From: a virus
DNA: 64,000 nt
Reading direction: 5' to 3' (one strand)
Virus record (IMG/VR): IMGVR_UViG_3300025011_000018
Location: 1 to 64,000 of that record
Shown piece by piece: positions 1 to 64,000 of this stretch (positions are counted from its first letter, which is position 1; the number at the start of each line of letters is the position of its first letter). Position numbers and translations under genes: made by a program. The notes beneath the pieces are model-generated. The model was not told where the DNA came from and made no database searches. It saw only the letters and a list, made by a program, of their open reading frames with translations.

Positions 1-17
1 AAAACCGCAATTTTAAT

Positions 18-311
18 TTAATCTCTTGTGGTTTCAAAAGCCATTACATATCCTTCCAAACTAACAAAATCAATAAGTCCATAATTATCGCAATTGGTGC
101 ATTCCCAAGGCATAATGCCTCCAAAACTACAAGTAGGATTCATAAAAAAGTTATCTCTATATTTTTGTAATTCAGGAACTTTTCTAGCATCATCTCCTAG
201 TCCATTAGGATACCATTGACCGTAAAATTGAACTGCTCCTTTGTGCCTACATTTTATACATCTAACATTTTTATTAATTTCATATAATCTAATTTTAGAG
301 TAATTTTTCAT
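18..311 (-). CDS. small zinc-binding protein, unknown function
   Basis: Encodes 97 residues with cysteines at 18, 21, 61, 71 and 74 (CIKC near the N-terminus, WECTNC near the C-terminus). This arrangement fits a zinc ribbon. The start has an AAGGAG-type site upstream. It is the last gene of the minus-strand run visible here, 29 bases after the next zinc-ribbon gene. I do not recognise a specific family. Confidence 0.75.
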   Translation of the reverse strand: MKNYSKIRLYEINKNVRCIKCRHKGAVQFYGQWYPNGLGDDARKVPELQKYRDNFFMNPTCSFGGIMPWECTNCDNYGLIDFVSLEGYVMAFETTRD

Positions 312-340
312 AGTAACTCCTTTTAAATAAATTTTGTATT

Positions 341-616
341 TTAAAGCAATTTTCCTTCTGTTACTATTCTAGTAGGCGGAGGAACTGGCTCTTTAGGCAC
401 TTGAACATCTAACTTTATAAAACAATCTACATCAAAAGTATTGCACCCGCATTTGTCGCATTTATTATCTTCAAAGACCATGTTTTCAAAAGTTGAAGTA
501 ATGGTATCTTTAGATGAATCTTCTTTCTCTTCAAATTTTGCATTTCTGCATTTTATACAAAATAACTCATAAGCAACCATTTTGGCATTTAATTTAAGTT
601 CTATATTTTTACTCAT
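341..616 (-). CDS. small zinc-ribbon protein, unknown function
   Basis: Encodes 91 residues with two CxxC pairs (C20/C23 and C53/C56, with an extra C58), so a zinc ribbon is likely. The C-terminus is proline-rich. AAAAGGAG precedes the ATG. It lies in a tight run with the gene at 634-1017. Function not recognised. Confidence 0.75.
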   Translation of the reverse strand: MSKNIELKLNAKMVAYELFCIKCRNAKFEEKEDSSKDTITSTFENMVFEDNKCDKCGCNTFDVDCFIKLDVQVPKEPVPPPTRIVTEGKLL

Positions 617-633
617 ATTTTTCTCCTTTTATT

Positions 634-1017
634 TTACATAAACAAAATCCTGTCTTCAAAAATTTCTTTCAGTGTTCTAATCAGCTCTTCATTCTCAATT
701 TCATGAGAATCAGTTATTACTACACTTTTCGGATTTTGTGAAATTAAAACACTAATTAATAAATCATCATAATTTATGTCATTCACTGGAACTATTCCAA
801 CATATTCATTCATGAACTCATCAGTAATATTTTCACCGCTATCATCATAATATCCATACATTCCATTACCACAAACAATAGTCATCATTTCATGTTTTGA
901 TTCTTGAATATTGGTAAGATGTTTAAGTAAGCCAACAAATTCTTGATATTCTTGTTTAATTAATTCAGCATCTTTTTTCTTACTGTATTCTTGAAAATCA
1001 ATAATCTTTGCACTCAT
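634..1017 (-). CDS. unknown protein, 127 aa
   Basis: An acidic and hydrophobic mixed protein of 127 residues with no motif I recognise. It is separated by one base from the preceding S4-like gene (1019-1210), which suggests translational coupling. It contains no cysteine cluster other than one isolated Cys and no membrane segment. Confidence 0.7.
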   Translation of the reverse strand: MSAKIIDFQEYSKKKDAELIKQEYQEFVGLLKHLTNIQESKHEMMTIVCGNGMYGYYDDSGENITDEFMNEYVGIVPVNDINYDDLLISVLISQNPKSVVITDSHEIENEELIRTLKEIFEDRILFM

Positions 1018-1018
1018 A

Positions 1019-1210
1019 TTAAACTACCCATACCCTTCTTTGGTATTCTCCAATTGAAACTATATCGTTTTCTTTTAGTTCCAAATTATAATGTTCATCA
1101 AATTTTATAGGAACAGAATTAACATAAATCTTCCCCATACAGACTAATCTTCTAAATTCTGAACGACCATTTAACGCACCATTTTTATGTAAAAACCAGA
1201 ATAAATCCAT
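1019..1210 (-). CDS. S4-like RNA-binding mini-protein
   Basis: A 63-residue protein. Its middle reads SEFRRLVCMGKIYVNSVPI followed by a short strand and an ELKENDIVSIGE segment. This resembles the S4 fold of RNA-binding proteins such as RqcP/YlmH-type domains: a helix, then GKIxVNG, then a GDxVxxG turn. Function in the phage is inferred only: it could bind structured RNA or ribosomes. A GGAGG site precedes the ATG (CCTAAATT on the + strand is adjacent). It is coupled to the downstream gene at one-base spacing. Confidence 0.6.
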   Translation of the reverse strand: MDLFWFLHKNGALNGRSEFRRLVCMGKIYVNSVPIKFDEHYNLELKENDIVSIGEYQRRVWVV

Positions 1211-1310
1211 ATTAACCTCCTAAATTGCTTTAAAACAACGGTTTTATTGAAATTCGTAATCAATATATAGTATATTAATTAATTGTGTTGTCTATATATT
1301 GTATGCGATT

Positions 1311-1342
1311 TAATAGTAGGAGAAATAATCTCCCTACTATTA
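1311..1342 (-). terminator. hairpin at the end of the coiled-coil gene
   Basis: TAATAGTAGG pairs with CCTACTATTA, extended by three more pairs across one bulged C, with a five-base loop. The stop codon of the gene at 1340-1726 lies inside the stem. There is no long U-run on the minus-strand side, so it may be an RNA end-protecting hairpin or a weak terminator. Confidence 0.55.
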
Positions 1343-1726
1343 ACTATTTAACTCATTAAACATATTTGTAAGTTCCTCTAGCGACTTATTCTGTAAGCTT
1401 TCATCTTGTTTTGCCGCCATTATCTCCAATATTTTCTGCTTTTGTTCTTTTCTTGCTCTAGCTTTAAGTTTTGAATTTTCTTCTTCTAGCTTAACTTTAA
1501 CTATATACTTTACAATTTCAATTTTTGTATCAAGTTCCTTGTCTTGTTTAGTTCTTGTATCAAGTAAACTTTCTTCTTTTACTTGCTTTAGCTGAGAATT
1601 TAGAGATTTAAAAATTGAATCTAGACTTTCAACTGACAAATCCCACAAATCTTCGGCAGATACTAACCCTTTAAATGGAAACCTCATCTTGCCCCTTACT
1701 GCACTTTCAAACATATTTTCGCTCAT
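1340..1726 (-). CDS. coiled-coil protein, partner of the 681-aa protein
   Basis: 128 residues. The N-terminal part contains KMRFPFKGLVSAEDLWDL, then DSIFKSLNSQLKQ, and residues about 60-110 form a charged helical coil. I recall a similar RFPxKGLxSxEDLWDL protein from other Firmicute phages and bacteria, function unknown. It ends at a hairpin and starts 20 bases from the end of the large gene at 1746-3791, so the two are probably co-expressed. Confidence 0.75.
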   Translation of the reverse strand: MSENMFESAVRGKMRFPFKGLVSAEDLWDLSVESLDSIFKSLNSQLKQVKEESLLDTRTKQDKELDTKIEIVKYIVKVKLEEENSKLKARARKEQKQKILEIMAAKQDESLQNKSLEELTNMFNELNS

Positions 1727-1745
1727 CTTATTTTCTCCTTTTATA

Positions 1746-3791
1746 TTATATTTTTATTTTAATTACTCTTTCTGATTGTCCTTTTACCTTAACTAATAGT
1801 TCATTTCTTTTGGTTGATGAAAACCCAAGTCCTGATAGTTGATCCTCAACATCTTTTACTGCCATCTTACCTCCAAGTGCCTCAAATACCCTTCTGTGCT
1901 GCATTAAATCTTCTTTTAAAAACTCATTGTAAAAGCCATTCGGCTGCTCTGGATTAATACAGTTCTTTAGCATAAATAAATAATGTCTATGCCCAATATT
2001 ATCTTGCTCATCCCAATAATTTGGCGAATAACAAACAACTGATACTGGAACAAATTGATTTGTTTTCAAATTCCATACTTCTTTTGATGATACATTTGAT
2101 GGCAGTTTTTCTTTGATGGTAAATCCTATGTTTTTATCAAACGTAACTTCTGCAGCTTGAACCTTTTCATTATTTTTTAATTCTTTATTGTATTTAAAAG
2201 AATATATCTGACCATCAAATTCAATTTCAGCCTTAAATCCACTTTTCCCACCTCTATGTGTATAATTGTGAACAAAAAATTTATAAGTACCTTCTTGCAT
2301 TTTATTTTTATCCGTCCAAGTAATATTCTCAACGGCAGGTTTATTTCTTGTCGGATTGATTATATCAATATCTAATTGTCCAGTAGTATATCGGTTAATT
2401 TTATTACTATAACAAATCTCATTACCACGAGGTTCAATACAGTGAGCGTCTAAATCATTGCCGTCATATTCATTATCATTCCATTGTATTGAAAATCTCA
2501 ACACTCCTTCTACGTTACCACCTGCGGATTTAACATTTTCTTTCATTGAACTATCAGTTATGTTTCCAGAATAAGCCCAACTAAATCCATTGTTCCATTT
2601 AAACATAGTCTTACTATCTTTATTTTCTGGAGCTATTAACGATACCATATTGCTAGAGTGTTTATTATCTAAGAATGCTTCAATTTCTTTTGTTGTTGGT
2701 AATACATTTTTTACAAAATCGTCTATTGAAATTTCCTCAACCTTAGAAAACTTTTTAGGATTAGTTGCAATTTCACTAGACATTTCTTCAAATATGTCTG
2801 ACCCGCTTATTCTTTTTGCAGAATCTTTGTTTGAGAACAATATATTGTTTACGGTTATATCATCCAATGTTGCATATCTTCTGTTCAAGGACTCCATATA
2901 GCCAAGTTCTTCTATTGTTTTTTTAGCGTCTTCAAGCATTTTCTTAGTATAGATTGCTTTAGGTCTTTTATAATTTTCAGGAGCGACTATTGCCTCATAC
3001 TTTCTTACTGCTGTATCCAAATCCATACCTTCGCTTATATTAATAAGCAATGTTCCTATACTGTGATTTTTTATTCTTCCAATAGCACCACCAACTTTCA
3101 CAGATTGTTCCCAAGTATAATTTTCTTTTTCTTTTGTTGTCTGCAACTTATCGTATTCTTTCTTATATATTAGAAATTCAATTAATACTACTTTCCATTC
3201 TTCGCCTTTATATAGAGAATTTTGAGATATTAGCTCCAATACAGTTAGTAAACTTTCTTCGGTTATTTCATCTAGAGATCTTTTAAATACGTTTCTTGTA
3301 TCCCTATAAGTGCCTTTAATATCTCCTTCTGACTTACCACTTTTGTCAACAAATTTGTCTGGCAATTCTAAATAAAAGTGCTGCCATTCAGTTACTTTTC
3401 CATTTTCTAATTCTTCAAAATTTCTATCAGTGCCTATCTTTTTAAATTTGCTTATCCAAACATCTGAAACAGCTTTTGACTTTACGTATTCAGATAGAGC
3501 ATTAATAACTGGCTGAAATGTTGTGCTACCAGTTTCAAAATCCCAGATAGTTTTTATTTCGTTATCCTTAATAATAACTGCATTTCCAATGTTCTTTACG
3601 AAATGCCTACAACAACTACAATCATGCTCTCTTCTTTCTCTGTAAATTTCGTTAGTTCCTTCTGGGTAACTATCTAAATACAGATTCCACATCTCGTCTT
3701 TGTCTAAATTTACCTCAAATAAGCGACTTGCATCTTTTGATATCTGATTGAAGTTTTCTTGTAGTAGATTCTTAAATTCCTTAAATTCCAT
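1746..3791 (-). CDS. large protein with Cys cluster and YfaP-like C-terminal domain
   Basis: 681 residues. The N-terminal region carries HDCSCCRHF near residue 56-64. A region around residues 430-545 contains [23 protein letters not shown], and [15 protein letters not shown], which matches the beta-rich YfaP/DUF2135-like domain seen in some bacterial surface and stress proteins. The extreme C-terminus is a basic helix. There is no signal peptide. The biochemical role is unknown to me. AGGAGAGTG precedes the ATG. It is paired with the coiled-coil gene just downstream, an arrangement that suggests a complex. Confidence 0.75.
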
Positions 3792-3846
3792 TTCGCACTC
3801 TCCTTTTTATATTTTAGTTATATTTTAATAAAAAATACCTTTTATA

Positions 3847-4071
3847 TTATATTTCACATTCTTTTAATTTCTTTTCAGCTTCTTCTTTTGTATTAAATTT
3901 CCACTGCTCTATAAATTCAATAGGCTTAAACCATTTATCTATGTTATCTTCTACGTTTTGAAAATGAATACATGTAGTGCCATCAATATTTTCTATGTCT
4001 ATTATTTCGACTTCAATCGCTCTCGTATTTGAAGTATATGCAATCGTAAAAAATCTATCTCCAATATTCAT
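3847..4071 (-). CDS. unknown protein, 74 aa
   Basis: 74 residues, starting MNIGDRFFTIAYT and ending with a lysine/glutamate-rich helix (FNTKEEAEKKLKECEI). The strand-rich body suggests a small beta domain, but I do not recognise it. A GGAGGAGA site precedes the ATG. Confidence 0.65.
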   Translation of the reverse strand: MNIGDRFFTIAYTSNTRAIEVEIIDIENIDGTTCIHFQNVEDNIDKWFKPIEFIEQWKFNTKEEAEKKLKECEI

Positions 4072-4113
4072 TTCTAAATCTCCTCCTAAATCTAATTGAA
4101 ATATACTTTTTAT

Positions 4114-4269
4114 CTAAACTTCAATCTTATTATCCATACAATATTTCACACATCTTAATATGTAATGAGCATATTCTTCATTCCATATTACTCCAATATT
4201 CTCTTCACAAAGTTCTTTTGTCCAGAGATAAGATATTTTATCATTGCGTACTTCAATCGGTTTTAACAT
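4114..4269 (-). CDS. unknown small protein, 51 aa
   Basis: Open frame of 51 residues starting MLKPIEVRNDKISYLW and ending DNKIEV. AAAAAGGAGTCAAT directly precedes the ATG, a strong ribosome site, and it fills the gap between neighbours with coding-like composition. Function unknown. Confidence 0.6.
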   Translation of the reverse strand: MLKPIEVRNDKISYLWTKELCEENIGVIWNEEYAHYILRCVKYCMDNKIEV

Positions 4270-4288
4270 ATTGACTCCTTTTTATATT

Positions 4289-4609
4289 TTAATCAATCTT
4301 CTGACCACAGTGCTTACATAATTTTAATTCTTCAGCACATTTATCACAAAGAATATCTACACAAGTGCTACCAAATGTCTTTTCTTCATCACAGTTTGCA
4401 CATTCTACTGTGGTCATAGCTGCACCACCAAATCTAGACATTACATAATTACAATATTTGCACAGATGTTTCTCTTTGAGTCTTATTTTCTTTTCTGGAT
4501 CTGAATAATATAACAAGAGTTTCTTTGTCATTTCATCAATGTGAGATTTGTTTCTAAATTTGGTATTAAGTTTATGGCTTTCGTCCAAATTCATTTTTCT
4601 AACTTCCAT
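4289..4609 (-). CDS. multi-cysteine zinc-binding protein
   Basis: 106 residues with nine cysteines in the C-terminal two thirds (C50, C53, C70, C73, C83, C88, C91, C98, C101). They are arranged as successive CxxC pairs including CDKC and CKHC, which predicts at least two zinc ribbons. The N-terminal 48 residues are basic and helical. A GGAG site lies upstream. Likely a nucleic-acid or protein adaptor; function not known. Confidence 0.7.
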   Translation of the reverse strand: MEVRKMNLDESHKLNTKFRNKSHIDEMTKKLLLYYSDPEKKIRLKEKHLCKYCNYVMSRFGGAAMTTVECANCDEEKTFGSTCVDILCDKCAEELKLCKHCGQKID

Positions 4610-4621
4610 ACTATTCTCCTT

Positions 4622-4723
4622 TTATATTTTATATTTTATTTCAAAATCTTCTATTTCTGTAACTTCATCTATATCATCAATTTCCATATCCCCATTAAGG
4701 CTTTCGTTAATCCAAACTGTCAT
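4622..4723 (-). CDS. possible acidic small protein, 33 aa
   Basis: MTVWINESLNGDMEIDD followed by an acidic tail; 33 residues. The best ribosome site (GAAAGGAGAATAAT) is spaced for an ATG seven bases earlier. That ATG opens only M-K-K and stops at a TGA overlapping this gene's ATG, so this frame may be read by stop-start coupling. Short and uncertain. Confidence 0.4.
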   Translation of the reverse strand: MTVWINESLNGDMEIDDIDEVTEIEDFEIKYKI

Positions 4724-4763
4724 TTCTTCATATTATTCTCCTTTCGATAAATGCCAAATTTTA

Positions 4764-4923
4764 TTAAGCTATACAAATACTACAAGCACAACCAAAACAT
4801 TCTTTTTCTCCATCAGATTCTTCACATTCATCCATATCATGTTCCATTTGCTTTGTAAGTTTTTTAACTGCATATCCATTTTCCCCTAAGTAATTTAATT
4901 GCTTCATCTATCTTATCTTCCAT
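4764..4923 (-). CDS. small Cys-tailed protein requiring a +1 frameshift
   Basis: From ATG at 4923 the frame reads MEDKIDEAIKLL and then stops seven codons later. A +1 step after the CTT codon in CTT-AGG-GGA restores a natural-looking sequence (GENGYAVKKLTKQMEHDMDE, ending ECFGCACSICIA). The whole would be 52 residues with a CxCxxC-type tail. A GGAGGG site precedes the ATG. It may be a programmed shift, a recent mutation or a sequencing error. Confidence 0.5.
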
Positions 4924-4984
4924 AAGCCCTCCTTAAAATACCATTTTTATTGAAATATTTATCCAAAGTTTTCCTTCCTCATTA

Positions 4985-5013
4985 AATATACCATTGCTTA
5001 ATTCGATTGTCAA
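4985..5013 (-). promoter_or_regulatory. consensus promoter
   Basis: On the minus strand TTGACA (5008-5013) is followed by a 17-base spacer and TATATT (4985-4990). It lies just after the end of the RecD-like helicase gene and 60 bases before the small gene starting at 4923. It would restart transcription for the 0-5 kb gene run. Confidence 0.75.
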
Positions 5014-5034
5014 TATATTTTATATTTTAGATTA

Positions 5035-7296
5035 TTAAATTTTTAGTAATTCGTTTAAAAATGTATCTCTATTAAAATTAGCTTTTAATTTGATTGCTCT
5101 GTTAACAGTATTTATACTTCCAATGTGATAACATTTTTCTTTTGCTCTGGTTTGCCCAACATATATTAGATTAGAGTTTAACATAAACGTATGAGCTTTT
5201 GGAGTTAATAATATAACTACTTTTGCCTGACCTCCTTGTGATTTATGAGTTGATATTGAATAAGCTAATTTCAATTGCGCCGCCATGTACTTATCGTAGA
5301 TTATTTGCTTATCATCAAAGTCTATTATCATATTAGTTTTGTTTATTCTTACTATCCTACCAATTTCACCATTAGGAACAAAAGTTTCATTATCCTCCGA
5401 GTCATCTAAAAAGCCATCCGTATACAGCGGAGCTTTGTAATTATTAACGGTTTGTATTACTAAATCATTTACATAGTAAGAAGTATCTCCTATTTTTAAT
5501 CCATCTCCATAACAGCTTGGGTTCGCTATTTTTTGTAACCTCAAATTTAATTCAACAGTTCCATAGTCACCTTTATTGTAAGATGACAGAACAAGTATAT
5601 CTTCTGGTTTATATCCTTTAGTTAATAGTTTTTTATATAATGAAATAGTATTATACACTAACTTTTCTTGATCAGATGGAATGAATATATATCCTTTATC
5701 ATCTCCAAAAAATGTTACGCCTTTTATGTCATTTGTCAAAAATTCCTCACTAAATCTAGTCTTAGTTGCTACGGTCATTAATCCGCCAGCTCCATATCTA
5801 AAAACCTGTGTTAAAGTGGTTATAGGTATCAATCCTGAATTAACTAAGTCGTGTAACACATTTCCTGCACTTACAGATGGAATTTGAGCAGAGTCACCAA
5901 TTATCAATATTTTTGTTGTTTGAAAATTAATTGCTTCTAACACTTTCTTCATAATAAAAATATCTACCATTGAAAACTCATCAATTATTAAAACATCACA
6001 AAATAATTTATCATTTTCATTATAACCCCACTCATTAGGAGGCATATATCCTAAACCTCTATGAATAGTTGACGCTATTTCATTTGTAAATCCAGATAAT
6101 ACTTTACTAGCTCTGCCAGTAGGCGCAAATAATTTAAACGACTTTTTATTATCTCTTAGCATTCTAATAATTGAATTTGTTGTTTGCGATTTTCCGCAAC
6201 CTGCAAAGCCATTTAAAATTGAAATATTATATTTACATATATTCTTTAAAGCGTCTGTCTGTTGATCGGTTAGTGTGATATTATCCACGGTTTTATACTT
6301 TTCAACATCAAATTCCCATTTGGTATTATATCCTAAGCCATCTTTAATTCTCATTGATATATAAAATTCTGTATCATAGGTGTTTTTAAGGGCTACATCT
6401 TTAGTTTTATTATCTAAATATATATCTTTATCATTTTTTATAATATCAACAAAATGTGATATGCAAGCTATGGCTAGTTTTTCGCATTGTTTCTTTAACT
6501 TAACGGCACTCATCTTTGTATGACCGCCTTCGGTTTCATTTTCTTCTAATAAATACATAATACACGCTTTGCATCTTTGTGCTGACGTTTTTAAATCATA
6601 TCCAAAATCTATTATAGGTTTTATGTTTTTTGATATATTGTCTTTTGAAGTTTTATCCACGTCTAACAATATACTATCAGCAGTTTTAAATCCTATTCTC
6701 GACAATCCACACAAACACTTATAAGGATTATCTCTTAATTCTTTTTTTATCTTTGGTATTGATAGATATTTTTCAAACAACTTTTTTAAAACTGAAATAG
6801 AAATCATACCTTGATATTCGTCCACCAGTTCAACTAGCCCAAAGTTCTCAATTATCTTGTTTTTTATAATATTAAATGTATATTCTTTAATATTATAAGT
6901 TTTACTTAAATCAATATCGTCTAATCTATTGTTGATTACCCTATCAACTATATCAGGATAGGCTTCTAAAAGCGTATTAACCTGATTTGATGTAAGTATT
7001 TCAGACAAAAATATCTTCATTGATTGAGAATCCCTTGGTTTTTCACGCTTAATATTAATTACTTTATATTGATAACCATAACCTTGCTTACTCATTTGTT
7101 CTTCAGCTTTAACAAGATATTCAATATCATATCCTAAATCAAACATATCACCTAAAATAGTTGTGTTTTGATATTTATTTGGTTTAATTTCGGGATACTT
7201 ATTAAAATCTACATCTACACTATATATCTTATAATCAGGACTATTAAACGTCTGAAATTTAGGTGTGCATATAAATTCTTTTATATTTTCTGTCAT
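5035..7296 (-). CDS. RecD-like superfamily 1 DNA helicase
   Basis: ATP-dependent 5'-3' DNA helicase of the RecD/TraA type, presumably acting at the phage replication fork or in recombination. Numbering from the chosen start, Walker A is GFAGCGKS near residues 363-370. Walker B is DVLIIDEFSM about 60 residues later. The UvrD-like C-terminal motif is STHKSQGGQAKVVIL, and the end has YVGQTRAKEKCYHIG. An N-terminal region of about 340 residues resembles the helix-hairpin-helix region of RecD2. I chose the ATG at 7296 rather than 7311 because GGGAGG lies between them at good spacing. Its ATG overlaps the polymerase stop codon by one base (TAATG), so the two are translationally coupled. Confidence 0.9.
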   Translation of the reverse strand: MTENIKEFICTPKFQTFNSPDYKIYSVDVDFNKYPEIKPNKYQNTTILGDMFDLGYDIEYLVKAEEQMSKQGYGYQYKVINIKREKPRDSQSMKIFLSEILTSNQVNTLLEAYPDIVDRVINNRLDDIDLSKTYNIKEYTFNIIKNKIIENFGLVELVDEYQGMISISVLKKLFEKYLSIPKIKKELRDNPYKCLCGLSRIGFKTADSILLDVDKTSKDNISKNIKPIIDFGYDLKTSAQRCKACIMYLLEENETEGGHTKMSAVKLKKQCEKLAIACISHFVDIIKNDKDIYLDNKTKDVALKNTYDTEFYISMRIKDGLGYNTKWEFDVEKYKTVDNITLTDQQTDALKNICKYNISILNGFAGCGKSQTTNSIIRMLRDNKKSFKLFAPTGRASKVLSGFTNEIASTIHRGLGYMPPNEWGYNENDKLFCDVLIIDEFSMVDIFIMKKVLEAINFQTTKILIIGDSAQIPSVSAGNVLHDLVNSGLIPITTLTQVFRYGAGGLMTVATKTRFSEEFLTNDIKGVTFFGDDKGYIFIPSDQEKLVYNTISLYKKLLTKGYKPEDILVLSSYNKGDYGTVELNLRLQKIANPSCYGDGLKIGDTSYYVNDLVIQTVNNYKAPLYTDGFLDDSEDNETFVPNGEIGRIVRINKTNMIIDFDDKQIIYDKYMAAQLKLAYSISTHKSQGGQAKVVILLTPKAHTFMLNSNLIYVGQTRAKEKCYHIGSINTVNRAIKLKANFNRDTFLNELLKI

Positions 7297-10200
7297 TAAA
7301 ATACCTCCCAATCATTTAGTATGTCTTCGAGTTCGTCTGTTTTTCTCCATACTCCACCGACACATTTAGTCTTAAATTGTTGTTTAAAATTATTTACTTT
7401 AAGCACATCGTATAGTTTAAATGGATTCTCCACGAACAATTGTGGTTCTTTAACTTTAGTTTTTAAATCCTCTCCAGTTTTTATATTTCTTAAAGTTACG
7501 TATGGCTTTCTTTTATCATTATAGGTTTTATATTCTATAACAATATGAAATTTTTCATGTACTTCAGGGTTCATATAAATAACATACTCTAAATAATCCA
7601 TTTCAAATTTAACTTGTTCTTTAACCGACATTGATTTATCTTCTAGTTTAGAAGTTGACATACTAATTAATCCTATTGTATCTAATTCTTTATATAAAGC
7701 GTCAGTTTCTTTGTTGCTATATTTTTTAATTAATGCTTCTGTTAGATTGTATTTGGTTAATTCTACCTTTTTAATCTGTTTCCTGCCGTTAAAACTATTG
7801 AATATATCTATGTATTGTAATAATTTCTTATTTTTACCATACTTTTTAAAGAAATTTAACCCAGTTAGTATTTTAAGTTGTCTGGCATCTACTGAAGTTT
7901 TTATATTGATGTCCATAAGTAATTCAGTGAAACTATTATATTTATTATCTCTGAGTGCATATAATTCATGAGCTATATTCATATTGCAATATTTTATACT
8001 TTTTATGCCTTTGTAAATTGTATTTGTATTTTTATTAAAGGTGTATTCATCTATTGATTCACCGAACTCAATTGATTTAATAGTGATACCCTTTTCTTTT
8101 GCTAACTCAGTACCCATTTGTATATCTTCTTTGTTTGCAGCGTTGTTTAGGTAAGCAGTAATAAACTCAATAGGATAATAAGTTCTCAATCTGACGCAAG
8201 CATATCCATCCATACTATATCCAGTGCTATGATTATACCCGAATTGATACTCACTTGAATCAGATATAATTTGGATAAACGCCTTTGCTTCTTCTTCTGC
8301 AATCTCTCTTGGTTTTTTAGAAATATTACAGTACCCTTCAAGTATTTTAGGTAATTGTAAGTTTAATAACTCTAAGTCCTTTTTACCAATTGCACGTCTA
8401 GTGGTATCAGCCAAAGAACCATTAAATCCACATATTTCAGTCAAAAATTTAATTGTATCCTCTTGATAAACCAAAAAACCATTATTTTGAACTAGCAATT
8501 CATTAATTTCTGATGATGGATTCTGATTAAATTCTCTAGCTATAAGTTTGTCTCTATAGCTTTTTCCCGAAGGTCTTAAACTTGCATTAACTAATGACAT
8601 ATCATTAATTTTTCTCGGTTTAAATTCTTTTAATAACGCAAATGCAAAATCCCCTTCAAATTGAAAAACTCCAATTTTAGATTTAATCATATCGTCCCAT
8701 ACATTTTTATCTTCCCAATCAATTTCATGTGATTTAAGGTAATGTGAATTTATATATTTATAAGTATCTTTCATTATTCCAACAGTTTTTAACCCTAATA
8801 TATCAAACTTAACATAATTTAAAGAGTCTACAGCTTTCATTGCACATGTTGATACAGGGAAGCTTTCATCACCCCCACTATAAAACACTCCTAAGTTATC
8901 TTGTAGTGTAATAGGAGAACCTATCATACCACTAGGATGATGTCCTTTTGATATTATTGTACCTTTTAGCCCATCAAAATAATAAAACAAGTCTTGATTG
9001 TTATTTTTTAAATCTATAAAACTTTGATATAATTTATTAGCTCTTGTAATTGCTTTAGGGTTTCTGATTTGATTTACATATATATCATGATTATCAAAAT
9101 CAACTGTTGTTTTTTCTAAGTTTAATTCATCTATATTAACTTCTGATTGGATTATCTCGTTATACTCATTGAATATTTTTTCATATTGGTCTTTAATAAT
9201 AGCTACTTCATCTAAGTTTGCATAATCCAACCCTTTAGTTAAAACATCAATTGTACCTCTATCTTGCAATGTTCCAAATTGTGCTATATAAGATGTTTTA
9301 GATGCTCCGAATTTATTAATTATAAACTCATAAACTTTAGCCCTATCATTTGGAGCAAAATCAATATCTATATCAGCAAGACTAACTCTATCAGCGTTAC
9401 AAAATCTTGAAAATACAGTATCCCACTTTATAGGATCAACATCAATAATATCTAATATATAAGCTATTGTGCTACCGCCAACCGAACCTCTACAAAACCC
9501 ATAGGGAATATTATTTGCATTACAATAGTCAACTAACTCAGACATGAATAATAAGAAACTTTCCATGCCCTGAGTTTTAAAAGCCGTGAACTCTTCTTTT
9601 ATATGCTTTTTATATTTAGGATTATTATCAATAATTTTTTTATTTATTTTATCTTGATATTTTTGCGTTATTTTATTTTTAAATAGCACAGAAACATCCT
9701 TACCATAAAGATTAGGATATTTAAATGTTTTGTCAAGATTAAAATCTTCTACTAAATCTGCGAATTTATTTGTATTTTCAATAGCTTCTAAATATACTTC
9801 TTTAGGCAATTCATTTTGAATTTCAAACATATTAATTAATTCATCTAATGTTTTCCATGTTAAATCAAAATCTTCTTCGTAAGCGTTTTCACTTTCATTT
9901 ATACCATCTTCTGTTTTTTTATTTGAATAATCACTATTTTTAGATTTTTGCAAAATTTTTCTACACGCTGCTTTATATTCATTTGATGAATGAGTATCTG
10001 TCCCTGCTATAAGTGGAATATTATATTCTTTGCTCCAATCCCATAATAATTTATTATAATCTTTTTGATCCTTATAATTATGGTATTGAATTTCTAAAAA
10101 ACATCTATTATTATTTTTAGCCAACCAGTTTAACAACATCTGAACATAACTATCATCATCATTTCTCTTTTTCCATAACATAGAAGCTAGACACGCTGTA

Positions 10201-10625
10201 GTGACTAGGATGTTTGAGCTTGTATTCATTAGCTCTTCTAGTGATATTCTTGGATTATAATAAAAATGCCTATCACTCTTATCTTCATTTTTGCCTTTTG
10301 ATGTAGCTAAAGACATCAAAGAATTTAATTCTTTAACGCCATCAATATTTTTTGCATATAATCCGATATGATATCCTCTTTCATCGGCTTCTAATTTTGT
10401 ACACACGTATAATTCTACACCATGTATATATTTTATTTTGGCTTTATCACAATCTTGTTTTTTCTTTACCCAATCGTAAGTTCCTCCGTGATTTGAGAAA
10501 GCCAAAGCCTTTGTTTTATCTCTTTTGGCAAGTTTTATATATTCTTTATAATTTGTACATGAATCAGAGTAACCATTACAGTTACTCGTATCATCATGAA
10601 CATGATATCTTATATAATCATTCAT
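7296..10625 (-). CDS. dnaE: DNA polymerase III alpha subunit, DnaE type
   Basis: Replicative DNA polymerase of the C family, 1109 residues, about the length of short phage or bacterial DnaE proteins. The N-terminal PHP domain has HVHDD at residues 8-12 and SNHGG at 44-48. The palm has RGSVGGS at 379-385 and the catalytic aspartates in ADIDIDF at 417-423. Later motifs include SKGHHPSGM and GYNHSTGYS. There is no inserted exonuclease domain, so it is DnaE rather than PolC. AAGGAGACACATA precedes the start. It is tightly followed by the RecD-like helicase, and the upstream nuclease gene ends 15 bases away. SPbeta-type phages also carry their own DnaE. Confidence 0.95.
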   Translation of the reverse strand: MNDYIRYHVHDDTSNCNGYSDSCTNYKEYIKLAKRDKTKALAFSNHGGTYDWVKKKQDCDKAKIKYIHGVELYVCTKLEADERGYHIGLYAKNIDGVKELNSLMSLATSKGKNEDKSDRHFYYNPRISLEELMNTSSNILVTTACLASMLWKKRNDDDSYVQMLLNWLAKNNNRCFLEIQYHNYKDQKDYNKLLWDWSKEYNIPLIAGTDTHSSNEYKAACRKILQKSKNSDYSNKKTEDGINESENAYEEDFDLTWKTLDELINMFEIQNELPKEVYLEAIENTNKFADLVEDFNLDKTFKYPNLYGKDVSVLFKNKITQKYQDKINKKIIDNNPKYKKHIKEEFTAFKTQGMESFLLFMSELVDYCNANNIPYGFCRGSVGGSTIAYILDIIDVDPIKWDTVFSRFCNADRVSLADIDIDFAPNDRAKVYEFIINKFGASKTSYIAQFGTLQDRGTIDVLTKGLDYANLDEVAIIKDQYEKIFNEYNEIIQSEVNIDELNLEKTTVDFDNHDIYVNQIRNPKAITRANKLYQSFIDLKNNNQDLFYYFDGLKGTIISKGHHPSGMIGSPITLQDNLGVFYSGGDESFPVSTCAMKAVDSLNYVKFDILGLKTVGIMKDTYKYINSHYLKSHEIDWEDKNVWDDMIKSKIGVFQFEGDFAFALLKEFKPRKINDMSLVNASLRPSGKSYRDKLIAREFNQNPSSEINELLVQNNGFLVYQEDTIKFLTEICGFNGSLADTTRRAIGKKDLELLNLQLPKILEGYCNISKKPREIAEEEAKAFIQIISDSSEYQFGYNHSTGYSMDGYACVRLRTYYPIEFITAYLNNAANKEDIQMGTELAKEKGITIKSIEFGESIDEYTFNKNTNTIYKGIKSIKYCNMNIAHELYALRDNKYNSFTELLMDINIKTSVDARQLKILTGLNFFKKYGKNKKLLQYIDIFNSFNGRKQIKKVELTKYNLTEALIKKYSNKETDALYKELDTIGLISMSTSKLEDKSMSVKEQVKFEMDYLEYVIYMNPEVHEKFHIVIEYKTYNDKRKPYVTLRNIKTGEDLKTKVKEPQLFVENPFKLYDVLKVNNFKQQFKTKCVGGVWRKTDELEDILNDWEVF

Positions 10626-10640
10626 TATGTGTCTCCTTAT

Positions 10641-11768
10641 TTAAATTTCATCTAACCAGCTTAAATCATTTTCATTACTACTTTCAGTTTGATTTCTATA
10701 TTTATTTAGCTCATCTAAATAAGCACCATATGGTTTATGTAACTTTGCTGAAAATCCACTTAAATTAGCAAAATAGTATGACTGGTTGTTCGTTACTTCT
10801 TCCCACCAAATATTTTCGTCTTTTGTTTTAGCATAGTTAGATTCTTTTTTCGAAATGTCGGCTATAGTATCAACTATATCTGTTTTTAAATTATCTATTT
10901 CTTCTTGGTTAAAAGGTATATTCACATAACAGTCTTTTATTTTATATTTTAGTTGTATATTTTCAGGTAAATTTTTTATATCATTTGTTAGTTTAAGTAA
11001 ATCTAAATAGTTCTCAATCTGTTCATCCGTGTATATTTTTTCTTTTTTTAGCCACATTTTTGCGTTAGCGGTAAGGCTTTCACCAATTTCATTTCTAGCT
11101 ATATGCCTCTCTTTCGTTTCACCATTGGCTTGCTCTACCTCAATAGTAACATACTTCAAGAAATTCCACAATACTTTTATATTTTCGATTTTAATTCCTA
11201 GTTGTCTAAGTCCTTCCGCATATAATATTAACTGTCCTTTCTCTTTATCAATTTTCTTACCAGTATATATAGATGATGTTTTCCAGTCTACAATAACCAC
11301 GTCTTCACCGTCTTTAAAAATAAAATCTATGTATCCATGAAACATAAAATTATTTATTTTTATAAGAATAAATCGTTCTATTTCAACTTTTTTATTAATT
11401 ATGTTGTGACTCTGAAAGAAATGCCTTAAACAATATTCGTATTTCTGTGCTATTAGCTTGTTTTTTTCTTCATTAGTTCTATCATATTTTAGTTCCGCCA
11501 TATTAAATTTAAACAATTCATCTTCGTATTTAGGCAACATTTCATCATAGGTTATTTCTTTGCTATAAAATTTTTCTAATATATTATGTGCTGCGTTTCC
11601 ACTAATACCATATATACCATCACTTCTGTCTTCAGGTGTTTTTGTAATATATTTAAGGTAATATTCAAAACAACTGTTTTTATATGTATTGTATCTACTC
11701 CATGAATACAGTGTTGCAACATTATATTTTTCTTTTATTTTTTCTAATTCTTGTCTTGTTTTTCTCAT
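10641..11768 (-). CDS. RecB/Cas4-like PD-(D/E)XK nuclease
   Basis: 375-residue nuclease of the PD-(D/E)XK superfamily. Visible motifs in order are SGNAAHNILEKF (the GxxxH helix), FHGYIDFIFKDG (catalytic Asp), VVIVDWKTSS (the E/D-x-K strand) and GQLILYAEGL (QxxxY). This is the pattern of AddB/RecB/Cas4 nucleases. It probably trims DNA ends during phage recombination or replication. The C-terminus ends NENDLSWLDEI, and the acidic protein at 16930-18105 ends in a very similar SWLD tail. Confidence 0.85.
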   Translation of the reverse strand: MRKTRQELEKIKEKYNVATLYSWSRYNTYKNSCFEYYLKYITKTPEDRSDGIYGISGNAAHNILEKFYSKEITYDEMLPKYEDELFKFNMAELKYDRTNEEKNKLIAQKYEYCLRHFFQSHNIINKKVEIERFILIKINNFMFHGYIDFIFKDGEDVVIVDWKTSSIYTGKKIDKEKGQLILYAEGLRQLGIKIENIKVLWNFLKYVTIEVEQANGETKERHIARNEIGESLTANAKMWLKKEKIYTDEQIENYLDLLKLTNDIKNLPENIQLKYKIKDCYVNIPFNQEEIDNLKTDIVDTIADISKKESNYAKTKDENIWWEEVTNNQSYYFANLSGFSAKLHKPYGAYLDELNKYRNQTESSNENDLSWLDEI

Positions 11769-11798
11769 ATAATCTCCTTTATTTTATATTTTAAATCA

Positions 11799-12491
11799 TT
11801 AAAGCTTTTTAAATACAAATCCTCTATGCGATTTTTGTATACCAGTATGGACTGCACTAATACCACAATGAGTAAAATTATATTCAGGGTATTTTTCTAC
11901 TAACCTTATTATAATATCTGTATCTATTACCTCGTTATTTTTTATCATTTGAATTATTACATTATTTCTAGAATTTCTTTGATTTTCAGTTTTAGTAACA
12001 ATTCTTAAATTCCCTTTTTCATAATTACTATTATTATTTATTCTATCAATATCAAATAATTTAGAATTACTTAAAAGTTTATCATAATTTTTTAAAGAAG
12101 AAATATATTCAACATAAGATTCAAAACATAATAATTCATTATCAATAGTTATACCTCTTCCTCCATAATCTTTATATGCTCTATTATTTTTATCTAAAAT
12201 TCTTCTTAACATCCCTTCCCATCTTTTATATAGAATATGATATTGTGAAATTTTACCAATACATGCCACTCCAAAAATATATGGATAATAAGGATTTTTA
12301 ACTATTTTAGTACCTATCGCTCCACCATAAGCAATTATTTGTGTCCCATCTTCAAATTCAATTAAATAATGTGATCTATTAATTTTACCGACTATTTTAA
12401 AATCTCCGAAATTATTTGAACTCCAAACTGTACCATTTTTATATTTTTTACTTTTATTTTCTTTTAATTTTATATCTATTACTTTTTGCAT
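11799..12491 (-). CDS. HNH homing endonuclease
   Basis: 230 residues. The core shows YKDYGGRGITI, a conserved aromatic stretch, then FDIDRINNNSNYEKGNLRIV and ENQRNSRNN. This is the standard phage HNH pattern with the usual N-rich zinc-free loop. The C-terminal 50 residues may be DNA-recognition repeats. It sits between the nuclease and primase genes, starting five bases after the primase stop, with its ribosome site inside the primase 3' end. Likely a free-standing mobile gene. Confidence 0.85.
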   Translation of the reverse strand: MQKVIDIKLKENKSKKYKNGTVWSSNNFGDFKIVGKINRSHYLIEFEDGTQIIAYGGAIGTKIVKNPYYPYIFGVACIGKISQYHILYKRWEGMLRRILDKNNRAYKDYGGRGITIDNELLCFESYVEYISSLKNYDKLLSNSKLFDIDRINNNSNYEKGNLRIVTKTENQRNSRNNVIIQMIKNNEVIDTDIIIRLVEKYPEYNFTHCGISAVHTGIQKSHRGFVFKKL

Positions 12492-12495
12492 AATA

Positions 12496-13557
12496 CTATT
12501 TTAATCCTTTCAGATATTCATTGTGTTCTTTTTCGTTGTACAAAGTTTTATATTTTAACAAATAATTAAAAATTTTATTATTTGCATCGGCAGGACTATC
12601 TTTATCTTTTAGTAAATCATACTTATCATAGATGTAATAAATATTTCTTGTTTGATAAAAACGTTCGCACTCAGAACGGATATAATTTAAAGGTATATCT
12701 TTGTCGTATGCAATAATTATTGAAACGTCCAACCCTATTAATATTTTAACTTGTTCATCACTTAGAGAATGTGAACCTATTGCAACTCCCGTTTCGTCTT
12801 TTCTGCTATGTCTTTTTAAGACCGATTTTTCCGCTTCGTACACAATACAGTATTGATTTTCTTGTATTGATTTATAATTTTCTTGTAATCCATAAATATT
12901 AATTGATTTAGAATAAGGTTTTAATGGAAAGTATTTAGGAATATCAAATATAGAATATTCAGGAACAGTCGTTCTACCAATAATGCCTAAATATTCATTT
13001 TCTTCTCCGCACCAATGCCTAATTGGGATAACTATTCTTTTTTTTTCTGTACTATAACCAATATTAAATTTTTCACAAGTCCAAGGCATAATTCCATCTC
13101 TAATCCAGTCTATATGGGGTAGCTGAACATAATCTCTCAATATATCATCTGAATATAACTCAATATCATTTACATTAAATAAGTTGTTTCTTGTCTTTAC
13201 TTTTTTAAATATACGTAAAGGATCTATTTCTGTTTTTACACTTTCTTTTTGTTTGATAAATTTATATTCTAAGCCTAATAAATTGTGTATTTGTTTATTA
13301 GATTCAGGAAATGAGATGTTTAATATATGCATACATAAGGTTAATACATCTCCTCTGATGACAGTATTATTAGGCTGAAATATTTTTACTTTTGTCGTAG
13401 TTTTATTAATAGCTATTGCTGTTTTATTTGAATGTTCTGGTAAACCTGCTCTGTATTCTTTCCCAAATTCTTTAATGTGATGGCAATTTAACGATTCTAA
13501 TATATGTATAATTTCATCATTCTCAATAATATAATCTTTTAATTCGTGTGTAAGCAT
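12496..13557 (-). CDS. DnaG-like primase with TOPRIM domain
   Basis: Likely lays RNA primers for the phage helicase and polymerase, which flank it. The TOPRIM core shows YCIVYEAEKSVLK and then SIIIAYDKDIP, the glutamate and DxD parts of the fold. The region before it has the DnaG-like stretch IMPWTCEKFNIGYSTEKKR. The N-terminal CHC2-type zinc finger is degenerate: a CHH is present but the CxxC half is missing. I take ATG 13557 as start; an upstream TTG at 13566 is too close to the GGAGG site. 354 residues. Confidence 0.8.
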   Translation of the reverse strand: MLTHELKDYIIENDEIIHILESLNCHHIKEFGKEYRAGLPEHSNKTAIAINKTTTKVKIFQPNNTVIRGDVLTLCMHILNISFPESNKQIHNLLGLEYKFIKQKESVKTEIDPLRIFKKVKTRNNLFNVNDIELYSDDILRDYVQLPHIDWIRDGIMPWTCEKFNIGYSTEKKRIVIPIRHWCGEENEYLGIIGRTTVPEYSIFDIPKYFPLKPYSKSINIYGLQENYKSIQENQYCIVYEAEKSVLKRHSRKDETGVAIGSHSLSDEQVKILIGLDVSIIIAYDKDIPLNYIRSECERFYQTRNIYYIYDKYDLLKDKDSPADANNKIFNYLLKYKTLYNEKEHNEYLKGLK

Positions 13558-13575
13558 AAATATCAAACACCTCCT

Positions 13576-15108
13576 TTACCAATCTATAGGAACTACTGTA
13601 TAACCAACCTCTTTATAAACATTTCTAGAGAGATCATGTTCCACAACCACTTGAAATACGTTTGTGCTTCCTTCTCTATTTTTAACAATAAATATTATTT
13701 GATAATTTTTTCCCTTTTTTAGTTTGACTGGTATTTCAGATTCTATATTTCCATTTCGTTTTTCTTTTCTATAAACATATAACTCATGTTTGCCATTTTC
13801 GTATTCATCATCAAATACCTGTCTGACCATTAAACAAGTTGATGCTACGTCTACAATATTTTTAGCCATTCCTATATTATCTTGGCAATAATGTCTTTGT
13901 CTTGCACTTCCTTTTCCTAATTGAAATGTAATCCATATATGAACATTTTTACTTTCTGGTTTTATAACATCGTTGATTTCAACCATATTTTGTTGCATAC
14001 TAAACCAAAAAGCCTCGCTGCTAGAAGTTTTAGCATCTGCCTTGTATGTATCAAGCATAAAATACTTGACTCCCATACTTGCGTACTTTTTAATCGTCTT
14101 GATAGCTTTAGAAGTAGTGTATTGACTAAATGGTTTTAAGATAATAGTGTTTTTATGTTGTTTTGCCCATTCAGAACATTTTGTTAATAATTCTTTTACT
14201 TCTTTTTTATATTTTCCATCTCTGACTATATATTTTTGCAAATCTTCTTTAAATATATTGTTGGCTATCCAAACAAGGTATTCACGCTGCCATTTCTTCT
14301 TTCCTTCTTCATTAATCATTATTACAATTTTTTCATTGCAATCAACAATACTAGGAAGCTTTAACACCCTGCTTAGTGCTGTTTTACCAACCCCACTCAA
14401 ACCACCTACGAGAGTAACGTTTCCTTCTAAACAACCACCAATCTCTTTGTTTAACATTGGTGAATTATATAATGGCATACCCACCGCTATACCACCATCA
14501 AGCTCTTCTATTAATTCATCTAAACCATCTGTGATATCGTGGGTAACGTCTTCTCCCTCAACATTAATGAAGATGTGATTTAAATTTGCTTCCCATTCTT
14601 CGTATATTTCTTCAACTGTCATATCTGCAAAGTCTTTAATTCTATCATAAACAGGAAATTTTCTTTTTAACATATCTAAAACCACGTTCCATTTATAAAG
14701 TTCATTGATATAACCATTAATATTTTCAACTTTAACATAAGCTTTTGCATTATCAATAGTCTCATAACCTTTATATTTTTCATATTGTGCTTTCAATTTT
14801 AAATGTTTTTCAAGATATAACCCTATAGTAATTTCATCTAATACTTGTTTTCTTTCTTTAATAATAATGTCGTAACCTATTTGAAAATAAACTTTCCAGC
14901 AATTATTATGAAAACTTTTAATGTTTAATTTATCATATGTATAATACATATCTGGAACAGCCCAACAAATAGCTACAATATTAGCCTCACATGCTAGTTT
15001 ATATTCCATTACTTTTTTTGAAGCTTTTAGTAATTCTTCGTCAAACACTGATAATTGAACCTTTTTATCGTTACTCTTTGCTTTATTTGTTTGTGTGATA
15101 TGTATCAA
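13576..15108 (-). CDS. DnaB-like replicative helicase
   Basis: 510-residue RecA-fold helicase. It has an N-terminal helical domain, then Walker A GLSGVGKTALS at about residue 230 and the Walker B-like KYFMLDTYKAD. It also has the downstream ITFQLGKGSARQRHY and NIVDVASTCLMVRQ regions typical of DnaB/Gp4 helicases. It would unwind the fork with the primase encoded immediately downstream. The start is uncertain: TTG at 15108 reads MIHITQTNK, but GTAGGAG is almost touching it, so a slightly downstream non-ATG start is possible. Confidence 0.85.
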   Translation of the reverse strand: MIHITQTNKAKSNDKKVQLSVFDEELLKASKKVMEYKLACEANIVAICWAVPDMYYTYDKLNIKSFHNNCWKVYFQIGYDIIIKERKQVLDEITIGLYLEKHLKLKAQYEKYKGYETIDNAKAYVKVENINGYINELYKWNVVLDMLKRKFPVYDRIKDFADMTVEEIYEEWEANLNHIFINVEGEDVTHDITDGLDELIEELDGGIAVGMPLYNSPMLNKEIGGCLEGNVTLVGGLSGVGKTALSRVLKLPSIVDCNEKIVIMINEEGKKKWQREYLVWIANNIFKEDLQKYIVRDGKYKKEVKELLTKCSEWAKQHKNTIILKPFSQYTTSKAIKTIKKYASMGVKYFMLDTYKADAKTSSSEAFWFSMQQNMVEINDVIKPESKNVHIWITFQLGKGSARQRHYCQDNIGMAKNIVDVASTCLMVRQVFDDEYENGKHELYVYRKEKRNGNIESEIPVKLKKGKNYQIIFIVKNREGSTNVFQVVVEHDLSRNVYKEVGYTVVPIDW

Positions 15109-15111
15109 CTC

Positions 15112-15666
15112 CTACCATAAATTATTTAGCCTTTCATTTATCCTTTTTCGGTCACGCTTAAATCCAGCATCTTCGTGATAAATATTATCAACTGTGATAT
15201 TTTCCGCTTTTTCTTTTGATTGTTTTGCATTTTGAAGTCTAATAACCATATCATTAATGTTCTTCTCCACAATAACCATTGCGTAGTTAAATTTGTGCTG
15301 CTCGTCATTGAACTTAGTCATATTTGCTTTAAAACCAGATATAATATCCATTTTACACATTTTGAAAGTGTATAATATAGTTTTAAACTCATAACTTGCA
15401 TTAGGCTTTTGATTTCTATTTGCTAAAAATTGTCCCCTTGCTAACCCTTTTAATCGCATTAGCATGTATTGAGGAAGTTTTAGATCTTTTGAATATCCCA
15501 TAATATCCCTTTTTAAATATTCATATAGCTCGCACCATTCAGCCCATCTTTTTTCAGCTTCTATATCTGCCAAACGTTTAATTTCTTTTTTTACTTCTCG
15601 TTGTTTTTTCGCTTCTAATTTTTCCTGTTTATCTTTTTCAATTTCTTCTTTACTTCTTCTTTTCAT
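15112..15666 (-). CDS. basic coiled-coil protein of the replication operon
   Basis: 184 residues with a very basic, charged N-terminal coil (RSKEEIEKDKQEKLEAKKQR and onward to residue 45) and a helical remainder. It lies between the ATPase and helicase genes and its stop codon sits four bases from the helicase start. By position it could be a helicase loader or accessory factor, but nothing in the sequence proves that. Confidence 0.7.
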   Translation of the reverse strand: MKRRSKEEIEKDKQEKLEAKKQREVKKEIKRLADIEAEKRWAEWCELYEYLKRDIMGYSKDLKLPQYMLMRLKGLARGQFLANRNQKPNASYEFKTILYTFKMCKMDIISGFKANMTKFNDEQHKFNYAMVIVEKNINDMVIRLQNAKQSKEKAENITVDNIYHEDAGFKRDRKRINERLNNLW

Positions 15667-15698
15667 AAGAGATTATCTCCTTTTAGATAATAAAGGGA

Positions 15699-15714
15699 GG
15701 GGATAATTATCCCC
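15699..15714 (-). terminator. palindromic hairpin after the ATPase gene
   Basis: GGGGATAATTATCCCC is a perfect 16-base palindrome immediately downstream of the ATPase stop codon, followed on the minus strand by TCCCTTTATTATC. It is short but stable and fits an attenuating terminator between the ATPase and the coiled-coil gene. Confidence 0.55.
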
Positions 15715-15719
15715 TATTA

Positions 15720-16871
15720 TCAAGCTTTACTATTTACTACTTTTAAAAGTTCTTTTGCATCTTCTAGATTTTCAACTTTTGTTGGGTTGATAAGTCCTAA
15801 CTTCTTTGTTTTAGTTAGTAGAGGCTTTAACTTATCAGTATTTGCCTTATTCGCTTTTATAAAACTAGTTAGCTTTATGATAATTTCCTCAACTTCTTTT
15901 ACTTCAAGCTCTGCCTTTTTTAAATTAGAATTCTTTTCAATATTTATTTCACTTTCTTTTGCTTGATCTTTTTTTGTCTCTTCTATAGATTTATTTCCTG
16001 ATTGCTTTTCATGTTCTATTTTTATCGCATCTTCAACTGCTTTAATAAATCCATCTGCGTCCAAGGGTATTGTATCAATAATTTCAGAAAATCTTGATTT
16101 TGAATCTATATTAAAATTATCATCTCTAAAAGTAATTAATCTTGTTTCATTCTCAATACTACCTTTAATTTCATCTTTTTTATCTTTGCCCTTACCAATT
16201 TTTTTACCTGTTTTAGTTTGCGTAATCTGCCTATTAATCGAAGCGACGCCTAATACATGTAATTTTGTTTTCATTGCGTTAAAATATCTATGTGACATAT
16301 TTGTAGTTAACATATCGTATTCTATTCCCGTAGGAACATCTGTCATTGTCCTCTTTTTTGTATGACCTAGAACAAACATGCTAATACCTATTCTTTTTAA
16401 TTCCCATATTTTTTCAAGAATAAGTTCAATAGCTTTATCTTCTCCCGCCATATACCCGCCAAATGCAGCTTTTATAGATTTTACTGGCTTTTCAGGATTC
16501 TCCTTATTGTGAAGCCTAATAACTTCTGGTTCTACTATTGAAAATAATTCGTCAAGAGTATCATAAACAATAACTTTTAAATTCTTGTAATCCGTAAGTC
16601 TATTTTCTAGAATATCATCTGTAACTTCTTCAAATGTATCCCAGTCTGGGATATTCTCAAACATTGCTCCCGCAATTGCATCTACTCCATCTTCCATACC
16701 ACAATTGAATATCATATATCCTTCTTCTCCCACTAGCTTCTCACATACCTCTTTTGCGAGAGTTGTTTTACCAATACCACTTTCACCTATCAAACCCAAA
16801 TTATAAGCCAATGGATCAATTTTAATTACATTTTTCTTGCCATATTTTCTATCTGTCAATTTAAATACCAC
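15720..16871 (-). CDS. RecA/Sak4-like P-loop ATPase
   Basis: 383 residues. It has Walker A LIGESGIGKTTLA near residue 28-40 and a Walker B-like strand LKVIVYDTLDELF about 90 residues on. An FVLGHTKKR segment follows. This is the layout of phage Sak4-type annealing ATPases, which act with the phage single-strand binding protein in recombination. The C-terminal 120 residues are a lysine/glutamate-rich linker and helix. It follows the likely SSB gene (16930-18105). Confidence 0.8.
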   Translation of the reverse strand: MVFKLTDRKYGKKNVIKIDPLAYNLGLIGESGIGKTTLAKEVCEKLVGEEGYMIFNCGMEDGVDAIAGAMFENIPDWDTFEEVTDDILENRLTDYKNLKVIVYDTLDELFSIVEPEVIRLHNKENPEKPVKSIKAAFGGYMAGEDKAIELILEKIWELKRIGISMFVLGHTKKRTMTDVPTGIEYDMLTTNMSHRYFNAMKTKLHVLGVASINRQITQTKTGKKIGKGKDKKDEIKGSIENETRLITFRDDNFNIDSKSRFSEIIDTIPLDADGFIKAVEDAIKIEHEKQSGNKSIEETKKDQAKESEINIEKNSNLKKAELEVKEVEEIIIKLTSFIKANKANTDKLKPLLTKTKKLGLINPTKVENLEDAKELLKVVNSKA

Positions 16872-16892
16872 CTTTCGTAAAATTAGGATTAC

Positions 16893-16914
16893 AAGGAGAG
16901 AATATTCTCTCCTT
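16893..16914 (-). terminator. 22-base perfect palindrome between SSB-like and ATPase genes
   Basis: AAGGAGAGAATATTCTCTCC plus TT is fully self-complementary. It follows the stop of the 16930-18105 gene by about 15 bases and precedes the ATPase start. It may attenuate transcription so that the upstream protein is made in excess. Confidence 0.55.
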
Positions 16915-16929
16915 ATTTTATATTTTAGT

Positions 16930-18105
16930 TTATTCTTCGTCTAATGCATCTAACCAACTTGTATCGTCATCGCTATCTGTATCCAAATCAGTTTCTACAT
17001 CATCATCATCTTTGTCAGCTTCTATCATAAAATCAAACACTAAATCTTCGTCTTTATATTGATTTTCAACTTTCATAATTATTGGCTTTTTATCATCTTC
17101 TTCGCCAACAAGTTTAATAGAAGGTCTACGAATAACCATTCTCTTTTCTCTGCTACCACCAACTGCAAGCTTATTTACGACATCTTCCATTGTATAAGCA
17201 CCAATATCAAGTAACTCTTTAATATCTTCTGGAATATCATCTTCAGTAATATTAACTAAAGTTTGACCTTCGACTATATCACCTTCTAAAGTTATTTCAG
17301 TAATATCTTTCTTTACTTTTAGAATCTTTTCAATGAACTTTTTAGTATTTTCGGGCTTAATTTTATCTACTTCAAGTTCAAATATTTTACTAAATGTAAT
17401 ATTTTGTTTTACTTCTTTACCATTGTACTCTTTAACATAATCAACAATTCTTACACTTATAGGATAAACAGCCTTTTCTCTGTCTAGTTTACCAACGCTA
17501 TCTTTATCTAGAAGTACGGTTTGAGTAAACATAGCTTTATATTTAGTTACATCTTCTGCTTTTGATAAAAATATGCTCTTAATTTCCTTTTTTGCTTGAG
17601 TGATATCATTATATGTTGTGTATTTAAACGAACCTTTTGCATTTACGACCATACCATTTTCTAAATGTTCTTTAATATATTCTATAGCATCGTAAGCAGA
17701 TAAAAATTTCTTAGCAAAAACTTTATCTTTTGCGTCCTTTTCAATTCCGATAGTTATGAAACATTGATCTCCTATTGTTTCAAGAATATCTTCGTCAAAT
17801 CTATCTTCCCATGCTACTTTAAATTGATTTTCAAAATCATCAACTTGCTTATTTTTATCATTTTCCTTTTTACCATGTACGTAAATTTCATTATCTCTGT
17901 GTGCGCCATATCCGCCCATCATTTCAGCGTAAACGGTATTTCCACCACCACAATCAACTCCCAAATTTAGTTGATTCCATACCCAATCTGACTTTTTTGA
18001 TGTTTCATTCATTTTAAAGGTAAAATCATTAATCTTTGCTTCACCAATTAAAACAAATAATGACTGACCTTTTTTTAGTGGTTTCTTTTCAACTTGTTTT
18101 GCCAT
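16930..18105 (-). CDS. probable phage single-strand DNA-binding or related replication protein
   Basis: 391 residues with a strongly acidic C-terminus (DDDDVETDLDTDSDDD then TSWLDALDEE), preceded by a mixed alpha/beta body. An acidic, aromatic tail is typical of single-strand binding proteins that recruit partners. Position directly upstream of the Sak4-like ATPase supports this, but the body has no motif I can name. The tail shares SWLD with the tail of the RecB-like nuclease at 10641-11768. Confidence 0.6.
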   Translation of the reverse strand: MAKQVEKKPLKKGQSLFVLIGEAKINDFTFKMNETSKKSDWVWNQLNLGVDCGGGNTVYAEMMGGYGAHRDNEIYVHGKKENDKNKQVDDFENQFKVAWEDRFDEDILETIGDQCFITIGIEKDAKDKVFAKKFLSAYDAIEYIKEHLENGMVVNAKGSFKYTTYNDITQAKKEIKSIFLSKAEDVTKYKAMFTQTVLLDKDSVGKLDREKAVYPISVRIVDYVKEYNGKEVKQNITFSKIFELEVDKIKPENTKKFIEKILKVKKDITEITLEGDIVEGQTLVNITEDDIPEDIKELLDIGAYTMEDVVNKLAVGGSREKRMVIRRPSIKLVGEEDDKKPIIMKVENQYKDEDLVFDFMIEADKDDDDVETDLDTDSDDDTSWLDALDEE

Positions 18106-18150
18106 AAGATTAGTCTCCTTTTATTCTTTAATTTTTATATTTTATATTTA

Positions 18151-18165
18151 AACCCTTTCGGGATT
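18151..18165 (-). repeat. small GAAA-loop hairpin
   Basis: On the minus strand AATCCCGAAAGGGTT folds as a five-pair stem capped by a GAAA tetraloop, then TTTAAATATAAAATA. A related AGGC-GAAA-GCCT hairpin followed by a near-identical TTTGAATATAAAATA occurs at about 27670-27685. Role unknown: 3'-end or leader hairpin. Confidence 0.4.
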
Positions 18166-18237
18166 ACTTAAAGTAAATCTATGTAAATTTAAAACTATCT
18201 ATATCAACCTCCGCCTCCACTCCAACCTCCACTAAAC

Positions 18238-18714
18238 TTAAAAATCAAATTGCTCATACTCATTTTCTGGCTCTTTTAGAATATCAATCCCCAATATATC
18301 TTTAAATCCTTCAATCCTGTATTCTCTAAGCACAGTATCGCCTTTTAATGGTTGTGCGGAATACTTACATTTAAACAACTTAAACATTGCATCTAATATT
18401 TCTCTATACGCATAGAATGAAAATTTGTAATCCTTATAATTTTCATCTTTCCTCAAACCAATCATATCGTGCGTTAAATCTCTTATTTCCACATCCATCT
18501 TATTGATTAGAGAAGTATAAAAATCAGGACTGTGATCAAAATTGTAAAGCAAATGTGCATATTCTTTTATCAATCCATGTAATATTTTTATTTGTTTTAG
18601 ATATACTTCAAAATGTTTTCTAGTTCTAACCATCCCTAGCTGACTCATTAAACCAAATATTTCAACCCTCAGAAAGAATACCGTTTTGTATTTAAATATA
18701 ATATCTTGCGTCAT
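18238..18714 (-). CDS. unknown helical protein, 158 aa
   Basis: 158 residues, mostly helical, with no recognised motif. It starts just after a small hairpin (AGCCCGAAAGGAT) that contains its ribosome site, so translation may be modulated. After its stop the minus-one frame stays open for about 20 codons; I treat that as chance unless shown otherwise. Confidence 0.7.
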   Translation of the reverse strand: MTQDIIFKYKTVFFLRVEIFGLMSQLGMVRTRKHFEVYLKQIKILHGLIKEYAHLLYNFDHSPDFYTSLINKMDVEIRDLTHDMIGLRKDENYKDYKFSFYAYREILDAMFKLFKCKYSAQPLKGDTVLREYRIEGFKDILGIDILKEPENEYEQFDF

Positions 18715-18732
18715 TATAAGTATCCTTTCGGG

Positions 18733-18963
18733 CTATAATATTGATTCTGCCTCTGCTTCAACTTCTTCTGGCAATAGTTCCTCTTTGACTTCTTCAATTT
18801 TATCTACTATATATTTAGCGTTTTCATGCTTACCGTCTTTATTAATTTTGGTTACACCCATAAATATTCTAACTGCTGATAATTCATTTAATGCTTCAAC
18901 CAAAGTTGTTCTAGTCATTGGATTATACCTAGTTTTTTCTGTGTAAGTGATGTTAAATTTCAT
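18733..18963 (-). CDS. unknown protein with acidic tail, 76 aa
   Basis: 76 residues starting MKFNITYTEKTRYNPMTRTT, ending in a run of Glu/Ala (EEVEAEAESIL). AAGGAGAAGAAT precedes the ATG. It lies directly upstream of the 158-residue protein and is probably co-transcribed. Function unknown. Confidence 0.7.
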   Translation of the reverse strand: MKFNITYTEKTRYNPMTRTTLVEALNELSAVRIFMGVTKINKDGKHENAKYIVDKIEEVKEELLPEEVEAEAESIL

Positions 18964-19014
18964 ATTCTTCTCCTTTAAGTTTTATATTTTTTGTTTCAAC
19001 ATGAAATGAAAATT

Positions 19015-19812
19015 TTATTGAAATATTGATTTTTGTAAGCCTACTCCTGCAAGGGTTTCACTTTTCACAATTATTTCTAGTATGCGATTTTGAGCAATTT
19101 TATAGTAATTTTCATCTAATTCAAACCCTATGTAATTTCTGCTTGTATTTAAGGCGGCAATAGCAGTTGTTCCTGAACCTATACAATTATCTAAAACCGT
19201 TTCACCTTTGTTTGTGTAGGTGTTAATTAGCCATTCGCACAACTCTACTGGCTTTTGAGTAGGGTGCAAAGATATTGATGGATGAGGTTTTGAAAACTCT
19301 AATATAGATGTCGGGAATTTCATATCTCCTTTAGTTTCAACACATTTGAAATCTCCATAATTATTATTTTGCAAAACAGCATCATTCATCTTGCCCACAA
19401 CACTACCTTTTTTATGACACGGATTACCTTTAATCTTTTGTGGATTATATATTGGTTGTTTTTTATAAAATACCATTATGTCCTCATGTTCCCTTAATGG
19501 CTGTTTATTAGCGTTTAAAAATCCACTTGATAAAACTTTCTTCCATATCAAATTATATCTATGTATTTTTTTGTTTGACAACATTGTCTCTGCAGTAAAT
19601 TTATCTTGACCAAATAAAACTATTGCTCCATTATCTTTAATAATCCTTTCATACTGCTCCCATAGTAGTTGATAAGAAATTATTGTATCCCACTTGTTTT
19701 TTGTAGTTACTCCATAAGGTAAGTCACAAAGAATCATATCTATTGATTTATCGTCTATAAGTTTCATACCTTCTAAACAATCTTGTTTATATATCTTGTT
19801 TAACTTAATCAT
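19015..19812 (-). CDS. DNA adenine/cytosine-N4 methyltransferase
   Basis: 265-residue S-adenosylmethionine-dependent DNA methyltransferase of the beta-class N6/N4 family. The catalytic motif DLPYG occurs near residue 30. The cofactor-binding motif is in ETVLDNCIGSGTTAIAA near residue 215, after LHPTQKPVELCEW. There is no adjacent restriction gene, so it is probably a solitary phage methylase that protects against host restriction or marks DNA for regulation. Its last codons coincide with a copy of the dispersed CCTTGC...GTAGG hairpin. Confidence 0.9.
   Translation of the reverse strand: MIKLNKIYKQDCLEGMKLIDDKSIDMILCDLPYGVTTKNKWDTIISYQLLWEQYERIIKDNGAIVLFGQDKFTAETMLSNKKIHRYNLIWKKVLSSGFLNANKQPLREHEDIMVFYKKQPIYNPQKIKGNPCHKKGSVVGKMNDAVLQNNNYGDFKCVETKGDMKFPTSILEFSKPHPSISLHPTQKPVELCEWLINTYTNKGETVLDNCIGSGTTAIAALNTSRNYIGFELDENYYKIAQNRILEIIVKSETLAGVGLQKSIFQ
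19039..19061 (-). repeat. dispersed hairpin repeat, copy a
   Basis: Minus strand reads GTGAAACCCTTGCAGGAGTAGGC up to the last base; stem CC-TGC with GTAGG and an AGGA loop. It forms the C-terminal codons of the methyltransferase (ETLAGVGL). Other copies lie at 20061, 36903, 40420 and 52153, and a plus-strand form at 25533. Confidence 0.5.
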
Positions 19813-19866
19813 TTATGCCTCACTATTTTATATTTTAGTTCATTAAGATAAAACGAGAATTTTGTG

Positions 19867-20007
19867 TTAATCTATAGTAATAAAAGCCATTGCCGACATT
19901 AAAAATGCTACTCCAATTTCAACTTTATTAGGGTTATACCCAAAAAACAATGCAGTAAATAATCCTAGCCAATATACAATAAAAAATACATTTAAAAATT
20001 TTCTCAT
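19867..20007 (-). CDS. small two-helix membrane protein, 46 aa
   Basis: MRKFLNVFFIVYWLGLF, a short GYNPNK loop, then a second hydrophobic segment VGVAFLMSAMAFI-like; 46 residues in total. Two membrane helices with a short turn. AAAGGAGAAAGAA precedes the ATG. Possibly a holin or antiholin-size peptide, but there is no lysis context nearby. Confidence 0.6.
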   Translation of the reverse strand: MRKFLNVFFIVYWLGLFTALFFGYNPNKVEIGVAFLMSAMAFITID

Positions 20008-20048
20008 TTCTTTCTCCTTTCTATAAAAATCCGATTTCATTGAGATTT

Positions 20049-20282
20049 CTAATTTTCAAACCTTACTCCCACAAGGGTTTCAAATTCGGTAGTAATTTTA
20101 ATTTTCACAATTTCATACAAATATGCTACATCTATATTATTTCTATAATCCAATGCGTCTTCATAATTATTATAAAAATATGCTTTATTTATATTTGTTG
20201 TTGGACAGCCATACTCATTTAGATATTCATTTTCGCCAATATATTTAATAGCATATTTTACTTCTTCTGATTTTTCTTTCAT
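20049..20282 (-). CDS. unknown protein, 77 aa
   Basis: 77 residues starting MKEKSEEVKYAIKYIGENEY. The C-terminal ETLVGVRF is encoded by a copy of the dispersed hairpin repeat, as in the methyltransferase (ETLAGVGL). The body is rich in Tyr and Asn. Function unknown. Confidence 0.65.
   Translation of the reverse strand: MKEKSEEVKYAIKYIGENEYLNEYGCPTTNINKAYFYNNYEDALDYRNNIDVAYLYEIVKIKITTEFETLVGVRFEN
20061..20086 (-). repeat. dispersed hairpin repeat, copy b
   Basis: Minus strand AACCCTTGTGGGAGTAAGG; CCTTGT pairs with GTAAGG (two wobbles) around GGGA. It provides the last codons of the 77-residue gene and then AAATTAGAAATC. Part of a family of at least five copies. Confidence 0.5.
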
Positions 20283-20297
20283 TATTTTCTCCTTCGT

Positions 20298-20507
20298 TTA
20301 GCAGGTTACTTTTGTAGTATAAGCATTTAGGTCATTTGGCGTTTTATAATAAATGTTGTCTTGGTATGGGAATGTCGGATAATTTGGGTAACTTAGATAA
20401 AATGGGTATATGACATTTTTATTATCTTCAAATTCCTCTGTTGTCGTTGTTTCTCTTATTAATTTCCCTTCGTTATCATATTCTTTAATGTTGGTTACTT
20501 TTTTCAT
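20298..20507 (-). CDS. Tyr/Pro-rich small protein, 69 aa
   Basis: 69 residues. The N-terminal half is a charged motif with four threonines (RETTTTEEF). The C-terminal half is rich in Tyr and Pro (FYLSYPNYPTFPY). A GGAGGAAGC site precedes the ATG. Function unknown. Confidence 0.65.
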   Translation of the reverse strand: MKKVTNIKEYDNEGKLIRETTTTEEFEDNKNVIYPFYLSYPNYPTFPYQDNIYYKTPNDLNAYTTKVTC

Positions 20508-20551
20508 AGCTTCCTCCTTTTATATTTAATTTAAACGAAAGTCTTATTTTA

Positions 20552-20959
20552 TTAACCGTTTCTACCTGCACCATATCCTGAATCAATATCTGCAAATCCA
20601 TTATCCACATTTACAGCATTTATGGCTTCAATTATTCCATCAGAAAAATCACTATAATCAACATCATAATCAGGTTCACCATCTGACTCATCAATATCAT
20701 CACCATCACCAAAAAATATAAAATCAGAATCAATATTTTCTTTAACATAATTTTCTGATGGCGTAAGATCCACTCCTGCCCAATCATATTCAAATAATCT
20801 ACTACTTTTTATCTCTGATAAAAGCTCTTCTCCTGTATATGTGTCATATCCATATTTATCTATTATTGGTTGTGCCTTTTCTTTATCTTTGACCCTTGCA
20901 AATACAGCTATAAAACTACTAGAGCTTGAATTTGTTACAAAATCTGTGCGTATTTTCAT
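20552..20959 (-). CDS. FVTNSSSSSF-leader family protein 1
   Basis: 135 residues beginning MKIRTDFVTNSSSSSF, the motif shared with the next three genes. After the leader the sequence is unrelated to its neighbours: a strand IAVFARVKDKEK, then a very acidic stretch (DGDDIDESDGEPDYDVDYSD) and a Gly-rich end GYGAGRNG. Its ATG overlaps the previous gene's TGA. Last gene of the cluster headed by the radical SAM enzyme. Function unknown; the acidic, Gly-ended tail is notable. Confidence 0.8.
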   Translation of the reverse strand: MKIRTDFVTNSSSSSFIAVFARVKDKEKAQPIIDKYGYDTYTGEELLSEIKSSRLFEYDWAGVDLTPSENYVKENIDSDFIFFGDGDDIDESDGEPDYDVDYSDFSDGIIEAINAVNVDNGFADIDSGYGAGRNG

Positions 20960-21414
20960 ATGTTTGTTCTCCTTTTATATTTCATAAATTTATGCCAATT
21001 AGTAAATTTACTTCTTATTTCATCCATGATTTTATCTTCACTTAAATCAAATTTGTTAAAAACATATTGTATATATTCGCTATCATATAACTTCCTTCTG
21101 CGCTTGTTAGCCTTTTTAACTTCCGCAAACACTTCATCTCTTGTGATTTCTCTGGTTTTTAATAAATAGTCTGCCATTTCGCTTTGAGAATACATTGTAA
21201 AATTACAAATTGGACAACTTTCTTCTGCTATAAAATAACTATCTTCTTCATCATTTTTATAATTTTCCAGCAAATGCTCTTCGCAAAACGAGTGTTCGTT
21301 TACACATCTTCTTAACCACTCTGGAAAATCCCATGTTGTTTCTTCATCTCCGCATATTTCACAAATATAACTCGAACTACTGGAATTTGTAACAAAATCT
21401 TTTCTGAATTTCAT
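20956..21414 (-). CDS. FVTNSSSSSF-leader family protein 2, zinc-binding
   Basis: 152 residues beginning MKFRKDFVTNSSSSSY. After the leader it has zinc-ligand-like pairs CEICGDEE near residue 18, then C-x-H and a CPICN near residue 73. The C-terminal part is basic and helical. The start overlaps the stop of protein 3 by one base. The leader is kept in protein although synonymous codons differ from the other copies. Confidence 0.8.
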   Translation of the reverse strand: MKFRKDFVTNSSSSSYICEICGDEETTWDFPEWLRRCVNEHSFCEEHLLENYKNDEEDSYFIAEESCPICNFTMYSQSEMADYLLKTREITRDEVFAEVKKANKRRRKLYDSEYIQYVFNKFDLSEDKIMDEIRSKFTNWHKFMKYKRRTNI

Positions 21415-21845
21415 TATTCGTCCTCCAAAATTATAAAATTCTCTTTATCTTCGGCAAGTTCATGTATCATATTTGAACAATATGTATCATTATGATCTAC
21501 GCTTTTCCTTAAAATTGTAAACCCATCTTCGATATATTTGCTTGCATTATTATATAGTTTTGATAAATACTCATCGTCTTTTATTATTTTTTCAACTGTG
21601 TCGCAGTTTCTCCATCCATAATAATCAATAAAGTACTTATTCCACTCTTCTTTTGTTGAAATTTTTTCTCCTGCTGTTGTATCATTATCTCCCTCTGTAA
21701 ACAAAACCTTTTCAATCAATCTTGAATAATTATTCAAAAACGGATATTTTTTAATTGTTTCTTCATCAATTTGTGGTAATTCTTTATACGCAACCACGAA
21801 ACTACTTGAACTACTATTAGTCACGAAATCACTTCTTATTTTCAT
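21414..21845 (-). CDS. FVTNSSSSSF-leader family protein 3
   Basis: 143 residues beginning MKIRSDFVTNSSSSSF followed by VVAYKELPQIDEETIKKYPF. The rest is a helical acidic protein with no cysteine cluster except one near the end. Two bases separate it from protein 4. No function recognised beyond the shared leader. Confidence 0.8.
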   Translation of the reverse strand: MKIRSDFVTNSSSSSFVVAYKELPQIDEETIKKYPFLNNYSRLIEKVLFTEGDNDTTAGEKISTKEEWNKYFIDYYGWRNCDTVEKIIKDDEYLSKLYNNASKYIEDGFTILRKSVDHNDTYCSNMIHELAEDKENFIILEDE

Positions 21846-21847
21846 AG

Positions 21848-22237
21848 TTACCTCCTCTGATCACAATAACCGAAAGTATATGGTATTTTATATTTATTTT
21901 CAAAAACATCTTCAACTAAAGACCAATTAAATCTACAACAAGTATTATTATCAATTACATAAAATTGTTGTTCTTCTGGAAGATTTGTGTCTCCATAATT
22001 ATCTTTATTAATTTCTTTGCCTGTTTTTACAAACAATGAACAGCCAATATCTTCATTGTTTAATATCCTTGAAATATTAAAATCCTCATCAATCTCTTCT
22101 TTGGTAAGCCAATCATATGTTTTGTAATAAAAATCTTTAAATGCTCCATTAAATAAATCTTCTAAACTAATATTTTTAGCGGATATAATAAAACTACTTG
22201 ATGATGAATTAGTTACAAAATCCTGCCTAATCTTCAT
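21848..22237 (-). CDS. FVTNSSSSSF-leader family protein 4
   Basis: 129 residues beginning MKIRQDFVTNSSSSSF. I take ATG 22237, eight codons downstream of the longest frame, because GAGAGGAGAAAGGG lies just upstream and because it aligns with the other three leaders. The body is helical with a Cys-Cys-Arg-Phe near residue 104. Its 5' end overlaps the HNH gene by 11 bases. Confidence 0.8.
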   Translation of the reverse strand: MKIRQDFVTNSSSSSFIISAKNISLEDLFNGAFKDFYYKTYDWLTKEEIDEDFNISRILNNEDIGCSLFVKTGKEINKDNYGDTNLPEEQQFYVIDNNTCCRFNWSLVEDVFENKYKIPYTFGYCDQRR

Positions 22238-22937
22238 ATAACCCTTTCTCCTCTCTATCACTAAATTTAAATGTCCACCCTTTATGTTGTTTTCTTTTAC
22301 CTTTTAAACAATCAGATACATTAGAATTAATTAAGTCATTTTGCCTACAAAATTCTCTAACATTTGTAAATGTAAAACTTTCATTACTTGGAGATATGGC
22401 GATTATTTCTTTTAATTTATTGGTAAAATTACAATTTATATAGTTTGTAACCCATATACATGTATCTTTACTATAAACTTTGTTATTACTACCCATTTGT
22501 TTGATATCTTTATCTAGTTGTAATAGATGTTCATTAAAGAGTTTTTCATTATATTCTTCTATTTGTTTTATATCTTTAATAAAATTCTCAAAACATAACC
22601 ACTCTTGACAAACAGTTACTCCTTTTTCGCCATATCTTTCATAAGTTGGATGGATTTTATTGTAACATCTTGTAAGCATTGATTTCCAAATAGAATATTC
22701 ATGAGGATAATCTTTTTTATTATGACATCCTAGATAACCCACTCCTACTACTGTGGGATAATTTTTATCAACAATATGCCCTTTATTTATTTGAGTAGAA
22801 TTTGCATACGCTTTATATTTTGTTTTTATAAATTCTACTTCATAAATAAGATTCCTGTTTTTATCTTTATCTATTATTTGTAACACAATAAATTCTCCAC
22901 TTCTATTGCTTGAATATACTTTTCCAACTTCAACCAT
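22227..22937 (-). CDS. HNH homing endonuclease within the leader-protein cluster
   Basis: 236 residues. HNH/AP2-type pattern: HEYSIWKSMLTRCYN, YGEKGVTVCQEWLCFENF, LQLDKDIKQMGSNNKVYS and TCIWVTNYINCNF. The C-terminal REFCRQNDLINSNVSDCLKG resembles NUMOD DNA-binding repeats ending in GWTFK. It overlaps the radical SAM gene by eight bases and protein 4 by 11 bases, so it has been inserted without breaking the operon. A mobile, probably self-homing gene. Confidence 0.85.
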   Translation of the reverse strand: MVEVGKVYSSNRSGEFIVLQIIDKDKNRNLIYEVEFIKTKYKAYANSTQINKGHIVDKNYPTVVGVGYLGCHNKKDYPHEYSIWKSMLTRCYNKIHPTYERYGEKGVTVCQEWLCFENFIKDIKQIEEYNEKLFNEHLLQLDKDIKQMGSNNKVYSKDTCIWVTNYINCNFTNKLKEIIAISPSNESFTFTNVREFCRQNDLINSNVSDCLKGKRKQHKGWTFKFSDREEKGLYED

Positions 22938-24015
22938 TATAAAAATTCCTCTCTATTCTATTACATAATGTAATCTCATTTACAAATGGGCATCCTCCAC
23001 CACAACTATTTCTATCTACACATTTTTTGCATGAATATCTCAAACTATTTCTAAATCCTTCAAAAATACCGCTATTCCATGCTTCTTTAATCGTATATTT
23101 ATTTAAGTCTACAAGCCATTTGCTATCTTGATTACCAAAAGAACAAGGCATCATATTCATTTGTGCATCTATGTAGGCTGAATATCTCGCTCCTTCACAA
23201 AAATCCATGCTATCCCTATTAATTTTTTCTGTGAAATTAATAATTCCACTACAAGAGCAGCTATCAAAACCAATTTTAAAGTCTACATTATTATCATCTA
23301 TGAGTCTAAAAAATTCTTTTACTCGCTCATCTCCTACTTTTAATACATTTTCTTGACTTCCTAGCCCAACAGGCTTATGCATTAGGAATATAACTGCATT
23401 AATGCCTTTGTCAAAACTATTATTTCTTAATTTATTTATTGCTTCGTTTATTGTATTACTTCCTAGCACATAATGAATATTGACCTTCATCCCAGAATCT
23501 ATAAACATTTTGATTGCTTTTCTTGTGTACTCACTACGATATTCACTTACAGCCACAGCCCCACAATATTGTTTAGTGATTCTTACTTCTTCATCAGTTA
23601 ACCCCAATCCAGAAGTAGTATAATTAGGAATAATATTATTTTCTCTGCAATATTTTACGAACTCTTCAAATTGTTCATGCTTATTAACATCTCCTCTACC
23701 ACCGAGAGCCACCTGAAATGAATGTCCTTTTAATTGGTTAATGATAGTTTTGAAATTTTCTAATGTCATATTGGGTTTTTGAATATGTAATCCATCTTGA
23801 TAGCACTCAATACCACTTTTAACACACAATCCTGATAATCCATGTATACACGTTGACATGATTCCAATATCCACTAATTCAGGCAGATAGCTCATAAAAG
23901 GATCAATTCCAGTATCCTCACCTTTTTCATTTATGACACCAGACCTCATATAGAATCCAGTTTTCGGATTAAACATTGATATAAATTTATTTTTCTTATC
24001 AATTTTTTTAATCAT
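22930..24015 (-). CDS. radical SAM/SPASM protein with wide Cys spacing
   Basis: 361 residues. A radical SAM TIM barrel of a divergent family: the putative cluster cysteines are C56, C64 and C71, spaced CX7CX6C instead of CX3CX2C, followed by YQDGLHI. Then come SFQVALGGRGD, NYTTSGLGLT, CGAVAVSEYR and NIHYVLGSNT. The C-terminal SPASM-like region holds CEGARYSAYID, MPCSFGN and SCKKCVDRNSCGGGCPF, enough ligands for one or two auxiliary iron-sulfur clusters. SPASM enzymes usually modify ribosomally made peptides, and the clustered FVTNSSSSSF proteins downstream are candidate substrates. AGAGGAGATATAA precedes the start. Confidence 0.85.
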   Translation of the reverse strand: MIKKIDKKNKFISMFNPKTGFYMRSGVINEKGEDTGIDPFMSYLPELVDIGIMSTCIHGLSGLCVKSGIECYQDGLHIQKPNMTLENFKTIINQLKGHSFQVALGGRGDVNKHEQFEEFVKYCRENNIIPNYTTSGLGLTDEEVRITKQYCGAVAVSEYRSEYTRKAIKMFIDSGMKVNIHYVLGSNTINEAINKLRNNSFDKGINAVIFLMHKPVGLGSQENVLKVGDERVKEFFRLIDDNNVDFKIGFDSCSCSGIINFTEKINRDSMDFCEGARYSAYIDAQMNMMPCSFGNQDSKWLVDLNKYTIKEAWNSGIFEGFRNSLRYSCKKCVDRNSCGGGCPFVNEITLCNRIERNFYNG

Positions 24016-24065
24016 TTATATCTCCTCTTTTTTATATTTTTGATAAAAAGCACATTTGATTTAAT

Positions 24066-24263
24066 TTAATTAGTATATTCATAATGAGAAACATCACAAT
24101 ATCCATGTATTAGTATTTCATTAAAACTCTTATCTGCATTTTCTGGCGTGATCATATGTGCGGTATATACTCCATTACTTGTTGTAAATAATAATAATTT
24201 GCTTCCTTTGGGATGCGTAACTTTTATACAAGAATAAATTTGTTCGTTAAACTTAACTCTCAT
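24066..24263 (-). CDS. unknown protein, 65 aa
   Basis: 65 residues, MRVKFNEQIYSCIKVTHP then GSKLLLFTTSNGVYTAHMI. A small beta-strand-rich protein. GAGAGGATATG provides the start context. Function unknown. Confidence 0.65.
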   Translation of the reverse strand: MRVKFNEQIYSCIKVTHPKGSKLLLFTTSNGVYTAHMITPENADKSFNEILIHGYCDVSHYEYTN

Positions 24264-24291
24264 ATCCTCTCCTTTCTATCAAATACATGTT

Positions 24292-24702
24292 TTAAATTAT
24301 ATTGTTAATCTTACCTTCCACGCTAAAACAATTTCTATCATGCTCGTTTGGAGAAATTGTACAATTATCTAAGTTCATATGTATTGGAACTTGAATTTCC
24401 TTATATCCATATCTCTTTGACCATTTTTTATTTATTCTTTTAGATTTGTGTTTTTTAGCCTGAACCATAACTACTCTTGTTCCGTTAGCTTCAATATTAT
24501 AACCTCTTTGATTATTTCCAAGTAATTTTTCTAGATCTTCGGGAGAGAATCTGCAACTTCCCATAGTCATTGTAAAACTTGGTTTCCAATCAACAGACAT
24601 ATTCGTTTCAATTGATGGATTGATAACTTCAACAGATTCCAATACCTTTTCTCCTGTTGCTAGATTTATTAAACTAAGAGTGCCGTTTTTAATTCCAAAC
24701 AA
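24292..24702 (-). CDS. unknown protein, 136 aa
   Basis: 136 residues; N-terminal strand-rich half (SLINLATGEKVLESVEVI) and a basic middle (AKKHKSKRINKKWSKRYGY). Such a basic patch suggests nucleic-acid contact, an inference only. AAAGGAGAATAAAA precedes the ATG. Confidence 0.7.
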   Translation of the reverse strand: MFGIKNGTLSLINLATGEKVLESVEVINPSIETNMSVDWKPSFTMTMGSCRFSPEDLEKLLGNNQRGYNIEANGTRVVMVQAKKHKSKRINKKWSKRYGYKEIQVPIHMNLDNCTISPNEHDRNCFSVEGKINNII

Positions 24703-24742
24703 TTTTTATTCTCCTTTCCGTAAAAGAGTTATTTTAAAGCAA

Positions 24743-24979
24743 TTATTCTTGTGGCATTTCATAAATTACAACTAACTGACAGTAATCAGCGGGGCATATG
24801 TCTGACAATGTTTCTTGTATTTCATCTACTACTTCTAATGCTCTTTTTTCTGTCTTATATTCACCAAGCAATATGGAAAATTCTCCATCTTTAAGTGTTC
24901 CTATTTTAAGACCATTATCGGTAATAGCTACCGAATTTACATTTAGTAAAGCCTTTCTGTTTTTAGTTCTTATCCACAT
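24743..24979 (-). CDS. unknown protein, 78 aa
   Basis: 78 residues beginning MWIRTKNRKALLNVNSVAI, containing ILLGEYKTEKRALEVVDEIQ. The pattern of paired strands then a helix is seen in many small phage proteins. A GGAGGAGCAATA site precedes the start. Confidence 0.7.
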   Translation of the reverse strand: MWIRTKNRKALLNVNSVAITDNGLKIGTLKDGEFSILLGEYKTEKRALEVVDEIQETLSDICPADYCQLVVIYEMPQE

Positions 24980-25008
24980 TATTGCTCCTCCTTCCGTAAA
25001 TGACGATT

Positions 25009-25320
25009 TTATCTAAGTTCAAAACAATAATAATCACATATAATTTTTATATTTTCACTGATTGCTTCTGTTTCATCATAACAATCAATTGACCAATGAA
25101 TATCAGAGCAAAATTCTTTTAAGTCCTCAAACATATATTCATAAGCAAATAATATTTCTTTAACATCAAAGTCAGCCAATAGCTCTTTATATGATTGAGT
25201 TATTCCCATTAGTGATTTAATAGCATCAATAATTTGTCTTTCATCGGTGACAGACATATTTTCTGTGTCTATTTTGAAATTACTATAATCTTCATAATTT
25301 CGGAACATTAAAACTCTCAT
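25009..25320 (-). CDS. unknown protein, 103 aa
   Basis: 103 residues, helical and acidic, starting MRVLMFRNYEDYSNFKID. It shares its opening (MRxLMxxxxEDS) loosely with the protein at 53093-53368, so the two may be distant relatives. Function unknown. Confidence 0.7.
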   Translation of the reverse strand: MRVLMFRNYEDYSNFKIDTENMSVTDERQIIDAIKSLMGITQSYKELLADFDVKEILFAYEYMFEDLKEFCSDIHWSIDCYDETEAISENIKIICDYYCFELR

Positions 25321-25349
25321 AATACATCCTTTCTAAGTCAAATAGCTTT

Positions 25350-25490
25350 TCACTGAACTTCAATTTCCTCAATAGATAAACTAGCAACATCAGATCTAAG
25401 TGCTTCATTTTCGATATAACTCAAAGCCTTTTCTAAACTATCATAAATTGCAAGTATTTGACCATATTCCCAAACTAAATAAACTTTCAA
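25350..25490 (-). CDS. small protein with probable TTG start, 46 aa
   Basis: TTG-initiated frame reading (M)KVYLVWEYGQILAIYDS and ending IEEIEVQ. GGAGAATTCGCC gives a well-spaced ribosome site for the TTG, and no ATG is available. The composition looks coding. Function unknown. Confidence 0.55.
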   Translation of the reverse strand: MKVYLVWEYGQILAIYDSLEKALSYIENEALRSDVASLSIEEIEVQ

Positions 25491-25532
25491 GGCGAATTCT
25501 CCTTATAAAATATGCGTTTCATCGTGTTTCTT

Positions 25533-25560
25533 AAATTTGTAACCCTTGTGGCTGTAGGGC
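25533..25560 (+). repeat. dispersed hairpin repeat, plus-strand form
   Basis: AATTTGTAACCCTTGTGGC then TGTAGGGC. It resembles the other copies but is written on the plus strand, opposite to the genes. CCCT pairs with AGGG. A related CTTGGTGCTGTAGGGCTTAA lies at 59605-59624. It fills the gap between two genes. Confidence 0.4.
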
Positions 25561-25578
25561 TGTAGCATTAGCCATCTT

Positions 25579-25986
25579 TTATATTTTCACTATATTAACA
25601 ATTTGTGTAGCATAATATTTATATTTTAAGTTTGTACCCTCATTCAATCTTTCTACTAGAGATTCTTGGATTTTTTCAATTAAATCGCTGGTTATTTCTT
25701 CATCTATATAGATGATCGTATTAAACAAATCTGGATTCTCATCACCATACGCTGCATAGGCTATAAAATATTTCTGTTCCATACCTACTCCTTTCAATGA
25801 TATCTCTAATTTATTGTAATTTTTACCGCACATTGGACAAAAGTTAATTTTAATATCTGATAATTCTAACTCATCGTCGGCAATTAAATTACCATTTCCA
25901 TCAATATAAACACCTTCACTGCCGTTGCCCATTAAATAATCTCTTGAATCTACATCTACGCTACAATATACACATATATCTTCCAT
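25579..25986 (-). CDS. zinc-ribbon protein, 135 aa
   Basis: Start at ATG 25986 after AAAGGAGATATTTT; the longer frame to 26013 has no ribosome site. An N-terminal pair CVYC and a later CPMCGKNY make a zinc ribbon across residues 4-55. The C-terminal 80 residues form a separate alpha/beta domain (FIAYAAYGDENPDL). Function unknown. Confidence 0.7.
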   Translation of the reverse strand: MEDICVYCSVDVDSRDYLMGNGSEGVYIDGNGNLIADDELELSDIKINFCPMCGKNYNKLEISLKGVGMEQKYFIAYAAYGDENPDLFNTIIYIDEEITSDLIEKIQESLVERLNEGTNLKYKYYATQIVNIVKI

Positions 25987-26016
25987 AAAATATCTCCTTT
26001 CCATAAAATGCAAGTT

Positions 26017-26265
26017 TCAAAGTATTAAATCATCAATAACTCCGCCAGTAAGCTCAAATCTATCGCAATTATTTAAGTTGGAGCAGCATATTTTATACAT
26101 AAGATCATCTTCCAAACTACTTTTTGCATGTTTGCATCTAAAACTAGGGTATACTGGACAAGGCAATTCTTCAAAAACTAGTTTCACTGGCTTGCTATCT
26201 GAAGGTTCATATATAATGTAAGTCATATTTTCATCCATTAACAAACCTAAATCCTTGTCTTTCAT
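26017..26265 (-). CDS. unknown Cys-rich protein, 82 aa
   Basis: Start at ATG 26265, preceded by GGAAGGAGAGAGAT. The middle contains CPVYPSFRCKH and ICCSNLNNCDRF, five cysteines resembling a short metal-binding module. Function unknown. Confidence 0.65.
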   Translation of the reverse strand: MKDKDLGLLMDENMTYIIYEPSDSKPVKLVFEELPCPVYPSFRCKHAKSSLEDDLMYKICCSNLNNCDRFELTGGVIDDLIL

Positions 26266-26302
26266 ATCTCTCTCCTTCCAATAAATCACAATTTTTATAT
26301 AA

Positions 26303-26659
26303 TTATTTGCCTACCATTTGTGATAATTGTTGTAATATATTTTGTATAGCAAAGTATTGCGGGTTCACAAAAGCAGTTATTGTATCTTGAAGATTGATTA
26401 AAATTACTACTGTTGGAGCTATTACCCCTATAAATGGAAGCAAACAAATTATCAGATACTCTGGATCACCCTCTCCTTCTTTCCATACCTTTATAGTTAA
26501 TTTCCAAGATATAATGGCAACAATTACTCCAAAAACCATCAATAATATATTTGTAATTCCGACAACATAAGATTGTTTCACAAACAATGGATATAAATTA
26601 TCAACCGTAGTTCCTAACTTTATCGCAAGTTCTTTTAACATTTCTAAAAATTTATCCAT
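26303..26659 (-). CDS. membrane protein, holin-like
   Basis: 118 residues. Two clear hydrophobic segments, VVGITNILLMVFGVIVAII and IICLLPFIGVIAPTVVILI, are separated by a charged loop, with an amphipathic N-terminal helix. The size and topology fit holins, and a 3D-domain wall protein is encoded further along, but no endolysin is adjacent. GGGAGAAAG precedes the ATG. Confidence 0.6.
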   Translation of the reverse strand: MDKFLEMLKELAIKLGTTVDNLYPLFVKQSYVVGITNILLMVFGVIVAIISWKLTIKVWKEGEGDPEYLIICLLPFIGVIAPTVVILINLQDTITAFVNPQYFAIQNILQQLSQMVGK

Positions 26660-26670
26660 TTCTTTCTCCC

Positions 26671-26853
26671 TTATCTTATTATATTTTTAATTATTAACAT
26701 TTCTTTATCTTCAAATTCCACAATAACTTGATGTTCGCACTCATCACATTCATGTAAATCTTCTGAAAACTTACCTTTATACGGGCAATACTGCTTCCAA
26801 TTCTTCTTTGTCATAACTATTTCGCATAAATGACTGTGTGGTATGTATTCCAT
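26671..26853 (-). CDS. small Cys protein, 60 aa
   Basis: Start at ATG 26853, after GAGAGGTGCTTGTA. The residues C10, C23, C35 and C38 (HECDECEH) suggest metal binding. Function unknown. Confidence 0.6.
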   Translation of the reverse strand: MEYIPHSHLCEIVMTKKNWKQYCPYKGKFSEDLHECDECEHQVIVEFEDKEMLIIKNIIR

Positions 26854-26882
26854 TACAAGCACCTCTCAATAAAACCAATTTT

Positions 26883-27125
26883 TTAACGTAAATTTTCTAT
26901 CTCAAATCTCTTTAGTTCTTCTAGCAGTTCATTATCTTCAAAATAAAATGGGTCTCTTTCTAACCCGCCTAACCAATTATTAATAAATTGTCCAAATCTC
27001 CAGTCAGGTACTTTTCTCCAAACTCTTTCAATTTCACCCAAGAATGGCATTATTCTATTTGGATCTCTCACAAAATTACCTCCAATCATTTTATATTTTA
27101 GATTATAGGCTATATATAAACTCAT
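26883..27125 (-). CDS. conserved phage protein with RDPxRIxxxLxExExxW motif
   Basis: 80 residues containing RDPNRIMPFLGEIERVW, then PDWRFGQFINNW and DPFYFEDNELLEELKRF. I recall this pattern from other Firmicute and phage small proteins, where it has no known function. Confidence 0.7.
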   Translation of the reverse strand: MSLYIAYNLKYKMIGGNFVRDPNRIMPFLGEIERVWRKVPDWRFGQFINNWLGGLERDPFYFEDNELLEELKRFEIENLR

Positions 27126-27148
27126 TACAAGTCATTTTTAAAAGAATG

Positions 27149-27166
27149 GGGGTAAATTATTACCCC
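27149..27166 (-). terminator. terminator hairpin
   Basis: On the minus strand GGGGTAA pairs with TTACCCC around a four-base loop, followed by CCATTCTTTT. It lies in the gap between the 80-residue and 71-residue genes, so expression is divided here. Confidence 0.6.
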
Positions 27167-27180
27167 AAAATAATCAAATT

Positions 27181-27396
27181 TTACGAATGCCCTAATTGCT
27201 CCCAATAATCAGCGTCTATTTTTTCTTTCTGTTGAATACTAAAGCCTTTGATATCATTGAAATTGAATACTATAACCATATAGCCATTGACTTCTTCTAA
27301 AGCTTTTTTATTTGCAGATAATAGAACGCATAAAGCTTCCACCGCATCATCAATTTGCTGAGTGTTAACTAACAAAGAACAATTCGTTCTAAACAT
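27181..27396 (-). CDS. unknown protein, 71 aa
   Basis: 71 residues, MFRTNCSLLVNTQQIDDAV, then a helix with KKALEEVNGYMVIV. Alpha/beta composition. AAAGGAGGTTAAAAA precedes the ATG. Function unknown. Confidence 0.65.
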   Translation of the reverse strand: MFRTNCSLLVNTQQIDDAVEALCVLLSANKKALEEVNGYMVIVFNFNDIKGFSIQQKEKIDADYWEQLGHS

Positions 27397-27410
27397 TTTT
27401 TAACCTCCTT

Positions 27411-27599
27411 TTAATTAAACGTCATTTCAATATGGCAGTGGTTATCACTAAGCGAAGACACTAAAATAGTTGAATTTCCAAACTTTATTCGCTTGCAATC
27501 TCCGTTAATAACCTCTACTTTCTTTAATTCATCAATTGTCCCCACAATTTTGATTAATTGTCTGGCTAATTTTCTTTCAACAACATCTTTTTCAATCAT
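27411..27599 (-). CDS. unknown protein, 62 aa
   Basis: 62 residues starting MIEKDVVERKLARQLIKIVG. GAGGAGGTGATGGA gives an excellent ribosome site. It is the first intact gene downstream of the insertion sequence and its split target gene. Function unknown. Confidence 0.65.
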   Translation of the reverse strand: MIEKDVVERKLARQLIKIVGTIDELKKVEVINGDCKRIKFGNSTILVSSLSDNHCHIEMTFN

Positions 27600-27690
27600 T
27601 CCATCACCTCCTCGAAGTTAATAAACTCCAATTATTTTAAACGACTCACTTAAAGTGTATTTTATATTCAAAGGCTTTCGCCTGTTGCTT

Positions 27691-27793
27691 TTATTGTGAC
27701 CAGTATGATCCTCTTAGCCTTTTCATTGTTGAAATGTAATTTTCTATGTATTTTTTGTAATTATAAGGCTCTTTCGATGGATTTATGTATACT
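27691..27793 (-). pseudogene. 3' half of the small gene split by the IS element
   Basis: Directly after the right end of the insertion sequence the minus strand reads (V)YINPSKEPYNYKKYIENY and then ISTMKRLRGSYWSQ and a stop. It has no start of its own. Joined to the 5' half at 29238-29282 it gives an in-frame protein of about 48 residues. A GGCGAAAGCC hairpin follows. Confidence 0.65.
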
Positions 27794-27896
27794 GTGAACT
27801 ACCACCACCTTAGAGGTGGATGGCTTCCTGCTCAATAATGCTAATGCACTAAGTATCAACAGGCTATCCCCGTAATCCCTACGGGTTTTTATATAT
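27794..27896 (-). ncRNA. IS605 right end and probable reRNA/omegaRNA 3' part
   Basis: Between the tnpB stop and the element end are two hairpins: CCCGTA/TACGGG at 27869-27885, and CCACCTCTAAGGTGGTGG just before AGTTCAC. TnpB proteins use an RNA that overlaps the tnpB 3' end and ends at this boundary, with the guide copied from flanking DNA. Here the guide would start at GTATACATAAATCC. Inferred from family knowledge. Confidence 0.6.
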
Positions 27897-29015
27897 TTAC
27901 GCTACTAAACTTAATATCCTAATTCCTTCTTCTCGTATATTCTTAGCTGCATTGTAATCTCTGTCTATAATAATCCCACATGATTTACATATCCACTCTC
28001 TATCAGATAATTGCAATTCGTGATTTATTTCTCCGCAATCATTGCATGTTTTGCTAGAAGGATACCATTTATCAACCTTAACTAAATATTTACCTTCGTT
28101 CTCTAATTTATATTTAAGCATTGTGGTGAACATGCCCCATCCATTATCTGCAACACTCTTACCTAAATTCAAACACTGACTCATTGCTCTCATATTCAAA
28201 TCTTCAATTACAATTACATTATACTGATTAACTAATTCTCTTGATTTCTTATGAAGAAAATCTTTCCTACAATTAGCAACCTTTTCATGTAACTTAGCAA
28301 CTTTAATTCTTTGTTTATTTCGGTTATTACTTCCTTTTTGCATTTTAGATAATTTGCGTTGTTCTTTTGCTAGTTGTTCTAATGTTTGACGATAGAATAT
28401 TGGATATTCTGCCCTTATACCTTGATTGTCAGTATAAAGATTCTTCATATCCATATCTAATCCTATAACATTGTTTTTCTCTTTAGGTTGAACATACTGC
28501 TCAAATTCAACTAATATACTTATATAATATTTTCCAGAAGGTGTTTTAGATATTGAACAAGACTTAATTTCTTGATTACTTGGAATTTCTCTATGTTGTA
28601 CAATGTTGACCCAGCCAAGTTTAGGTAGTTTGACTTTCTTATTTTTAATTCTGATGTTTCCACCTTGATTATTTGTAGTATAAGAGTTTCTATCTTTATG
28701 CTTACTTTTGAATTTAGGAAAGCCAACATTTTTGCATCTAAAGAAATTGACGTATGCTGTTTGTAAATTCATTTGGGCATTAGCTAGAGCCAAACTATCC
28801 ACTTCTTTAAGCCATTCAAATTCTGCCTTATATTTAGCAGGAGTAGGATTCTTGTGTTTTTTTAATTCTTCTTTATTATCTTTATATTGTTCATATATAT
28901 CTTTACGCTCTGCTAACATTTTATTATATACAAATCTAACACATCCAAAAGTTTTGCTAAATAATATTTCTTGTTCTTCATTAGGATATAGCCTAAATTT
29001 ATAAGCTTTGTTCAT
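27897..29015 (-). CDS. tnpB: TnpB RNA-guided nuclease (Cas12 ancestor type)
   Basis: 372 residues, full length for TnpB. It has an N-terminal helix-turn-helix region AYKFRLYPNEEQ and the RuvC parts D187 (GLDMDMKNL), E271 (VIEDLNM) and D353 (DRDYNAAKNI). The zinc ribbon is C324/C327 and C343/C346 (CNDCG, CKSCG). All catalytic residues are present, so it should be able to cut DNA with its reRNA. TnpA is truncated, so TnpB may persist as a stand-alone nuclease favouring retention of the element. Confidence 0.9.
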   Translation of the reverse strand: MNKAYKFRLYPNEEQEILFSKTFGCVRFVYNKMLAERKDIYEQYKDNKEELKKHKNPTPAKYKAEFEWLKEVDSLALANAQMNLQTAYVNFFRCKNVGFPKFKSKHKDRNSYTTNNQGGNIRIKNKKVKLPKLGWVNIVQHREIPSNQEIKSCSISKTPSGKYYISILVEFEQYVQPKEKNNVIGLDMDMKNLYTDNQGIRAEYPIFYRQTLEQLAKEQRKLSKMQKGSNNRNKQRIKVAKLHEKVANCRKDFLHKKSRELVNQYNVIVIEDLNMRAMSQCLNLGKSVADNGWGMFTTMLKYKLENEGKYLVKVDKWYPSSKTCNDCGEINHELQLSDREWICKSCGIIIDRDYNAAKNIREEGIRILSLVA

Positions 29016-29227
29016 ATCTTTTCACCTCCTTGATTTTCAATATATTTTTTAATTACATCAATAGGTACACCACCTGTAGTTATCAAACAAAAACTTCTTG
29101 ACCAAAAATACTCTTTCCATAATTGCTTTCTTATTTGAGGGTATTCCTTCTTAATTAATCTACTACTTGCACTTTTATAAGTATTAATAAATTTCGATAT
29201 TTCAGTATTTGGATGTGCTTTGAACAA
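29012..29227 (-). pseudogene. tnpA: truncated TnpA (Y1 transposase) C-terminal fragment
   Basis: 71 residues: KFINTYKSASSRLIKKEYP, then WKEYFWSRSFCLITTGGVP and VIKKYIENQGG. This matches the C-terminal half of IS200/IS605 TnpA, including the catalytic tyrosine in KKYIENQ. The HUH half is absent, so it cannot transpose by itself. Its last four bases overlap the tnpB start. Confidence 0.75.
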
Positions 29228-29228
29228 T

Positions 29229-29282
29229 CTAGTTTAGGTTAAACGGACTTTCACTCCATATTTCTTCAAATTTTCTTTTCAT
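29229..29282 (-). pseudogene. 5' part of the small gene split by the IS element
   Basis: ATG at 29282 reads MKRKFEEIWSESPFN and then runs into the element and stops at TAG. AAAAATG preceded by GAGGTTAAA gives the start. The rest of the gene lies beyond the element at 27691-27793. Confidence 0.65.
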
Positions 29283-29310
29283 TTTTAACCTCACTATTTT
29301 ATATTTTAGT

Positions 29311-29490
29311 TTATTGGATTATTTGTAAAATTTGATTTACTGCATCCTCTACGTTAATATTTCTTAGCTGTGCTTTTTTCTTCTGGATTTTTAAAGCTTT
29401 TACTCCACCGTCAGCATAGGAAGCATTAATGCTATTATTTTTCTTTAGTTTTTTAAGCCAATTTGGTTTATAAGTTAGTCTTCTACTCAT
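29311..29490 (-). CDS. small basic protein, 59 aa
   Basis: MSRRLTYKPNWLKKLKKNN, then KALKIQKKKAQLRN. Very basic N-terminal two thirds, acidic short tail. GGAGAAAATAT precedes the ATG. It is immediately upstream of the split gene. Possibly nucleic-acid binding. Confidence 0.65.
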   Translation of the reverse strand: MSRRLTYKPNWLKKLKKNNSINASYADGGVKALKIQKKKAQLRNINVEDAVNQILQIIQ

Positions 29491-29528
29491 ATATTTTCTC
29501 CAATATTACTTTAAAATTCTTCTTTGAA

Positions 29529-29891
29529 CTAAACTGATAAATCTACATTTAAACACTTTAATTTTCTCTGAAGTTCAACAATAACAGACTCTACGTCTTT
29601 TATGCTTTCTGGATTAATAGATACATTTATAGTTATGTTTGCTGATTCTTTCTTATTAAAATAACCACTATCTTCCGCAACTACAATCATATCATTTAAA
29701 TAATCTCTTATTTTAACAGCATTTTCTATTGAAAAAATTGTATTACAACCATCTGTTGATGAATTCATTAAGTAAAAACTACGTCCTTCACTAAGATTGT
29801 TGATATATGCCTCTTTGCTTTTAAAATTACAAGTCAATTCATATTTTTTATTATTTATTTCAATAAATGCACCGCTATCTTCTTTCCACAT
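29529..29891 (-). CDS. unknown protein, 120 aa
   Basis: 120 residues beginning MWKEDSGAFIEINNKKYEL. Strand-rich N-terminus, then a helix NAVKIRDYLNDMIVVAEDSG and a strand repeat (NITINVSINPESI). Resembles a small alpha/beta fold; no family recognised. AAAGGAGATTATTAT precedes the ATG. Confidence 0.7.
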   Translation of the reverse strand: MWKEDSGAFIEINNKKYELTCNFKSKEAYINNLSEGRSFYLMNSSTDGCNTIFSIENAVKIRDYLNDMIVVAEDSGYFNKKESANITINVSINPESIKDVESVIVELQRKLKCLNVDLSV

Positions 29892-29940
29892 AATAATCTC
29901 CTTTGTGTTTTATTTTTGTTTCAAACTGCTATTTTATGGT

Positions 29941-30158
29941 AATTTCATATCCTTTGTTCTACGCTTTAAATTTCTTAGTGACAAAGAATCAAATTTGTCA
30001 CAATCCATTCTGGAGTTTCGTGTTGATTCCCAAAAAAACTCGAAGGAAGGTGTAGTCTTAACTGAATCCTATCTGCATTTCAGACTAAGTTACTTTACTA
30101 GCTTTGTCATCTGCCCTAATGGGTTGCGTTTAAAGTGTAGAGTAAAAGATATGAAATT
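29941..30158. ncRNA. structured non-coding segment bounded by a 30-base inverted repeat
   Basis: 29941-29970 and 30129-30158 are inverted copies matching at 26 of 30 bases. Three of the four differences become G-U pairs if read on the plus strand, but only one on the minus strand, so a plus-strand RNA is favoured. Inside is a perfect eight-pair hairpin (29978-29985 with 29994-30001). No reading frame of note is present. Confidence 0.5.
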
Positions 30159-30203
30159 TCATTAAAATATTGTTTTGATTGTAATTCCCTCCCCTTACAA
30201 CCA

Positions 30204-30296
30204 TGATTGGTTAGCAGAGTTGCGAAACCAATCATTCCCTCGTCTAACTTAGTTAACATACTCGGACTCTGCTGTACCTAGTTAACATCATTAGAC
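30204..30296. ncRNA. two hairpins with an 8-base loop-loop complement
   Basis: TGATTGGTT (30204-30212) pairs with AACCAATCA (30226-30234), and the loop holds AGCAGAGT (30213-30220). A second stem, GTCTAA (30242-30247) with TTAGAC (30291-30296), encloses ACTCTGCT (30266-30273), the exact complement of that loop sequence. The second stem also carries two GTTAAC copies. This predicts a kissing or pseudoknotted RNA. Strand is not certain. Confidence 0.55.
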
Positions 30297-30334
30297 ATGC
30301 CGTTTTACTACAATATCATTGTTTTATTAAATTC

Positions 30335-30415
30335 TGGGGTGGGAAGGATTTGAACCTTCCTCAACGTAAAAAGCTTTTTACGTTTCGTACGCTGACCTAC
30401 CGACAAGGACACCCC
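30335..30415 (-). ncRNA. tRNA-like element with palindromic insert
   Basis: The 3' half is tRNA-like: GAAGG-TTCAAAT-CCTTC as a T arm, then CCACCCC and A, pairing with 5' GGGGTG. The D region (TCGGTAGGTCAG) is recognisable. The anticodon arm is replaced by a 22-base perfect palindrome (AACGTAAAAAGCTTTTTACG plus TT), so no anticodon can be assigned and no CCA is encoded. Either a degenerate tRNA or part of a larger structured RNA. Confidence 0.5.
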
Positions 30416-30440
30416 ATAAAACTCATCGTTTAAATTAATT

Positions 30441-30551
30441 ATGCGGGTAAGAAATTTCATCTTACATGACTAACATCTTCGTCTAGTTACACAACCACAC
30501 AGGCTGCACAAAGTTCGTCAAGCTCCATAGCGTCTTATTCCGCCACCGCAT
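30441..30551 (-). ncRNA. second tRNA-like element
   Basis: The 5' end (ATGCGGTGGCGGAATAAGAC) looks like a leucine-type tRNA start and pairs with 3' CCGCAT. A T-arm-like hairpin GTAAGA/TCTTAC has loop TGAAATT instead of the usual TTCAAAT. No convincing anticodon arm exists. It is adjacent to the other tRNA-like element and the structured segments. Confidence 0.4.
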
Positions 30552-30570
30552 AAAACTATTATTTTATATT

Positions 30571-31014
30571 CTATTTCTTATTGCCTACTTTACAAACCCC
30601 ACTAAGATGATCTACTTCATGACATATTATTCTAGCTTGCAATCCTTCGGCTTCTATTTCAGTTTCTTCACCATTCGGAAGATTAAATTTTACTTTAATG
30701 ATTTCTGGTCTTTTTATTTTTCTATTTAATTTTGGATAACTTAAACATCCTTCAAATCCTTCAATTGAGCCTTCTCTATATATAATTATTGGATTTATTA
30801 AAGGTAGAATCGTTTCTGATTTTATATCAGTCACAATAATTACTCTTTTAGTTACTCCAATTTGAGGTGCAGCAAGACCAATCCCATCATTTTTCTTCAT
30901 TGTATCTTCCATGTCTTGAATTATGACTAACAATTCTTCATTATATTCGGTTATATCTTCACATTTTTGCTTTAATATTGGATTGTTAAACATACACAAT
31001 GGTCGTACTGACAT
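30571..31014 (-). CDS. def: peptide deformylase
   Basis: 147 residues. Removes the formyl group from nascent proteins. All three motifs are present: GIGLAAPQIG near residue 44, EGCLSYP near residue 87 (Cys ligand) and HEVDH near residue 131 (two His ligands and catalytic Glu). It is a short, phage-type enzyme that could keep processing phage proteins during high translation. It is next to tRNA-type RNAs, so this region looks like a translation-support block. AAAGGAGAAAATATC precedes the ATG. Confidence 0.95.
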   Translation of the reverse strand: MSVRPLCMFNNPILKQKCEDITEYNEELLVIIQDMEDTMKKNDGIGLAAPQIGVTKRVIIVTDIKSETILPLINPIIIYREGSIEGFEGCLSYPKLNRKIKRPEIIKVKFNLPNGEETEIEAEGLQARIICHEVDHLSGVCKVGNKK

Positions 31015-31058
31015 GATATTTTCTCCTTTGCATGAAACCTGTCATTTATTTGCATTTC

Positions 31059-31238
31059 TTATACTACTTCAAAACAATTTATCATTAAATAATCTTCATA
31101 TCCAAAAGGCATTCCACATAATTGATATCTTCCTTCTTTATTAATTCCCATGAACATATATTGAACGCTTTTTCCTTCTCTTTTTTTATAAACCATTGTT
31201 TTTCGAGGCTCTAATTTATTCAATTGGTCTCTTGTCAT
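31059..31238 (-). CDS. unknown protein, 59 aa
   Basis: MTRDQLNKLEPRKTMVYKK, then YMFMGINKEGRYQLCGM and ending NCFEVV. Good ribosome site (GAAAGGAAATAACT). A small beta-type protein, function unknown. Confidence 0.65.
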   Translation of the reverse strand: MTRDQLNKLEPRKTMVYKKREGKSVQYMFMGINKEGRYQLCGMPFGYEDYLMINCFEVV

Positions 31239-31285
31239 AGTTATTTCCTTTCATAGTTACCTTAAAATCTGCCCTTTAATCAAAC

Positions 31286-31681
31286 TTATTTTTTAATATT
31301 TGCTAAGTCTATATCTATATTTTGTTTTATACTATTTGGTGGAATGTGAAATTTCCAATCATAAATATCTGCTAATTTAGTTTCATTGCATATTGATACC
31401 GCATATGGCTTTTCTATATTGACATCTTCATAAAAAAATATGTTTTTATATGGTAATTTAATAAGGGATGTCGCTCCAGTGCTGTCTCTTACATAAGCAT
31501 AATAGTATATTTCTTCTTTTATTGTTGCTGACCAAATAAAGAATATACCTCCAGCAGAGGCTCCAATATTTGAATTATTTTCAAGAGCTATTAAATCATA
31601 TCTGTTTTCAGTCGGCGACTCACATCCAAGTAGTTGTGTAGATAATATTATTATAAGTATTAATATCATTAATTTTTTCAT
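31286..31681 (-). CDS. phage-encoded lipoprotein
   Basis: 131 residues. Signal peptide MKKLMILILIIILSTQLLGC with a lipobox (LLGC), so the mature protein begins at Cys20 as a lipid-anchored protein outside the membrane. The middle has GGIFFIWSATIKEEIYYYAY and RDSTGATSLIKLP, strand-rich. Lipoproteins in prophages often block superinfection, but that is an inference. AAAGGAGAAATTATG provides the start. Confidence 0.8.
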   Translation of the reverse strand: MKKLMILILIIILSTQLLGCESPTENRYDLIALENNSNIGASAGGIFFIWSATIKEEIYYYAYVRDSTGATSLIKLPYKNIFFYEDVNIEKPYAVSICNETKLADIYDWKFHIPPNSIKQNIDIDLANIKK

Positions 31682-31721
31682 AATTTCTCCTTTTCTATAA
31701 ATTAAGCATTTCGTGGGAATT

Positions 31722-31796
31722 TGGAGACTCTAGTAGGACTTGAACCTACGATGATAGTTTTGCAGACTATCGCCTTACCATCTTGGCTATAGAGTC
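31722..31796 (-). tRNA. tRNA-Cys (GCA)
   Basis: 75 bases folding as a canonical cloverleaf: acceptor GACTCTA/TAGAGTC, D arm GCCAAGATGGTAAGGC, anticodon arm ATAGT-CTGCAAA-ACTAT with anticodon GCA, T arm GTAGG-TTCAAGT-CCTAC. The discriminator is U, as required for cysteine, and CCA is encoded. It probably supports the Cys-rich phage zinc proteins. Confidence 0.95.
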
Positions 31797-32321
31797 ATAT
31801 TAAATTGTGGCTGGCGGGATTGGCTACCCGCAATTGATGGTACTGTGGCTCTAATAATCTACACTAACGCTGCAATACGTTACACCTTTCGCCTAGGACT
31901 CTTGCCACCATGTGGGTACATTCAGGATGTTCTCACGCCTCGATTATTAGTTTAACCACGCTTTCCACATCGGATTATTGTCTTGACCGCCTTTAAATTT
32001 GGCTACAGCCACGTATTTCCAACCCTATAAACCCCATACTTTGTTCAAGCAGCTTCCGCAAACTTAGGTTAGTAAAATTAAGGAGGATTCGCACTTGTCG
32101 AGCGTTGATCCAATTTCTCACCTTAATTTAAGTTTTTATCTGTGCTGTCTAACGTTGACAAGTTCCAATATTTCACCACACAGATTTTTAGAGGGAATAT
32201 AATTTACCTACAAATCCCGACATCTAAACACATTAGCAATTTCCACTATCCAATGCCAAACTCAGTCAAGTGTTTCGCTTTCACAGTGGTTTGTGTCAGC
32301 TAGTTTAAGCAAAACTATCTT
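31797..32321 (-). ncRNA. GC-richer non-coding segment with many hairpins next to tRNA-Cys
   Basis: No gene in 525 bases, and visibly more G and C than the flanking genes. Long-range pair CTAATAATC (31851-31859) with GATTATTAG (31942-31950), flanked by GTGG/CCAC. Compact hairpins: ATCTGTG/CACAGAT (32138-32144, 32179-32185) and AAATTAAGG/CCTTAATTT (32075-32083, 32121-32129). A T-arm-like GCGGG/CCCGC lies beside GTGGC/GCCAC. This suggests a large structured RNA. Phage RNAs of the GOLLD and ROOL classes are also tRNA-adjacent and of similar length, but I cannot match them here. Confidence 0.5.
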
Positions 32322-32849
32322 TTATCTTGATATTAAAAACTTATTAACTGCTTCCTCCACCTTATCTAATCCTTCTTCAACTGGTATATAAGCATCAAAG
32401 TTATAATAATCTAAATCTGTCTCACTTATATGATTCTGCTGTTCTTTTGATAATGGACTTACTAATCCTTTTCTAACTACTCTTACAGACATTTCTTCAA
32501 AATCTGGAGAATTCATTATATTAACTTCATTCCTAAATCTTGTATCTGGAATGATAATCACATCATATTCTCTACCGAAAGTTTTAATAAACTCTCTTAT
32601 AACATTAACCCAAACATCTAGATTTACATTTCTACCTTTGTCTGTACCAATTTCTTGCCACTTTGATCTATTTTCACTAGTCTTTTCACGTGTAGCTCCG
32701 AAATAATTTACACAACAGTCTTTTACGTAATCCGCATAATGTACTATTAATACCTTTTTACCTTCTTGTTCTAGACTATTTTTAATCATCATTGCAATTG
32801 TGTCTTTCCCTGACGTTGCCTTTCCCGAAATCTGCATTATTAACGTCAC
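32322..32849 (-). CDS. deoxynucleoside monophosphate kinase-like protein
   Basis: 175 residues. P-loop QISGKATSGKDTIA near the N-terminus and PDTRFRNEV in the lid region, the pattern of phage dNMP kinases and related AAA_33-type kinases. It would raise dNTP precursor supply for replication. The Walker A (GKATSGKDT) is complete. It follows the structured RNA segment. Confidence 0.75.
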   Translation of the reverse strand: MTLIMQISGKATSGKDTIAMMIKNSLEQEGKKVLIVHYADYVKDCCVNYFGATREKTSENRSKWQEIGTDKGRNVNLDVWVNVIREFIKTFGREYDVIIIPDTRFRNEVNIMNSPDFEEMSVRVVRKGLVSPLSKEQQNHISETDLDYYNFDAYIPVEEGLDKVEEAVNKFLISR

Positions 32850-32867
32850 CTTAACTAACCTCCACTT

Positions 32868-33497
32868 TTATATTTTATCTTTCAAAACGTAAACATCTAG
32901 TTTCCTTACTCCAAAATCCATAGCATCTGATTTATTATTCATATACACATCAATACAATTATTCTTTATTGCTCCTCCTCTATCTTCAGTTATAAATATT
33001 CCTTCATTCGGGTAATCTTTAAAGTATGGTATGTACACTTTAGTTCCAAACGGTATTTGTTTACCTGTTGCTATTGTTCTCCATTGCTTAACATATTTAC
33101 CACTTGCAGTTACTCCAAACGCAGGATCTGAAGGTTCTTTATCACATTCATAAGCTGTATAAGCAGTAACTTTCATTCTTGATTTTTCAATTATATCAAA
33201 TCTATCAAAGCTACCTCTCGATGCTAATTTTACTTCTTTCTCTTTTATATTTTGCTTTATTGGTGTAACTATTGGTTCTTTTGCTTTTGGAATATCTAAG
33301 GATTCCTTAACTTCAATATTTAATTTAGGTGCTGGATTAACTACTTTTTCGATACCATTCTTGATACTTTGGAAAACTAGCAACGATGCTGCTGTCAATA
33401 TGATTGCTATAATAAATGAGAATCTTTTTAAGTCACGTATTCTTATTCCGTATTTTCGATTTGTTTTTAGAGATTTGAATATTAGTTTTTTGAACAT
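32868..33497 (-). CDS. membrane-anchored 3D-domain cell wall protein
   Basis: 209 residues. A basic N-terminus, then a hydrophobic segment FSFIIAIILTAASLLVF, a Lys/Pro-rich linker, then a C-terminal 3D domain: VTAYTAY, FGVTASGKYV, IPFGTKVYIP, TEDRGGAIKNNCIDVYM. 3D domains occur in MltA-type lytic transglycosylases and Sps/Rpf-like wall enzymes, with three catalytic-site aspartates. It likely acts on peptidoglycan during entry or spore/host wall remodelling. It has its own consensus promoter just upstream. Confidence 0.8.
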   Translation of the reverse strand: MFKKLIFKSLKTNRKYGIRIRDLKRFSFIIAIILTAASLLVFQSIKNGIEKVVNPAPKLNIEVKESLDIPKAKEPIVTPIKQNIKEKEVKLASRGSFDRFDIIEKSRMKVTAYTAYECDKEPSDPAFGVTASGKYVKQWRTIATGKQIPFGTKVYIPYFKDYPNEGIFITEDRGGAIKNNCIDVYMNNKSDAMDFGVRKLDVYVLKDKI

Positions 33498-33524
33498 TAC
33501 TTTTATCCCCTCCCTTCATTTAAG

Positions 33525-33553
33525 ATTATACATGAATCATTTGCCAGTGTCAA
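33525..33553 (-). promoter_or_regulatory. perfect consensus promoter for the 3D-domain gene
   Basis: TTGACA (33548-33553), a 17-base spacer and TATAAT (33525-33530) on the minus strand, about 28 bases before the ATG at 33497. GAAGGGAGGGG is the ribosome site. AACTAAAATATAAAATAG precedes the -35 box. Confidence 0.85.
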
Positions 33554-33583
33554 TAACTATTTTATATTTTAGTTCTATTATTT

Positions 33584-34252
33584 TTAAATTATTACTCTCT
33601 CAAAGTCCAATGTCTCAGTATCTATCATCCAACCTCTTAATTCATTTCTTTCGTACCTACAGGCACAATTAAATATCATTGTCTCATCTATTTTATCAAC
33701 TCCAAATGCCTCATGAATATGCCCGCATAACCATATTTTAGGTTGCTTTTCTACTATTATTTCCCTTACGCTCTTACTACCAACTTCTCTACCATCATTG
33801 CACTTGTCCAAACATTTATATGGAGGATCATGAGCAACTACAATTGATTGATTATCTATCTGCAATTTACTTAATTCATAGAATATTTTATTTTCATTAG
33901 CTTCTCTATTAGTTGTAAATGGCGTAATATGCACTAATTCAAATGGTACTAAAAATTGTTTTGTGTAGTGACAATTTGGCAAATAACTTAAATCATAACT
34001 GTCTGCTTCAAGCCAATCATCGTTCCCCAAAATATAGTATGTTCGATATTTATCTGATTGCAATATATTTAATATATCGTATAAGTCTTGTTTTTGTTTT
34101 TTACCAAATTCTAATAATGTTCCTCCCCAATTTTTCCCACCAATATCTCCACAAATTATTAATTCTTCAATATCTGATGTGTTTAAAAATTCTTTAAGGC
34201 TATGTGCAATTGTATGATTGCCGTGTATATCACTAGTTGCAAAGATTTTCAT
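33584..34252 (-). CDS. metallophosphoesterase
   Basis: 222 residues. Calcineurin-like motifs in order: DIHGNHT, CGDIGG, GNDDW, VVAHDPPYK and CGHIHEAFG. Two metal ions would hydrolyse a phosphomonoester or diester, but the substrate is not evident. The family includes nucleotidases and RNA or DNA phosphatases. It starts just upstream of the promoter region of the 3D-domain gene. Confidence 0.85.
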   Translation of the reverse strand: MKIFATSDIHGNHTIAHSLKEFLNTSDIEELIICGDIGGKNWGGTLLEFGKKQKQDLYDILNILQSDKYRTYYILGNDDWLEADSYDLSYLPNCHYTKQFLVPFELVHITPFTTNREANENKIFYELSKLQIDNQSIVVAHDPPYKCLDKCNDGREVGSKSVREIIVEKQPKIWLCGHIHEAFGVDKIDETMIFNCACRYERNELRGWMIDTETLDFERVII

Positions 34253-34268
34253 TTTTTATACCCCGTTA

Positions 34269-34466
34269 TTACTCAAATTTTGATTTTCTTAATAAATCGT
34301 ATTCCTTTTCAGGTATCTCTATCGCTTCAGTTAAAACTATATTATCAACATTATAAGTTTTAATTTTATCTTTATAATCATGTAAAAATTTAATGTCCCT
34401 GTATTGACAGCTGCATATTCCTATTAATTCCCTATTTTCCTTTACTTCTTTAAAATATTTATGCAT
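34269..34466 (-). CDS. unknown protein, 65 aa
   Basis: 65 residues, MHKYFKEVKENRELIGICSC, with a CxC (residues 18-20) and basic stretch. Strand/helix mix. Function unknown. Confidence 0.6.
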   Translation of the reverse strand: MHKYFKEVKENRELIGICSCQYRDIKFLHDYKDKIKTYNVDNIVLTEAIEIPEKEYDLLRKSKFE

Positions 34467-34496
34467 AATTTTTACCTTTCTATTAAAATTGCCGTT

Positions 34497-34712
34497 TTAT
34501 ATAATTATTTTATTTACTTCGTACTGATTAAAAATTGACGAATCAATATCAAAAATTTCATTAGAACAATCACCAATCCAACCATGATGACAGTCTGACC
34601 ACCTCACTGTAAATGTAGCATCGTTCCCATCAATTGTTTTACCAAATAATTTGTCACCATCATAAATTAATTTTTCATTTTTATCATAATAACCTGTAGC
34701 TTTTCTATCCAT
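34497..34712 (-). CDS. YopX-like small protein, 71 aa
   Basis: 71 residues, DRKATGYYDKNEKLIYDGD then WIGDCSNEIFDID. It resembles the C-terminal half of YopX-family proteins (EIYVGDL type), as does the larger YopX protein at 42702-43121. Function unknown; YopX proteins are named from SPbeta. Confidence 0.6.
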   Translation of the reverse strand: MDRKATGYYDKNEKLIYDGDKLFGKTIDGNDATFTVRWSDCHHGWIGDCSNEIFDIDSSIFNQYEVNKIII

Positions 34713-34741
34713 ATCTCTCTCCTTTATATGAAACCGAGATT

Positions 34742-35008
34742 TTATTTACTTTCTTTTATTCTTACAAAATATTCTTTACACAATTTTTCTTCACAAGGAA
34801 TAGTTTCAATTATTTTAAGCCATTCATTATTGTCATTCACCTTATCTTTATACTCTTTAATTAGATCATAAATAAAGTAAAATCCCTGTGCCATCCCAAG
34901 CATATAATATTTATGATCAGATGATTCTTGAAATATTTCTCTATGTATTTTTTCTGCTTCAGTACGTTTATAATAGTTTTTCATTTGCATCATTGGCTCT
35001 ATATTCAT
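34742..35008 (-). CDS. unknown helical protein, 88 aa
   Basis: 88 residues, largely helical, with NNEWLKIIETIPCEEKLC near the end. GAGAGGATTATTAAGA is a weak ribosome site. Function unknown. Confidence 0.65.
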   Translation of the reverse strand: MNIEPMMQMKNYYKRTEAEKIHREIFQESSDHKYYMLGMAQGFYFIYDLIKEYKDKVNDNNEWLKIIETIPCEEKLCKEYFVRIKESK

Positions 35009-35031
35009 TCTTAATAATCCTCTCTATAATA

Positions 35032-35112
35032 TCAGTCTTTTATATATTCATTTACACATCCCTTACAAGTTGACCTGCTACATTCACCACAAAAATTCCT
35101 TGAGGATTCCAT
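35032..35112 (-). CDS. possible 26-aa zinc-finger peptide overlapping another frame
   Basis: MESSRNFCGECSRSTCKGCV then NEYIKD; a tidy CxxC...CxxC module. It overlaps the next frame (35052-35186) for most of its length. The ribosome site GGCGGAGTGGG is only fair. Uncertain. Confidence 0.35.
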   Translation of the reverse strand: MESSRNFCGECSRSTCKGCVNEYIKD

Positions 35113-35186
35113 CCCACTCCGCCGCCATGACATCCACCTACTTCATCAACAATATCTAATTCTTGTTCAAATATTTCATTTTCCAT
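35052..35186 (-). CDS. unknown Gly-rich small protein, 44 aa
   Basis: MENEIFEQELDIVDEVGGCH then GGGVGWNPQGIFVVN. Leader-like acidic N-terminus and a GG-C boundary followed by a Gly-rich, hydrophobic tail. AAGGAGATAAT precedes the ATG. The acidic-then-GGC layout is reminiscent of double-glycine leader peptides, but I see no export or maturation gene beside it. Confidence 0.55.
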   Translation of the reverse strand: MENEIFEQELDIVDEVGGCHGGGVGWNPQGIFVVNVAGQLVRDV

Positions 35187-35288
35187 ATTATCTCCTTAAA
35201 TATGCTCAAAATAATACCATTCTACAAGCCATTTTAAGCCACTTTTATTTGGTAGGCTGTATGATTTAACCTGCTGAAATTATGTGAA

Positions 35289-35432
35289 TCATTCAACGTT
35301 AATAATAATCTCACTTTTACAATTGCAAAGTTCTATATAATTTATAATATCAAACGATTCTTCAGGCGTAGCAATTAATATATGTTGGTCTGGCAATTCT
35401 AATAATTTTCTAGCCAATTCATGTGAATCCAT
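35289..35432 (-). CDS. unknown protein, 47 aa
   Basis: MDSHELARKLLELPDQHIL then INYIELCNCKSEIIINVE. AAAGGAAAATATAA precedes the ATG. The N-terminal LARKLLELPD resembles small phage proteins of unknown function. Confidence 0.6.
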   Translation of the reverse strand: MDSHELARKLLELPDQHILIATPEESFDIINYIELCNCKSEIIINVE

Positions 35433-35465
35433 TTATATTTTCCTTTCCTTAATGTAATGTTTGAT

Positions 35466-35636
35466 TCAAATTATTTGCAGTACTTTAATAAAATCAGTTC
35501 TATTAACAGATACCTCTCTATCTCCAATTTTTAACCATACAATGTCTTTATCTTTTGTAGTTTGTATTATTAATTTGCTAGTAGAAAGAACATTATAGCT
35601 ATCACTCTCTAATTTTAGTTCCATTTTAATATTCAT
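35466..35636 (-). CDS. unknown protein, 56 aa
   Basis: MNIKMELKLESDSYNVLSTS then VWLKIGDREVSVNRTDF. Small beta-strand protein. AAAGGAGAATCAAAT precedes the ATG. Confidence 0.6.
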   Translation of the reverse strand: MNIKMELKLESDSYNVLSTSKLIIQTTKDKDIVWLKIGDREVSVNRTDFIKVLQII

Positions 35637-35667
35637 ATTTGATTCTCCTTTCTACAAAAGAAATATT

Positions 35668-35913
35668 TTAATTAGTTTTTAACCAAGGTGTCGGTATTTT
35701 ATTTAACTTATCAAAATTTGGTTCATATGTTGATAAAGTAATTTCTTTCATTTTAGGTAAATAATTTTTATCCATATATTCTGAAATTATTTGACAAGCT
35801 GTAGCCATTATTTCTTCTTCATCCATATCGTTTACATATGTTTCTACCATAGGCAGTAAAGCACATTGTAATCGAAATAAGAAAAATTGATATTTATTTT
35901 TAAATTCGTCCAT
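35668..35913 (-). CDS. unknown protein, 81 aa
   Basis: 81 residues, helical, with VNDMDEEEIMATACQIISE in the middle. A GGAGGATTATAT site precedes the start. Function unknown. Confidence 0.65.
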   Translation of the reverse strand: MDEFKNKYQFFLFRLQCALLPMVETYVNDMDEEEIMATACQIISEYMDKNYLPKMKEITLSTYEPNFDKLNKIPTPWLKTN

Positions 35914-35945
35914 ATAATCCTCCTTGATTTGAATCAGACTATCTT

Positions 35946-36221
35946 TTATTTACAATCTTCACAATATACTTCACCATTCTTTTCTATTAGTGCTTCATTT
36001 TTGCATATGTAGCTCCCACATTTGCTACAAATAACTACTGATGCTTCTAATGATTTTACTGCATCTAGCGGATCATCATAAATGCCCTCAGTAATACTCT
36101 CTGGATAAGCACAAAAATTTGCTTTATATCCCTCTGATGAAGAATCTGAATAATAAGTCAACTCTACTCTCATGTCAGATTCTTCATTTATTCGTAAGAT
36201 TAATTCATGTAAGTTTCCCAT
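35946..36221 (-). CDS. zinc-ribbon protein, 91 aa
   Basis: 91 residues; the C-terminus has CSKCGSYICKNEALIE and CEDC, a two-pair zinc ribbon. The N-terminal half is strand/helix with an ELTYYSDSSSEGY serine patch. GGGAGGAATTATG gives the start. Confidence 0.7.
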   Translation of the reverse strand: MGNLHELILRINEESDMRVELTYYSDSSSEGYKANFCAYPESITEGIYDDPLDAVKSLEASVVICSKCGSYICKNEALIEKNGEVYCEDCK

Positions 36222-36247
36222 AATTCCTCCCTAGATACTATTTCTTG

Positions 36248-36391
36248 TCATGTTTTACTCGCTTTCTCAAAATCCTCAATTGCTTGTATAGCTTCTTCTT
36301 TAGTACAATGATATTCTTCCATATAATACATAACTGAAATCATAAAATCATTATATTCTGGTGAATATTCTTTCAACATTGATTCATTCAT
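36248..36391 (-). CDS. unknown protein, 47 aa
   Basis: MNESMLKEYSPEYNDFMISV then EEYHCTKEEAIQAIEDF. Helical, acidic. GAGGAGAAATTATAT precedes the ATG. Function unknown. Confidence 0.6.
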   Translation of the reverse strand: MNESMLKEYSPEYNDFMISVMYYMEEYHCTKEEAIQAIEDFEKASKT

Positions 36392-36416
36392 ATAATTTCT
36401 CCTCTACTTAAAACTA

Positions 36417-36848
36417 TCATTTATTGTTTTTATATTTTTCATATGTAAATGATTTTTTATTATCCCAATCTTCAATTAAATCAGTTCTCATCTGCATCAT
36501 AGTTCCTTGTCCCCAAGCGATTCTACATAATATATTCATATCCTCATATTTCAAACAAAAATGATAATTTTCAAATGGGTTATCTTCATCTATGAGACAC
36601 TTGTGTTTATCAATAGCGTATTCATAGACATCTCTAAACAACAAAGTGAAATCTGCTTCTGAAAACTGATAATTTTTAGGAAAGTATAATATTTCTTCAT
36701 TATCAATGAAGTTGTTTTGTTTTAAATGGTTATAAATACTATTCATAATATTGTCTCTTTTTTGTGATAAACACAGCTTATCATTTTCGAGTTGCTCTAT
36801 TATTTTATTCATAGTCTTTATTATTTCTTCACCCGCCAGTTTTTTCAT
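36417..36848 (-). CDS. unknown protein, 143 aa
   Basis: 143 residues, coiled N-terminus (IEQLENDKLCLSQKRDNI) and a mixed body with WGQGTMMQMRTD. Likely a helical phage protein. Function unknown. Confidence 0.65.
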   Translation of the reverse strand: MKKLAGEEIIKTMNKIIEQLENDKLCLSQKRDNIMNSIYNHLKQNNFIDNEEILYFPKNYQFSEADFTLLFRDVYEYAIDKHKCLIDEDNPFENYHFCLKYEDMNILCRIAWGQGTMMQMRTDLIEDWDNKKSFTYEKYKNNK

Positions 36849-36902
36849 ATTTGCCCTACTTTCTTTAAAATTACTATTTTATCATAAATTTCGTTTTTGA
36901 AC

Positions 36903-36926
36903 GCCTACTCTCGTAAGGGTTACAAA
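36903..36926 (-). repeat. dispersed hairpin repeat, copy c
   Basis: Minus strand TTTGTAACCCTTACGAGAGT then AGGC; CC(T)TAC pairs with GTAGG around a GAGA tetraloop. It lies just after the gene at 36949-37428, outside coding sequence. Confidence 0.5.
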
Positions 36927-36948
36927 GTTGAAAAAGTCTAACATTTCA

Positions 36949-37428
36949 TTATTGTATATATTTTATGGGAGCTACCATTAATTCTCGATGTATAATGTCA
37001 TAAACTTTAGAGTGAGTGATTGATAAAAGGATTCCAATGAGAATGTCAATTATTTCAACTTCCATATAAGCTTTCTTAGTATCAATAGTGGCATAAAATA
37101 TAATTTTATTAGTCTTAATTTCATATCTATTTATATCAATAGTGCTGCATATATGTATAAACGCACAATTCCTTATAAATAATTTTTGATAATCATCTTC
37201 AAAATCTTCAATATACATAGATATAACTTCATCTATAAATGCTTTATAATTCATTTCCATAAACACAAACATACCTAGATTTTCGTCTTCACATTTTTTA
37301 GCCTCTAAATACTTTTTGTATTTGGGATTATTTTTGGCAATCATATCTGCTAACATTTGTAGCTCACTTACAGTGAGTTCATTACTTCGGTCAACATTCT
37401 CTTTCATTTCTTTCATATTAATTTTCAT
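36949..37428 (-). CDS. unknown protein, 159 aa
   Basis: 159 residues, helical N-terminus (ELTVSELQMLADMIAKNN), followed by strand-rich C-terminus (KTNKIIFYATIDTKKAYMEV). No recognised motif. AAGGAGAACAAG precedes the start. Confidence 0.7.
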   Translation of the reverse strand: MKINMKEMKENVDRSNELTVSELQMLADMIAKNNPKYKKYLEAKKCEDENLGMFVFMEMNYKAFIDEVISMYIEDFEDDYQKLFIRNCAFIHICSTIDINRYEIKTNKIIFYATIDTKKAYMEVEIIDILIGILLSITHSKVYDIIHRELMVAPIKYIQ

Positions 37429-37464
37429 TCTTGTTCTCCTTAATTTTTATTTGAAATGATGCTT

Positions 37465-38214
37465 TTATATAAACATTACGCCATCCTCTTTGTGAATAAC
37501 AAAGTCGTCATTTAACATATTGAACCATTCTTCCTTTGTGGCTTTATAACTAGCAAATGTAGTTGCGTTTTCTTCACACCATTCACACAATTCTTCAAGT
37601 GTTTCAAATACTGGTGACGACGGGCTACCTTCACTCGTTGTTTCCCAAAGTTGATAACCTTCGCCTACAGGTGGTTCAAATTCTTTCCAGTCATCATGAA
37701 GTTTTTTTATTTCATCAGATTGCCAAAGTACACCTGTGCCACCACAACATTGACATTCACCATGTATCCCTAATCTTTTTGCTCTTGCTTCAGCGCATAC
37801 CCAATGATTTATACTATCATGCCCCATTGTCTTTCTTGCCCATGTGTTTATTTCTTCTGCGGTTGGAATATATCCATTGTTAAAAGGTAGCCAACTATTT
37901 CCGCCATCCTCTATTTTTTTCTTAACAATTTCTCTTTGTTCATCATTAACTGGCACTCTCGTAAAATCCATAAGTCTTCCAGCATCAAGCAGAGCTTGAA
38001 CATCTTCTTGTTCTAATTGATACATCCATCCTTCTTTTCCATCTGTTCGTAAATGCGTATACCAATCATCACTTAATCTTTTTGTTTCTGGATTTTGTCC
38101 TGACCCTTTACAGGATTTACACTCCATAGACCTGTATGGATTTATATATCCTTTCCATACTTGCCTTAATGGATAATCAAAATTCAAAGGCACTCTTTTT
38201 AATTCTCTTCCCAT
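37465..38214 (-). CDS. protein with DnaJ-type CxxCxGxG motifs, 249 aa
   Basis: 249 residues. Two separated zinc-type motifs, CKSCKGSG near residue 33 and CQCCGGTG near residue 155, like those of DnaJ and related proteins. Between them is a helical region. No J-domain is present. The C-terminus has EWCEENATTFASYKATKEEW. Possibly a folding or RNA-binding adaptor; uncertain. Confidence 0.7.
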   Translation of the reverse strand: MGRELKRVPLNFDYPLRQVWKGYINPYRSMECKSCKGSGQNPETKRLSDDWYTHLRTDGKEGWMYQLEQEDVQALLDAGRLMDFTRVPVNDEQREIVKKKIEDGGNSWLPFNNGYIPTAEEINTWARKTMGHDSINHWVCAEARAKRLGIHGECQCCGGTGVLWQSDEIKKLHDDWKEFEPPVGEGYQLWETTSEGSPSSPVFETLEELCEWCEENATTFASYKATKEEWFNMLNDDFVIHKEDGVMFI

Positions 38215-38248
38215 TTTACTCTCCTTAAATTTATTTAAAATCTACATA

Positions 38249-39085
38249 TTATATAAATTCCTCAATATAACTCCTATCCTGCGTGAATATTGGAATATCT
38301 TTATCAACTACCCATTCCTTTCTTTCAATTTGACCTTCAAAATATAAATTGCTTTCTTTTCCACCAATCATAAGTGGCTTCTCATTTTCTTTTATGATTG
38401 TCTTTTTAATAATACATGCTCCACGTTTTTGATATGTAGGCAAGTCATTAAAATTTATTTCCTTTTCTTGAAATAACATTTCTTGAATTTGATTGCAATT
38501 CAGATTCTGAAGCTGTTTATGTGAAAAATTAGCCTGACCAACCATCTGAATAGCATTTCTAGTTGCGTCTTGTTGTCTCCAAATAAAAGCGTTACACACT
38601 TCTTCTTTTGGAATATTATAGACTCTACTATCAAATAGTGCAGCATTAATTCTTTTTGAGTAAGTCATAGACTGAGTAACAGTGTCATTATTAACTTCAT
38701 TGTCTAAAATATAACTATCAAGCTTATTTTTAAATGAATTATTAAAAGCCAATGTAGCCATACTTGCAGATACAGAACACATTTTTTGTACGTTTTTATC
38801 AAACCATGCCTCGGTTGTAATATTATCATAATCAGTAAGCAATAACTGTATTTCATCGCTTTGAGTATAAGCTATTTTACAACCCATGATATTTTCACAA
38901 AGATATCTCGCTGTTTCCCACATTGTTTGCATTAGTATCATATCAAAAGGCTTCTGAAAACCCCTTGTAAAAGAACTAAAGCACTTCCCATCAATTCTAA
39001 TGAGTGTTGGCGTCCTTCTAGTTAAATATCTCCGTTCAATATTTTCATAATCTTTCATGCGGTCTCCCAATAAATCATTTTTCAT
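38249..39085 (-). CDS. thg1: Thg1-like 3'-5' nucleotidyltransferase
   Basis: 278 residues. Homologue of tRNA-His guanylyltransferase, which adds a nucleotide in the 3'-5' direction to tRNA 5' ends. Key features are RIDGKCFSSF near residue 29-38 (metal-binding Asp) and AYTQSDEIQLLL near residue 76-87 (second metal site), with SVSASMATLAFN between. It could repair or alter the 5' ends of tRNAs during infection. A neighbouring HNH gene and a fragment that copies its own 5' end show it has been a target for homing. Confidence 0.85.
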   Translation of the reverse strand: MKNDLLGDRMKDYENIERRYLTRRTPTLIRIDGKCFSSFTRGFQKPFDMILMQTMWETARYLCENIMGCKIAYTQSDEIQLLLTDYDNITTEAWFDKNVQKMCSVSASMATLAFNNSFKNKLDSYILDNEVNNDTVTQSMTYSKRINAALFDSRVYNIPKEEVCNAFIWRQQDATRNAIQMVGQANFSHKQLQNLNCNQIQEMLFQEKEINFNDLPTYQKRGACIIKKTIIKENEKPLMIGGKESNLYFEGQIERKEWVVDKDIPIFTQDRSYIEEFI

Positions 39086-39096
39086 ACAATCCTCCT

Positions 39097-39816
39097 TTAT
39101 GGTGATATTTTACTACCCCAATTTTTATGTTCTTTCTTATGACATTTTCTACATAAAGTAATTCCATTTTTAAATTCAATATCAATAATTTCAGGCTGTT
39201 TAATTAGCCACATATATTTTTCATCGTTATTTACAAATGATAAATTTGTTTCTTTTAATAGTTCTTTTATCAATGTTACAATTGGTATAATATGATGTGC
39301 GTCAATTTTTTCTATACTTCCACATTTTATACATTTATAATTATCTCGTTTATAAACATTCTTGTACCAATTTACATTTCTATGTATATAACCTTTTACT
39401 CTTTTTGTTAATGAAGTAACGCCACCTTTCCATCCAGTAGCATTTATACCAATTTTATTTTTTCTACTAATAGACATTTTATTTTTTGTTTCAATAGAAT
39501 GTTTTTTCTTATACATTCCATTATTTTCTTTGCTTATATCTCTATCCTTAATTGCTTGTTTGTATTTATTACTGTTTTTTATTTTATTACTTAATTCTAT
39601 TTTTTTATTTTTATCCCAATACTCTTTTGTTTGTTGAGGTTTCTGAGATATTTTACAAGCACATGAAGTACAATAATCTTTATCTTTGGATTTTAAACGT
39701 TTTCTTGACCTTTTTACATTTTTAAACGTTCTTTCAAATTCTGTAAGGCAATTATCACATATACAGTTTAAAATATCCAATTCTCCATAATTTTTAATAT
39801 TATTTTGCGAAATCAT
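39097..39816 (-). CDS. HNH endonuclease with NUMOD3-like repeat
   Basis: 239 residues. N-terminal CICDNCLTEFE and SCACK zinc pairs, a middle with NNGMYKKKHSIETKNKMS (NUMOD3-like DNA-binding repeat), and a C-terminal HNH: VYKRDNYKCIKCG, KIDAHHIIP, GITLCRKCHKKEH. It starts inside a short fragment that encodes a copy of the Thg1 N-terminus, and ends 11 bases before the true Thg1 start. A homing endonuclease inserted near the 5' end of thg1. Confidence 0.85.
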   Translation of the reverse strand: MISQNNIKNYGELDILNCICDNCLTEFERTFKNVKRSRKRLKSKDKDYCTSCACKISQKPQQTKEYWDKNKKIELSNKIKNSNKYKQAIKDRDISKENNGMYKKKHSIETKNKMSISRKNKIGINATGWKGGVTSLTKRVKGYIHRNVNWYKNVYKRDNYKCIKCGSIEKIDAHHIIPIVTLIKELLKETNLSFVNNDEKYMWLIKQPEIIDIEFKNGITLCRKCHKKEHKNWGSKISP

Positions 39817-39856
39817 ATTTTCCTTTCATACGATCACCTAAATTATCTTTACTCAT
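39800..39856 (-). pseudogene. thg1 5' remnant, 18 codons
   Basis: AAGGGAGAAATAAA then ATG reads MSKDNLGDRMKGKYDFAK and stops. MSKDNLGDRMK matches MKNDLLGDRMK at the start of thg1 itself (39085). The HNH gene's ATG is within this remnant. Thus the 5' end of thg1 has been separated from its gene and a new start has been supplied downstream. Confidence 0.7.
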
Positions 39857-39872
39857 TTTATTTCTCCCTTCG

Positions 39873-40103
39873 TTAAATATATGTTTTATTTAATTCAATC
39901 TCTTGCAGCAATTCTTCTTTTACATCATTTCTTATTAAGTCTAATTCATCATGGTCAGAATAATGAGTTAGCACTCTTATTATATCGCCACTTCTCGTAA
40001 ATAATTTTTGAGTACCATTAAATTTACACCAATACAAACCGAATGTTTTTCCAAAATCATTAGTGAACTCTTGAAGTATTGTTAAATCAGTTATTCTTTT
40101 CAT
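39873..40103 (-). CDS. unknown protein, 76 aa
   Basis: 76 residues, MKRITDLTILQEFTNDFGK, then WCKFNGTQKLFTRSGD. Strand-rich with one Trp-Cys. The ribosome site is AAAGGATAAATA. Function unknown. Confidence 0.65.
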   Translation of the reverse strand: MKRITDLTILQEFTNDFGKTFGLYWCKFNGTQKLFTRSGDIIRVLTHYSDHDELDLIRNDVKEELLQEIELNKTYI

Positions 40104-40123
40104 TATTTATCCTTTCATTGAAA

Positions 40124-40372
40124 TTAATCATATAATCCTATATTTTTATGTATAGCATCTCCTACAATTGTATATATTTCTACAAGTTTTTCGACTATCT
40201 CATGCCCTGTAATAGCTTCATCTGGTCTGTACTTAGCAATTCCAGAATCTAATCCATGAGTTTGAAGAATTTCTATTACATTATTTGGCGAATACAATGC
40301 ATTTAAATCAACACCTTTTAACTTCTCAATAATTTCCTCTGTGTCCTTTTTTATATATTCATTTCTAGTCAT
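40124..40372 (-). CDS. unknown helical protein, 82 aa
   Basis: 82 residues, MTRNEYIKKDTEEIIEKLK, with YRPDEAITGHEIVEKLVE. Mostly helical and acidic. Function unknown. Confidence 0.65.
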   Translation of the reverse strand: MTRNEYIKKDTEEIIEKLKGVDLNALYSPNNVIEILQTHGLDSGIAKYRPDEAITGHEIVEKLVEIYTIVGDAIHKNIGLYD

Positions 40373-40389
40373 AATTCACCTATTTTTTA

Positions 40390-40614
40390 TTAATTTATCG
40401 TATTTTTCTTTGCTATACACCTACAACCGTAAGGTCTACAAATTTTATTTCCATTGCCTACGGTTTTAGCAATATCTTTTCCCGTAAGAATACAACATTG
40501 TTTAAACCCATAATCATACTTTTTTAGAAACTTACAACATCCTCCATGCCAAATGTCATCACAATATTTAATTTCATAATCTGGTAATTCTATTTCCACC
40601 ATCACTTTAGCCAT
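40390..40614 (-). CDS. small Cys-rich protein, 74 aa
   Basis: Start at ATG 40614, after AGGGAGAATCGCT; the longer frame to 40695 overlaps the gene upstream. Cysteines cluster in YCDDIWHGGCCKFLKK, CCILTG and CRPYGCRC. It could bind a metal or be disulfide-rich. The tail is encoded within another copy of the dispersed hairpin. Confidence 0.65.
   Translation of the reverse strand: MAKVMVEIELPDYEIKYCDDIWHGGCCKFLKKYDYGFKQCCILTGKDIAKTVGNGNKICRPYGCRCIAKKNTIN
40420..40445 (-). repeat. dispersed hairpin repeat, copy g
   Basis: Minus strand AAAATTTGTAGACCTTACGG then TTGTAGG. CC(T)TAC pairs with GTAGG around GGTT. It falls within the C-terminal codons of the Cys-rich gene. Confidence 0.45.
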
Positions 40615-40642
40615 AGCGATTCTCCCTAAAACATTCATTTTA

Positions 40643-41119
40643 TTAAAATTCATACCTTCCACATCTAATTTCTTTATACATAATATCTTTATCATTATTA
40701 TTGTTTGTATAAAATTCTTTAGTCTTTTTAAATGCAGCCAAAGAATAAAAATTATCTGTTTTACAAAACCAAACGTCGAAATAAGTATCGCATTTATACA
40801 CTACGGAAATATCTGTTGATATATAAAATGTCTGAGTCTCTTCATCAGGAAATTTTATCAATACCCCATCATCTACTTCTAAAATCAATAACTGACTCAG
40901 TAATTCCTCAAATTCTTCATTGGTTTTATATGGCTTATCATCAATATCAAAGCCCGAAAATCCATACATTACATCATCAGTATCTTTCTTTATATTCCTT
41001 AAAGCATTTCTCCATACCTCGGCTAGTTCTTCTGTTTCACATATAATTACCGTATTTTTGGTTAACTGTGGAGCTTTGATTTCTAAATTTCCAATATTAA
41101 AATCTATTTGTTCTAACAT
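40643..41119 (-). CDS. unknown protein, 158 aa
   Basis: 158 residues. N-terminal LEQIDFNIGNLEIKAPQL, then a Rossmann-like VIICETEELAEVW. Acidic, strand/helix mix, no named motif. The ribosome site is AGAGGTGAAATT. Confidence 0.7.
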   Translation of the reverse strand: MLEQIDFNIGNLEIKAPQLTKNTVIICETEELAEVWRNALRNIKKDTDDVMYGFSGFDIDDKPYKTNEEFEELLSQLLILEVDDGVLIKFPDEETQTFYISTDISVVYKCDTYFDVWFCKTDNFYSLAAFKKTKEFYTNNNNDKDIMYKEIRCGRYEF

Positions 41120-41137
41120 AATTTCACCTCTTTTAAT

Positions 41138-41611
41138 TTAATTACTTGCAACTTGATTTATTAGATAAGTCATTCTATCTAGATGCTTATCTGGTCTTAT
41201 TTTAGTCTCAGTTTTATTAACTTTATTAAGTTGAGATACATTGCCCCATTTATTTAATACTTTTGGAGTATATTTTCTGTGTATTTGCCTATCATTTAAT
41301 TGCCTGACGCTATATTTTAACTCAGATATCTTTGGCTTTATTGCCGTAAGATGATTTATGAAATTCAAAGCCTCAATTTCATTTTTAACTTTTCTTCTTT
41401 CAATCATTATTTCTTGGATTTGTTTTGAATATTTATATCCACTACAAGCATCCATTCCAATATGATTTTCAATAAAATGCTCAACATCAGATCTTTTTCT
41501 ATCACAAATACTCAACTGCTCACGTAAATCTAAGATGTTTACATTAATATTTTCTGAAAGTTCTTCAATTCTTTGAGACAACCTATCTAATACTCCAATA
41601 GCAATACACAT
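41138..41611 (-). CDS. coiled-coil protein, 157 aa
   Basis: Start at ATG 41611, preceded by AAGGAGTGATTAAA; the longer ORF adds three codons. Helical throughout, with ELSENINVNILDLREQLS and long basic segments. Function unknown. Confidence 0.65.
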   Translation of the reverse strand: MCIAIGVLDRLSQRIEELSENINVNILDLREQLSICDRKRSDVEHFIENHIGMDACSGYKYSKQIQEIMIERRKVKNEIEALNFINHLTAIKPKISELKYSVRQLNDRQIHRKYTPKVLNKWGNVSQLNKVNKTETKIRPDKHLDRMTYLINQVASN

Positions 41612-41664
41612 TTTAATCACTCCTTTTATATTTTAGTTTATCATTGGTACTTAAAACCTTAATT

Positions 41665-42006
41665 TTATTTTCTTTTAAACTTAATATTTACTTTTACCTT
41701 TTTTTTATTTATGTTTTCGACAATATCGTCTATCAATGTTTCTACTGCTTCTTCTTCATCTGCACAAATATCTGGAATACAGAGTCCATCATCCATTTTA
41801 TATAATAAGCATTCAGCCATTAATAATTTACTGTCTTCGTCTGACAATAGATAATGTTTGCATTCAACTCCTGTGTAGTCAATTATAATTATCTTTATAA
41901 CTTCATCTGGATAATAGCACAATTCATATTTCTCTGTTTCATATATGGTCATCACCATCTTGGTTTCCATTTCTGAATATTCTTGCTCATTAATTTGTTT
42001 TGTCAT
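41665..42006 (-). CDS. unknown protein, 113 aa
   Basis: 113 residues, acidic middle (ADEEEAVETLIDDIVENI) and basic tail (KKKVKVNIKFKRK). AAAGGAGAACAAAAAG precedes the ATG. Possibly nucleic-acid-binding through the tail. Confidence 0.65.
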   Translation of the reverse strand: MTKQINEQEYSEMETKMVMTIYETEKYELCYYPDEVIKIIIIDYTGVECKHYLLSDEDSKLLMAECLLYKMDDGLCIPDICADEEEAVETLIDDIVENINKKKVKVNIKFKRK

Positions 42007-42021
42007 CTTTTTGTTCTCCTT

Positions 42022-42354
42022 TTATATTTTCATTAAAAATTTTGCACCTGTATATTTCTTTATTATGTCTTTCACATTTTCAAAATAACATTTTACACAA
42101 TTTTTATAAGCAGTATCATATAAAACTATATCTTGTATTATATTCTCGTCATCTACTTCTATATACCCCCTAGTCGCTCCTAGATATCTAATTGCATAAT
42201 TGTTTTTACAATTGCCACTACATAAATAAGTACCACCACTGGGTTTTAAATGTTCAGTATGATTGGGCAATAAATAACCGTCCATCTCTCTAGTTAACTC
42301 ATTTATCAATTCATCACAATTTTCATATTTCTTAATTGTAATAAGTTCCATCAT
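42022..42354 (-). CDS. unknown Cys protein, 110 aa
   Basis: 110 residues with CSGNCKNNY and CVKCYFEN, so four cysteines suited to metal binding. Between them is IRYLGATRGYIEVDDENI. Function unknown. Confidence 0.65.
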   Translation of the reverse strand: MMELITIKKYENCDELINELTREMDGYLLPNHTEHLKPSGGTYLCSGNCKNNYAIRYLGATRGYIEVDDENIIQDIVLYDTAYKNCVKCYFENVKDIIKKYTGAKFLMKI

Positions 42355-42391
42355 TCTTTCTCCTTAATTTCCATAAAGATTCTATTTCATT

Positions 42392-42676
42392 TTAAAATCT
42401 ATTAATAACTTCCTTTAAATCCTTCATATCATCTTCTGTCAATATAATTTCTTGAAATCTATGAGTTCCATGTCTTAATATATACCATATAGTTTTAAAC
42501 CTATTTTTAAGTTTCGAGAAGAAACCATGTTGTTCAGAATAAAAGGCATCAATGCTAATATCAATATAATATTCTTTTGGTTCCTCACCATCAAAAAGCT
42601 TTCCAATTCCTATAGATTCTGTTCCACAATCACACTGTATTACTATTTTAGTATTGTTTTTGTCTGTTAATATCAT
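42392..42676 (-). CDS. unknown protein, 94 aa
   Basis: 94 residues; N-terminal TKIVIQCDCGTESIG then YYIDISIDAF. Cys pair CDC only. Strand-rich, then a basic helix FFSKLKNRFKT. Function unknown. Confidence 0.65.
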   Translation of the reverse strand: MILTDKNNTKIVIQCDCGTESIGIGKLFDGEEPKEYYIDISIDAFYSEQHGFFSKLKNRFKTIWYILRHGTHRFQEIILTEDDMKDLKEVINRF

Positions 42677-42701
42677 CGTTTCTCTCCTTTTTAGATAAGT
42701 C

Positions 42702-43121
42702 TTAGATTTTAATTAAATTTGGATTATCATGTATATTTCCAATTATTTCTGTTTGTTCTCTTGTAAAGCTATTATTTTGTATATCTCCCAATGCAGTTCT
42801 AAATTGATGAAATGGTGCTGAAAAATAATCAATATCTCTAACTACTACAAATCCTCCATTGACATCTATTACAATCCATTTTCTTTGCTGTTCATCTTGT
42901 AGTATATCTCCAGTGTATATCTTATTTTCTTTCTTATCTTTAAGCCTTACATACTGTCCTACTGTTTCAGAGTCTACTTCATTCCAAATAAAACTATCTT
43001 TTCCTAATACTTCGACAATATAATATTTTTCTTCCACTTCTACTAAGTTTCCAAATACCATTTTGTTAGAATTAATTGTGCCTTTATCTATGCAAATGCC
43101 TCTAAACTTTATCTTTCTCAT
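42702..43121 (-). CDS. YopX-family protein
   Basis: 139 residues from ATG 43121, after GGAGGGCAT; the longer frame to 43217 lacks a ribosome site. MRKIKFRGICIDKG is the YopX-type opening, with KIYTGDILQDEQQRKWIV and ending GNIHDNPNLIKI, the classic YopX tail (GN.yeNPeLl). YopX proteins are common in Firmicute phages and prophages, including SPbeta; function unknown. Confidence 0.8.
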   Translation of the reverse strand: MRKIKFRGICIDKGTINSNKMVFGNLVEVEEKYYIVEVLGKDSFIWNEVDSETVGQYVRLKDKKENKIYTGDILQDEQQRKWIVIDVNGGFVVVRDIDYFSAPFHQFRTALGDIQNNSFTREQTEIIGNIHDNPNLIKI

Positions 43122-43155
43122 ATGCCCTCCAATCTCAATAATACTCGTATTTGAT

Positions 43156-43530
43156 TTAAATTTCACTACTGAATGAAAAATCAGCTTCCCATTTCTCGTC
43201 ACAGTCATCACATTCAAATTGGCACTTCATACTATCCTCAGACCATTCATACTCTCTATGATTGTCGCTTCCGCATTTTGGACATGGAGCTATTTGCATA
43301 TTGTATATCTCCTCATAGAATTCTCCGCTACTGAAACCGTCTGAAAGATCTGGACTATATTTGCTTATGAAATTTAAACATCTATTGCATAAATAATAGT
43401 TATTAAATTCCCCTTCATACATTCCAGATTCATTATTGCAGCTCTCGCCAATTTCAATTTTTCTACCACAATACTCACAAATATGAACTTTTCTAGTCTT
43501 TTTAATATTTTTACTATTCCAAAAACTCAT
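43156..43530 (-). CDS. zinc-binding protein with paired ribbons, 124 aa
   Basis: 124 residues, two ribbon modules: CEYCGRKI then CNRCLNF, and CPKCGSDN then CDDCDEKWEAD. Likely two zinc ions. The promoter at 43572-43600 lies just upstream. Function unknown, possibly a nucleic-acid adaptor. Confidence 0.75.
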   Translation of the reverse strand: MSFWNSKNIKKTRKVHICEYCGRKIEIGESCNNESGMYEGEFNNYYLCNRCLNFISKYSPDLSDGFSSGEFYEEIYNMQIAPCPKCGSDNHREYEWSEDSMKCQFECDDCDEKWEADFSFSSEI

Positions 43531-43571
43531 ATCTTTACCTCACTTTTATATTTCACTTTCTTTCTAGTATT

Positions 43572-43600
43572 ATATTACCAAACTTTGGTTTTGGTGTCAA
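43572..43600 (-). promoter_or_regulatory. promoter with palindromic spacer
   Basis: TTGACA (43595-43600), 17 bases and TAATAT (43572-43577) on the minus strand. The spacer contains CCAAAGTTTGG, a perfect palindrome that could be an operator. It restarts transcription after the ligase gene. Confidence 0.7.
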
Positions 43601-43638
43601 CATATATTTTATATTTTAGTTAATTGAATTTGAGATGA

Positions 43639-45600
43639 TTAATCAATCATCTCAATAAACTCTGCCTCGGTCAGAACAGGAACTCCATCCTTTTTAGCCT
43701 TATCAACTTTTGAAGAAGATTCTAAACTTCCTTCAATCAAATAATTAAGAGATTTTGCATATCCAGAAGCAAACTCAGCACCTAAACTCTCAAGCAATGA
43801 CTTAATCTGATCCTTTTTGTAATTAGCAAACTTCCCTGTGGCGTATATTTTCTTACCCTTAAAAGGATTATCTGATGCAATGGCTTTAACTTCTTCTTTG
43901 TTAATTGTAATATTATCCAGTAAGAAAACAGTGTGAATATAGTTTTTCTTACATTTAAAGTATTCAATAACTGATTGAGCAGTTATATCTCCAAAATCTT
44001 CAATCTTAGTTAAATCATAATTATTATTTATAGCACTTAAAAGCTCATCAATATCATTATTAAAGTGTTTTGATAATCTCTTTGCTCCGCCAAGTCCAAT
44101 TTGACTAATCCCTAATGCATATAAAAAGTTACACATATCGATTTTCCTTGATTTATCAATGGCAACAATTAGATTATTATAAGATTTAACTCCAAAGCCA
44201 TCCATTGTGACTATTTCTTTCTTATATTGTTCTAGTTTAAAAATATCAGTGAAGTTTATTAAATATCCTTTATCAATAAACTTTTCCAATGTGGCTTCAG
44301 ACAATCCTTCAATATTCATAGCATCTCTAGAAACAAAATGGACAAACTTCTTTAATAATTTAGCATAACAATCATCGTTTGTACAATACAATACCTTACT
44401 TTCGTTTAATTGCTCTATAATGGTAATACCACCACATACAGGACAATGTTGAGGAATTTTTAACGTATTACTTCTAGTCAGATTTTCTTCTATCTGTGGT
44501 ATTATCATATTTGCTTTATATACAGTAATAATATCTCCGACACCTAATTCTAATTCTTCCAGTATGCTTAAATTATGTACGCTTGCTTTAGTTACAGAAG
44601 TTCCATCTATTTCAACAGGTTCAAAATTTGCTACAGGTGTTATTGTTCCCGTTCTGCCAACTTGCCAGTCAATATTAATCAATGTAGTTTCTTGTAATAA
44701 ATCCTCAAATTTATAAGCTATACTGTGTAAGGGATGGTGAGAAGTTTCTCCTAATGAATTTGAATAAGATACTGAATCAAAACTTCCTACTACTCCATCT
44801 ATTGGTAAATATAACTCTTCGGCAGTAGATTTCATTAAATCAACATAATATTTACTAAATGAATCCGCTACTCCAGATATCTTTTTGCTAATTATAATTT
44901 GAAACCCTAAATTACTTAACCAGTCAAATCTAGCATCTTTAGAATCAGATAATTGTTCATCACATTCAAGAATATTGAAACCATAAAAATAAACTTGTCT
45001 TTCTGAACACATTTTACTATCAAGCTGCCTTACTGATCCTGCTACAAGATTTCTAGGTGTTTTGTATTTTTCACCTTCTGGCAATTTTGAATTAATATCA
45101 TCAAAATCATTTTTATGTATTATAGCTTCTCCAGTTATTTTCAATTTACCTTTAAACGATATGGTAAGTGGTAAGTTTTTAAACACTTTAGCATTATGCG
45201 TGACTATTTCTCCAACTTCTCCATTCCCTCTAGTAGATGCTTCAATCAAAGTACCATTGTCATAATCCAATTCAATAGTTAAACCATCCGCTTTGAGCAT
45301 TAAAATTATATCTCTATTTTTTCTCCAGTTATTTAATTCATCTATGGACTTAGTTTTATCTAGTGACTTTAAAGGAATAAGATGTCTAACCTTCTGGAGT
45401 TTAGATATAACTTCATATCCTGCTCTTTGTGTTGGGCTATTTGATAATATCAACCCCGATTCTAACTCTAGAGACTTTAATTCATCAAACAGCTTGTCGT
45501 ACGTCTTATCCGTAAGAGTTGGCTTATTAAGATTATAATAAGCATTACAAGCTTCATTTAGTAATTTTACCAATTCATTAATTCTTTCAATTTTATTCAT
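43639..45600 (-). CDS. ligA: NAD-dependent DNA ligase LigA
   Basis: 653 residues, full-length. Joins nicks using NAD. The adenylated lysine is K103 (MLKADGL). The N-terminal Ia domain precedes it (ACNAYYNLNKPTLTDKTYD, NAD binding). The OB domain and then a four-Cys zinc finger follow (CPVCGG ... CTNDDC), with helix-hairpin-helix repeats (EGLSEATLEKFIDKG and others) and a C-terminal BRCT domain (GKKIYATGKF). Start at ATG 45600 after GGAGGTCAAT. A phage-borne ligase, as in SPbeta, for Okazaki fragments and recombination. Confidence 0.95.
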   Translation of the reverse strand: MNKIERINELVKLLNEACNAYYNLNKPTLTDKTYDKLFDELKSLELESGLILSNSPTQRAGYEVISKLQKVRHLIPLKSLDKTKSIDELNNWRKNRDIILMLKADGLTIELDYDNGTLIEASTRGNGEVGEIVTHNAKVFKNLPLTISFKGKLKITGEAIIHKNDFDDINSKLPEGEKYKTPRNLVAGSVRQLDSKMCSERQVYFYGFNILECDEQLSDSKDARFDWLSNLGFQIIISKKISGVADSFSKYYVDLMKSTAEELYLPIDGVVGSFDSVSYSNSLGETSHHPLHSIAYKFEDLLQETTLINIDWQVGRTGTITPVANFEPVEIDGTSVTKASVHNLSILEELELGVGDIITVYKANMIIPQIEENLTRSNTLKIPQHCPVCGGITIIEQLNESKVLYCTNDDCYAKLLKKFVHFVSRDAMNIEGLSEATLEKFIDKGYLINFTDIFKLEQYKKEIVTMDGFGVKSYNNLIVAIDKSRKIDMCNFLYALGISQIGLGGAKRLSKHFNNDIDELLSAINNNYDLTKIEDFGDITAQSVIEYFKCKKNYIHTVFLLDNITINKEEVKAIASDNPFKGKKIYATGKFANYKKDQIKSLLESLGAEFASGYAKSLNYLIEGSLESSSKVDKAKKDGVPVLTEAEFIEMID

Positions 45601-45638
45601 ATTGACCTCCATTTTTATATTTTTATTAAATTTAAAAC

Positions 45639-46862
45639 TTAAACTACCGTAATACCCTTAAACATTGATAAATTGCCAGTAATCTTTTCGCCAACCCTTA
45701 AAAACAACCCCGATGGCTCATTATTAATTAAAAACGAACCAATTAATAATTTTCCTTTGTAAACTCCGTCCCAAGTATTAATTTCTTCATCTGGCATTTC
45801 TATATATTGCTGATATATTTTCTTTTGATTATAGTAATAAGATGTATCATCTTCTATCAATTCGCCATCATTGATAATTGACACTCCTCCTCCCTCTCTG
45901 CCAAAAATAGGTTTTGAAACATAGCCATCATTGAATTTATCCGAAGTAAAGTATGTTGGTAAGAAATGTCTTTTAATAATAATTAATTCTTCTTTCGAGA
46001 ATACCGAATTTTTGCTTTCATACAATTCCCATATAATTGCCATAATAGCTTTAGATTGCATAATAAAAGCCGATGGAGGATTGATAATTTTAATATTACC
46101 ATTAATTATATGATCAATAAACATTTGTCCTATCTTTTTACCATTTTCATTTTCATCGACATCATCACAAAGATACTCAATTGGATATAAACGATATAAG
46201 TAGTTTATTCTTCGCCCGTCTGGCGTAAAAATACCATCTTCAGCAACATATAATTCATCTAATGGTATGTATTCAGTGATATGGTCACAATATTTTTGTA
46301 TAAACTGTGTTGTTCTTTTATCTTCTTCGTGCCATCCATAAGAGGTAAAAAATATAGTCTCATATTTTGGAATGTCATACTCTTTAATTATTTGTTCCCA
46401 TGATTTTTGAATATTTTTTTCAAGATTATTAAAAGATTCATACCCATTTTCTGCACAAATCATTTTATTGCATATAGAAGTTTCTAAATATCCAGTTGGA
46501 GTATCACAATTGACCTCAATAACTTTTATTTGATTATCTTTTACTATTAAATCCATTCTTGTGAAGTAACTAAATAATTTGCTATATATTTTACTTAATT
46601 CCATTGTTCCTATGGGTAATCCTAATTTCTGAAGGTATTTAAAATTATTAAATACGTATTCGTATGTTTTTTGATAGATATTACCGATATCTTTTGTTGC
46701 TTGATTAATATTATCCCATAATTCCTTATTCATTTTATAAACATCAAAAGACATATATTGATTCCACTCATCATTTTCTAAAAGACTTCCCCAAGTAAAA
46801 CCGTTTAAAATCATTTTATCATTTATTTCTAGCCATTTTTTTAAATACTCATTATTGTTCAT
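45639..46862 (-). CDS. glutathionylspermidine-synthase-like ATP-grasp ligase
   Basis: 407 residues. It resembles the synthetase domain of the glutathionylspermidine synthase/YgiC/YjfC family: EVNCDTPTGYLET, YVSKPIFGREGGGVSI (ATP-binding lysine and glycine loop), and the final SGLFLRVGEKITGNLSMF. Such ATP-grasp enzymes join a carboxylate to an amine. Its ATG overlaps the stop of the small lipoprotein gene (TAATG), so the lipoprotein is a likely substrate or partner. The reaction is inferred, not shown. Confidence 0.8.
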   Translation of the reverse strand: MNNNEYLKKWLEINDKMILNGFTWGSLLENDEWNQYMSFDVYKMNKELWDNINQATKDIGNIYQKTYEYVFNNFKYLQKLGLPIGTMELSKIYSKLFSYFTRMDLIVKDNQIKVIEVNCDTPTGYLETSICNKMICAENGYESFNNLEKNIQKSWEQIIKEYDIPKYETIFFTSYGWHEEDKRTTQFIQKYCDHITEYIPLDELYVAEDGIFTPDGRRINYLYRLYPIEYLCDDVDENENGKKIGQMFIDHIINGNIKIINPPSAFIMQSKAIMAIIWELYESKNSVFSKEELIIIKRHFLPTYFTSDKFNDGYVSKPIFGREGGGVSIINDGELIEDDTSYYYNQKKIYQQYIEMPDEEINTWDGVYKGKLLIGSFLINNEPSGLFLRVGEKITGNLSMFKGITVV

Positions 46863-47104
46863 TATGAAACCACTCCTCCGTGAGAACTGCCGATACCTGT
46901 AGAACCATGTGGTGAAAATATACCGCTTTTTGTTGTAGTGCTTTTCCCTGAATTAATAGTATGTGCTGGAATAACAGTAGTTCCATTTCTTTTACGGTCT
47001 TTTTCGTCATCTCTTACTTGTGGTGAGCCACAACCAGTAAATAACATTGTAGTAACACCTAAAGCTGAGATAAGAGATAGCATTTTTTTATTTTTCATTT
47101 TCAT
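46862..47104 (-). CDS. small lipoprotein with Gly/Ser/His tail, partner of the ATP-grasp ligase
   Basis: 80 residues. Signal peptide with lipobox (MLFTGC, Cys26), a short charged linker, then a Ser/Thr-rich body ending SPHGSTGIGSSHGGVVS. It is the gene just before the ATP-grasp enzyme and coupled to it by one overlapping base. In the bacterial YgiB/YgiC pair a small lipoprotein with a glycine-rich end also precedes the ligase, so a modified tail is plausible. Start site GGAGAAACAATT. Confidence 0.75.
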   Translation of the reverse strand: MKMKNKKMLSLISALGVTTMLFTGCGSPQVRDDEKDRKRNGTTVIPAHTINSGKSTTTKSGIFSPHGSTGIGSSHGGVVS

Positions 47105-47125
47105 AATTGTTTCTCCTTTTATATT

Positions 47126-47260
47126 TTATATTTTAGGGGTAAATAATATAGGTACACCTTTATCATCAATTAAAAAACATCCATCTTCATTTTTAATAAT
47201 AGAAATACTATATTTATTTAATAACGCTTTAAACTCTTCTAAAAATTCACTGTTAATCAT
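47126..47260 (-). CDS. unknown protein, 44 aa
   Basis: MINSEFLEEFKALLNKYSI then LIDDKGVPILFTPKI. GGGAGAGAAA precedes the ATG. Just upstream of the lipoprotein gene. Function unknown. Confidence 0.6.
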   Translation of the reverse strand: MINSEFLEEFKALLNKYSISIIKNEDGCFLIDDKGVPILFTPKI

Positions 47261-47276
47261 TTTCTCTCCCTTTTTA

Positions 47277-47531
47277 TCAAAATAAATCTGTAAATTCCAT
47301 TACCTTACAACCTTCAAATTCTGCTCCCTTTTGTGTCTTATTTGCTTGTAACTGTTCTTTTTGTTCAATGAAAAAATAAGGATATTCTAAATATGTTTTA
47401 TTATCCAATTCGTCAACATTAAAACCTAGTGTGCTTACGTAATTAATTACTTGCTGACACTGACTTTCATCTGTAACATGTATTGCTACTTCTCCATTTT
47501 TGAAGTTTTCTTCTAAAAACCTATTATTCAT
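47277..47531 (-). CDS. unknown protein, 84 aa
   Basis: 84 residues, alpha/beta, with NGEVAIHVTDESQCQQVINY and YLEYPYFFIEQKEQLQ. GGAGGAAAATACAT precedes the ATG. Function unknown. Confidence 0.65.
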   Translation of the reverse strand: MNNRFLEENFKNGEVAIHVTDESQCQQVINYVSTLGFNVDELDNKTYLEYPYFFIEQKEQLQANKTQKGAEFEGCKVMEFTDLF

Positions 47532-47575
47532 GTATTTTCCTCCATTTTATATTTTATTTTTAAATAAAATCTGAT

Positions 47576-47869
47576 TTATATTAAATACCATGGCTTAATT
47601 CTTTGAAATTCTCTTGGGGTAAAAAATGTTACATAAGGCAAGTCGAAACCTTCCATATAAGCCTCATCCCACGTTCTTTTACATCTTGGATGATATCCGT
47701 CATCACTGTAATATAATTGCCCATTTTCATATTTATATGGAATGCCCCATTTAGTATAAAATAATTTGCTGTGATGGTTTAAATTATTTTTTAGTTCTGT
47801 AAATTTAATACCAAATCCAACGTCTATCTTTTCTATTTCAATTCTTGCCTTTTCTAATGCATTTAACAT
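47576..47869 (-). CDS. unknown protein, 97 aa
   Basis: 97 residues, MLNALEKARIEIEKIDVGFG, then KWGIPYKYENGQLYYSDDGY. Aromatic-rich C-terminus. AGGAGGTGTTAA precedes the ATG. Function unknown. Confidence 0.65.
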   Translation of the reverse strand: MLNALEKARIEIEKIDVGFGIKFTELKNNLNHHSKLFYTKWGIPYKYENGQLYYSDDGYHPRCKRTWDEAYMEGFDLPYVTFFTPREFQRIKPWYLI

Positions 47870-47896
47870 TTAACACCTCCTAAATCACTATAAATT

Positions 47897-48028
47897 TTAG
47901 TGTTTATTGACTTTTTCATACATTTCCCGAAGTTCTTTAGCGCATTTTTTACAATAACATGGTACTGGATAACCATTCTGCCAAACAATATCAGGAGATT
48001 CTTCTAATTTACATCTAGGACATTTCAT
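47897..48028 (-). CDS. small zinc-ribbon peptide, 43 aa
   Basis: MKCPRCKLEESPDIVW then PVPCYCKKCAKELRE; two cysteine pairs separated by about 20 residues. AAAGGAAGGATTAAT precedes the ATG. Confidence 0.65.
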   Translation of the reverse strand: MKCPRCKLEESPDIVWQNGYPVPCYCKKCAKELREMYEKVNKH

Positions 48029-48061
48029 ATTAATCCTTCCTTTCCAAACGAAACTTAATTT

Positions 48062-48595
48062 TCATATACTTTTCTTCTCTTGTTTTATACTACGTTTCGG
48101 ATGAACTACATTAGGAGTAAATCCTGCTTTAATCAAAGCATTATTCCATGAACCAAAAAACCGTAAAACTCTACCAAGAGTAAGTTCATCCACATCATAA
48201 CAGAATGGCACTCTGTTTAATTCTATGTATTTTTCTTTTATTACATTTAATGCATCTATTTCATTGTTTGATAATGGTTTTTCTTTTAATAATTCTAATC
48301 CTGCATTAGATAATGCGTTTTCCCATGATCCAAATTTATCAATAAAAATAATGGCTTTGGGGAATATCATTTCTGTATTATGAGGACTTCTTCCTAATTC
48401 TTTTGCTTTTAATTTGAGTATATTAATCAAATCTTCTTCAGTTAAACTTTTTAATATAGCAGCATTAAAATTAGTTAAATGTTTAAAATGCAGTTTTATT
48501 ATAATTATTTCTTCTTCGCTATATTTCTTTAATTCATTATTTTTAATCGACTCTTGTTTGAAATACTTAAGTATTTTCTCAGCTTCTTCATTCAT
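48062..48595 (-). CDS. homing-endonuclease-associated repeat protein
   Basis: 177 residues with two copies of a repeat ending FGSWENALSNAGL and FGSWNNALIKAGF, each preceded by LGRSP or LNRVP. These repeats are known as HNH-associated DNA-binding repeats, usually next to an HNH catalytic domain. No HNH catalytic core is present here, so this is a stand-alone recognition protein or the remains of a homing gene. The C-terminus is basic. Confidence 0.75.
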   Translation of the reverse strand: MNEEAEKILKYFKQESIKNNELKKYSEEEIIIIKLHFKHLTNFNAAILKSLTEEDLINILKLKAKELGRSPHNTEMIFPKAIIFIDKFGSWENALSNAGLELLKEKPLSNNEIDALNVIKEKYIELNRVPFCYDVDELTLGRVLRFFGSWNNALIKAGFTPNVVHPKRSIKQEKKSI

Positions 48596-48676
48596 CTAAA
48601 ATCACCTATTTATTCAAGGTTTTAATATACTTTAATTATACTAAAAATCTCATTAAAACTCAAATTTGATATTAAT

Positions 48677-48877
48677 TTACGCACCAATATTGGCTACCAA
48701 TACTACTTGTTCAACATCAATATTAATTTCAGTTACTTTTAATTTAGCTTTTTTAAAATCATCGCTACTCAATCTTGATAGTATTTCTGCACTCGGCTCG
48801 TCTTTAGCAATAACTACCATCTCAAAATCTTCACACCAACTTGCGTTATCTATTCGTTCAATTTTAAAACATTTCAT
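48677..48877 (-). CDS. unknown protein, 66 aa
   Basis: Start at ATG 48877 after GAGGAGGGGCATA; the longer frame to 48892 has no ribosome site. MKCFKIERIDNASWCEDF then VVIAKDEPSAEILSRL. Small alpha/beta protein. Confidence 0.65.
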   Translation of the reverse strand: MKCFKIERIDNASWCEDFEMVVIAKDEPSAEILSRLSSDDFKKAKLKVTEINIDVEQVVLVANIGA

Positions 48878-48910
48878 TATGCCCCTCCTCATTTAAATTA
48901 AATTCAAGTT

Positions 48911-49114
48911 TCATTGAATTTTAATAATTACATTACCATCTATATCTTTTAAAGTTATACCATTATTGTCTTGTATTAGCTCTCCATTATTTGTTTTAGA
49001 TATTATCGAACCTTTAAATGTTTGATTATCATATGTTTGATTACCATATTTTTGCTGTATATTATGATACGAATATATTCCAAATATAATGAAAACAATT
49101 AATATAATTAACAT
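48911..49114 (-). CDS. small membrane protein, 67 aa
   Basis: 67 residues; N-terminal hydrophobic segment LIILIVFIIFGIYSYHNI, then a hydrophilic QTYDNQTFKGSI and strand. One membrane pass. AAAGGAGTATTAAA precedes the ATG. Confidence 0.65.
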   Translation of the reverse strand: MLIILIVFIIFGIYSYHNIQQKYGNQTYDNQTFKGSIISKTNNGELIQDNNGITLKDIDGNVIIKIQ

Positions 49115-49143
49115 ATTTTAATACTCCTTTCTTAAATTAAAAT

Positions 49144-49464
49144 TCAAATTTGATTTGAAAATGCTAATATATATTTCATCCTTGCAACTTGTAATTTTAA
49201 TCCTTTATCTAAATTTTCCATATTGTTAAATTTATCATAAAGCTCTTGCACTTTTTCTAAAGTTAATAAAAATCTTTTGTCGCAATTTACTTTTATACCT
49301 GTCTGCATACACAAACACTCACATAATTCCGTATCACCTCTATTAATAATGCCTAATAATTTTACAGTGTAAGTTTTGTGATGTTCGGCATATCTAGCTT
49401 TCCCACTTATAAATACATCAAATGCATAAACTGCGTTTAAGTATAACTTATCTTTATTTCTCAT
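49144..49464 (-). CDS. unknown protein, 106 aa
   Basis: 106 residues, MRNKDKLYLNAVYAFDVFI, and CECLCMQTGIKVNC with three cysteines. A helical second half. Function unknown. Confidence 0.65.
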   Translation of the reverse strand: MRNKDKLYLNAVYAFDVFISGKARYAEHHKTYTVKLLGIINRGDTELCECLCMQTGIKVNCDKRFLLTLEKVQELYDKFNNMENLDKGLKLQVARMKYILAFSNQI

Positions 49465-49481
49465 ATTCCACTCAGCTCCAA

Positions 49482-49931
49482 TTAAATTTCATTTTTTAAA
49501 ATACCCAACAATTCTTTCAGCATCTTATTATTTTCCTTAACCATTTCATAAACTTCTTCAACAAATAATTCCTTTTCTAGCATTGCAATATTATTACTTT
49601 TCTTTCTCAATCTACTAATAACTGCAACCAACTTACTTTTATATGCTTCTGGAGTATTTTCAACCTTCAATATCTCTTTTTCTTCCTTAACTTCATACGC
49701 ATACTTAACTAATCTATCCCATTCTTCATATGTAAACATCTTTTCTACTGCCTCAATTGCTTCTTTATTAATATATGAACCATCTGATTCATTTCTAGGT
49801 TGAATATTTGCAAGGCTTCTTCTGGTTTTATACACACTTATTCCAACCATTTCAGTCTTTTGCTTCTTAGTTAATCCATGTTTCCAGACTGTGCGGAAGT
49901 CTTTTTTGGTTATTGTAATTGATTTTTGCAT
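49482..49931 (-). CDS. unknown basic helical protein, 149 aa
   Basis: 149 residues. N-terminal KSITITKKDFRTVWKHGL and SYINKEAIEAVEKMFTY, then a long coil. Possibly DNA-binding. GGAGGTAAACAT precedes the ATG. Function unknown. Confidence 0.65.
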   Translation of the reverse strand: MQKSITITKKDFRTVWKHGLTKKQKTEMVGISVYKTRRSLANIQPRNESDGSYINKEAIEAVEKMFTYEEWDRLVKYAYEVKEEKEILKVENTPEAYKSKLVAVISRLRKKSNNIAMLEKELFVEEVYEMVKENNKMLKELLGILKNEI

Positions 49932-49966
49932 ATGTTTACCTCCAATATTTCAATAAACGAGAGAGT

Positions 49967-50110
49967 TTATTCAATTTCTAATTCTAAAATAGTAATATTT
50001 TGATTATTATTCATCATAAATATTGCAAACGTTTTAAAACTATCAAAAGTTTCTTCCCATATTTCTTCATCGTTATTAATATTATACTTCCATTTCATAT
50101 AAACTCGCAT
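49967..50110 (-). CDS. unknown protein, 47 aa
   Basis: MRVYMKWKYNINNDEEIW then FMMNNNQNITILELEIE. GGAGAAATATAGT precedes the ATG. Function unknown. Confidence 0.6.
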   Translation of the reverse strand: MRVYMKWKYNINNDEEIWEETFDSFKTFAIFMMNNNQNITILELEIE

Positions 50111-50148
50111 ACTATATTTCTCCATTTCATTAAAAGTTTCATTTTAAA

Positions 50149-50751
50149 TTAACTCACTAAGCTATCAATCTTTTCTTGTAGCGTGGACAAATCTTCTTTT
50201 AGATTCTTTAATTTTAATATTTTTTGGTTGATTTCAGTATCTAACATATTTTTAACCTCTTCATTAAATCCATCTTTATTAATTAATTCTTTCAAAAATC
50301 CTTTTATAATTTCTGTCTGAGGATATCCTTTAGTAATATCTTTAAACTCCCAAGACTTAAAATAATTATTAACAAACATATTTTCTATTAGCTGATAAAC
50401 TGCATCACATGCTATTGCATTATTGATTTCTTCTTTATTGTCTAAGTATATCTTTTTTCTAAAAGATTGCTGATCATAGCCTAATCCAGCTAACCACTTT
50501 TCCAAAGGTTCAACTTTTGTAATGCATCTATAATCTTCATCTAATAAATAAGATACAATTCCATCAAAATATCTTCGTCTTACATTTTCAAATCTTTCAA
50601 ACATCCAAGTCTCAACATCATCACATATACTACCAAAAACTTCATCATTAAATTTTTTCTGCAATGATTCAATGGTTTTTATAGTTTTATCAAGCACCAA
50701 ATCTTTTGTTTCTTCCATATTGTCCTCAAAATCAAATTGACTTCTATACAT
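50149..50751 (-). CDS. unknown coiled-coil protein, 200 aa
   Basis: 200 residues, MYRSQFDFEDNMEETKDL, with long charged helices and a C-terminal coil (KNLKEDLSTLQEKID). No motif named. The ribosome site is AGGAGGAGACTATG. Confidence 0.65.
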   Translation of the reverse strand: MYRSQFDFEDNMEETKDLVLDKTIKTIESLQKKFNDEVFGSICDDVETWMFERFENVRRRYFDGIVSYLLDEDYRCITKVEPLEKWLAGLGYDQQSFRKKIYLDNKEEINNAIACDAVYQLIENMFVNNYFKSWEFKDITKGYPQTEIIKGFLKELINKDGFNEEVKNMLDTEINQKILKLKNLKEDLSTLQEKIDSLVS

Positions 50752-50777
50752 AGTCTCCTCCTATTAAAATAATACTT

Positions 50778-51059
50778 TCATGGCAATTTATAAGAATATA
50801 CCCATTTAGGGAATTTACCATCTTGACATAATCCTGATCTAACTCCATGCGCCCATCTATGTAATAATCCTTTTTTATTCATTGTTAAAAGTAACTTTGA
50901 TAATTCCTTACATTTTGGCGCACCTAATCCTATAAACTCAAATTTTGTATTATATTTATCAATAAACGCATTAACAAAATCGTCATCTAATATATCCACA
51001 AATGCACAAAATTCTTTTGATTTTAAATAATTTATAATCCATTCCTCTTTATCTGTCAT
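50778..51059 (-). CDS. unknown protein, 93 aa
   Basis: Start at ATG 51059 (MTDKEEWIINYLKSKEFCAF) after GGAGGCGATGGC; the longer frame lacks a ribosome site. Helical with DGKFPKWVYSYKLP at the end. Function unknown. Confidence 0.65.
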   Translation of the reverse strand: MTDKEEWIINYLKSKEFCAFVDILDDDFVNAFIDKYNTKFEFIGLGAPKCKELSKLLLTMNKKGLLHRWAHGVRSGLCQDGKFPKWVYSYKLP

Positions 51060-51090
51060 GCCATCGCCTCCAATCAAATTTACTTTTATA

Positions 51091-51273
51091 TTAATGTCTA
51101 CAATCTGGACAATCATCGTAGTTATGACCATGCTCACACATTGCACTTAAATACTCTTTATACTTACATTGCCATTTTTGAAAATGTATAATGGCTCTTC
51201 TATAAAACAAATTAAGCCATAATTTCTGATACCATTTTAAGTTATATCCATCCCAAAAATTTATTCTATTCAT
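51091..51273 (-). CDS. unknown protein, 60 aa
   Basis: 60 residues; NFWDGYNLKWYQKLWLNLFY and C-terminal AMCEHGHNYDDCPDCRH, with a Cys/His cluster. Overlaps the Xre gene by eight bases. Function unknown. Confidence 0.6.
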   Translation of the reverse strand: MNRINFWDGYNLKWYQKLWLNLFYRRAIIHFQKWQCKYKEYLSAMCEHGHNYDDCPDCRH

Positions 51274-51481
51274 CCAATCTGTCCTCTTTTCTACCTAATA
51301 AATAATCAACCGACACGCAAAAGTAATCCGCAATCTTACACAGCATAGTCGTATTGGGTTGCCTCTGCCCTTTTTCATATCTATTAATCGTTGGATCACT
51401 AACTCCCAACATAATGCCTAATTCTTCTTGTGAAATATTCATTTCTTCTCTTAATAGCTTTAGTCTATCGCCTTGAAACAT
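51266..51481 (-). CDS. Xre-type helix-turn-helix regulator
   Basis: 71 residues, a single HTH_3 domain: RLKLLREEMNISQEELGIML then VSDPTINRYEKGQRQP and IADYFCVSVDYLLG. It lacks any effector domain, so it resembles a Cro-type or small prophage repressor. Overlaps genes on both sides. Confidence 0.85.
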   Translation of the reverse strand: MFQGDRLKLLREEMNISQEELGIMLGVSDPTINRYEKGQRQPNTTMLCKIADYFCVSVDYLLGRKEDRLDE

Positions 51482-51650
51482 AATTTTCTCCTCTTAATGG
51501 ACAATCTTTATCTCTTATATCTTCTACTCTATTCACAAATTGTTGCCCAGATACTGCTCCCTTTATTTTGCAATAATATCTATCGCTTAAAAAATAACAC
51601 TCTCCACAATTTTTAGGTAACTCATCCACTACGATTTCTCTTATTTTCAT
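51465..51650 (-). CDS. small Cys protein, 61 aa
   Basis: 61 residues with CGECYFLSDRYYCKIKG and a C-terminal CPLRGENY. Probably a metal or disulfide-containing peptide. The ribosome site is AAAGGTAAGGCAAT. Confidence 0.65.
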   Translation of the reverse strand: MKIREIVVDELPKNCGECYFLSDRYYCKIKGAVSGQQFVNRVEDIRDKDCPLRGENYVSRR

Positions 51651-51682
51651 ATTGCCTTACCTTTCTTAATAAACTTTCACTT

Positions 51683-51904
51683 TTATCTAATCCCTATATG
51701 TTCGATTGTGTTTCCGCATTGAGTACATTCCACAATCACTTGTTTTCCACCATCATAATAATCCCAAGGTTTAATATTTATCTCTTTGCCAGATTTTTCA
51801 AGGTCAATTGAATTATCATATTCAACCCGTTTTATTTTCGATTTTGCTCCGCATTTTTCGCACTTTATAGTAAATCCTTTATCCACATTCTCACTCCCAA
51901 TCAA
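51683..51904 (-). CDS. zinc-ribbon protein, 73 aa
   Basis: 73 residues, two pairs CEKCGAKS and CTQCGNTI. Ends with IEHIGIR. The ATG overlaps the preceding gene's TGA (ATGA). Function unknown. Confidence 0.65.
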   Translation of the reverse strand: MIGSENVDKGFTIKCEKCGAKSKIKRVEYDNSIDLEKSGKEINIKPWDYYDGGKQVIVECTQCGNTIEHIGIR

Positions 51905-52131
51905 ATTTTTCTTTTATATAAACTTTGATTTTCCACTTGCATATACTTTAAAAATCTATCATATATTTCATCTTTTACACTATAGCCAATTTTAATTGCT
52001 GCAATTAAAGTATCTTCAGTACTTATATTCAAACTTTTTGCTTGTTCCACTGTATTATGAAAAATTGGATCATTTTGATATAATTTTAGCAATTCATTAT
52101 CATTTTCTATTATTTCACTTATATCTCTCAT
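51901..52131 (-). CDS. unknown protein, 76 aa
   Basis: Start at ATG 52131 after GGAGGAAAATAAA; the longer frame to 52146 has its first codons in the ribosome site. Helical, MRDISEIIENDNELLKLYQ. Function unknown. Confidence 0.65.
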   Translation of the reverse strand: MRDISEIIENDNELLKLYQNDPIFHNTVEQAKSLNISTEDTLIAAIKIGYSVKDEIYDRFLKYMQVENQSLYKRKI

Positions 52132-52152
52132 TTTATTTTCCTCCATTTCTGC

Positions 52153-52177
52153 AACCCTACTCTCCGTAAGGCTTCAA
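52153..52177 (-). repeat. dispersed hairpin repeat, copy d
   Basis: Minus strand AATTTGAAGCCTTACGGAGA then GTAGGG. CC(T)TAC pairs with GTAGG around GGAGA. It lies between two genes, outside coding sequence. Confidence 0.5.
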
Positions 52178-52205
52178 ATTAATATTTCCATATAAAACTG
52201 TGATT

Positions 52206-52391
52206 TTATGGCATTTTATATTTTTCTATTTCTCTTAACATTGGGATAAAATTATCATCTATTTTGGTTAAAAATTCATCCCTAAAATGCTCTATTGTCA
52301 TATCTGGTGTTATGTATCCTAATTCTAAATTATGCTTTAAAAATGCAAACAATTTATTAATGAATTCTTGTAATTTTTCTGAGTTTTCCAT
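52206..52391 (-). CDS. unknown protein, 61 aa, paralogue of 60194-60364
   Basis: 61 residues with HNLELGYITPDMTI, closely matching HNLKLGYLKPEMTI in the protein at 60194-60364. A small phage-specific gene duplication. AAAGGAGAGGAATAT precedes the ATG. Confidence 0.7.
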   Translation of the reverse strand: MENSEKLQEFINKLFAFLKHNLELGYITPDMTIEHFRDEFLTKIDDNFIPMLREIEKYKMP

Positions 52392-52433
52392 ATATTCCTC
52401 TCCTTTCTAATTTTATAAAATATCCTTTTCATT

Positions 52434-53072
52434 TTAATCACTAATCAACCCATGTTCCAGCTTTAAACCTTTTAATCCTGTTGAAATAATCTTATGAATT
52501 ATAGATCCCTCAACCTCTCCTTTTGCTTCTAAAACTGTTTTATCCATCTGTTCATTAAAACTTTTGGCTACAAAAGGAATATTAGACCTAACTTCTTGCC
52601 TTAACATATTAATTTCGTGTAATATATCTTCTCTATCTCTTTTTGTTAAATTCTTTTTATTGTTAAGTAGTATTTCTGTATTAGTAGTTAATTGATTTAA
52701 TTTTAAATCCAACTCTGCCATTCTTTCTTTGAATTCGTTTTCAAATCCTTGACGCTTATTAACACTAGGACAACTTTCTATCTCTTTTTCACCTAGATAT
52801 TTCAAAGTAACTGGCACTCCATCCCCCTGATTTAACGTTGTGATTGCTTCGGCAAACTGATTACTAGACATTTCTATTTCTATATATTTTTTACCGCCAT
52901 GATACCAATCCCTATTTAAATGTCTATCTACGCTTCCTTCAGCTATTCTTAATCTAATTGTATTTGAATGCTTAATGGAACTACCGAATAAATTCATTCC
53001 CTCATTACAATTCACTCTACTAATTTGAAGCATTGCGTAGCTTTCGTGCTTATCTGTAATCCTATCTTCCAT
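52434..53072 (-). CDS. unknown protein, 212 aa
   Basis: Start at ATG 53072 after GGAGGGTGATAATT. A beta-rich N-terminal domain (YAMLQISRVNCNEGMNLF, RLRIAEGSVDRHL) and a helical C-terminal half including a long coil. Conserved-looking phage protein; function unknown to me. Confidence 0.7.
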   Translation of the reverse strand: MEDRITDKHESYAMLQISRVNCNEGMNLFGSSIKHSNTIRLRIAEGSVDRHLNRDWYHGGKKYIEIEMSSNQFAEAITTLNQGDGVPVTLKYLGEKEIESCPSVNKRQGFENEFKERMAELDLKLNQLTTNTEILLNNKKNLTKRDREDILHEINMLRQEVRSNIPFVAKSFNEQMDKTVLEAKGEVEGSIIHKIISTGLKGLKLEHGLISD

Positions 53073-53092
53073 AATTATCACCCTCCATTTTA

Positions 53093-53368
53093 TTAAAAAT
53101 TATAAAATTCTTTTACTATTTTTATGCTGTTTTTTATCTCGTCTGTTAAACTACTATTGTAAGCATCATAGTCTAATAATTCTTTTATATCTTGCAAAAA
53201 ATAATCGTCTACCCATATAGCTTTTTCAATTTCTAATTCCGCCTGTAGTATATGTGGAGATCCTTTTGTTTTTGCTAAAAATTTTATAGCAGACACTACA
53301 TCTTCGCTATATTTTTTCAACAAATAGTTTCTTGAATCTTCAAATTCTGAATACATTAACAATCTCAT
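53093..53368 (-). CDS. unknown protein, 91 aa
   Basis: Start at ATG 53368 after GGATGGAGGATAGC. 91 residues, helical, MRLLMYSEFEDSRNYLLKK. Loosely like the protein at 25009-25320 in its first residues. Function unknown. Confidence 0.65.
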   Translation of the reverse strand: MRLLMYSEFEDSRNYLLKKYSEDVVSAIKFLAKTKGSPHILQAELEIEKAIWVDDYFLQDIKELLDYDAYNSSLTDEIKNSIKIVKEFYNF

Positions 53369-53397
53369 GCTATCCTCCATCCCATAAATCTATAATT

Positions 53398-53565
53398 TTA
53401 ACTTAAATATGTTATACAATACCAAATTCCTATAGCTCCTATTAAAGTTATCAGCAATCTCATTAAATCAATGTATTTTTCATCTACTTTTAATTTTTCT
53501 AAGATATTATCCTTAATTCCAATTAATGCTGTAAGTAAAATTACGATTACTATTGCGATTGTCAT
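53398..53565 (-). CDS. two-helix membrane peptide, 55 aa
   Basis: MTIAIVIVILLTALIGIKDN and a second segment LLITLIGAIGIWYCITYL; two membrane helices joined by a charged loop. The ATG overlaps the upstream stop (TAATG). Holin-sized, but evidence is topology only. Confidence 0.65.
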   Translation of the reverse strand: MTIAIVIVILLTALIGIKDNILEKLKVDEKYIDLMRLLITLIGAIGIWYCITYLS

Positions 53566-53759
53566 TATATCTCCTTATTCAATTTTTCTATCTTTATTAT
53601 ATCACCGCAACCACTACATAGCTTATAGAAAATTACCACTCCTTTCTCCGAATTATACTTAATTGTTTTGTTTGGCTCAGTTTCACAATCTGGACAAACA
53701 AACTTTTCATCTTTTAATATAGCTGATTTAGTTATTTTTGTTTTTGTATTTTTAATCAT
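53565..53759 (-). CDS. zinc-finger protein, 64 aa
   Basis: 64 residues, CPDCETEPNKTIKYNSEKG and CSGCGDIIKIEKL make a two-pair zinc ribbon. Its stop overlaps the next ATG. The consensus promoter at 53777-53805 lies immediately upstream. Confidence 0.7.
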   Translation of the reverse strand: MIKNTKTKITKSAILKDEKFVCPDCETEPNKTIKYNSEKGVVIFYKLCSGCGDIIKIEKLNKEI

Positions 53760-53776
53760 TGATATATCTCCTCTTT

Positions 53777-53805
53777 ATTATACTTTTATATTTTATTTCT
53801 GTCAA
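53777..53805 (-). promoter_or_regulatory. perfect consensus promoter
   Basis: TTGACA (53800-53805), 17-base spacer (GAAATAAAATATAAAAG), then TATAAT (53777-53782) on the minus strand. It is 18 bases before the zinc-finger gene start, so it opens the run of genes below 53.8 kb. Confidence 0.85.
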
Positions 53806-53857
53806 GCAATAATCTCCCCTTTATTCTATTATATGTAAGAAGATTATCGCCTATACT

Positions 53858-54169
53858 TTATTGAATAAATTCATTGAATATTTCAGTCCTAATACTTGCG
53901 GATTCTTCGTCACTATTTTTTAGCATCTCCAATCTAATATATTCCTTCGCCAAATGATTGCCTTTTTTAGCCAAATGCAATACTTCAGAGTCAAAATCGA
54001 CACTTTCTATGTCCAACCCTGCAATTTCCATTACCGTTATTAACCTCTTTTTAAACACTTCTTCCATGTTATTCAACATTCTGTTAAAACTACAAAATGC
54101 TCCTTCCATTTTTTCTATTGCTTTCGGGGTTGTAATCATTTCTCTTACTGCCTCTTCAAATAAATTCAT
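53858..54169 (-). CDS. unknown protein, 103 aa, divergent from the repressor
   Basis: 103 residues, helical: MNLFEEAVREMITTPKAIEK, then RLITVMEIAGLDIES and AKKGNHLAKEYIRL. First gene on the minus strand facing away from the S24 repressor, so likely controlled by it. AAAGGGAGGTCAATGT precedes the ATG. Confidence 0.7.
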   Translation of the reverse strand: MNLFEEAVREMITTPKAIEKMEGAFCSFNRMLNNMEEVFKKRLITVMEIAGLDIESVDFDSEVLHLAKKGNHLAKEYIRLEMLKNSDEESASIRTEIFNEFIQ

Positions 54170-54229
54170 ACATTGACCTCCCTTTTGTATTTTGGAATTT
54201 TTATTTTGTTACATTTTATTACAAATATG

Positions 54230-54258
54230 TTGACGGTTTACACTATAATAGATATAAT
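54230..54258 (+). promoter_or_regulatory. promoter for the S24 repressor
   Basis: TTGACG (54230-54235), 17 bases and TATAAT (54253-54258) on the plus strand. The ATG at 54437 is about 170 bases later, giving a long leader that holds the inverted repeat at 54310-54382. Confidence 0.8.
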
Positions 54259-54309
54259 GTTTTAGGTTTACTAATACGACAAATAAATGTATAATTACAA
54301 TAACAATCG

Positions 54310-54382
54310 TATTAATGATGTGGTGTGAAAAATTTCTTACTTTGGATTTGTTTACAAATTAATATTACCACAATCATTAATA
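54310..54382 (+). promoter_or_regulatory. long inverted repeat in the repressor leader, possible operator
   Basis: TATTAATGATGTGG (54310-54323) is matched by CCACAATCATTAATA (54368-54382), an almost perfect inverted pair 44 bases apart. It may be a pair of operator half-sites for looping by the repressor or a leader hairpin. No gene is present in 54170-54436. Confidence 0.5.
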
Positions 54383-54436
54383 TAGTCAATAGGTTTTTAT
54401 TAGTTTTATGAATAATTTTAATATAAGGAGAATATA

Positions 54437-55075
54437 ATGGCAACTAACCGAATAACCACATTAAGACTTAGCAAGAAAATGGAACAAGAAGATTTGGCGA
54501 AAATACTAGATAAATCCCAAAGTTCGATATCTATTTATGAAAAAGATATTAGAAAAACACCAGTTGAAGTGCTTGAAAAGCTTGCAGATATGTTTAGTAC
54601 AACTGTAGACTATTTATTAGGCATTACCGACATAGAACAAACGCCCGATAATTTAATAGGAATGAATGATGTAATAAAAGTACCCATTATTGGTACAATT
54701 CGTGCAGGAAGCCCCATTTTCGCACAAGAGAACGTGGAAGATTATTTGCCTTTACCAAGAGATCATTCAATCAATCATAAAGACAATTTCGCTTTGAGAG
54801 TGATAGGAGATAGTATGATTGAGGCTGGTATACAACATGGTGACACATTATTAGTAAAGAAGCAAGAGTGGTTAGACACAGATGGAGATATAATGGTGGT
54901 AGTAGTTAATAGTGACAGTGAAGCAACTGTAAAGCGTATGCACAAAGATAAGGACGGAATAGTACTGCAGCCAGCTAATAAAAATTATCGACCTTTAGTT
55001 ATAAATAAAAAAGATTTAGATAGTGTAAAAATACTAGGTAAGGTTATTAAAATACTTCTTCGGGACATAAAGTAA
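54437..55075 (+). CDS. S24/LexA-type phage repressor
   Basis: 212 residues. N-terminal HTH (QEDLAKILDKSQSSISIYEK), then a self-cleaving S24 peptidase domain: cleavage site A90-G91, catalytic S126 (GDSMIEAG) and K166 (SEATVKRM). RecA-stimulated cleavage would inactivate it during SOS, so it probably maintains lysogeny or controls the neighbouring block. The only plus-strand gene here. ATAAGGAGAATATA precedes the ATG. Confidence 0.9.
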   Translation: MATNRITTLRLSKKMEQEDLAKILDKSQSSISIYEKDIRKTPVEVLEKLADMFSTTVDYLLGITDIEQTPDNLIGMNDVIKVPIIGTIRAGSPIFAQENVEDYLPLPRDHSINHKDNFALRVIGDSMIEAGIQHGDTLLVKKQEWLDTDGDIMVVVVNSDSEATVKRMHKDKDGIVLQPANKNYRPLVINKKDLDSVKILGKVIKILLRDIK

Positions 55076-55100
55076 AAAGATGCATATGCATCTTTTTACT
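55071..55100. terminator. bidirectional terminator
   Basis: AGTAAAAAGATGCAT followed by its exact complement forms a 30-base perfect palindrome between convergent genes. The A/T-run on each arm provides U-tracts for both directions, ending the repressor transcript and the MrpR-like transcript. Confidence 0.85.
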
Positions 55101-55109
55101 TCCTCTTTC

Positions 55110-56057
55110 TTATATATATTCCTTAATATCTTTTCTTGTCTGATACTGATATTTTATATCTTTTCCAAATCTTTCATTGATTTGTTCATATTCTGCTTTT
55201 TCTAAATCTCTACCTAGTTTAGCTTTTAATTCTTTTGCCATTTGAATCATTCCACTAATCCATATATTTCTAGGATTCAAATGAGGATTTTTATAATCTT
55301 CAGCTATTCTTTTTATCCTATGGTTTATTACTATAGGGTTAAGCTTCCCATTATTATCTCCATGTATTGTTGGTCTAACAACATAACCAGTATCATGTAT
55401 AGGCATATATTCTCTCCTGCTAGACGTTCCCTTGCCGTTATTTGGATAATATATATCTATATCTAGCGCATCTTTTATTATTTTAATAGTATTGTCTTTT
55501 ACTTCTAAGATGCGTTCTGTACCATCATCTCTTGTTAACATTAATAAATTTCCATCAACATCTGTTTCTTTTAAATTTACTAATTCCTCAAAATGTACTC
55601 CACTCACTCCTTCAAACAATAATGCTATTAAAACTTTATCTTGTGGATTTTTGCAAATGTTTAATATTTTATTTAATTCTTCTTCATCTTTTATAAATCT
55701 TTTTCTTTTTGCAATTTGATTTACATATCTGTCCATATTGTTGGAATTATACTTATCAAATAAATTAATCTTTGTGTCTAAATATCCATGTTGTATGCAG
55801 AAAGCTACGTATTTTTTCAAATAACTTCTTTGAGAATTGGCTGAATTTGTAGAGCCTAATTCCAATTGATTCATTAGCATTGCAACTTCATCATTATTAA
55901 ATTCATAAATGTCTTTATTTAATTGACTCTCCATACTATAAGTTTTTTCAAATAAATACCTTACCATCTTTTGAGTGCTTTTAGCATAGTTTAATGTAGT
56001 AAATCTTTCTTTTAATTCTTTATTATACTTTAACTTTTCTTTTAAATTAATACTCAT
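55110..56057 (-). CDS. MrpR-like recombinase-fold repressor
   Basis: 315 residues with a tyrosine recombinase fold: an N-terminal SAM-like helical half (STQKMVRYLFEKTYSME, NSQRSYLKKYVAF) and a C-terminal catalytic half starting LLFEGVSGVHFEELVNLKETD. The position of the first catalytic Arg is not Arg (GVHFEEL instead of GLRxSEL), and no HxxR or active-site Tyr is visible near the end. SPbeta's lytic repressor MrpR (YopR) has the same feature, so I call it a likely lysogeny repressor. The neighbouring DGQHR protein fits the SPbeta yopQ-yopR pairing as I recall it. Confidence 0.75.
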   Translation of the reverse strand: MSINLKEKLKYNKELKERFTTLNYAKSTQKMVRYLFEKTYSMESQLNKDIYEFNNDEVAMLMNQLELGSTNSANSQRSYLKKYVAFCIQHGYLDTKINLFDKYNSNNMDRYVNQIAKRKRFIKDEEELNKILNICKNPQDKVLIALLFEGVSGVHFEELVNLKETDVDGNLLMLTRDDGTERILEVKDNTIKIIKDALDIDIYYPNNGKGTSSRREYMPIHDTGYVVRPTIHGDNNGKLNPIVINHRIKRIAEDYKNPHLNPRNIWISGMIQMAKELKAKLGRDLEKAEYEQINERFGKDIKYQYQTRKDIKEYI

Positions 56058-56073
56058 TATTTTTTACCTCCTA

Positions 56074-57366
56074 TTATATTGCTTTAAAAAAATCAGATAT
56101 ATTTTTAATATCTTTTGGCTTCAACTCTTTTTTAGTAATTCCTTTTCCTTTAAGTGTTTCTGCGTCTATCTTTTCAATTTCATCTATTTTATTTTTTAAT
56201 TTATCTCTCCAGTTTGAATCTCCTTGAAACTTAGCGAATATAGCTATATATCCTATAAACATATTTTGTTTATTCATAATACTATTATCTTGAAACTTTT
56301 TTATATTATCCCTAAACACATCTGGCTTTAAATATATTAAATAGTCAAAACATTTATTCAACCAATCTGCTATAATGTCTGCTTCCGCTCTACCAGAATA
56401 TTTGAAATTACTTTGAATTGCCTTAGTAATGATTTTGTTTTCTACTAACGCTCTTCCTGTGTCGATTAATATTTTATCAGATACAATTTTACCCTTCATA
56501 TCACTATTATCATTAATGCTTTTAATTATCATATTTTCAAGAGAATCAGTATTCATCTCCGCCTTATCATCCTCGGACATATCATTTCGTTTAAATGACT
56601 GATATATTAGTTTTTTTGCTTTCTTTTCATTATACCTAGTAATATTTACACCAAACTTATACTTTAGGTTTGGATTAATTTCTAATGCAGTTAAAATACC
56701 TACAGACCTATTATATCCATCTACGATATTTAATTTACCAGAAATTATTTTTAACATTTTGTTTTTATCATTATATCTCCATTCATCAGTGCCATCTACT
56801 AATAAATTAAGAGATAAGTTGTCATTTGCTATAAACGTACCATTTAATAATTCTTCACTGATTTCTTTATATGATTTCGGGTTAGGCTTAATTTCTTCAA
56901 ATATTAATCCATTTCTTTCAATTTGATGCATTTTTCTTTGTGTTTCAGGATTATATATTATAACCATACGATTATATAAATCTGCAATTTCTTGTACAGT
57001 TAACTTCACATGATAATGATTGTCGTTCATTTCTTCTGCATCTTTAAAAATTATTGGGTATTTATCTACTTTTTCTAAATTTTCATAATAATCTACTGAT
57101 TCAGCTTTTTCTGAATCTAAAAAATAATTATCTGGATTTACGCACTCTTCTTCTGTAGTCATATATACAGCATCAGTAAAATGATATAATAATTTTGCTT
57201 TTAGAGTTCCAAGAGGAATGTTGTTATTTAATATACCTATTACATTACCTTCAATAACCCTTTCGCTCAAAAGCTCTACGATTTTTCCCCTAATATCCTT
57301 ATTTTTATTGTATTTTTCAATTAGATAATACAATTCTCTTTCCAGCTCATATCTCTCTTTTTTCAT
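56074..57366 (-). CDS. DGQHR/ParB-like protein, lysogeny-associated
   Basis: 430 residues. The core IVDGYNRSVGILTALE is the DGQHR-type motif of DndB and related ParB-like proteins, followed by KAKKLIYQSFKRNDMSEDD. The C-terminal region is helical. It lies upstream of and 16 bases from the MrpR-like gene, probably one transcript from the promoters at 57.4-57.6 kb. Start at ATG 57366 after GGGAGTGACCAAG. Function in SPbeta (YopQ-like) is not settled. Confidence 0.7.
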   Translation of the reverse strand: MKKERYELERELYYLIEKYNKNKDIRGKIVELLSERVIEGNVIGILNNNIPLGTLKAKLLYHFTDAVYMTTEEECVNPDNYFLDSEKAESVDYYENLEKVDKYPIIFKDAEEMNDNHYHVKLTVQEIADLYNRMVIIYNPETQRKMHQIERNGLIFEEIKPNPKSYKEISEELLNGTFIANDNLSLNLLVDGTDEWRYNDKNKMLKIISGKLNIVDGYNRSVGILTALEINPNLKYKFGVNITRYNEKKAKKLIYQSFKRNDMSEDDKAEMNTDSLENMIIKSINDNSDMKGKIVSDKILIDTGRALVENKIITKAIQSNFKYSGRAEADIIADWLNKCFDYLIYLKPDVFRDNIKKFQDNSIMNKQNMFIGYIAIFAKFQGDSNWRDKLKNKIDEIEKIDAETLKGKGITKKELKPKDIKNISDFFKAI

Positions 57367-57408
57367 CTTGGTCACTCCCTGCTTTTATTTTTATATTTTT
57401 ACTTTACT

Positions 57409-57437
57409 AATCTATCATATTATACACAATTTGTCAA
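57409..57437 (-). promoter_or_regulatory. lysogeny promoter P2
   Basis: TTGACA (57432-57437), 17 bases and TAGATT (57409-57414) on the minus strand, 43 bases before the DGQHR gene start. Confidence 0.75.
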
Positions 57438-57478
57438 CACTTTATACCTGTTAATTTTATTTTTTAGTTCATGTTAAC

Positions 57479-57494
57479 TTATTGTATACAATAA
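57479..57494. promoter_or_regulatory. perfect 16-base palindrome, candidate operator
   Basis: TTATTGTATACAATAA is fully symmetric and lies between promoters P1 and P2, an expected place for a repressor site. It could be bound by either the S24 or MrpR-like repressor. Confidence 0.55.
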
Positions 57495-57545
57495 CATCCT
57501 CTTATGTGCATCATCATCGTGTTTTTATTATGTTTTCATATTAAT

Positions 57546-57575
57546 ATCTTACCATGATATTATATGTCTTGTCAA
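57546..57575 (-). promoter_or_regulatory. lysogeny promoter P1
   Basis: TTGACA (57570-57575), 18 bases and TAAGAT (57546-57551) on the minus strand. It is upstream of P2 and about 180 bases from the DGQHR gene. Confidence 0.7.
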
Positions 57576-57614
57576 CGTTTTTTATGTTATTATTTTATAT
57601 TTAACTTTATTATA

Positions 57615-57638
57615 TTAAAAAGAGGCTTCAAAGCCTCT
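57615..57638 (-). terminator. strong terminator after the spore protein gene
   Basis: AGAGGCTT pairs with AAGCCTCT, followed by TTTTTAATATA on the minus strand. A classic intrinsic terminator, isolating the SASP gene from the lysogeny promoters. Confidence 0.9.
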
Positions 57639-57645
57639 CAATATA

Positions 57646-57816
57646 TTACTTATTCATATTTTCCTTTGCAAACTCTATCATTCTTTTAACCATTTGTCCA
57701 CCTATCTTACCAACTTCTCTAGCCGTAATATCTCCATTATAACCATCTTTTAAGTGTACTCCAACTTCACTAGCGACTTCATACTTTAGTGAATCTAATG
57801 CCTTTTTACTAGCCAT
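57646..57816 (-). CDS. alpha/beta-type small acid-soluble spore protein
   Basis: 56 residues from ATG 57816, after ATGGAGGTGTGTCAT. MASKKALDSLKYEVASEVGV, then GYNGDITAREVGKIGGQM and VKRMIEFAKENM, the standard alpha/beta SASP pattern with the germination-protease site in the Glu-Val-Ala-Ser-Glu region. These proteins coat spore DNA and protect it. A forespore-type promoter is upstream and a terminator downstream, so it is an independent unit. SPbeta also carries a SASP gene (sspC). Confidence 0.9.
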   Translation of the reverse strand: MASKKALDSLKYEVASEVGVHLKDGYNGDITAREVGKIGGQMVKRMIEFAKENMNK

Positions 57817-57853
57817 ATGACACACCTCCATATTTTATTTTTTGATGTTTAGA

Positions 57854-57884
57854 TAGTATTTGCGATTTTTATAAAATAAATACA
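57854..57884 (-). promoter_or_regulatory. possible sigma-G forespore promoter of the SASP gene
   Basis: TGTATT (57879-57884), 18 bases and AATACTA (57854-57860). The -10 matches the sigma-G consensus CATACTA at six of seven positions, and the -35 matches TGAATA at four of six. The ATG is about 38 bases downstream. Confidence 0.55.
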
Positions 57885-57892
57885 GGGATAAA

Positions 57893-57923
57893 ATTAGAAG
57901 ATGTAATCTAACCATCTTCTAAT
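57893..57923 (-). terminator. terminator after the gene at 57908
   Basis: ATTAGAAGATG pairs with CATCTTCTAAT around a nine-base loop that contains the stop codon, followed by TTTTATCC. Confidence 0.7.
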
Positions 57924-58102
57924 ACTTCATCTCCTTTAAAATAAGGCTCTATTATATCTGTAATTTCTAAGACTTCAAAATCTTCGTTTTCAATCATTGT
58001 TGGATATTTATTTTTTACAATATTTATTGCCTTAATCCTGTTTTCAGCATATGATACTAATATATTAAATCTTGGCTTTTTAAAACATATTACATATTTC
58101 AA
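57908..58102 (-). CDS. unknown protein, 64 aa
   Basis: 64 residues, MKYVICFKKPRFNILVSYA, with NEDFEVLEITDIIEPYF. Strand-rich. It ends in a terminator, so it is in a separate unit from the SASP gene. Function unknown. Confidence 0.65.
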   Translation of the reverse strand: MKYVICFKKPRFNILVSYAENRIKAINIVKNKYPTMIENEDFEVLEITDIIEPYFKGDEVLEDG

Positions 58103-58109
58103 TTATTTA

Positions 58110-58382
58110 TCACATCCCTCCATCTAACACATTTTTCTGAATAAAGTTAATAAAGTTTTCTTTTGATTGTTTTGGATCATTTGGATTAATTGCCTCACAT
58201 AATTCGTGCCAAATTATCTGTTTTTTAGATATATTTGATGCGAATTCTATCAAATTGTTTTTTGCCTCCATAGGATTTTCTGTGTTTAATATTGAAACTA
58301 AGCTCCACCATGAAAAATACAGTCTGTGAGGGTTATCTAACGTGGCTTGTAGTGTGTTGATTTGTGCGTTTAACTGATTCAT
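58110..58382 (-). CDS. unknown protein, 90 aa
   Basis: Start at ATG 58382 after TTGGAGGTTTTTGTTT. 90 residues, MNQLNAQINTLQATLDNPHR, then LYFSWWSLVSILNTE and two similar amphipathic parts (NPMEAKNNLIEFASNISKKQ; DPKQSKENFINFIQKNV). Weak internal repeat. Function unknown. Confidence 0.65.
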   Translation of the reverse strand: MNQLNAQINTLQATLDNPHRLYFSWWSLVSILNTENPMEAKNNLIEFASNISKKQIIWHELCEAINPNDPKQSKENFINFIQKNVLDGGM

Positions 58383-58597
58383 AAACAAAAACCTCCAAAA
58401 CTTTATTAGTATATGTTGATTATATGTCATAATTAATCATATTAAGTCATATTCTGTTCAAGCGGTATATTTTTGATTGTGAAAATATTAAAAATTGTCG
58501 TTTGCATCAAAAAACGTGCAACATGCAACAAATGCAATATATAAAATAATGTCGAATAATGTAGTTTGTGTAATCTGCAATTGTTTTATATTTTCAT
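58383..58597. other. non-coding gap with TGCAAC-type short repeats
   Basis: About 215 bases without a gene. It contains GTGCAACATGCAACAAATGC and AATCTGCAATTG, short repeats of TGCAA(C/A), with a preceding TTGCATCAAAAAACG. I see no promoter matching the consensus; these may be protein-binding sites. Confidence 0.35.
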
Positions 58598-58832
58598 TTA
58601 TTCGTGCAAATCGTTATTTAAAACCACTAATCCCTCACCATGTAATTTAGCATCTGCTATTTGCTTTTCTAATACTTCAACATAACTAACACCTTTATTG
58701 ATCCTTCTGTGTAGTGCATTTTCCACGTAAGGTTGCATTATTAGTAGTTCTTCATTATCTTTTATATGTTAATTGATTCAATATTGATATCTCTTGCTGC
58801 CATCTACTATTTGCAAATTCTAATTTAGTCAT
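58598..58832 (-). pseudogene. small gene interrupted by a +1 frameshift
   Basis: From ATG 58832: MTKLEFANSRWQQEISILNQ then LTYKR and a stop. If one base is skipped after ACA, the frame continues IKDNEELLIMQPYVENAL, then HRRINKGVSYVEVLEK and ends NNDLHE. Total about 77 residues. AGGTGCAAAATAA precedes the ATG. Probably a mutation or sequencing error. Confidence 0.55.
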
Positions 58833-58885
58833 TTATTTTGCACCTCGCTTTTATATTATATTTTAGTTTTAATAAATTCGTTATT

Positions 58886-59110
58886 TCAACACAATTCTTT
58901 AAAACATTCTTTAAAAGTATCATTAGAAATTTCTATCCATCCTAATTTATCAGATTCAAGTCTTACTTCTCCGCCAAGGAATCTATAATTTTTATCTTCG
59001 GGAGTATGCCATATGGTATTTTCTTTTATATTACTTCGTTTTTCAGTTTCAAAACCATCTTCATCATAAATTGGTACTACATATGCCTTTATGCACTTAT
59101 ATTCACTCAT
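58886..59110 (-). CDS. unknown protein, 74 aa
   Basis: 74 residues, MSEYKCIKAYVVPIYDEDGF, then IWHTPEDKNYRFLGGEV and ending FKECFKELC. Strand-rich, resembling DUF-type small phage proteins with an SLxxW-like core. AAGGAAATATGAAAC precedes the ATG. Confidence 0.65.
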   Translation of the reverse strand: MSEYKCIKAYVVPIYDEDGFETEKRSNIKENTIWHTPEDKNYRFLGGEVRLESDKLGWIEISNDTFKECFKELC

Positions 59111-59126
59111 GTTTCATATTTCCTTT

Positions 59127-59396
59127 CTATTCCCATTTTAACTTTTGCCCACACTCACAAATGTTTAATCCTTGCCAATGTTTATAATATCCATCTCCTA
59201 TACTTTCACTTAATTCTGCTCTACACGATGAACATAGAGCGGGACTCCATGGCTTTATTATTGGATTAGTTGGCATTTGTTTATTCAATGCCTCAATGGC
59301 TAAATCAATATGCTCTGAAGTTCCATAATAACCACCATGTTCGTCAATAGCTTCCTTTTCACTTTTTAGTTTTTCTATAGCTTCCATAATATCCAT
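59127..59396 (-). CDS. zinc-binding protein, 89 aa
   Basis: 89 residues with IKPWSPALCSSCRAEL and NICECGQKL, two cysteine pairs. N-terminal half helical (EAIEKLKSEKEAIDEHGG). Looks like the YopX/eaa-type phage small zinc protein pattern. Function unknown. Confidence 0.65.
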   Translation of the reverse strand: MDIMEAIEKLKSEKEAIDEHGGYYGTSEHIDLAIEALNKQMPTNPIIKPWSPALCSSCRAELSESIGDGYYKHWQGLNICECGQKLKWE

Positions 59397-59420
59397 ATTG
59401 GTTTCCTTTCAACATAAAAT

Positions 59421-59576
59421 CTATTTTTTGTTTAATTTATCTCTGTAATTTATAAAATCTTTTGAATTAACCAACTTGCTATATTCTTCATTATTCATTT
59501 CAAGCCAATTCTGCAAAGTCATTCCTGTGAATCTAATATGCCATGTCAATATTTTAAATTTTATATCATCATTCAT
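59421..59576 (-). CDS. unknown protein, 51 aa
   Basis: Start at ATG 59576 after GAAGGAGTGATTTT; the longer frame lies partly in an intergenic hairpin-like segment. MNDDIKFKILTWHIRFTGM then LNKK at the end. Helical. Function unknown. Confidence 0.6.
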   Translation of the reverse strand: MNDDIKFKILTWHIRFTGMTLQNWLEMNNEEYSKLVNSKDFINYRDKLNKK

Positions 59577-59644
59577 AAAATCACTCCTTCTGAACCTTGT
59601 ATCTCTTGGTGCTGTAGGGCTTAAATCACGACAAAATACTGGTT

Positions 59645-59926
59645 TCATCGTGTTTTGTCATACATGAAATAACCTCTAACTGCCTTTTTAAGTTTACTTT
59701 TAATATTAATATCTTCATTTCTTTCCTCTAAATATAAAACTCGGAAATTACTTAATTTTGTTAAGTCCAATATTTCATATATTTCTTTTTCAAAATCTTC
59801 TAATATTATATCTAATTTATTTTTGAAATCTTCAAACGTATTAAATCCAAATATAAAATCATTAAAACCGCCCGACTTATCATAAAAGTTAAATCCAAAT
59901 AATAAATATCTAAATTCAGTATTCAT
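59645..59926 (-). CDS. unknown protein, 93 aa
   Basis: 93 residues, MNTEFRYLLFGFNFYDKSGG with acidic and basic helices afterwards. Aromatic-rich N-terminus. Function unknown. Confidence 0.65.
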   Translation of the reverse strand: MNTEFRYLLFGFNFYDKSGGFNDFIFGFNTFEDFKNKLDIILEDFEKEIYEILDLTKLSNFRVLYLEERNEDINIKSKLKKAVRGYFMYDKTR

Positions 59927-59958
59927 ATAACTGCCTCCCTCTTGTTAAAATGTTGGTT

Positions 59959-60159
59959 TTACTTTAATTTTTCTAACGTAATTGCTTCCTCTTTTAATCT
60001 TTTTACAGTTGATTCATAGCTCCCAATTAAAAATTTAAGTGTACTCAATCTGTCTATAATAGCCTCATTTTTGGTTTTATGATAACCTGAAATATCTTTC
60101 TCTGTGTCTATTTCTTTTTCCCGTATTTCACCATCATCAGTTATCTGAAAATATAACAT
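59959..60159 (-). CDS. unknown protein, 66 aa
   Basis: 66 residues, MLYFQITDDGEIREKEIDTE, then KTKNEAIIDRLSTLKFLI and a charged coil. Function unknown. Confidence 0.65.
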   Translation of the reverse strand: MLYFQITDDGEIREKEIDTEKDISGYHKTKNEAIIDRLSTLKFLIGSYESTVKRLKEEAITLEKLK

Positions 60160-60193
60160 TTTTCTCCCCTTTTTTAAATGTTGGATTTATCGT

Positions 60194-60364
60194 TTAATAA
60201 TATTTATCTTTAATCTTTTGCATAAGTGGTAAATAATCTTCTTTCATGTTCTTAGTGAACTGTAATAAATCTATAATAGTCATCTCTGGTTTTAAATAAC
60301 CGAGTTTTAAATTATGATTTATAAATTCTTCCAATTGTTCAATATTTTCTATAGGTTTTTTCAT
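60194..60364 (-). CDS. unknown protein, 56 aa, paralogue of 52206-52391
   Basis: MKKPIENIEQLEEFINHNLK then GYLKPEMTIIDLLQF. The HNLxLGYxxPxMTI stretch matches the protein at 52206-52391. GAGAGGAGGGTATTATAAGT precedes the ATG. Confidence 0.7.
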   Translation of the reverse strand: MKKPIENIEQLEEFINHNLKLGYLKPEMTIIDLLQFTKNMKEDYLPLMQKIKDKYY

Positions 60365-60410
60365 ACTTATAATACCCTCCTCTCGATCAAACGTTAGATT
60401 TATTCAATTA

Positions 60411-60695
60411 TTAGTTATCTTTAAATACATCTTTTATTTTTCTATGGTAATCATCCAAAATTCTTTCTTGTTTTTTAGTTAATTGGTCTTTAGGTATTTT
60501 TTCAAGTTTTATCAAATCGTTTAAAGTATACACGCCTCTTAATTTTCTTATTATAAATTTAAATAGCTTACTTATATATTTAATAATTGATATAAATACC
60601 TTTTTGATATAATCAACTAGTAATCCAATAATTACACCAACCACTAATAAAATAATATCATCTATATTTCTACTAAAAAAATCTATAATAAACAT
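60411..60695 (-). CDS. membrane protein with basic helix, 94 aa
   Basis: 94 residues; N-terminal hydrophobic IDDIILLVVGVIIGLLVDYI followed by a second amphipathic region KVFISIIKYISKLFKFII and a basic C-terminal coil. One or two membrane passes. Function unknown. Confidence 0.65.
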   Translation of the reverse strand: MFIIDFFSRNIDDIILLVVGVIIGLLVDYIKKVFISIIKYISKLFKFIIRKLRGVYTLNDLIKLEKIPKDQLTKKQERILDDYHRKIKDVFKDN

Positions 60696-60742
60696 TTCAA
60701 CCTCACTAAATAAATTATATGAAATCCCATTTCATAGTAATA

Positions 60743-61063
60743 TTAAATCATATTACATATGTCTTCTTCTGATTCAACAATTGGCTTTACTGATTCCCAT
60801 GCTTTTAACATAGCTTCTTTAATTTCTTCAACTGAAACAAATTCTAAATATTTTTTAACTGTATATTTATTTCTACCTGCCGTATCTAATATTCTATACT
60901 CATAATCATCACCATGAGTGATATATTGAATATTTCTTTTTCTCTTTGGTAATAGCCCTATACTGGTTATTCTAAAATTGTTTGTATAATCGCTAAACCT
61001 TATATTTATAAAAATTTTATCGCCATTTTCTCTTTTAATTTCATGATCGTAATCTTTATACAT
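60743..61063 (-). CDS. unknown protein, 106 aa
   Basis: Start at ATG 61063 after GGAGGTTAAT; the longer ORF begins in the ribosome site. MYKDYDHEIKRENGDKIFIN, then RISDY-type strands and a C-terminal helix LKAWESVKPIVESEED-like. Function unknown. Confidence 0.65.
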   Translation of the reverse strand: MYKDYDHEIKRENGDKIFINIRFSDYTNNFRITSIGLLPKRKRNIQYITHGDDYEYRILDTAGRNKYTVKKYLEFVSVEEIKEAMLKAWESVKPIVESEEDICNMI

Positions 61064-61123
61064 ATTAACCTCCATTGCCTCAATTTTACCATAATAATAC
61101 TTTCAATCAAATAGATTATTCAT

Positions 61124-61324
61124 TTAAAGTTTTTCCATTCTTACAGTTCCACACTTAGGACAGGAATATAAACCTACCTCTGTTATACAACTGTTATAAC
61201 CATTATCCCTATCTACAACAAAACTACCTTTAATCCTTTCAAAATTTTCACTATTTTTATCATTATCGGAATCATATTCATCGTCCCAATAATAATTCTT
61301 TTTATACCCACATACACATTTCAA
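61124..61324 (-). CDS. zinc-ribbon protein, 66 aa
   Basis: 66 residues; MKCVCGYKKNYYW at the start and SCPKCGTVRMEKL at the end, two Cys pairs separated by about 45 residues. Function unknown. Confidence 0.65.
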   Translation of the reverse strand: MKCVCGYKKNYYWDDEYDSDNDKNSENFERIKGSFVVDRDNGYNSCITEVGLYSCPKCGTVRMEKL

Positions 61325-61375
61325 AACACTTAGCCCCCTTCTGTTATCTGTTATAATTAAATATTATTTTTTATT

Positions 61376-61654
61376 TTATTCATATCCATAAGCTTCCCAT
61401 CCATCTTTCTGATGAAAGTTAATCCACATTACATATGCTGGCTCATCATCACCTGTTAATCTAATTCCATTAATGCTTTCTTCGTCTTTATCATACATAT
61501 CAGATTCTTCGGCAGTTAGCATATGTAGAGGCATATAACTATAAACATCATCTACTATATACCATTTTTTATAATTATTAGAAACTACAAGTATTGGTTT
61601 ATTTAAATATTTATTTTTTATATCTTGTTTTGAAAGTTTAATTAATATATTCAT
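61376..61654 (-). CDS. unknown protein, 92 aa
   Basis: Start at ATG 61654 after GATGGAGGACTTT. 92 residues, MNILIKLSKQDIKNKYLNKP and LTGDDEPAYVMWINFHQKDG. Strand-rich. Function unknown. Confidence 0.65.
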   Translation of the reverse strand: MNILIKLSKQDIKNKYLNKPILVVSNNYKKWYIVDDVYSYMPLHMLTAEESDMYDKDEESINGIRLTGDDEPAYVMWINFHQKDGWEAYGYE

Positions 61655-61697
61655 AAAGTCCTCCATCATCTGTTACCTCAACATACTATTATTGATT

Positions 61698-61976
61698 TCA
61701 ATCCCATCTCAAATTCTCTACATCTTGAAGTGGACGTGCTATTAATTTATAAACATCTTCTATAATTTCTATTTTAGACATTGTATCTATATTGATTATA
61801 TCTAAAAATTTTACCTCTGCTAAATTAATTATAAATGGACTAAATGTAAAAACATTAATATCTTTATTACAATTATCTTTTAATAACTCTACTTGTTTAG
61901 CGGGGTGAAACCTATCCCAATTTTCCATATTATTATTTGGCACATAGTATACGTTTAAAGAAGTGTATATTTTCAT
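61698..61976 (-). CDS. unknown protein, 92 aa
   Basis: Start at ATG 61976 after TATGGAGGAATTAATT. MKIYTSLNVYYVPNNNMEN, then RPLQDVENLRWD at the end. Alpha/beta. Function unknown. Confidence 0.65.
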   Translation of the reverse strand: MKIYTSLNVYYVPNNNMENWDRFHPAKQVELLKDNCNKDINVFTFSPFIINLAEVKFLDIINIDTMSKIEIIEDVYKLIARPLQDVENLRWD

Positions 61977-62038
61977 AATTAATTCCTCCATATTTTATTT
62001 CTTGATCCTCAACCCATTTTATTATATATCATTATAAT

Positions 62039-62069
62039 TTACGTCACTAAAACGTGATTGGTGACGTAA
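62039..62069. promoter_or_regulatory. 9-base inverted repeat in an intergenic gap
   Basis: TTACGTCAC (62039-62047) and GTGACGTAA (62061-62069) are perfect inverted copies with a 13-base spacer. The element lies in the gap downstream of the gene at 62093. It may be a terminator stem or an operator. Confidence 0.45.
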
Positions 62070-62092
62070 ACTTGAATCTGTTATACTAAAAA

Positions 62093-62302
62093 TCATACTG
62101 GAGTCCAAACATATCCATCGTCATCTGTTACTTCTACTAAAACTTCTCCTAGCTCATCAATATTTCCCCAGCAAGCGAATGCTCTTGTTATATGCATATC
62201 TACATCTTGCTGACTACATTCTTCATTATAAACCTCTTCACCATTTAAAAATCCTTCGACTCTTGCCAATTTTATCAACCCCTTTTTACTATCTGTTTTC
62301 AT
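62093..62302 (-). CDS. unknown protein, 69 aa
   Basis: 69 residues, MKTDSKKGLIKLARVEGFLN, then EVLVEVTDDDGYVWTPV. Its ATG overlaps the upstream gene's TGA. Function unknown. Confidence 0.65.
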   Translation of the reverse strand: MKTDSKKGLIKLARVEGFLNGEEVYNEECSQQDVDMHITRAFACWGNIDELGEVLVEVTDDDGYVWTPV

Positions 62303-62412
62303 TTTTTAAATGCTATTATTATATCTTTGTTTTCAAATTCTGATTTGTTAAAAAGTTCATTAATTATATTAATAATATCAGTTACTAATTGATTATTTAA
62401 ATCATCCATCAT
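62299..62412 (-). CDS. small helical protein, 37 aa
   Basis: MMDDLNNQLVTDIINIINEL then IIIAFKK; 37 residues. GGAGTAAT precedes the first ATG. It ends in an ATGA overlap with the next gene, typical of coupled phage genes. Confidence 0.55.
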   Translation of the reverse strand: MMDDLNNQLVTDIINIINELFNKSEFENKDIIIAFKK

Positions 62413-62468
62413 ATTACTCCTTGCAATTATATTTGAGTTCTGTTATACCATAAAACACATCATTTATA

Positions 62469-62801
62469 TTAACACGCTAGTGCCATCCTAGATATCCCTA
62501 ATGCCATTAATATATGCTCAACTACCACATTGACAGACTTAGGATTATAATTTGAAAAATCTAGTACATACTCACCAATTGCATACTGTTTTCCTGATAC
62601 TTCGTTCATGTTGCTGATTTGTTTTAAATCCTTATGTGATACTTTAATCTTTATTAAATCAGATAAAAATATTGCATCTTTCTTAACATTAGCTCCCACT
62701 TTAACTGGAGGCTTAAATTGTCTAAGAGTTAAATATCCATCAAATGTATTACTAGTGGCAATATCTCCATATCCAAAATAAATTATATTATCTTTAATCA
62801 T
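62469..62801 (-). CDS. unknown protein, 110 aa
   Basis: 110 residues, MIKDNIIYFGYGDIATSNTF, then KVGANVKKDAIFLSDLIKIK. Strand-rich. AGAGGAGATATAAA precedes the ATG. Function unknown. Confidence 0.65.
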   Translation of the reverse strand: MIKDNIIYFGYGDIATSNTFDGYLTLRQFKPPVKVGANVKKDAIFLSDLIKIKVSHKDLKQISNMNEVSGKQYAIGEYVLDFSNYNPKSVNVVVEHILMALGISRMALAC

Positions 62802-62840
62802 TTTATATCTCCTCTCTGTTATCTTAATAAATCAAGTCTT

Positions 62841-63074
62841 TCATTTATTTAACTGCTTTTCTAAAAAATTTACAGTCATATTATAATAGCCAGATGGCTC
62901 AGTATATTGCATACAGTCATAATCATTCTGTAATTCTGCATATTCGAGAGTATTAGCTATATTTAAATCTGTCAGTATTTTTTCTATCTTCCCATTTAAT
63001 ACCAACATTTTCCCTCCAGTGTTTTCACGTTGTTTTAAAAGTTTTAGTAACTCTTTAGGTATTTTATTCTTCAT
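62841..63074 (-). CDS. unknown protein, 77 aa
   Basis: 77 residues, basic N-terminus (MKNKIPKELLKLLKQRENTG) and a helical middle. AAAGAGGTGAGACT precedes the ATG. Function unknown. Confidence 0.65.
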   Translation of the reverse strand: MKNKIPKELLKLLKQRENTGGKMLVLNGKIEKILTDLNIANTLEYAELQNDYDCMQYTEPSGYYNMTVNFLEKQLNK

Positions 63075-63117
63075 AGTCTCACCTCTTTCTGTTATACCAT
63101 AAAATAGTTCTTTTGTT

Positions 63118-63378
63118 TTATTTTGCTAATAATTTATCCACTTTTTTATCAAAAGCAGCGTTCATTTCCTCTCTTAGCTTTATTTTATATGTTGCTTTTA
63201 TCTCATCTACTATTTCTTTAAATGCATCTTGAATCATTTCTTCGACATCACTGGGATCAAACAAATATGTATCGCTTCTTTCTAAATCATCCCTAAATTG
63301 TTCTATTATTATTTCTTTAAAAGCTTGTTTTAGTTCTACCTCATCTTCCGAATTAAATATCTTAGCAATATTTTTCAT
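63118..63378 (-). CDS. unknown helical protein, 86 aa
   Basis: 86 residues, mostly charged helices (EDEVELKQAFKEIIIEQFRD, KLREEMNAAFDKKVDKLL). Possibly a virion-associated or scaffold-like helical protein; only composition suggests this. Confidence 0.6.
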   Translation of the reverse strand: MKNIAKIFNSEDEVELKQAFKEIIIEQFRDDLERSDTYLFDPSDVEEMIQDAFKEIVDEIKATYKIKLREEMNAAFDKKVDKLLAK

Positions 63379-63432
63379 AACATTCTCCTTTATTATATTT
63401 TAGTTATGTCATATTTCAAGCAAACAGTTCTT

Positions 63433-63990
63433 TCATATAGTTTTAAATAATAACCCATATTCGCTTAATTTTATATATTCTTTTGATATTATCTTTTCAT
63501 TTTCTTTAATGACCTTATAAAAACATTCGTTAAATATATCTCTATCTTCTAACCATGTTTTAAAATGCTTTACAGCAGTCATTCTTTCTGATTCTGGATA
63601 CTCTGCTCCTAAATCTGTTATATGAGTATCTGCTTCGAGAACATAATAAATTTCTTTCCCTAAATTATCGTGTTGTTCCGTATTCATTTTCACAATTTCA
63701 TCTAGCATACCAAAATCTGGATCACCTAATTCAATTCTCAATTCTTCTAATCCTTTTGCTTCTGTCATACTTATGCCACCTAATAAAGTTAATATTAATT
63801 CTTCCTCTTTTGTGTTATATGTCTTCCACATTGGACTTAAAACTCTTGTAAATCTATTCAATAGATTCTCGGTAGACAATTCAGCAAACATTCCAGAGTC
63901 AGATAAGAAACAATATAACTGACTTACCCAACGATAAACATCATTTGTTTCCACGTATTGGGCTTCACTTCCAACATATTTTGCTATCAT
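63433..63990 (-). CDS. unknown protein, 185 aa, may extend beyond the window
   Basis: At least 185 residues from ATG 63990: MIAKYVGSEAQYVETNDVYR, then LYCFLSDSGMFAELSTENLL and a helical C-terminal half. The frame stays open for the ten bases left before the window end, so the true start could lie further upstream. No motif recognised. Confidence 0.6.
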   Translation of the reverse strand: MIAKYVGSEAQYVETNDVYRWVSQLYCFLSDSGMFAELSTENLLNRFTRVLSPMWKTYNTKEEELILTLLGGISMTEAKGLEELRIELGDPDFGMLDEIVKMNTEQHDNLGKEIYYVLEADTHITDLGAEYPESERMTAVKHFKTWLEDRDIFNECFYKVIKENEKIISKEYIKLSEYGLLFKTI

Positions 63991-64000
63991 ATACTTTAAT

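Follow-up and report, generated by a model that had tools for sequence, protein, structure and literature searches.

A shared N-terminal tag on unrelated phage proteins and its proposed modification by a neighboring radical SAM/SPASM enzyme

Many otherwise unrelated proteins of viral, bacterial and archaeal origin begin with the same short, serine-rich tag, and the gene most often found beside theirs encodes a radical SAM/SPASM enzyme. Comparison of these sequences suggests that the two form an unrecognized system, with the enzyme making a chemical change to the tag. We consider it probable, on this basis, that the tag is the substrate of the neighboring enzyme and is modified on the intact protein. 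The original prediction had the enzyme acting on either the leader or the tails; the leader is supported by the co-occurrence of tag and enzyme and by the co-variation of tag residue 4 with enzyme form, whereas the tails, in which no common motif was seen, are the less likely target.

The window that we analyzed is a stretch of 64,000 nucleotides from a virus record (IMGVR_UViG_3300025011_000018). Four adjacent phage genes on its minus strand (20552 to 22237) encode proteins that share the start MK(I/F)RxDFVTNSSSSS(F/Y) and continue in unrelated tails. The first protein (135 amino acids [aa]; 20552 to 20959) has the C-terminal end GYGAGRNG and carries the tag MKIRTDFVTNSSSSSF at 20912 to 20959. 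The second (152 aa; 20956 to 21414; tag MKFRKDFVTNSSSSSY at 21367 to 21414) has a weak RING-like zinc finger tail, which matches PF14634 at 1.7e-4 and 21.9 bits, under the cut-off of 27.9. The third (143 aa; 21414 to 21845; tag MKIRSDFVTNSSSSSF at 21798 to 21845) has an alpha/beta tail and a tag that is disordered in the predicted model. The fourth (129 aa; 21848 to 22237; tag MKIRQDFVTNSSSSSF at 22190 to 22237) falls in a tail cluster of 5; its start was taken as the ATG at 22237, while the open reading frame list opens at an upstream GTG. All four tags entered a codon comparison, and a tag search of the whole 154,102-base virus record found the tag four times (E values of 6.4e-6 to 1.0e-4 each), which together with the gene starts confirms the common leader of the four genes. 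The proposed tag-modifying enzyme is encoded on the same strand by a radical SAM/SPASM gene (361 aa; 22930 to 24015) with a Cx7Cx6CY motif followed by SPASM cysteines. The expected order, with the tagged genes following the radical SAM gene, is right, but an HNH homing endonuclease gene (22227 to 22937, minus strand; PHROG 2081 at 2.5e-65 and PF22083 at 5.9e-10) intervenes and is probably a passenger.

The tag has the consensus MK-hydrophobic-(R/K)-x-(D/G)-(F/Y)-V-(T/S)-N-S-S-S-x-(S/C/A/N)-(F/Y). Two scans recovered at least 393 distinct tagged proteins, drawn from contigs of viruses, bacteria and archaea, with positions 6 to 13 of the matches largely set by the search pattern. At loci picked via the enzyme, T9, N10 and S11 to S13 each occur in at least 156 of 158 distinct tags (18-mers for which 9 of 15 consensus positions had to match; two low scorers are probably chance matches). 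F/Y16 in these tags is usually followed by two hydrophobic residues, which in a predicted model fall inside the first strand of the tail. Tag residues 1 to 10 are predicted to be unstructured (pLDDT below 50) in one model, that of tagged protein 3. The first 20 or so positions of a phage family, PHROG 7397, match the tag; the PHROG library entry gives neither a function for it nor a link to radical SAM enzymes.

Pairwise, the window tags agree at 13 to 15 of 16 residues but at only 29 to 36 of 48 bases and 6 to 10 of 16 third positions, and because residues agree far more than bases or third positions, the tag appears to be conserved at the protein level. The serine codons reported earlier for the four window copies were exact on recheck, and the argument drawn from them, that selection on the protein rather than recent copying keeps the leader alike, extends well beyond the window: among the matches listed, TCN and AGY codons occur together in 232 of 241 SSSSS tags, with 31 of the 32 possible patterns represented (proteins under 60 aa were left out of these counts and of the tail clustering). 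The clustering of tagged genes could be taken to mean that the common start reflects recent duplication, a site of recombination or a signal at the RNA level and not a protein feature. This explanation has a negligible probability, given that the serine codon families vary so freely, that third bases vary among tags, and that record titles among the matches listed place the tag in many phyla and in archaea. On codon usage, we reject recent copying, a DNA recombination site and an RNA signal as the origin of the tag.

Members of the enzyme family are the commonest neighbor of the tag. Among the matches listed, they occur at 155 of the 229 loci where the gene caller placed a tag gene, on the same strand in all 155 and at a distance of 1 gene in 122. 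The original prediction had staked itself on co-occurrence across genomes, and this was found: of 398 genomes from one phylum, 10 carry the enzyme, and exactly these 10 also carry the tag, in a gene adjacent to that of the enzyme. Three of the 10 genomes had already been met via the tag (G001, G008 and G197, the last a 100% match to locus L171); the probability that chance alone would pick the same 7 of 395 for the remainder is 3.5e-15. In a second phylum (395 genomes), enzyme or tag was found only in the center genome, which was known beforehand. Starting instead from the enzyme, we found the tag at 70 of 80 viral loci, with 225 of 225 tags on the strand of the enzyme; 43 of these 80 loci overlap the first scans, and 29 of the 37 that do not overlap also have a tag. 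The enzyme profile was built from tag-adjacent enzymes, and relatives away from tags are therefore under-sampled. The 10 remaining viral enzyme loci lack a tag, and the tag pattern is absent from all 10 records, 8 of which are under 21 kb. One of these loci (L283) seems to be cut at a contig end. Seven others (L296 to L301 and L304) seem to be related phages in which the enzyme is retained and no tag lies close to it. In phage KP15, no tag lies beside the enzyme; when the entire record was searched with either T or S permitted at position 9, a tag gene emerged about 20 kb away.

Some tagged records have no enzyme nearby. Among the matches listed, 21 of 43 such virus records and 20 of 26 such genomes carry the enzyme elsewhere, while 22 virus records (including records of 177 kb and 121 kb) and 6 genomes do not; the 26 genomes comprise 22 from tag loci without a nearby enzyme and 4 without a caller-placed tag gene, which contribute 4 and 2 of the enzyme-less genomes, respectively. 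Genome loci were cut in 8-kb tiles, so that a missing neighbor there is weak evidence. Most genome records are metagenome-assembled, so that the taxon given for a locus may stem from a phage contig or from faulty binning. Two loci, L162 with 7 tags and L220 with about 11, look like phage DNA. In 11 of the 22 enzyme-less virus records, a different radical SAM gene exceeds the Pfam cut-off. A second viral radical SAM family, A4 (Cx3Cx2C), the main one among such genes, was considered as a tag enzyme and rejected: a tag occurs at only 25 of its 54 loci, 16 of them within 1 kb, and given this and its weak profile link to the first family (51.9%), we treat it as a phage neighbor.

The enzyme-less virus records bear on whether the tag might be a sorting or binding signal for some other partner, with the radical SAM enzyme a functional neighbor that never touches it. 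About half of the tagged virus records without a nearby enzyme (22 of 43) contain none of the family, and phages could borrow the partner of their host. We nevertheless regard this explanation as quite unlikely, since the presence and absence of tag and enzyme match across the 398 genomes and since a tag residue tracks the form of the enzyme inside a single tail cluster. Tag residue 4 goes with enzyme form and not with tail family. Next to the short enzyme form, 65 of 68 tags have K at this position and three do not; next to the full SPASM form of subtype b, 244 of 249 have R (five K occur with full forms). Within one tail cluster the split by enzyme form is complete, at 36 of 36 versus 19 of 19, and with one vote per tail cluster the association has a P value of 7.6e-12. 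In addition, residue 14 is T in all 28 tags beside subtype a. These co-variation tests are uncorrected for shared ancestry. That residue 4 changes with enzyme form inside one tail cluster points to recognition of the tag.

In its predicted fold class, the enzyme is closest to peptide-modifying SPASM enzymes. The window enzyme matches SPASM model PF13186 at 21.6 bits and TIGR04085 at 27.2 bits, both narrowly over their cut-offs, whereas PF04055 matches the related enzyme of Arenibacter and not that of the window. For the window enzyme and those of loci L166 and L185, only the general SPASM domain model exceeds its NCBIfam cut-off among the matches listed. Across 96 family members, C56, C71 and Y72 are kept in all; the spacing of the SAM-cluster motif is Cx3Cx2CY in 45, Cx7Cx6CY in 40 and different in 11. 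SPASM cysteines C253, C273 and C291 are present in 96 of 96 and C332 in 95 of 96. C342 is missing in 32 of the 96, in which the second auxiliary cluster is therefore probably absent. A sequence search of the PDB with the window enzyme alone returned nothing useful, while the family profile found SuiB, SkfB, PqqE and the anaerobic sulfatase-maturating enzyme anSME. The predicted model of the window enzyme (pLDDT 96.4) has as its six nearest solved structures SPASM enzymes with peptide or protein substrates, with VIA Z scores of 27.1 for SuiB, 23.6 for SkfB, 21.7 for 5why (which we take to be CteB), 21.4 for anSME and 20.9 for PqqE. Examined for an RRE recognition domain such as RiPP (ribosomally synthesized peptide) maturases may carry, its N-terminus shows about 45 residues with three short strands, and the alignment to SuiB and SkfB starts at residue 1. 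Tagged proteins also accompany a distant enzyme branch with 28 to 29% identity, from enterobacterial and Vibrio phages.

The place of anSME among the nearest folds raises a specific chemical alternative. This SPASM enzyme modifies a serine or cysteine in a full-length protein, with substrates of one family, and serines make up the near-invariant core of the tag; the tag could thus be a serine-to-formylglycine site that gives the carried domain a reactive aldehyde. We consider this unlikely. In anSME, the aspartate after a SPASM cysteine (PCDF) is the catalytic base, and in 96 of 96 family members the equivalent residue is serine (PCSF). Sulfatase substrates carry the motif C/S-x-P/A-x-R, which the tag lacks.

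Four other structural neighbors, SuiB, SkfB, CteB and PqqE, are maturases of ribosomally synthesized and posttranslationally modified peptides (RiPPs), and share with the family described here the fold, the SPASM domain and a gene that lies beside that of the substrate. RiPP maturases recognize a leader and modify a separate core, and the tag might likewise be a mere recognition leader, with tail residues as the site of modification. The tracking of enzyme form by residue 4 would fit recognition alone. The tails themselves argue against this. The four in the window form four separate clusters, and overall 41 tail clusters of at least 3 members collapse to 22, 24 or 25 groups at hhalign probabilities of 50, 90 or 95. 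Some clusters are thus related, which qualifies the claim that the tails are unrelated, and descent of all tails from one diverged family is rejected in part. They include zinc finger, leucine-rich repeat, BRCT and beta-propeller domains and small folds without an assigned function, in tagged proteins of 129 to 152 aa in the window and up to 919 aa elsewhere. Neither the tail clusters nor an alignment of 53 long tagged proteins revealed a common tail motif; mean column identity in that alignment is 7%, and columns are invariant only in the tag, where positions 6 to 13 are largely fixed by the search pattern. For tagged protein 3, a fold search gave no reliable match (best Foldseek E value of 0.057, best VIA Z of 6.1), and a sequence search against named phages gave a single weak match, to Vibrio phage D479. 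The near-invariant N-S-S-S core, moreover, exceeds what recognition seems to need. Whereas RiPP maturases act on short precursor peptides with a cleavable leader and a separate core, the proposed substrates here are many protein families with only an N-terminal tag in common, the N-terminus is the conserved part, and the tag core contains no cysteine. On balance, a leader-only role for the tag appears improbable.

We return to modification of the tag itself and infer the following scheme. The flexible tag would be recognized by the enzyme through residues such as K2, R/K4, D/G6 and F7, and an oxidative change would be placed in the near-invariant (T/S)-N-S-S-S core. Because this core has no cysteine, our best guess at the chemistry is free of sulfur, either a cross-link within the tag or serine oxidation. 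The modified tag would stay attached to the domain that follows, giving all carriers one common chemical feature, and the tails would set the site of action.

A bacterial version of the locus hints at a purpose. In an Arenibacter operon, the enzyme and a tagged protein lie beside an Avs2-like STAND protein of about 880 aa, which matches Avs2 models at 9.4e-32 (PADLOC) and 1.1e-20 (NCBIfam). This protein, the one tested, differs from Avs2 in missing the cut-off (73.3 versus 1000 bits), in its length (880 aa against a 1317-position model) and in its tie to a tagged protein and a radical SAM enzyme. Two plasmid records annotate the protein at the STAND position as SMEK domain-containing protein. 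The enzyme is also present at 19 of 20 loci that combine the STAND gene, a gene of about 135 aa and a tagged protein, and we regard this arrangement as a candidate defense operon. Prokaryotic viperins are also radical SAM proteins linked to defense, and the Arenibacter enzyme matches them weakly (1.9e-11 in PADLOC; 36.8 bits in NCBIfam, against a cut-off of 180); viperins, however, have nucleotides as substrates and no SPASM part. More tentatively, with somewhat less than even confidence, we suggest a new category of protein modification, in which a transferable N-terminal tag in unrelated phage, bacterial and archaeal genes receives a common group in place from one radical SAM family, and leucine-rich repeat, BRCT, beta-propeller and zinc finger domains take this group to different targets. 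Its bacterial role would lie in a STAND-NTPase defense operon, and phages, equipped with an enzyme of their own and with sets of tagged proteins, may hijack or mislead that machinery.

A literature search for tag motif strings matched only a hemp wort paper that, judged from its abstract, has no bearing on the tag, and among the matches listed no title or abstract opening described a tag-radical SAM system; most subscription journals lie outside the coverage of that search. If the enzyme does act on the tag, this would be a radical SAM system in which a portable tag, and not a dedicated precursor, marks out the substrates; it is present in phages and, judging by record titles, in two domains of life. 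Such a system would offer a handle on hundreds of proteins without known function and a genetically portable means to put a radical SAM modification on a protein, and would point to a STAND-linked operon as a possible defense system. Both enzyme and tag are present in the cultured Escherichia coli phages RB16 and phT4A, which opens the system to direct testing.

On the minus strand of the window, a radical SAM/SPASM gene (22930-24015) comes first in gene order. It is followed by an HNH homing endonuclease gene (22227-22937), which overlaps by a few bases both that gene and the first of four small genes that are themselves overlapping or nearly so (21848-22237, 21414-21845, 20956-21414, and 20552-20959). 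All four small proteins start with a common 16-residue tag, MK(I/F)RxDFVTNSSSSS(F/Y), with small differences (residues are numbered from M1; the remainder of each protein is its tail), and a search of the entire 154,102-base virus record located only these four tag sites. The serine codons given in the original prediction were correct on recheck, and codon use in the tags shows selection at the protein level, as had been argued from them. Elsewhere in the window, a 372-aa ORF (27897-29015) resembles by eye a TnpB-type transposon nuclease.

We regard the pairing of the tag with the family of this radical SAM gene ("the enzyme" below) as secure, with very little room for doubt. When neighboring genes at tag loci were clustered, relatives of the window enzyme were the commonest family among the matches listed, at 158 loci, and the runner-up reached 39. 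A profile search detected the enzyme, among the matches listed, at 155 of 229 tag loci, on the same strand in all 155 and as the adjacent gene in 122, and at 48 of the 62 loci with at least 2.5 kb of sequence on each side. For tag loci without a nearby enzyme, one was present elsewhere in the same record for 21 of 43 viruses and in the same genome in 20 of 26 cases.

Because the profile used for them derives from 22 tag-adjoining enzymes, reciprocal tests address the occurrence of that family without tags, and not that of all distant relatives. With GTG and TTG starts allowed, 70 of 80 viral loci found by the enzyme alone carried a tag, and every tag (225/225) lay on the enzyme's strand; with ATG starts only, 61 of the 80 loci carried a total of 197 tags. 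Forty-three of the 80 loci coincide with stretches from the first scans, and 29 of the 37 new loci have a tag. The tag pattern had no match anywhere in the 10 tagless viral enzyme records. Seven viral loci (L296-L301 and L304) have a radical SAM gene and no tag; in the three inspected that have any downstream genes (L296, L300, and L304), the enzyme is followed instead by small proteins judged by eye to be membrane-bound.

Among 398 genomes drawn from the Clostridium caldaquaticum phylum, the enzyme (match threshold, 1e-20; weakest match, a fragment, 4.2e-55) and the tag each occur in 10, which are the identical ten, with the genes side by side; a reversed control pattern gave 0 matches among those listed. 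Three of the ten had already been met, and the chance of coincidence for the other seven is 3.5e-15 if genomes are taken as independent, although two of them, G144 and G025, are closely related by their proteins. In 395 genomes of Arenibacter's phylum, enzyme or tag was found only in the centre genome, which was known beforehand. The predicted co-occurrence of tag and radical SAM gene is borne out both at tag loci and across genomes.

A distant branch of enzymes, at 28-29% identity, repeats the pairing in KP15-type phages and Vibrio phage D479. Five tagged proteins, with the tag form GFVSNSSSSSF, are encoded by D479; KP15 has a single one, approximately 20 kb from its enzyme. A search of 50,697 phage records gave 175 matches to the KP15 tagged protein and 174 to its enzyme, and the counts per genus are almost equal; because these are mostly one lineage, we count them as one or two events. 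Both genes are listed for the cultured E. coli phages RB16 and phT4A. Besides the tag, a C-terminal YGAGRNG is common to the window protein encoded at 20552-20959 and a D479 tagged protein (L423).

A degenerate tag pattern matched at least 119 stretches in viral contigs and at least 117 in genome contigs. By title, the latter include bacteria (Bacillota, Bacteroidota, Deltaproteobacteria, Sulfurimonas, Synergistaceae, Chloroflexi, Omnitrophota, and Kaiserbacteria) and archaea (Methanosarcina, a Lokiarchaeote, and a Thermoplasmatales archaeon), many being MAGs, whose contigs could be of viral origin or binned incorrectly. At least 393 distinct tagged proteins of 60 aa or more are encoded at these loci; their tails, among the matches listed, fall into 84 loose or 125 strict clusters, and profile comparison places the 41 strict clusters of three or more members in 22 to 25 groups. 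Pfam searches of 53 long tagged proteins identified LRR_5 (n = 6), BRCT (n = 3), and a PQQ_2 propeller (n = 1).

The predicted model of the window enzyme (pLDDT 96.4) most closely matches SuiB among solved structures (Z 27.1 across 317 residues), followed by SkfB (23.6), 5why (CteB; 21.7), anSME (21.4), ChlB (20.9), and PqqE (20.9), all of which, by title or known role, act on peptides or proteins. C253, C273, C291, and C332 are kept in 95 to 96 of 96 family members and, by analogy with anSME, would provide a complete set of ligands for the first auxiliary cluster. The Asp that follows the C291 equivalent in anSME is Ser in 96/96 members, so anSME chemistry is not simply transferable. NCBIfam matches of the 96 are scattered across 39 radical SAM models, and none of the specific models was passed by the proteins with a cut-off listed. 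Another viral radical SAM family, marked by a Cx3Cx2C motif (L350-L358, L360, and L362-L415), sometimes lies near tagged genes (25/54 loci); two small proteins, of approximately 110 and 125 aa, often come after it.

The enzyme occurs in two forms, full SPASM and a short form without the second-cluster cysteines (C342 is absent in 32/96). At tag residue 4, R prevails next to full subtype b enzymes (244/249) and K next to short forms (65/68); in the sole large tail cluster with both forms, this residue is R in 19/19 beside full and K in 36/36 beside short enzymes. With one vote per tail cluster, and kinship ignored, the split is 56 R and 2 K (full) versus 2 R and 15 K (short; p = 7.6e-12). Exceptions are two tags beside short forms in tail cluster 1, with R and N, and one K beside a full form in cluster 32. 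Next to subtype a enzymes, residue 14 is T in 28/28. Tag residues track the enzyme rather than the tail, in counts that ignore shared ancestry.

In the model of the protein encoded at 21414-21845, residues 1 to 10 are disordered and the first strand begins at residue 13, yet 8 of the first 10 residues are invariant or nearly so in 23 homologues. A segment that is conserved yet apparently unstructured, and that is paired with a peptide-modifying enzyme, is what one would expect of a substrate tag. Variation is minimal at T9, N10, and S11-S13, whereas residues 4, 6, 9, and 14 vary by enzyme branch; we infer that N-S-S-S is the site of chemistry and that the branch-varying residues help recognition. 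It is likely that the enzyme modifies the tag of the intact protein. We found no published description of such a system in the literature covered, which excludes most subscription journals.

A STAND-type protein, a protein of approximately 135 residues, and a tagged protein occur together at 20 loci, one of them Methanosarcina by title, with the enzyme also present at 19 within the sequence stretch examined per locus. Examples on chromosomes and plasmids include L166:1266-5796, L232, L180, L417, and L418. The STAND protein is Avs2-like (SMEK); that of Arenibacter matches Avs2 models, though far under the NCBIfam cut-off. The same gene order is found on a Rhodobacter plasmid and an Agrobacterium plasmid, the latter with the small gene absent from the gene table but present in the DNA, and the plasmid tag reads DFVSNSSSTSF. 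From its gene content, we propose this bacterial operon as a candidate defence system. In three genomes (L335, L336, and L337), genes that by eye resemble siderophore-type ABC transport genes adjoin the enzyme and tagged gene.
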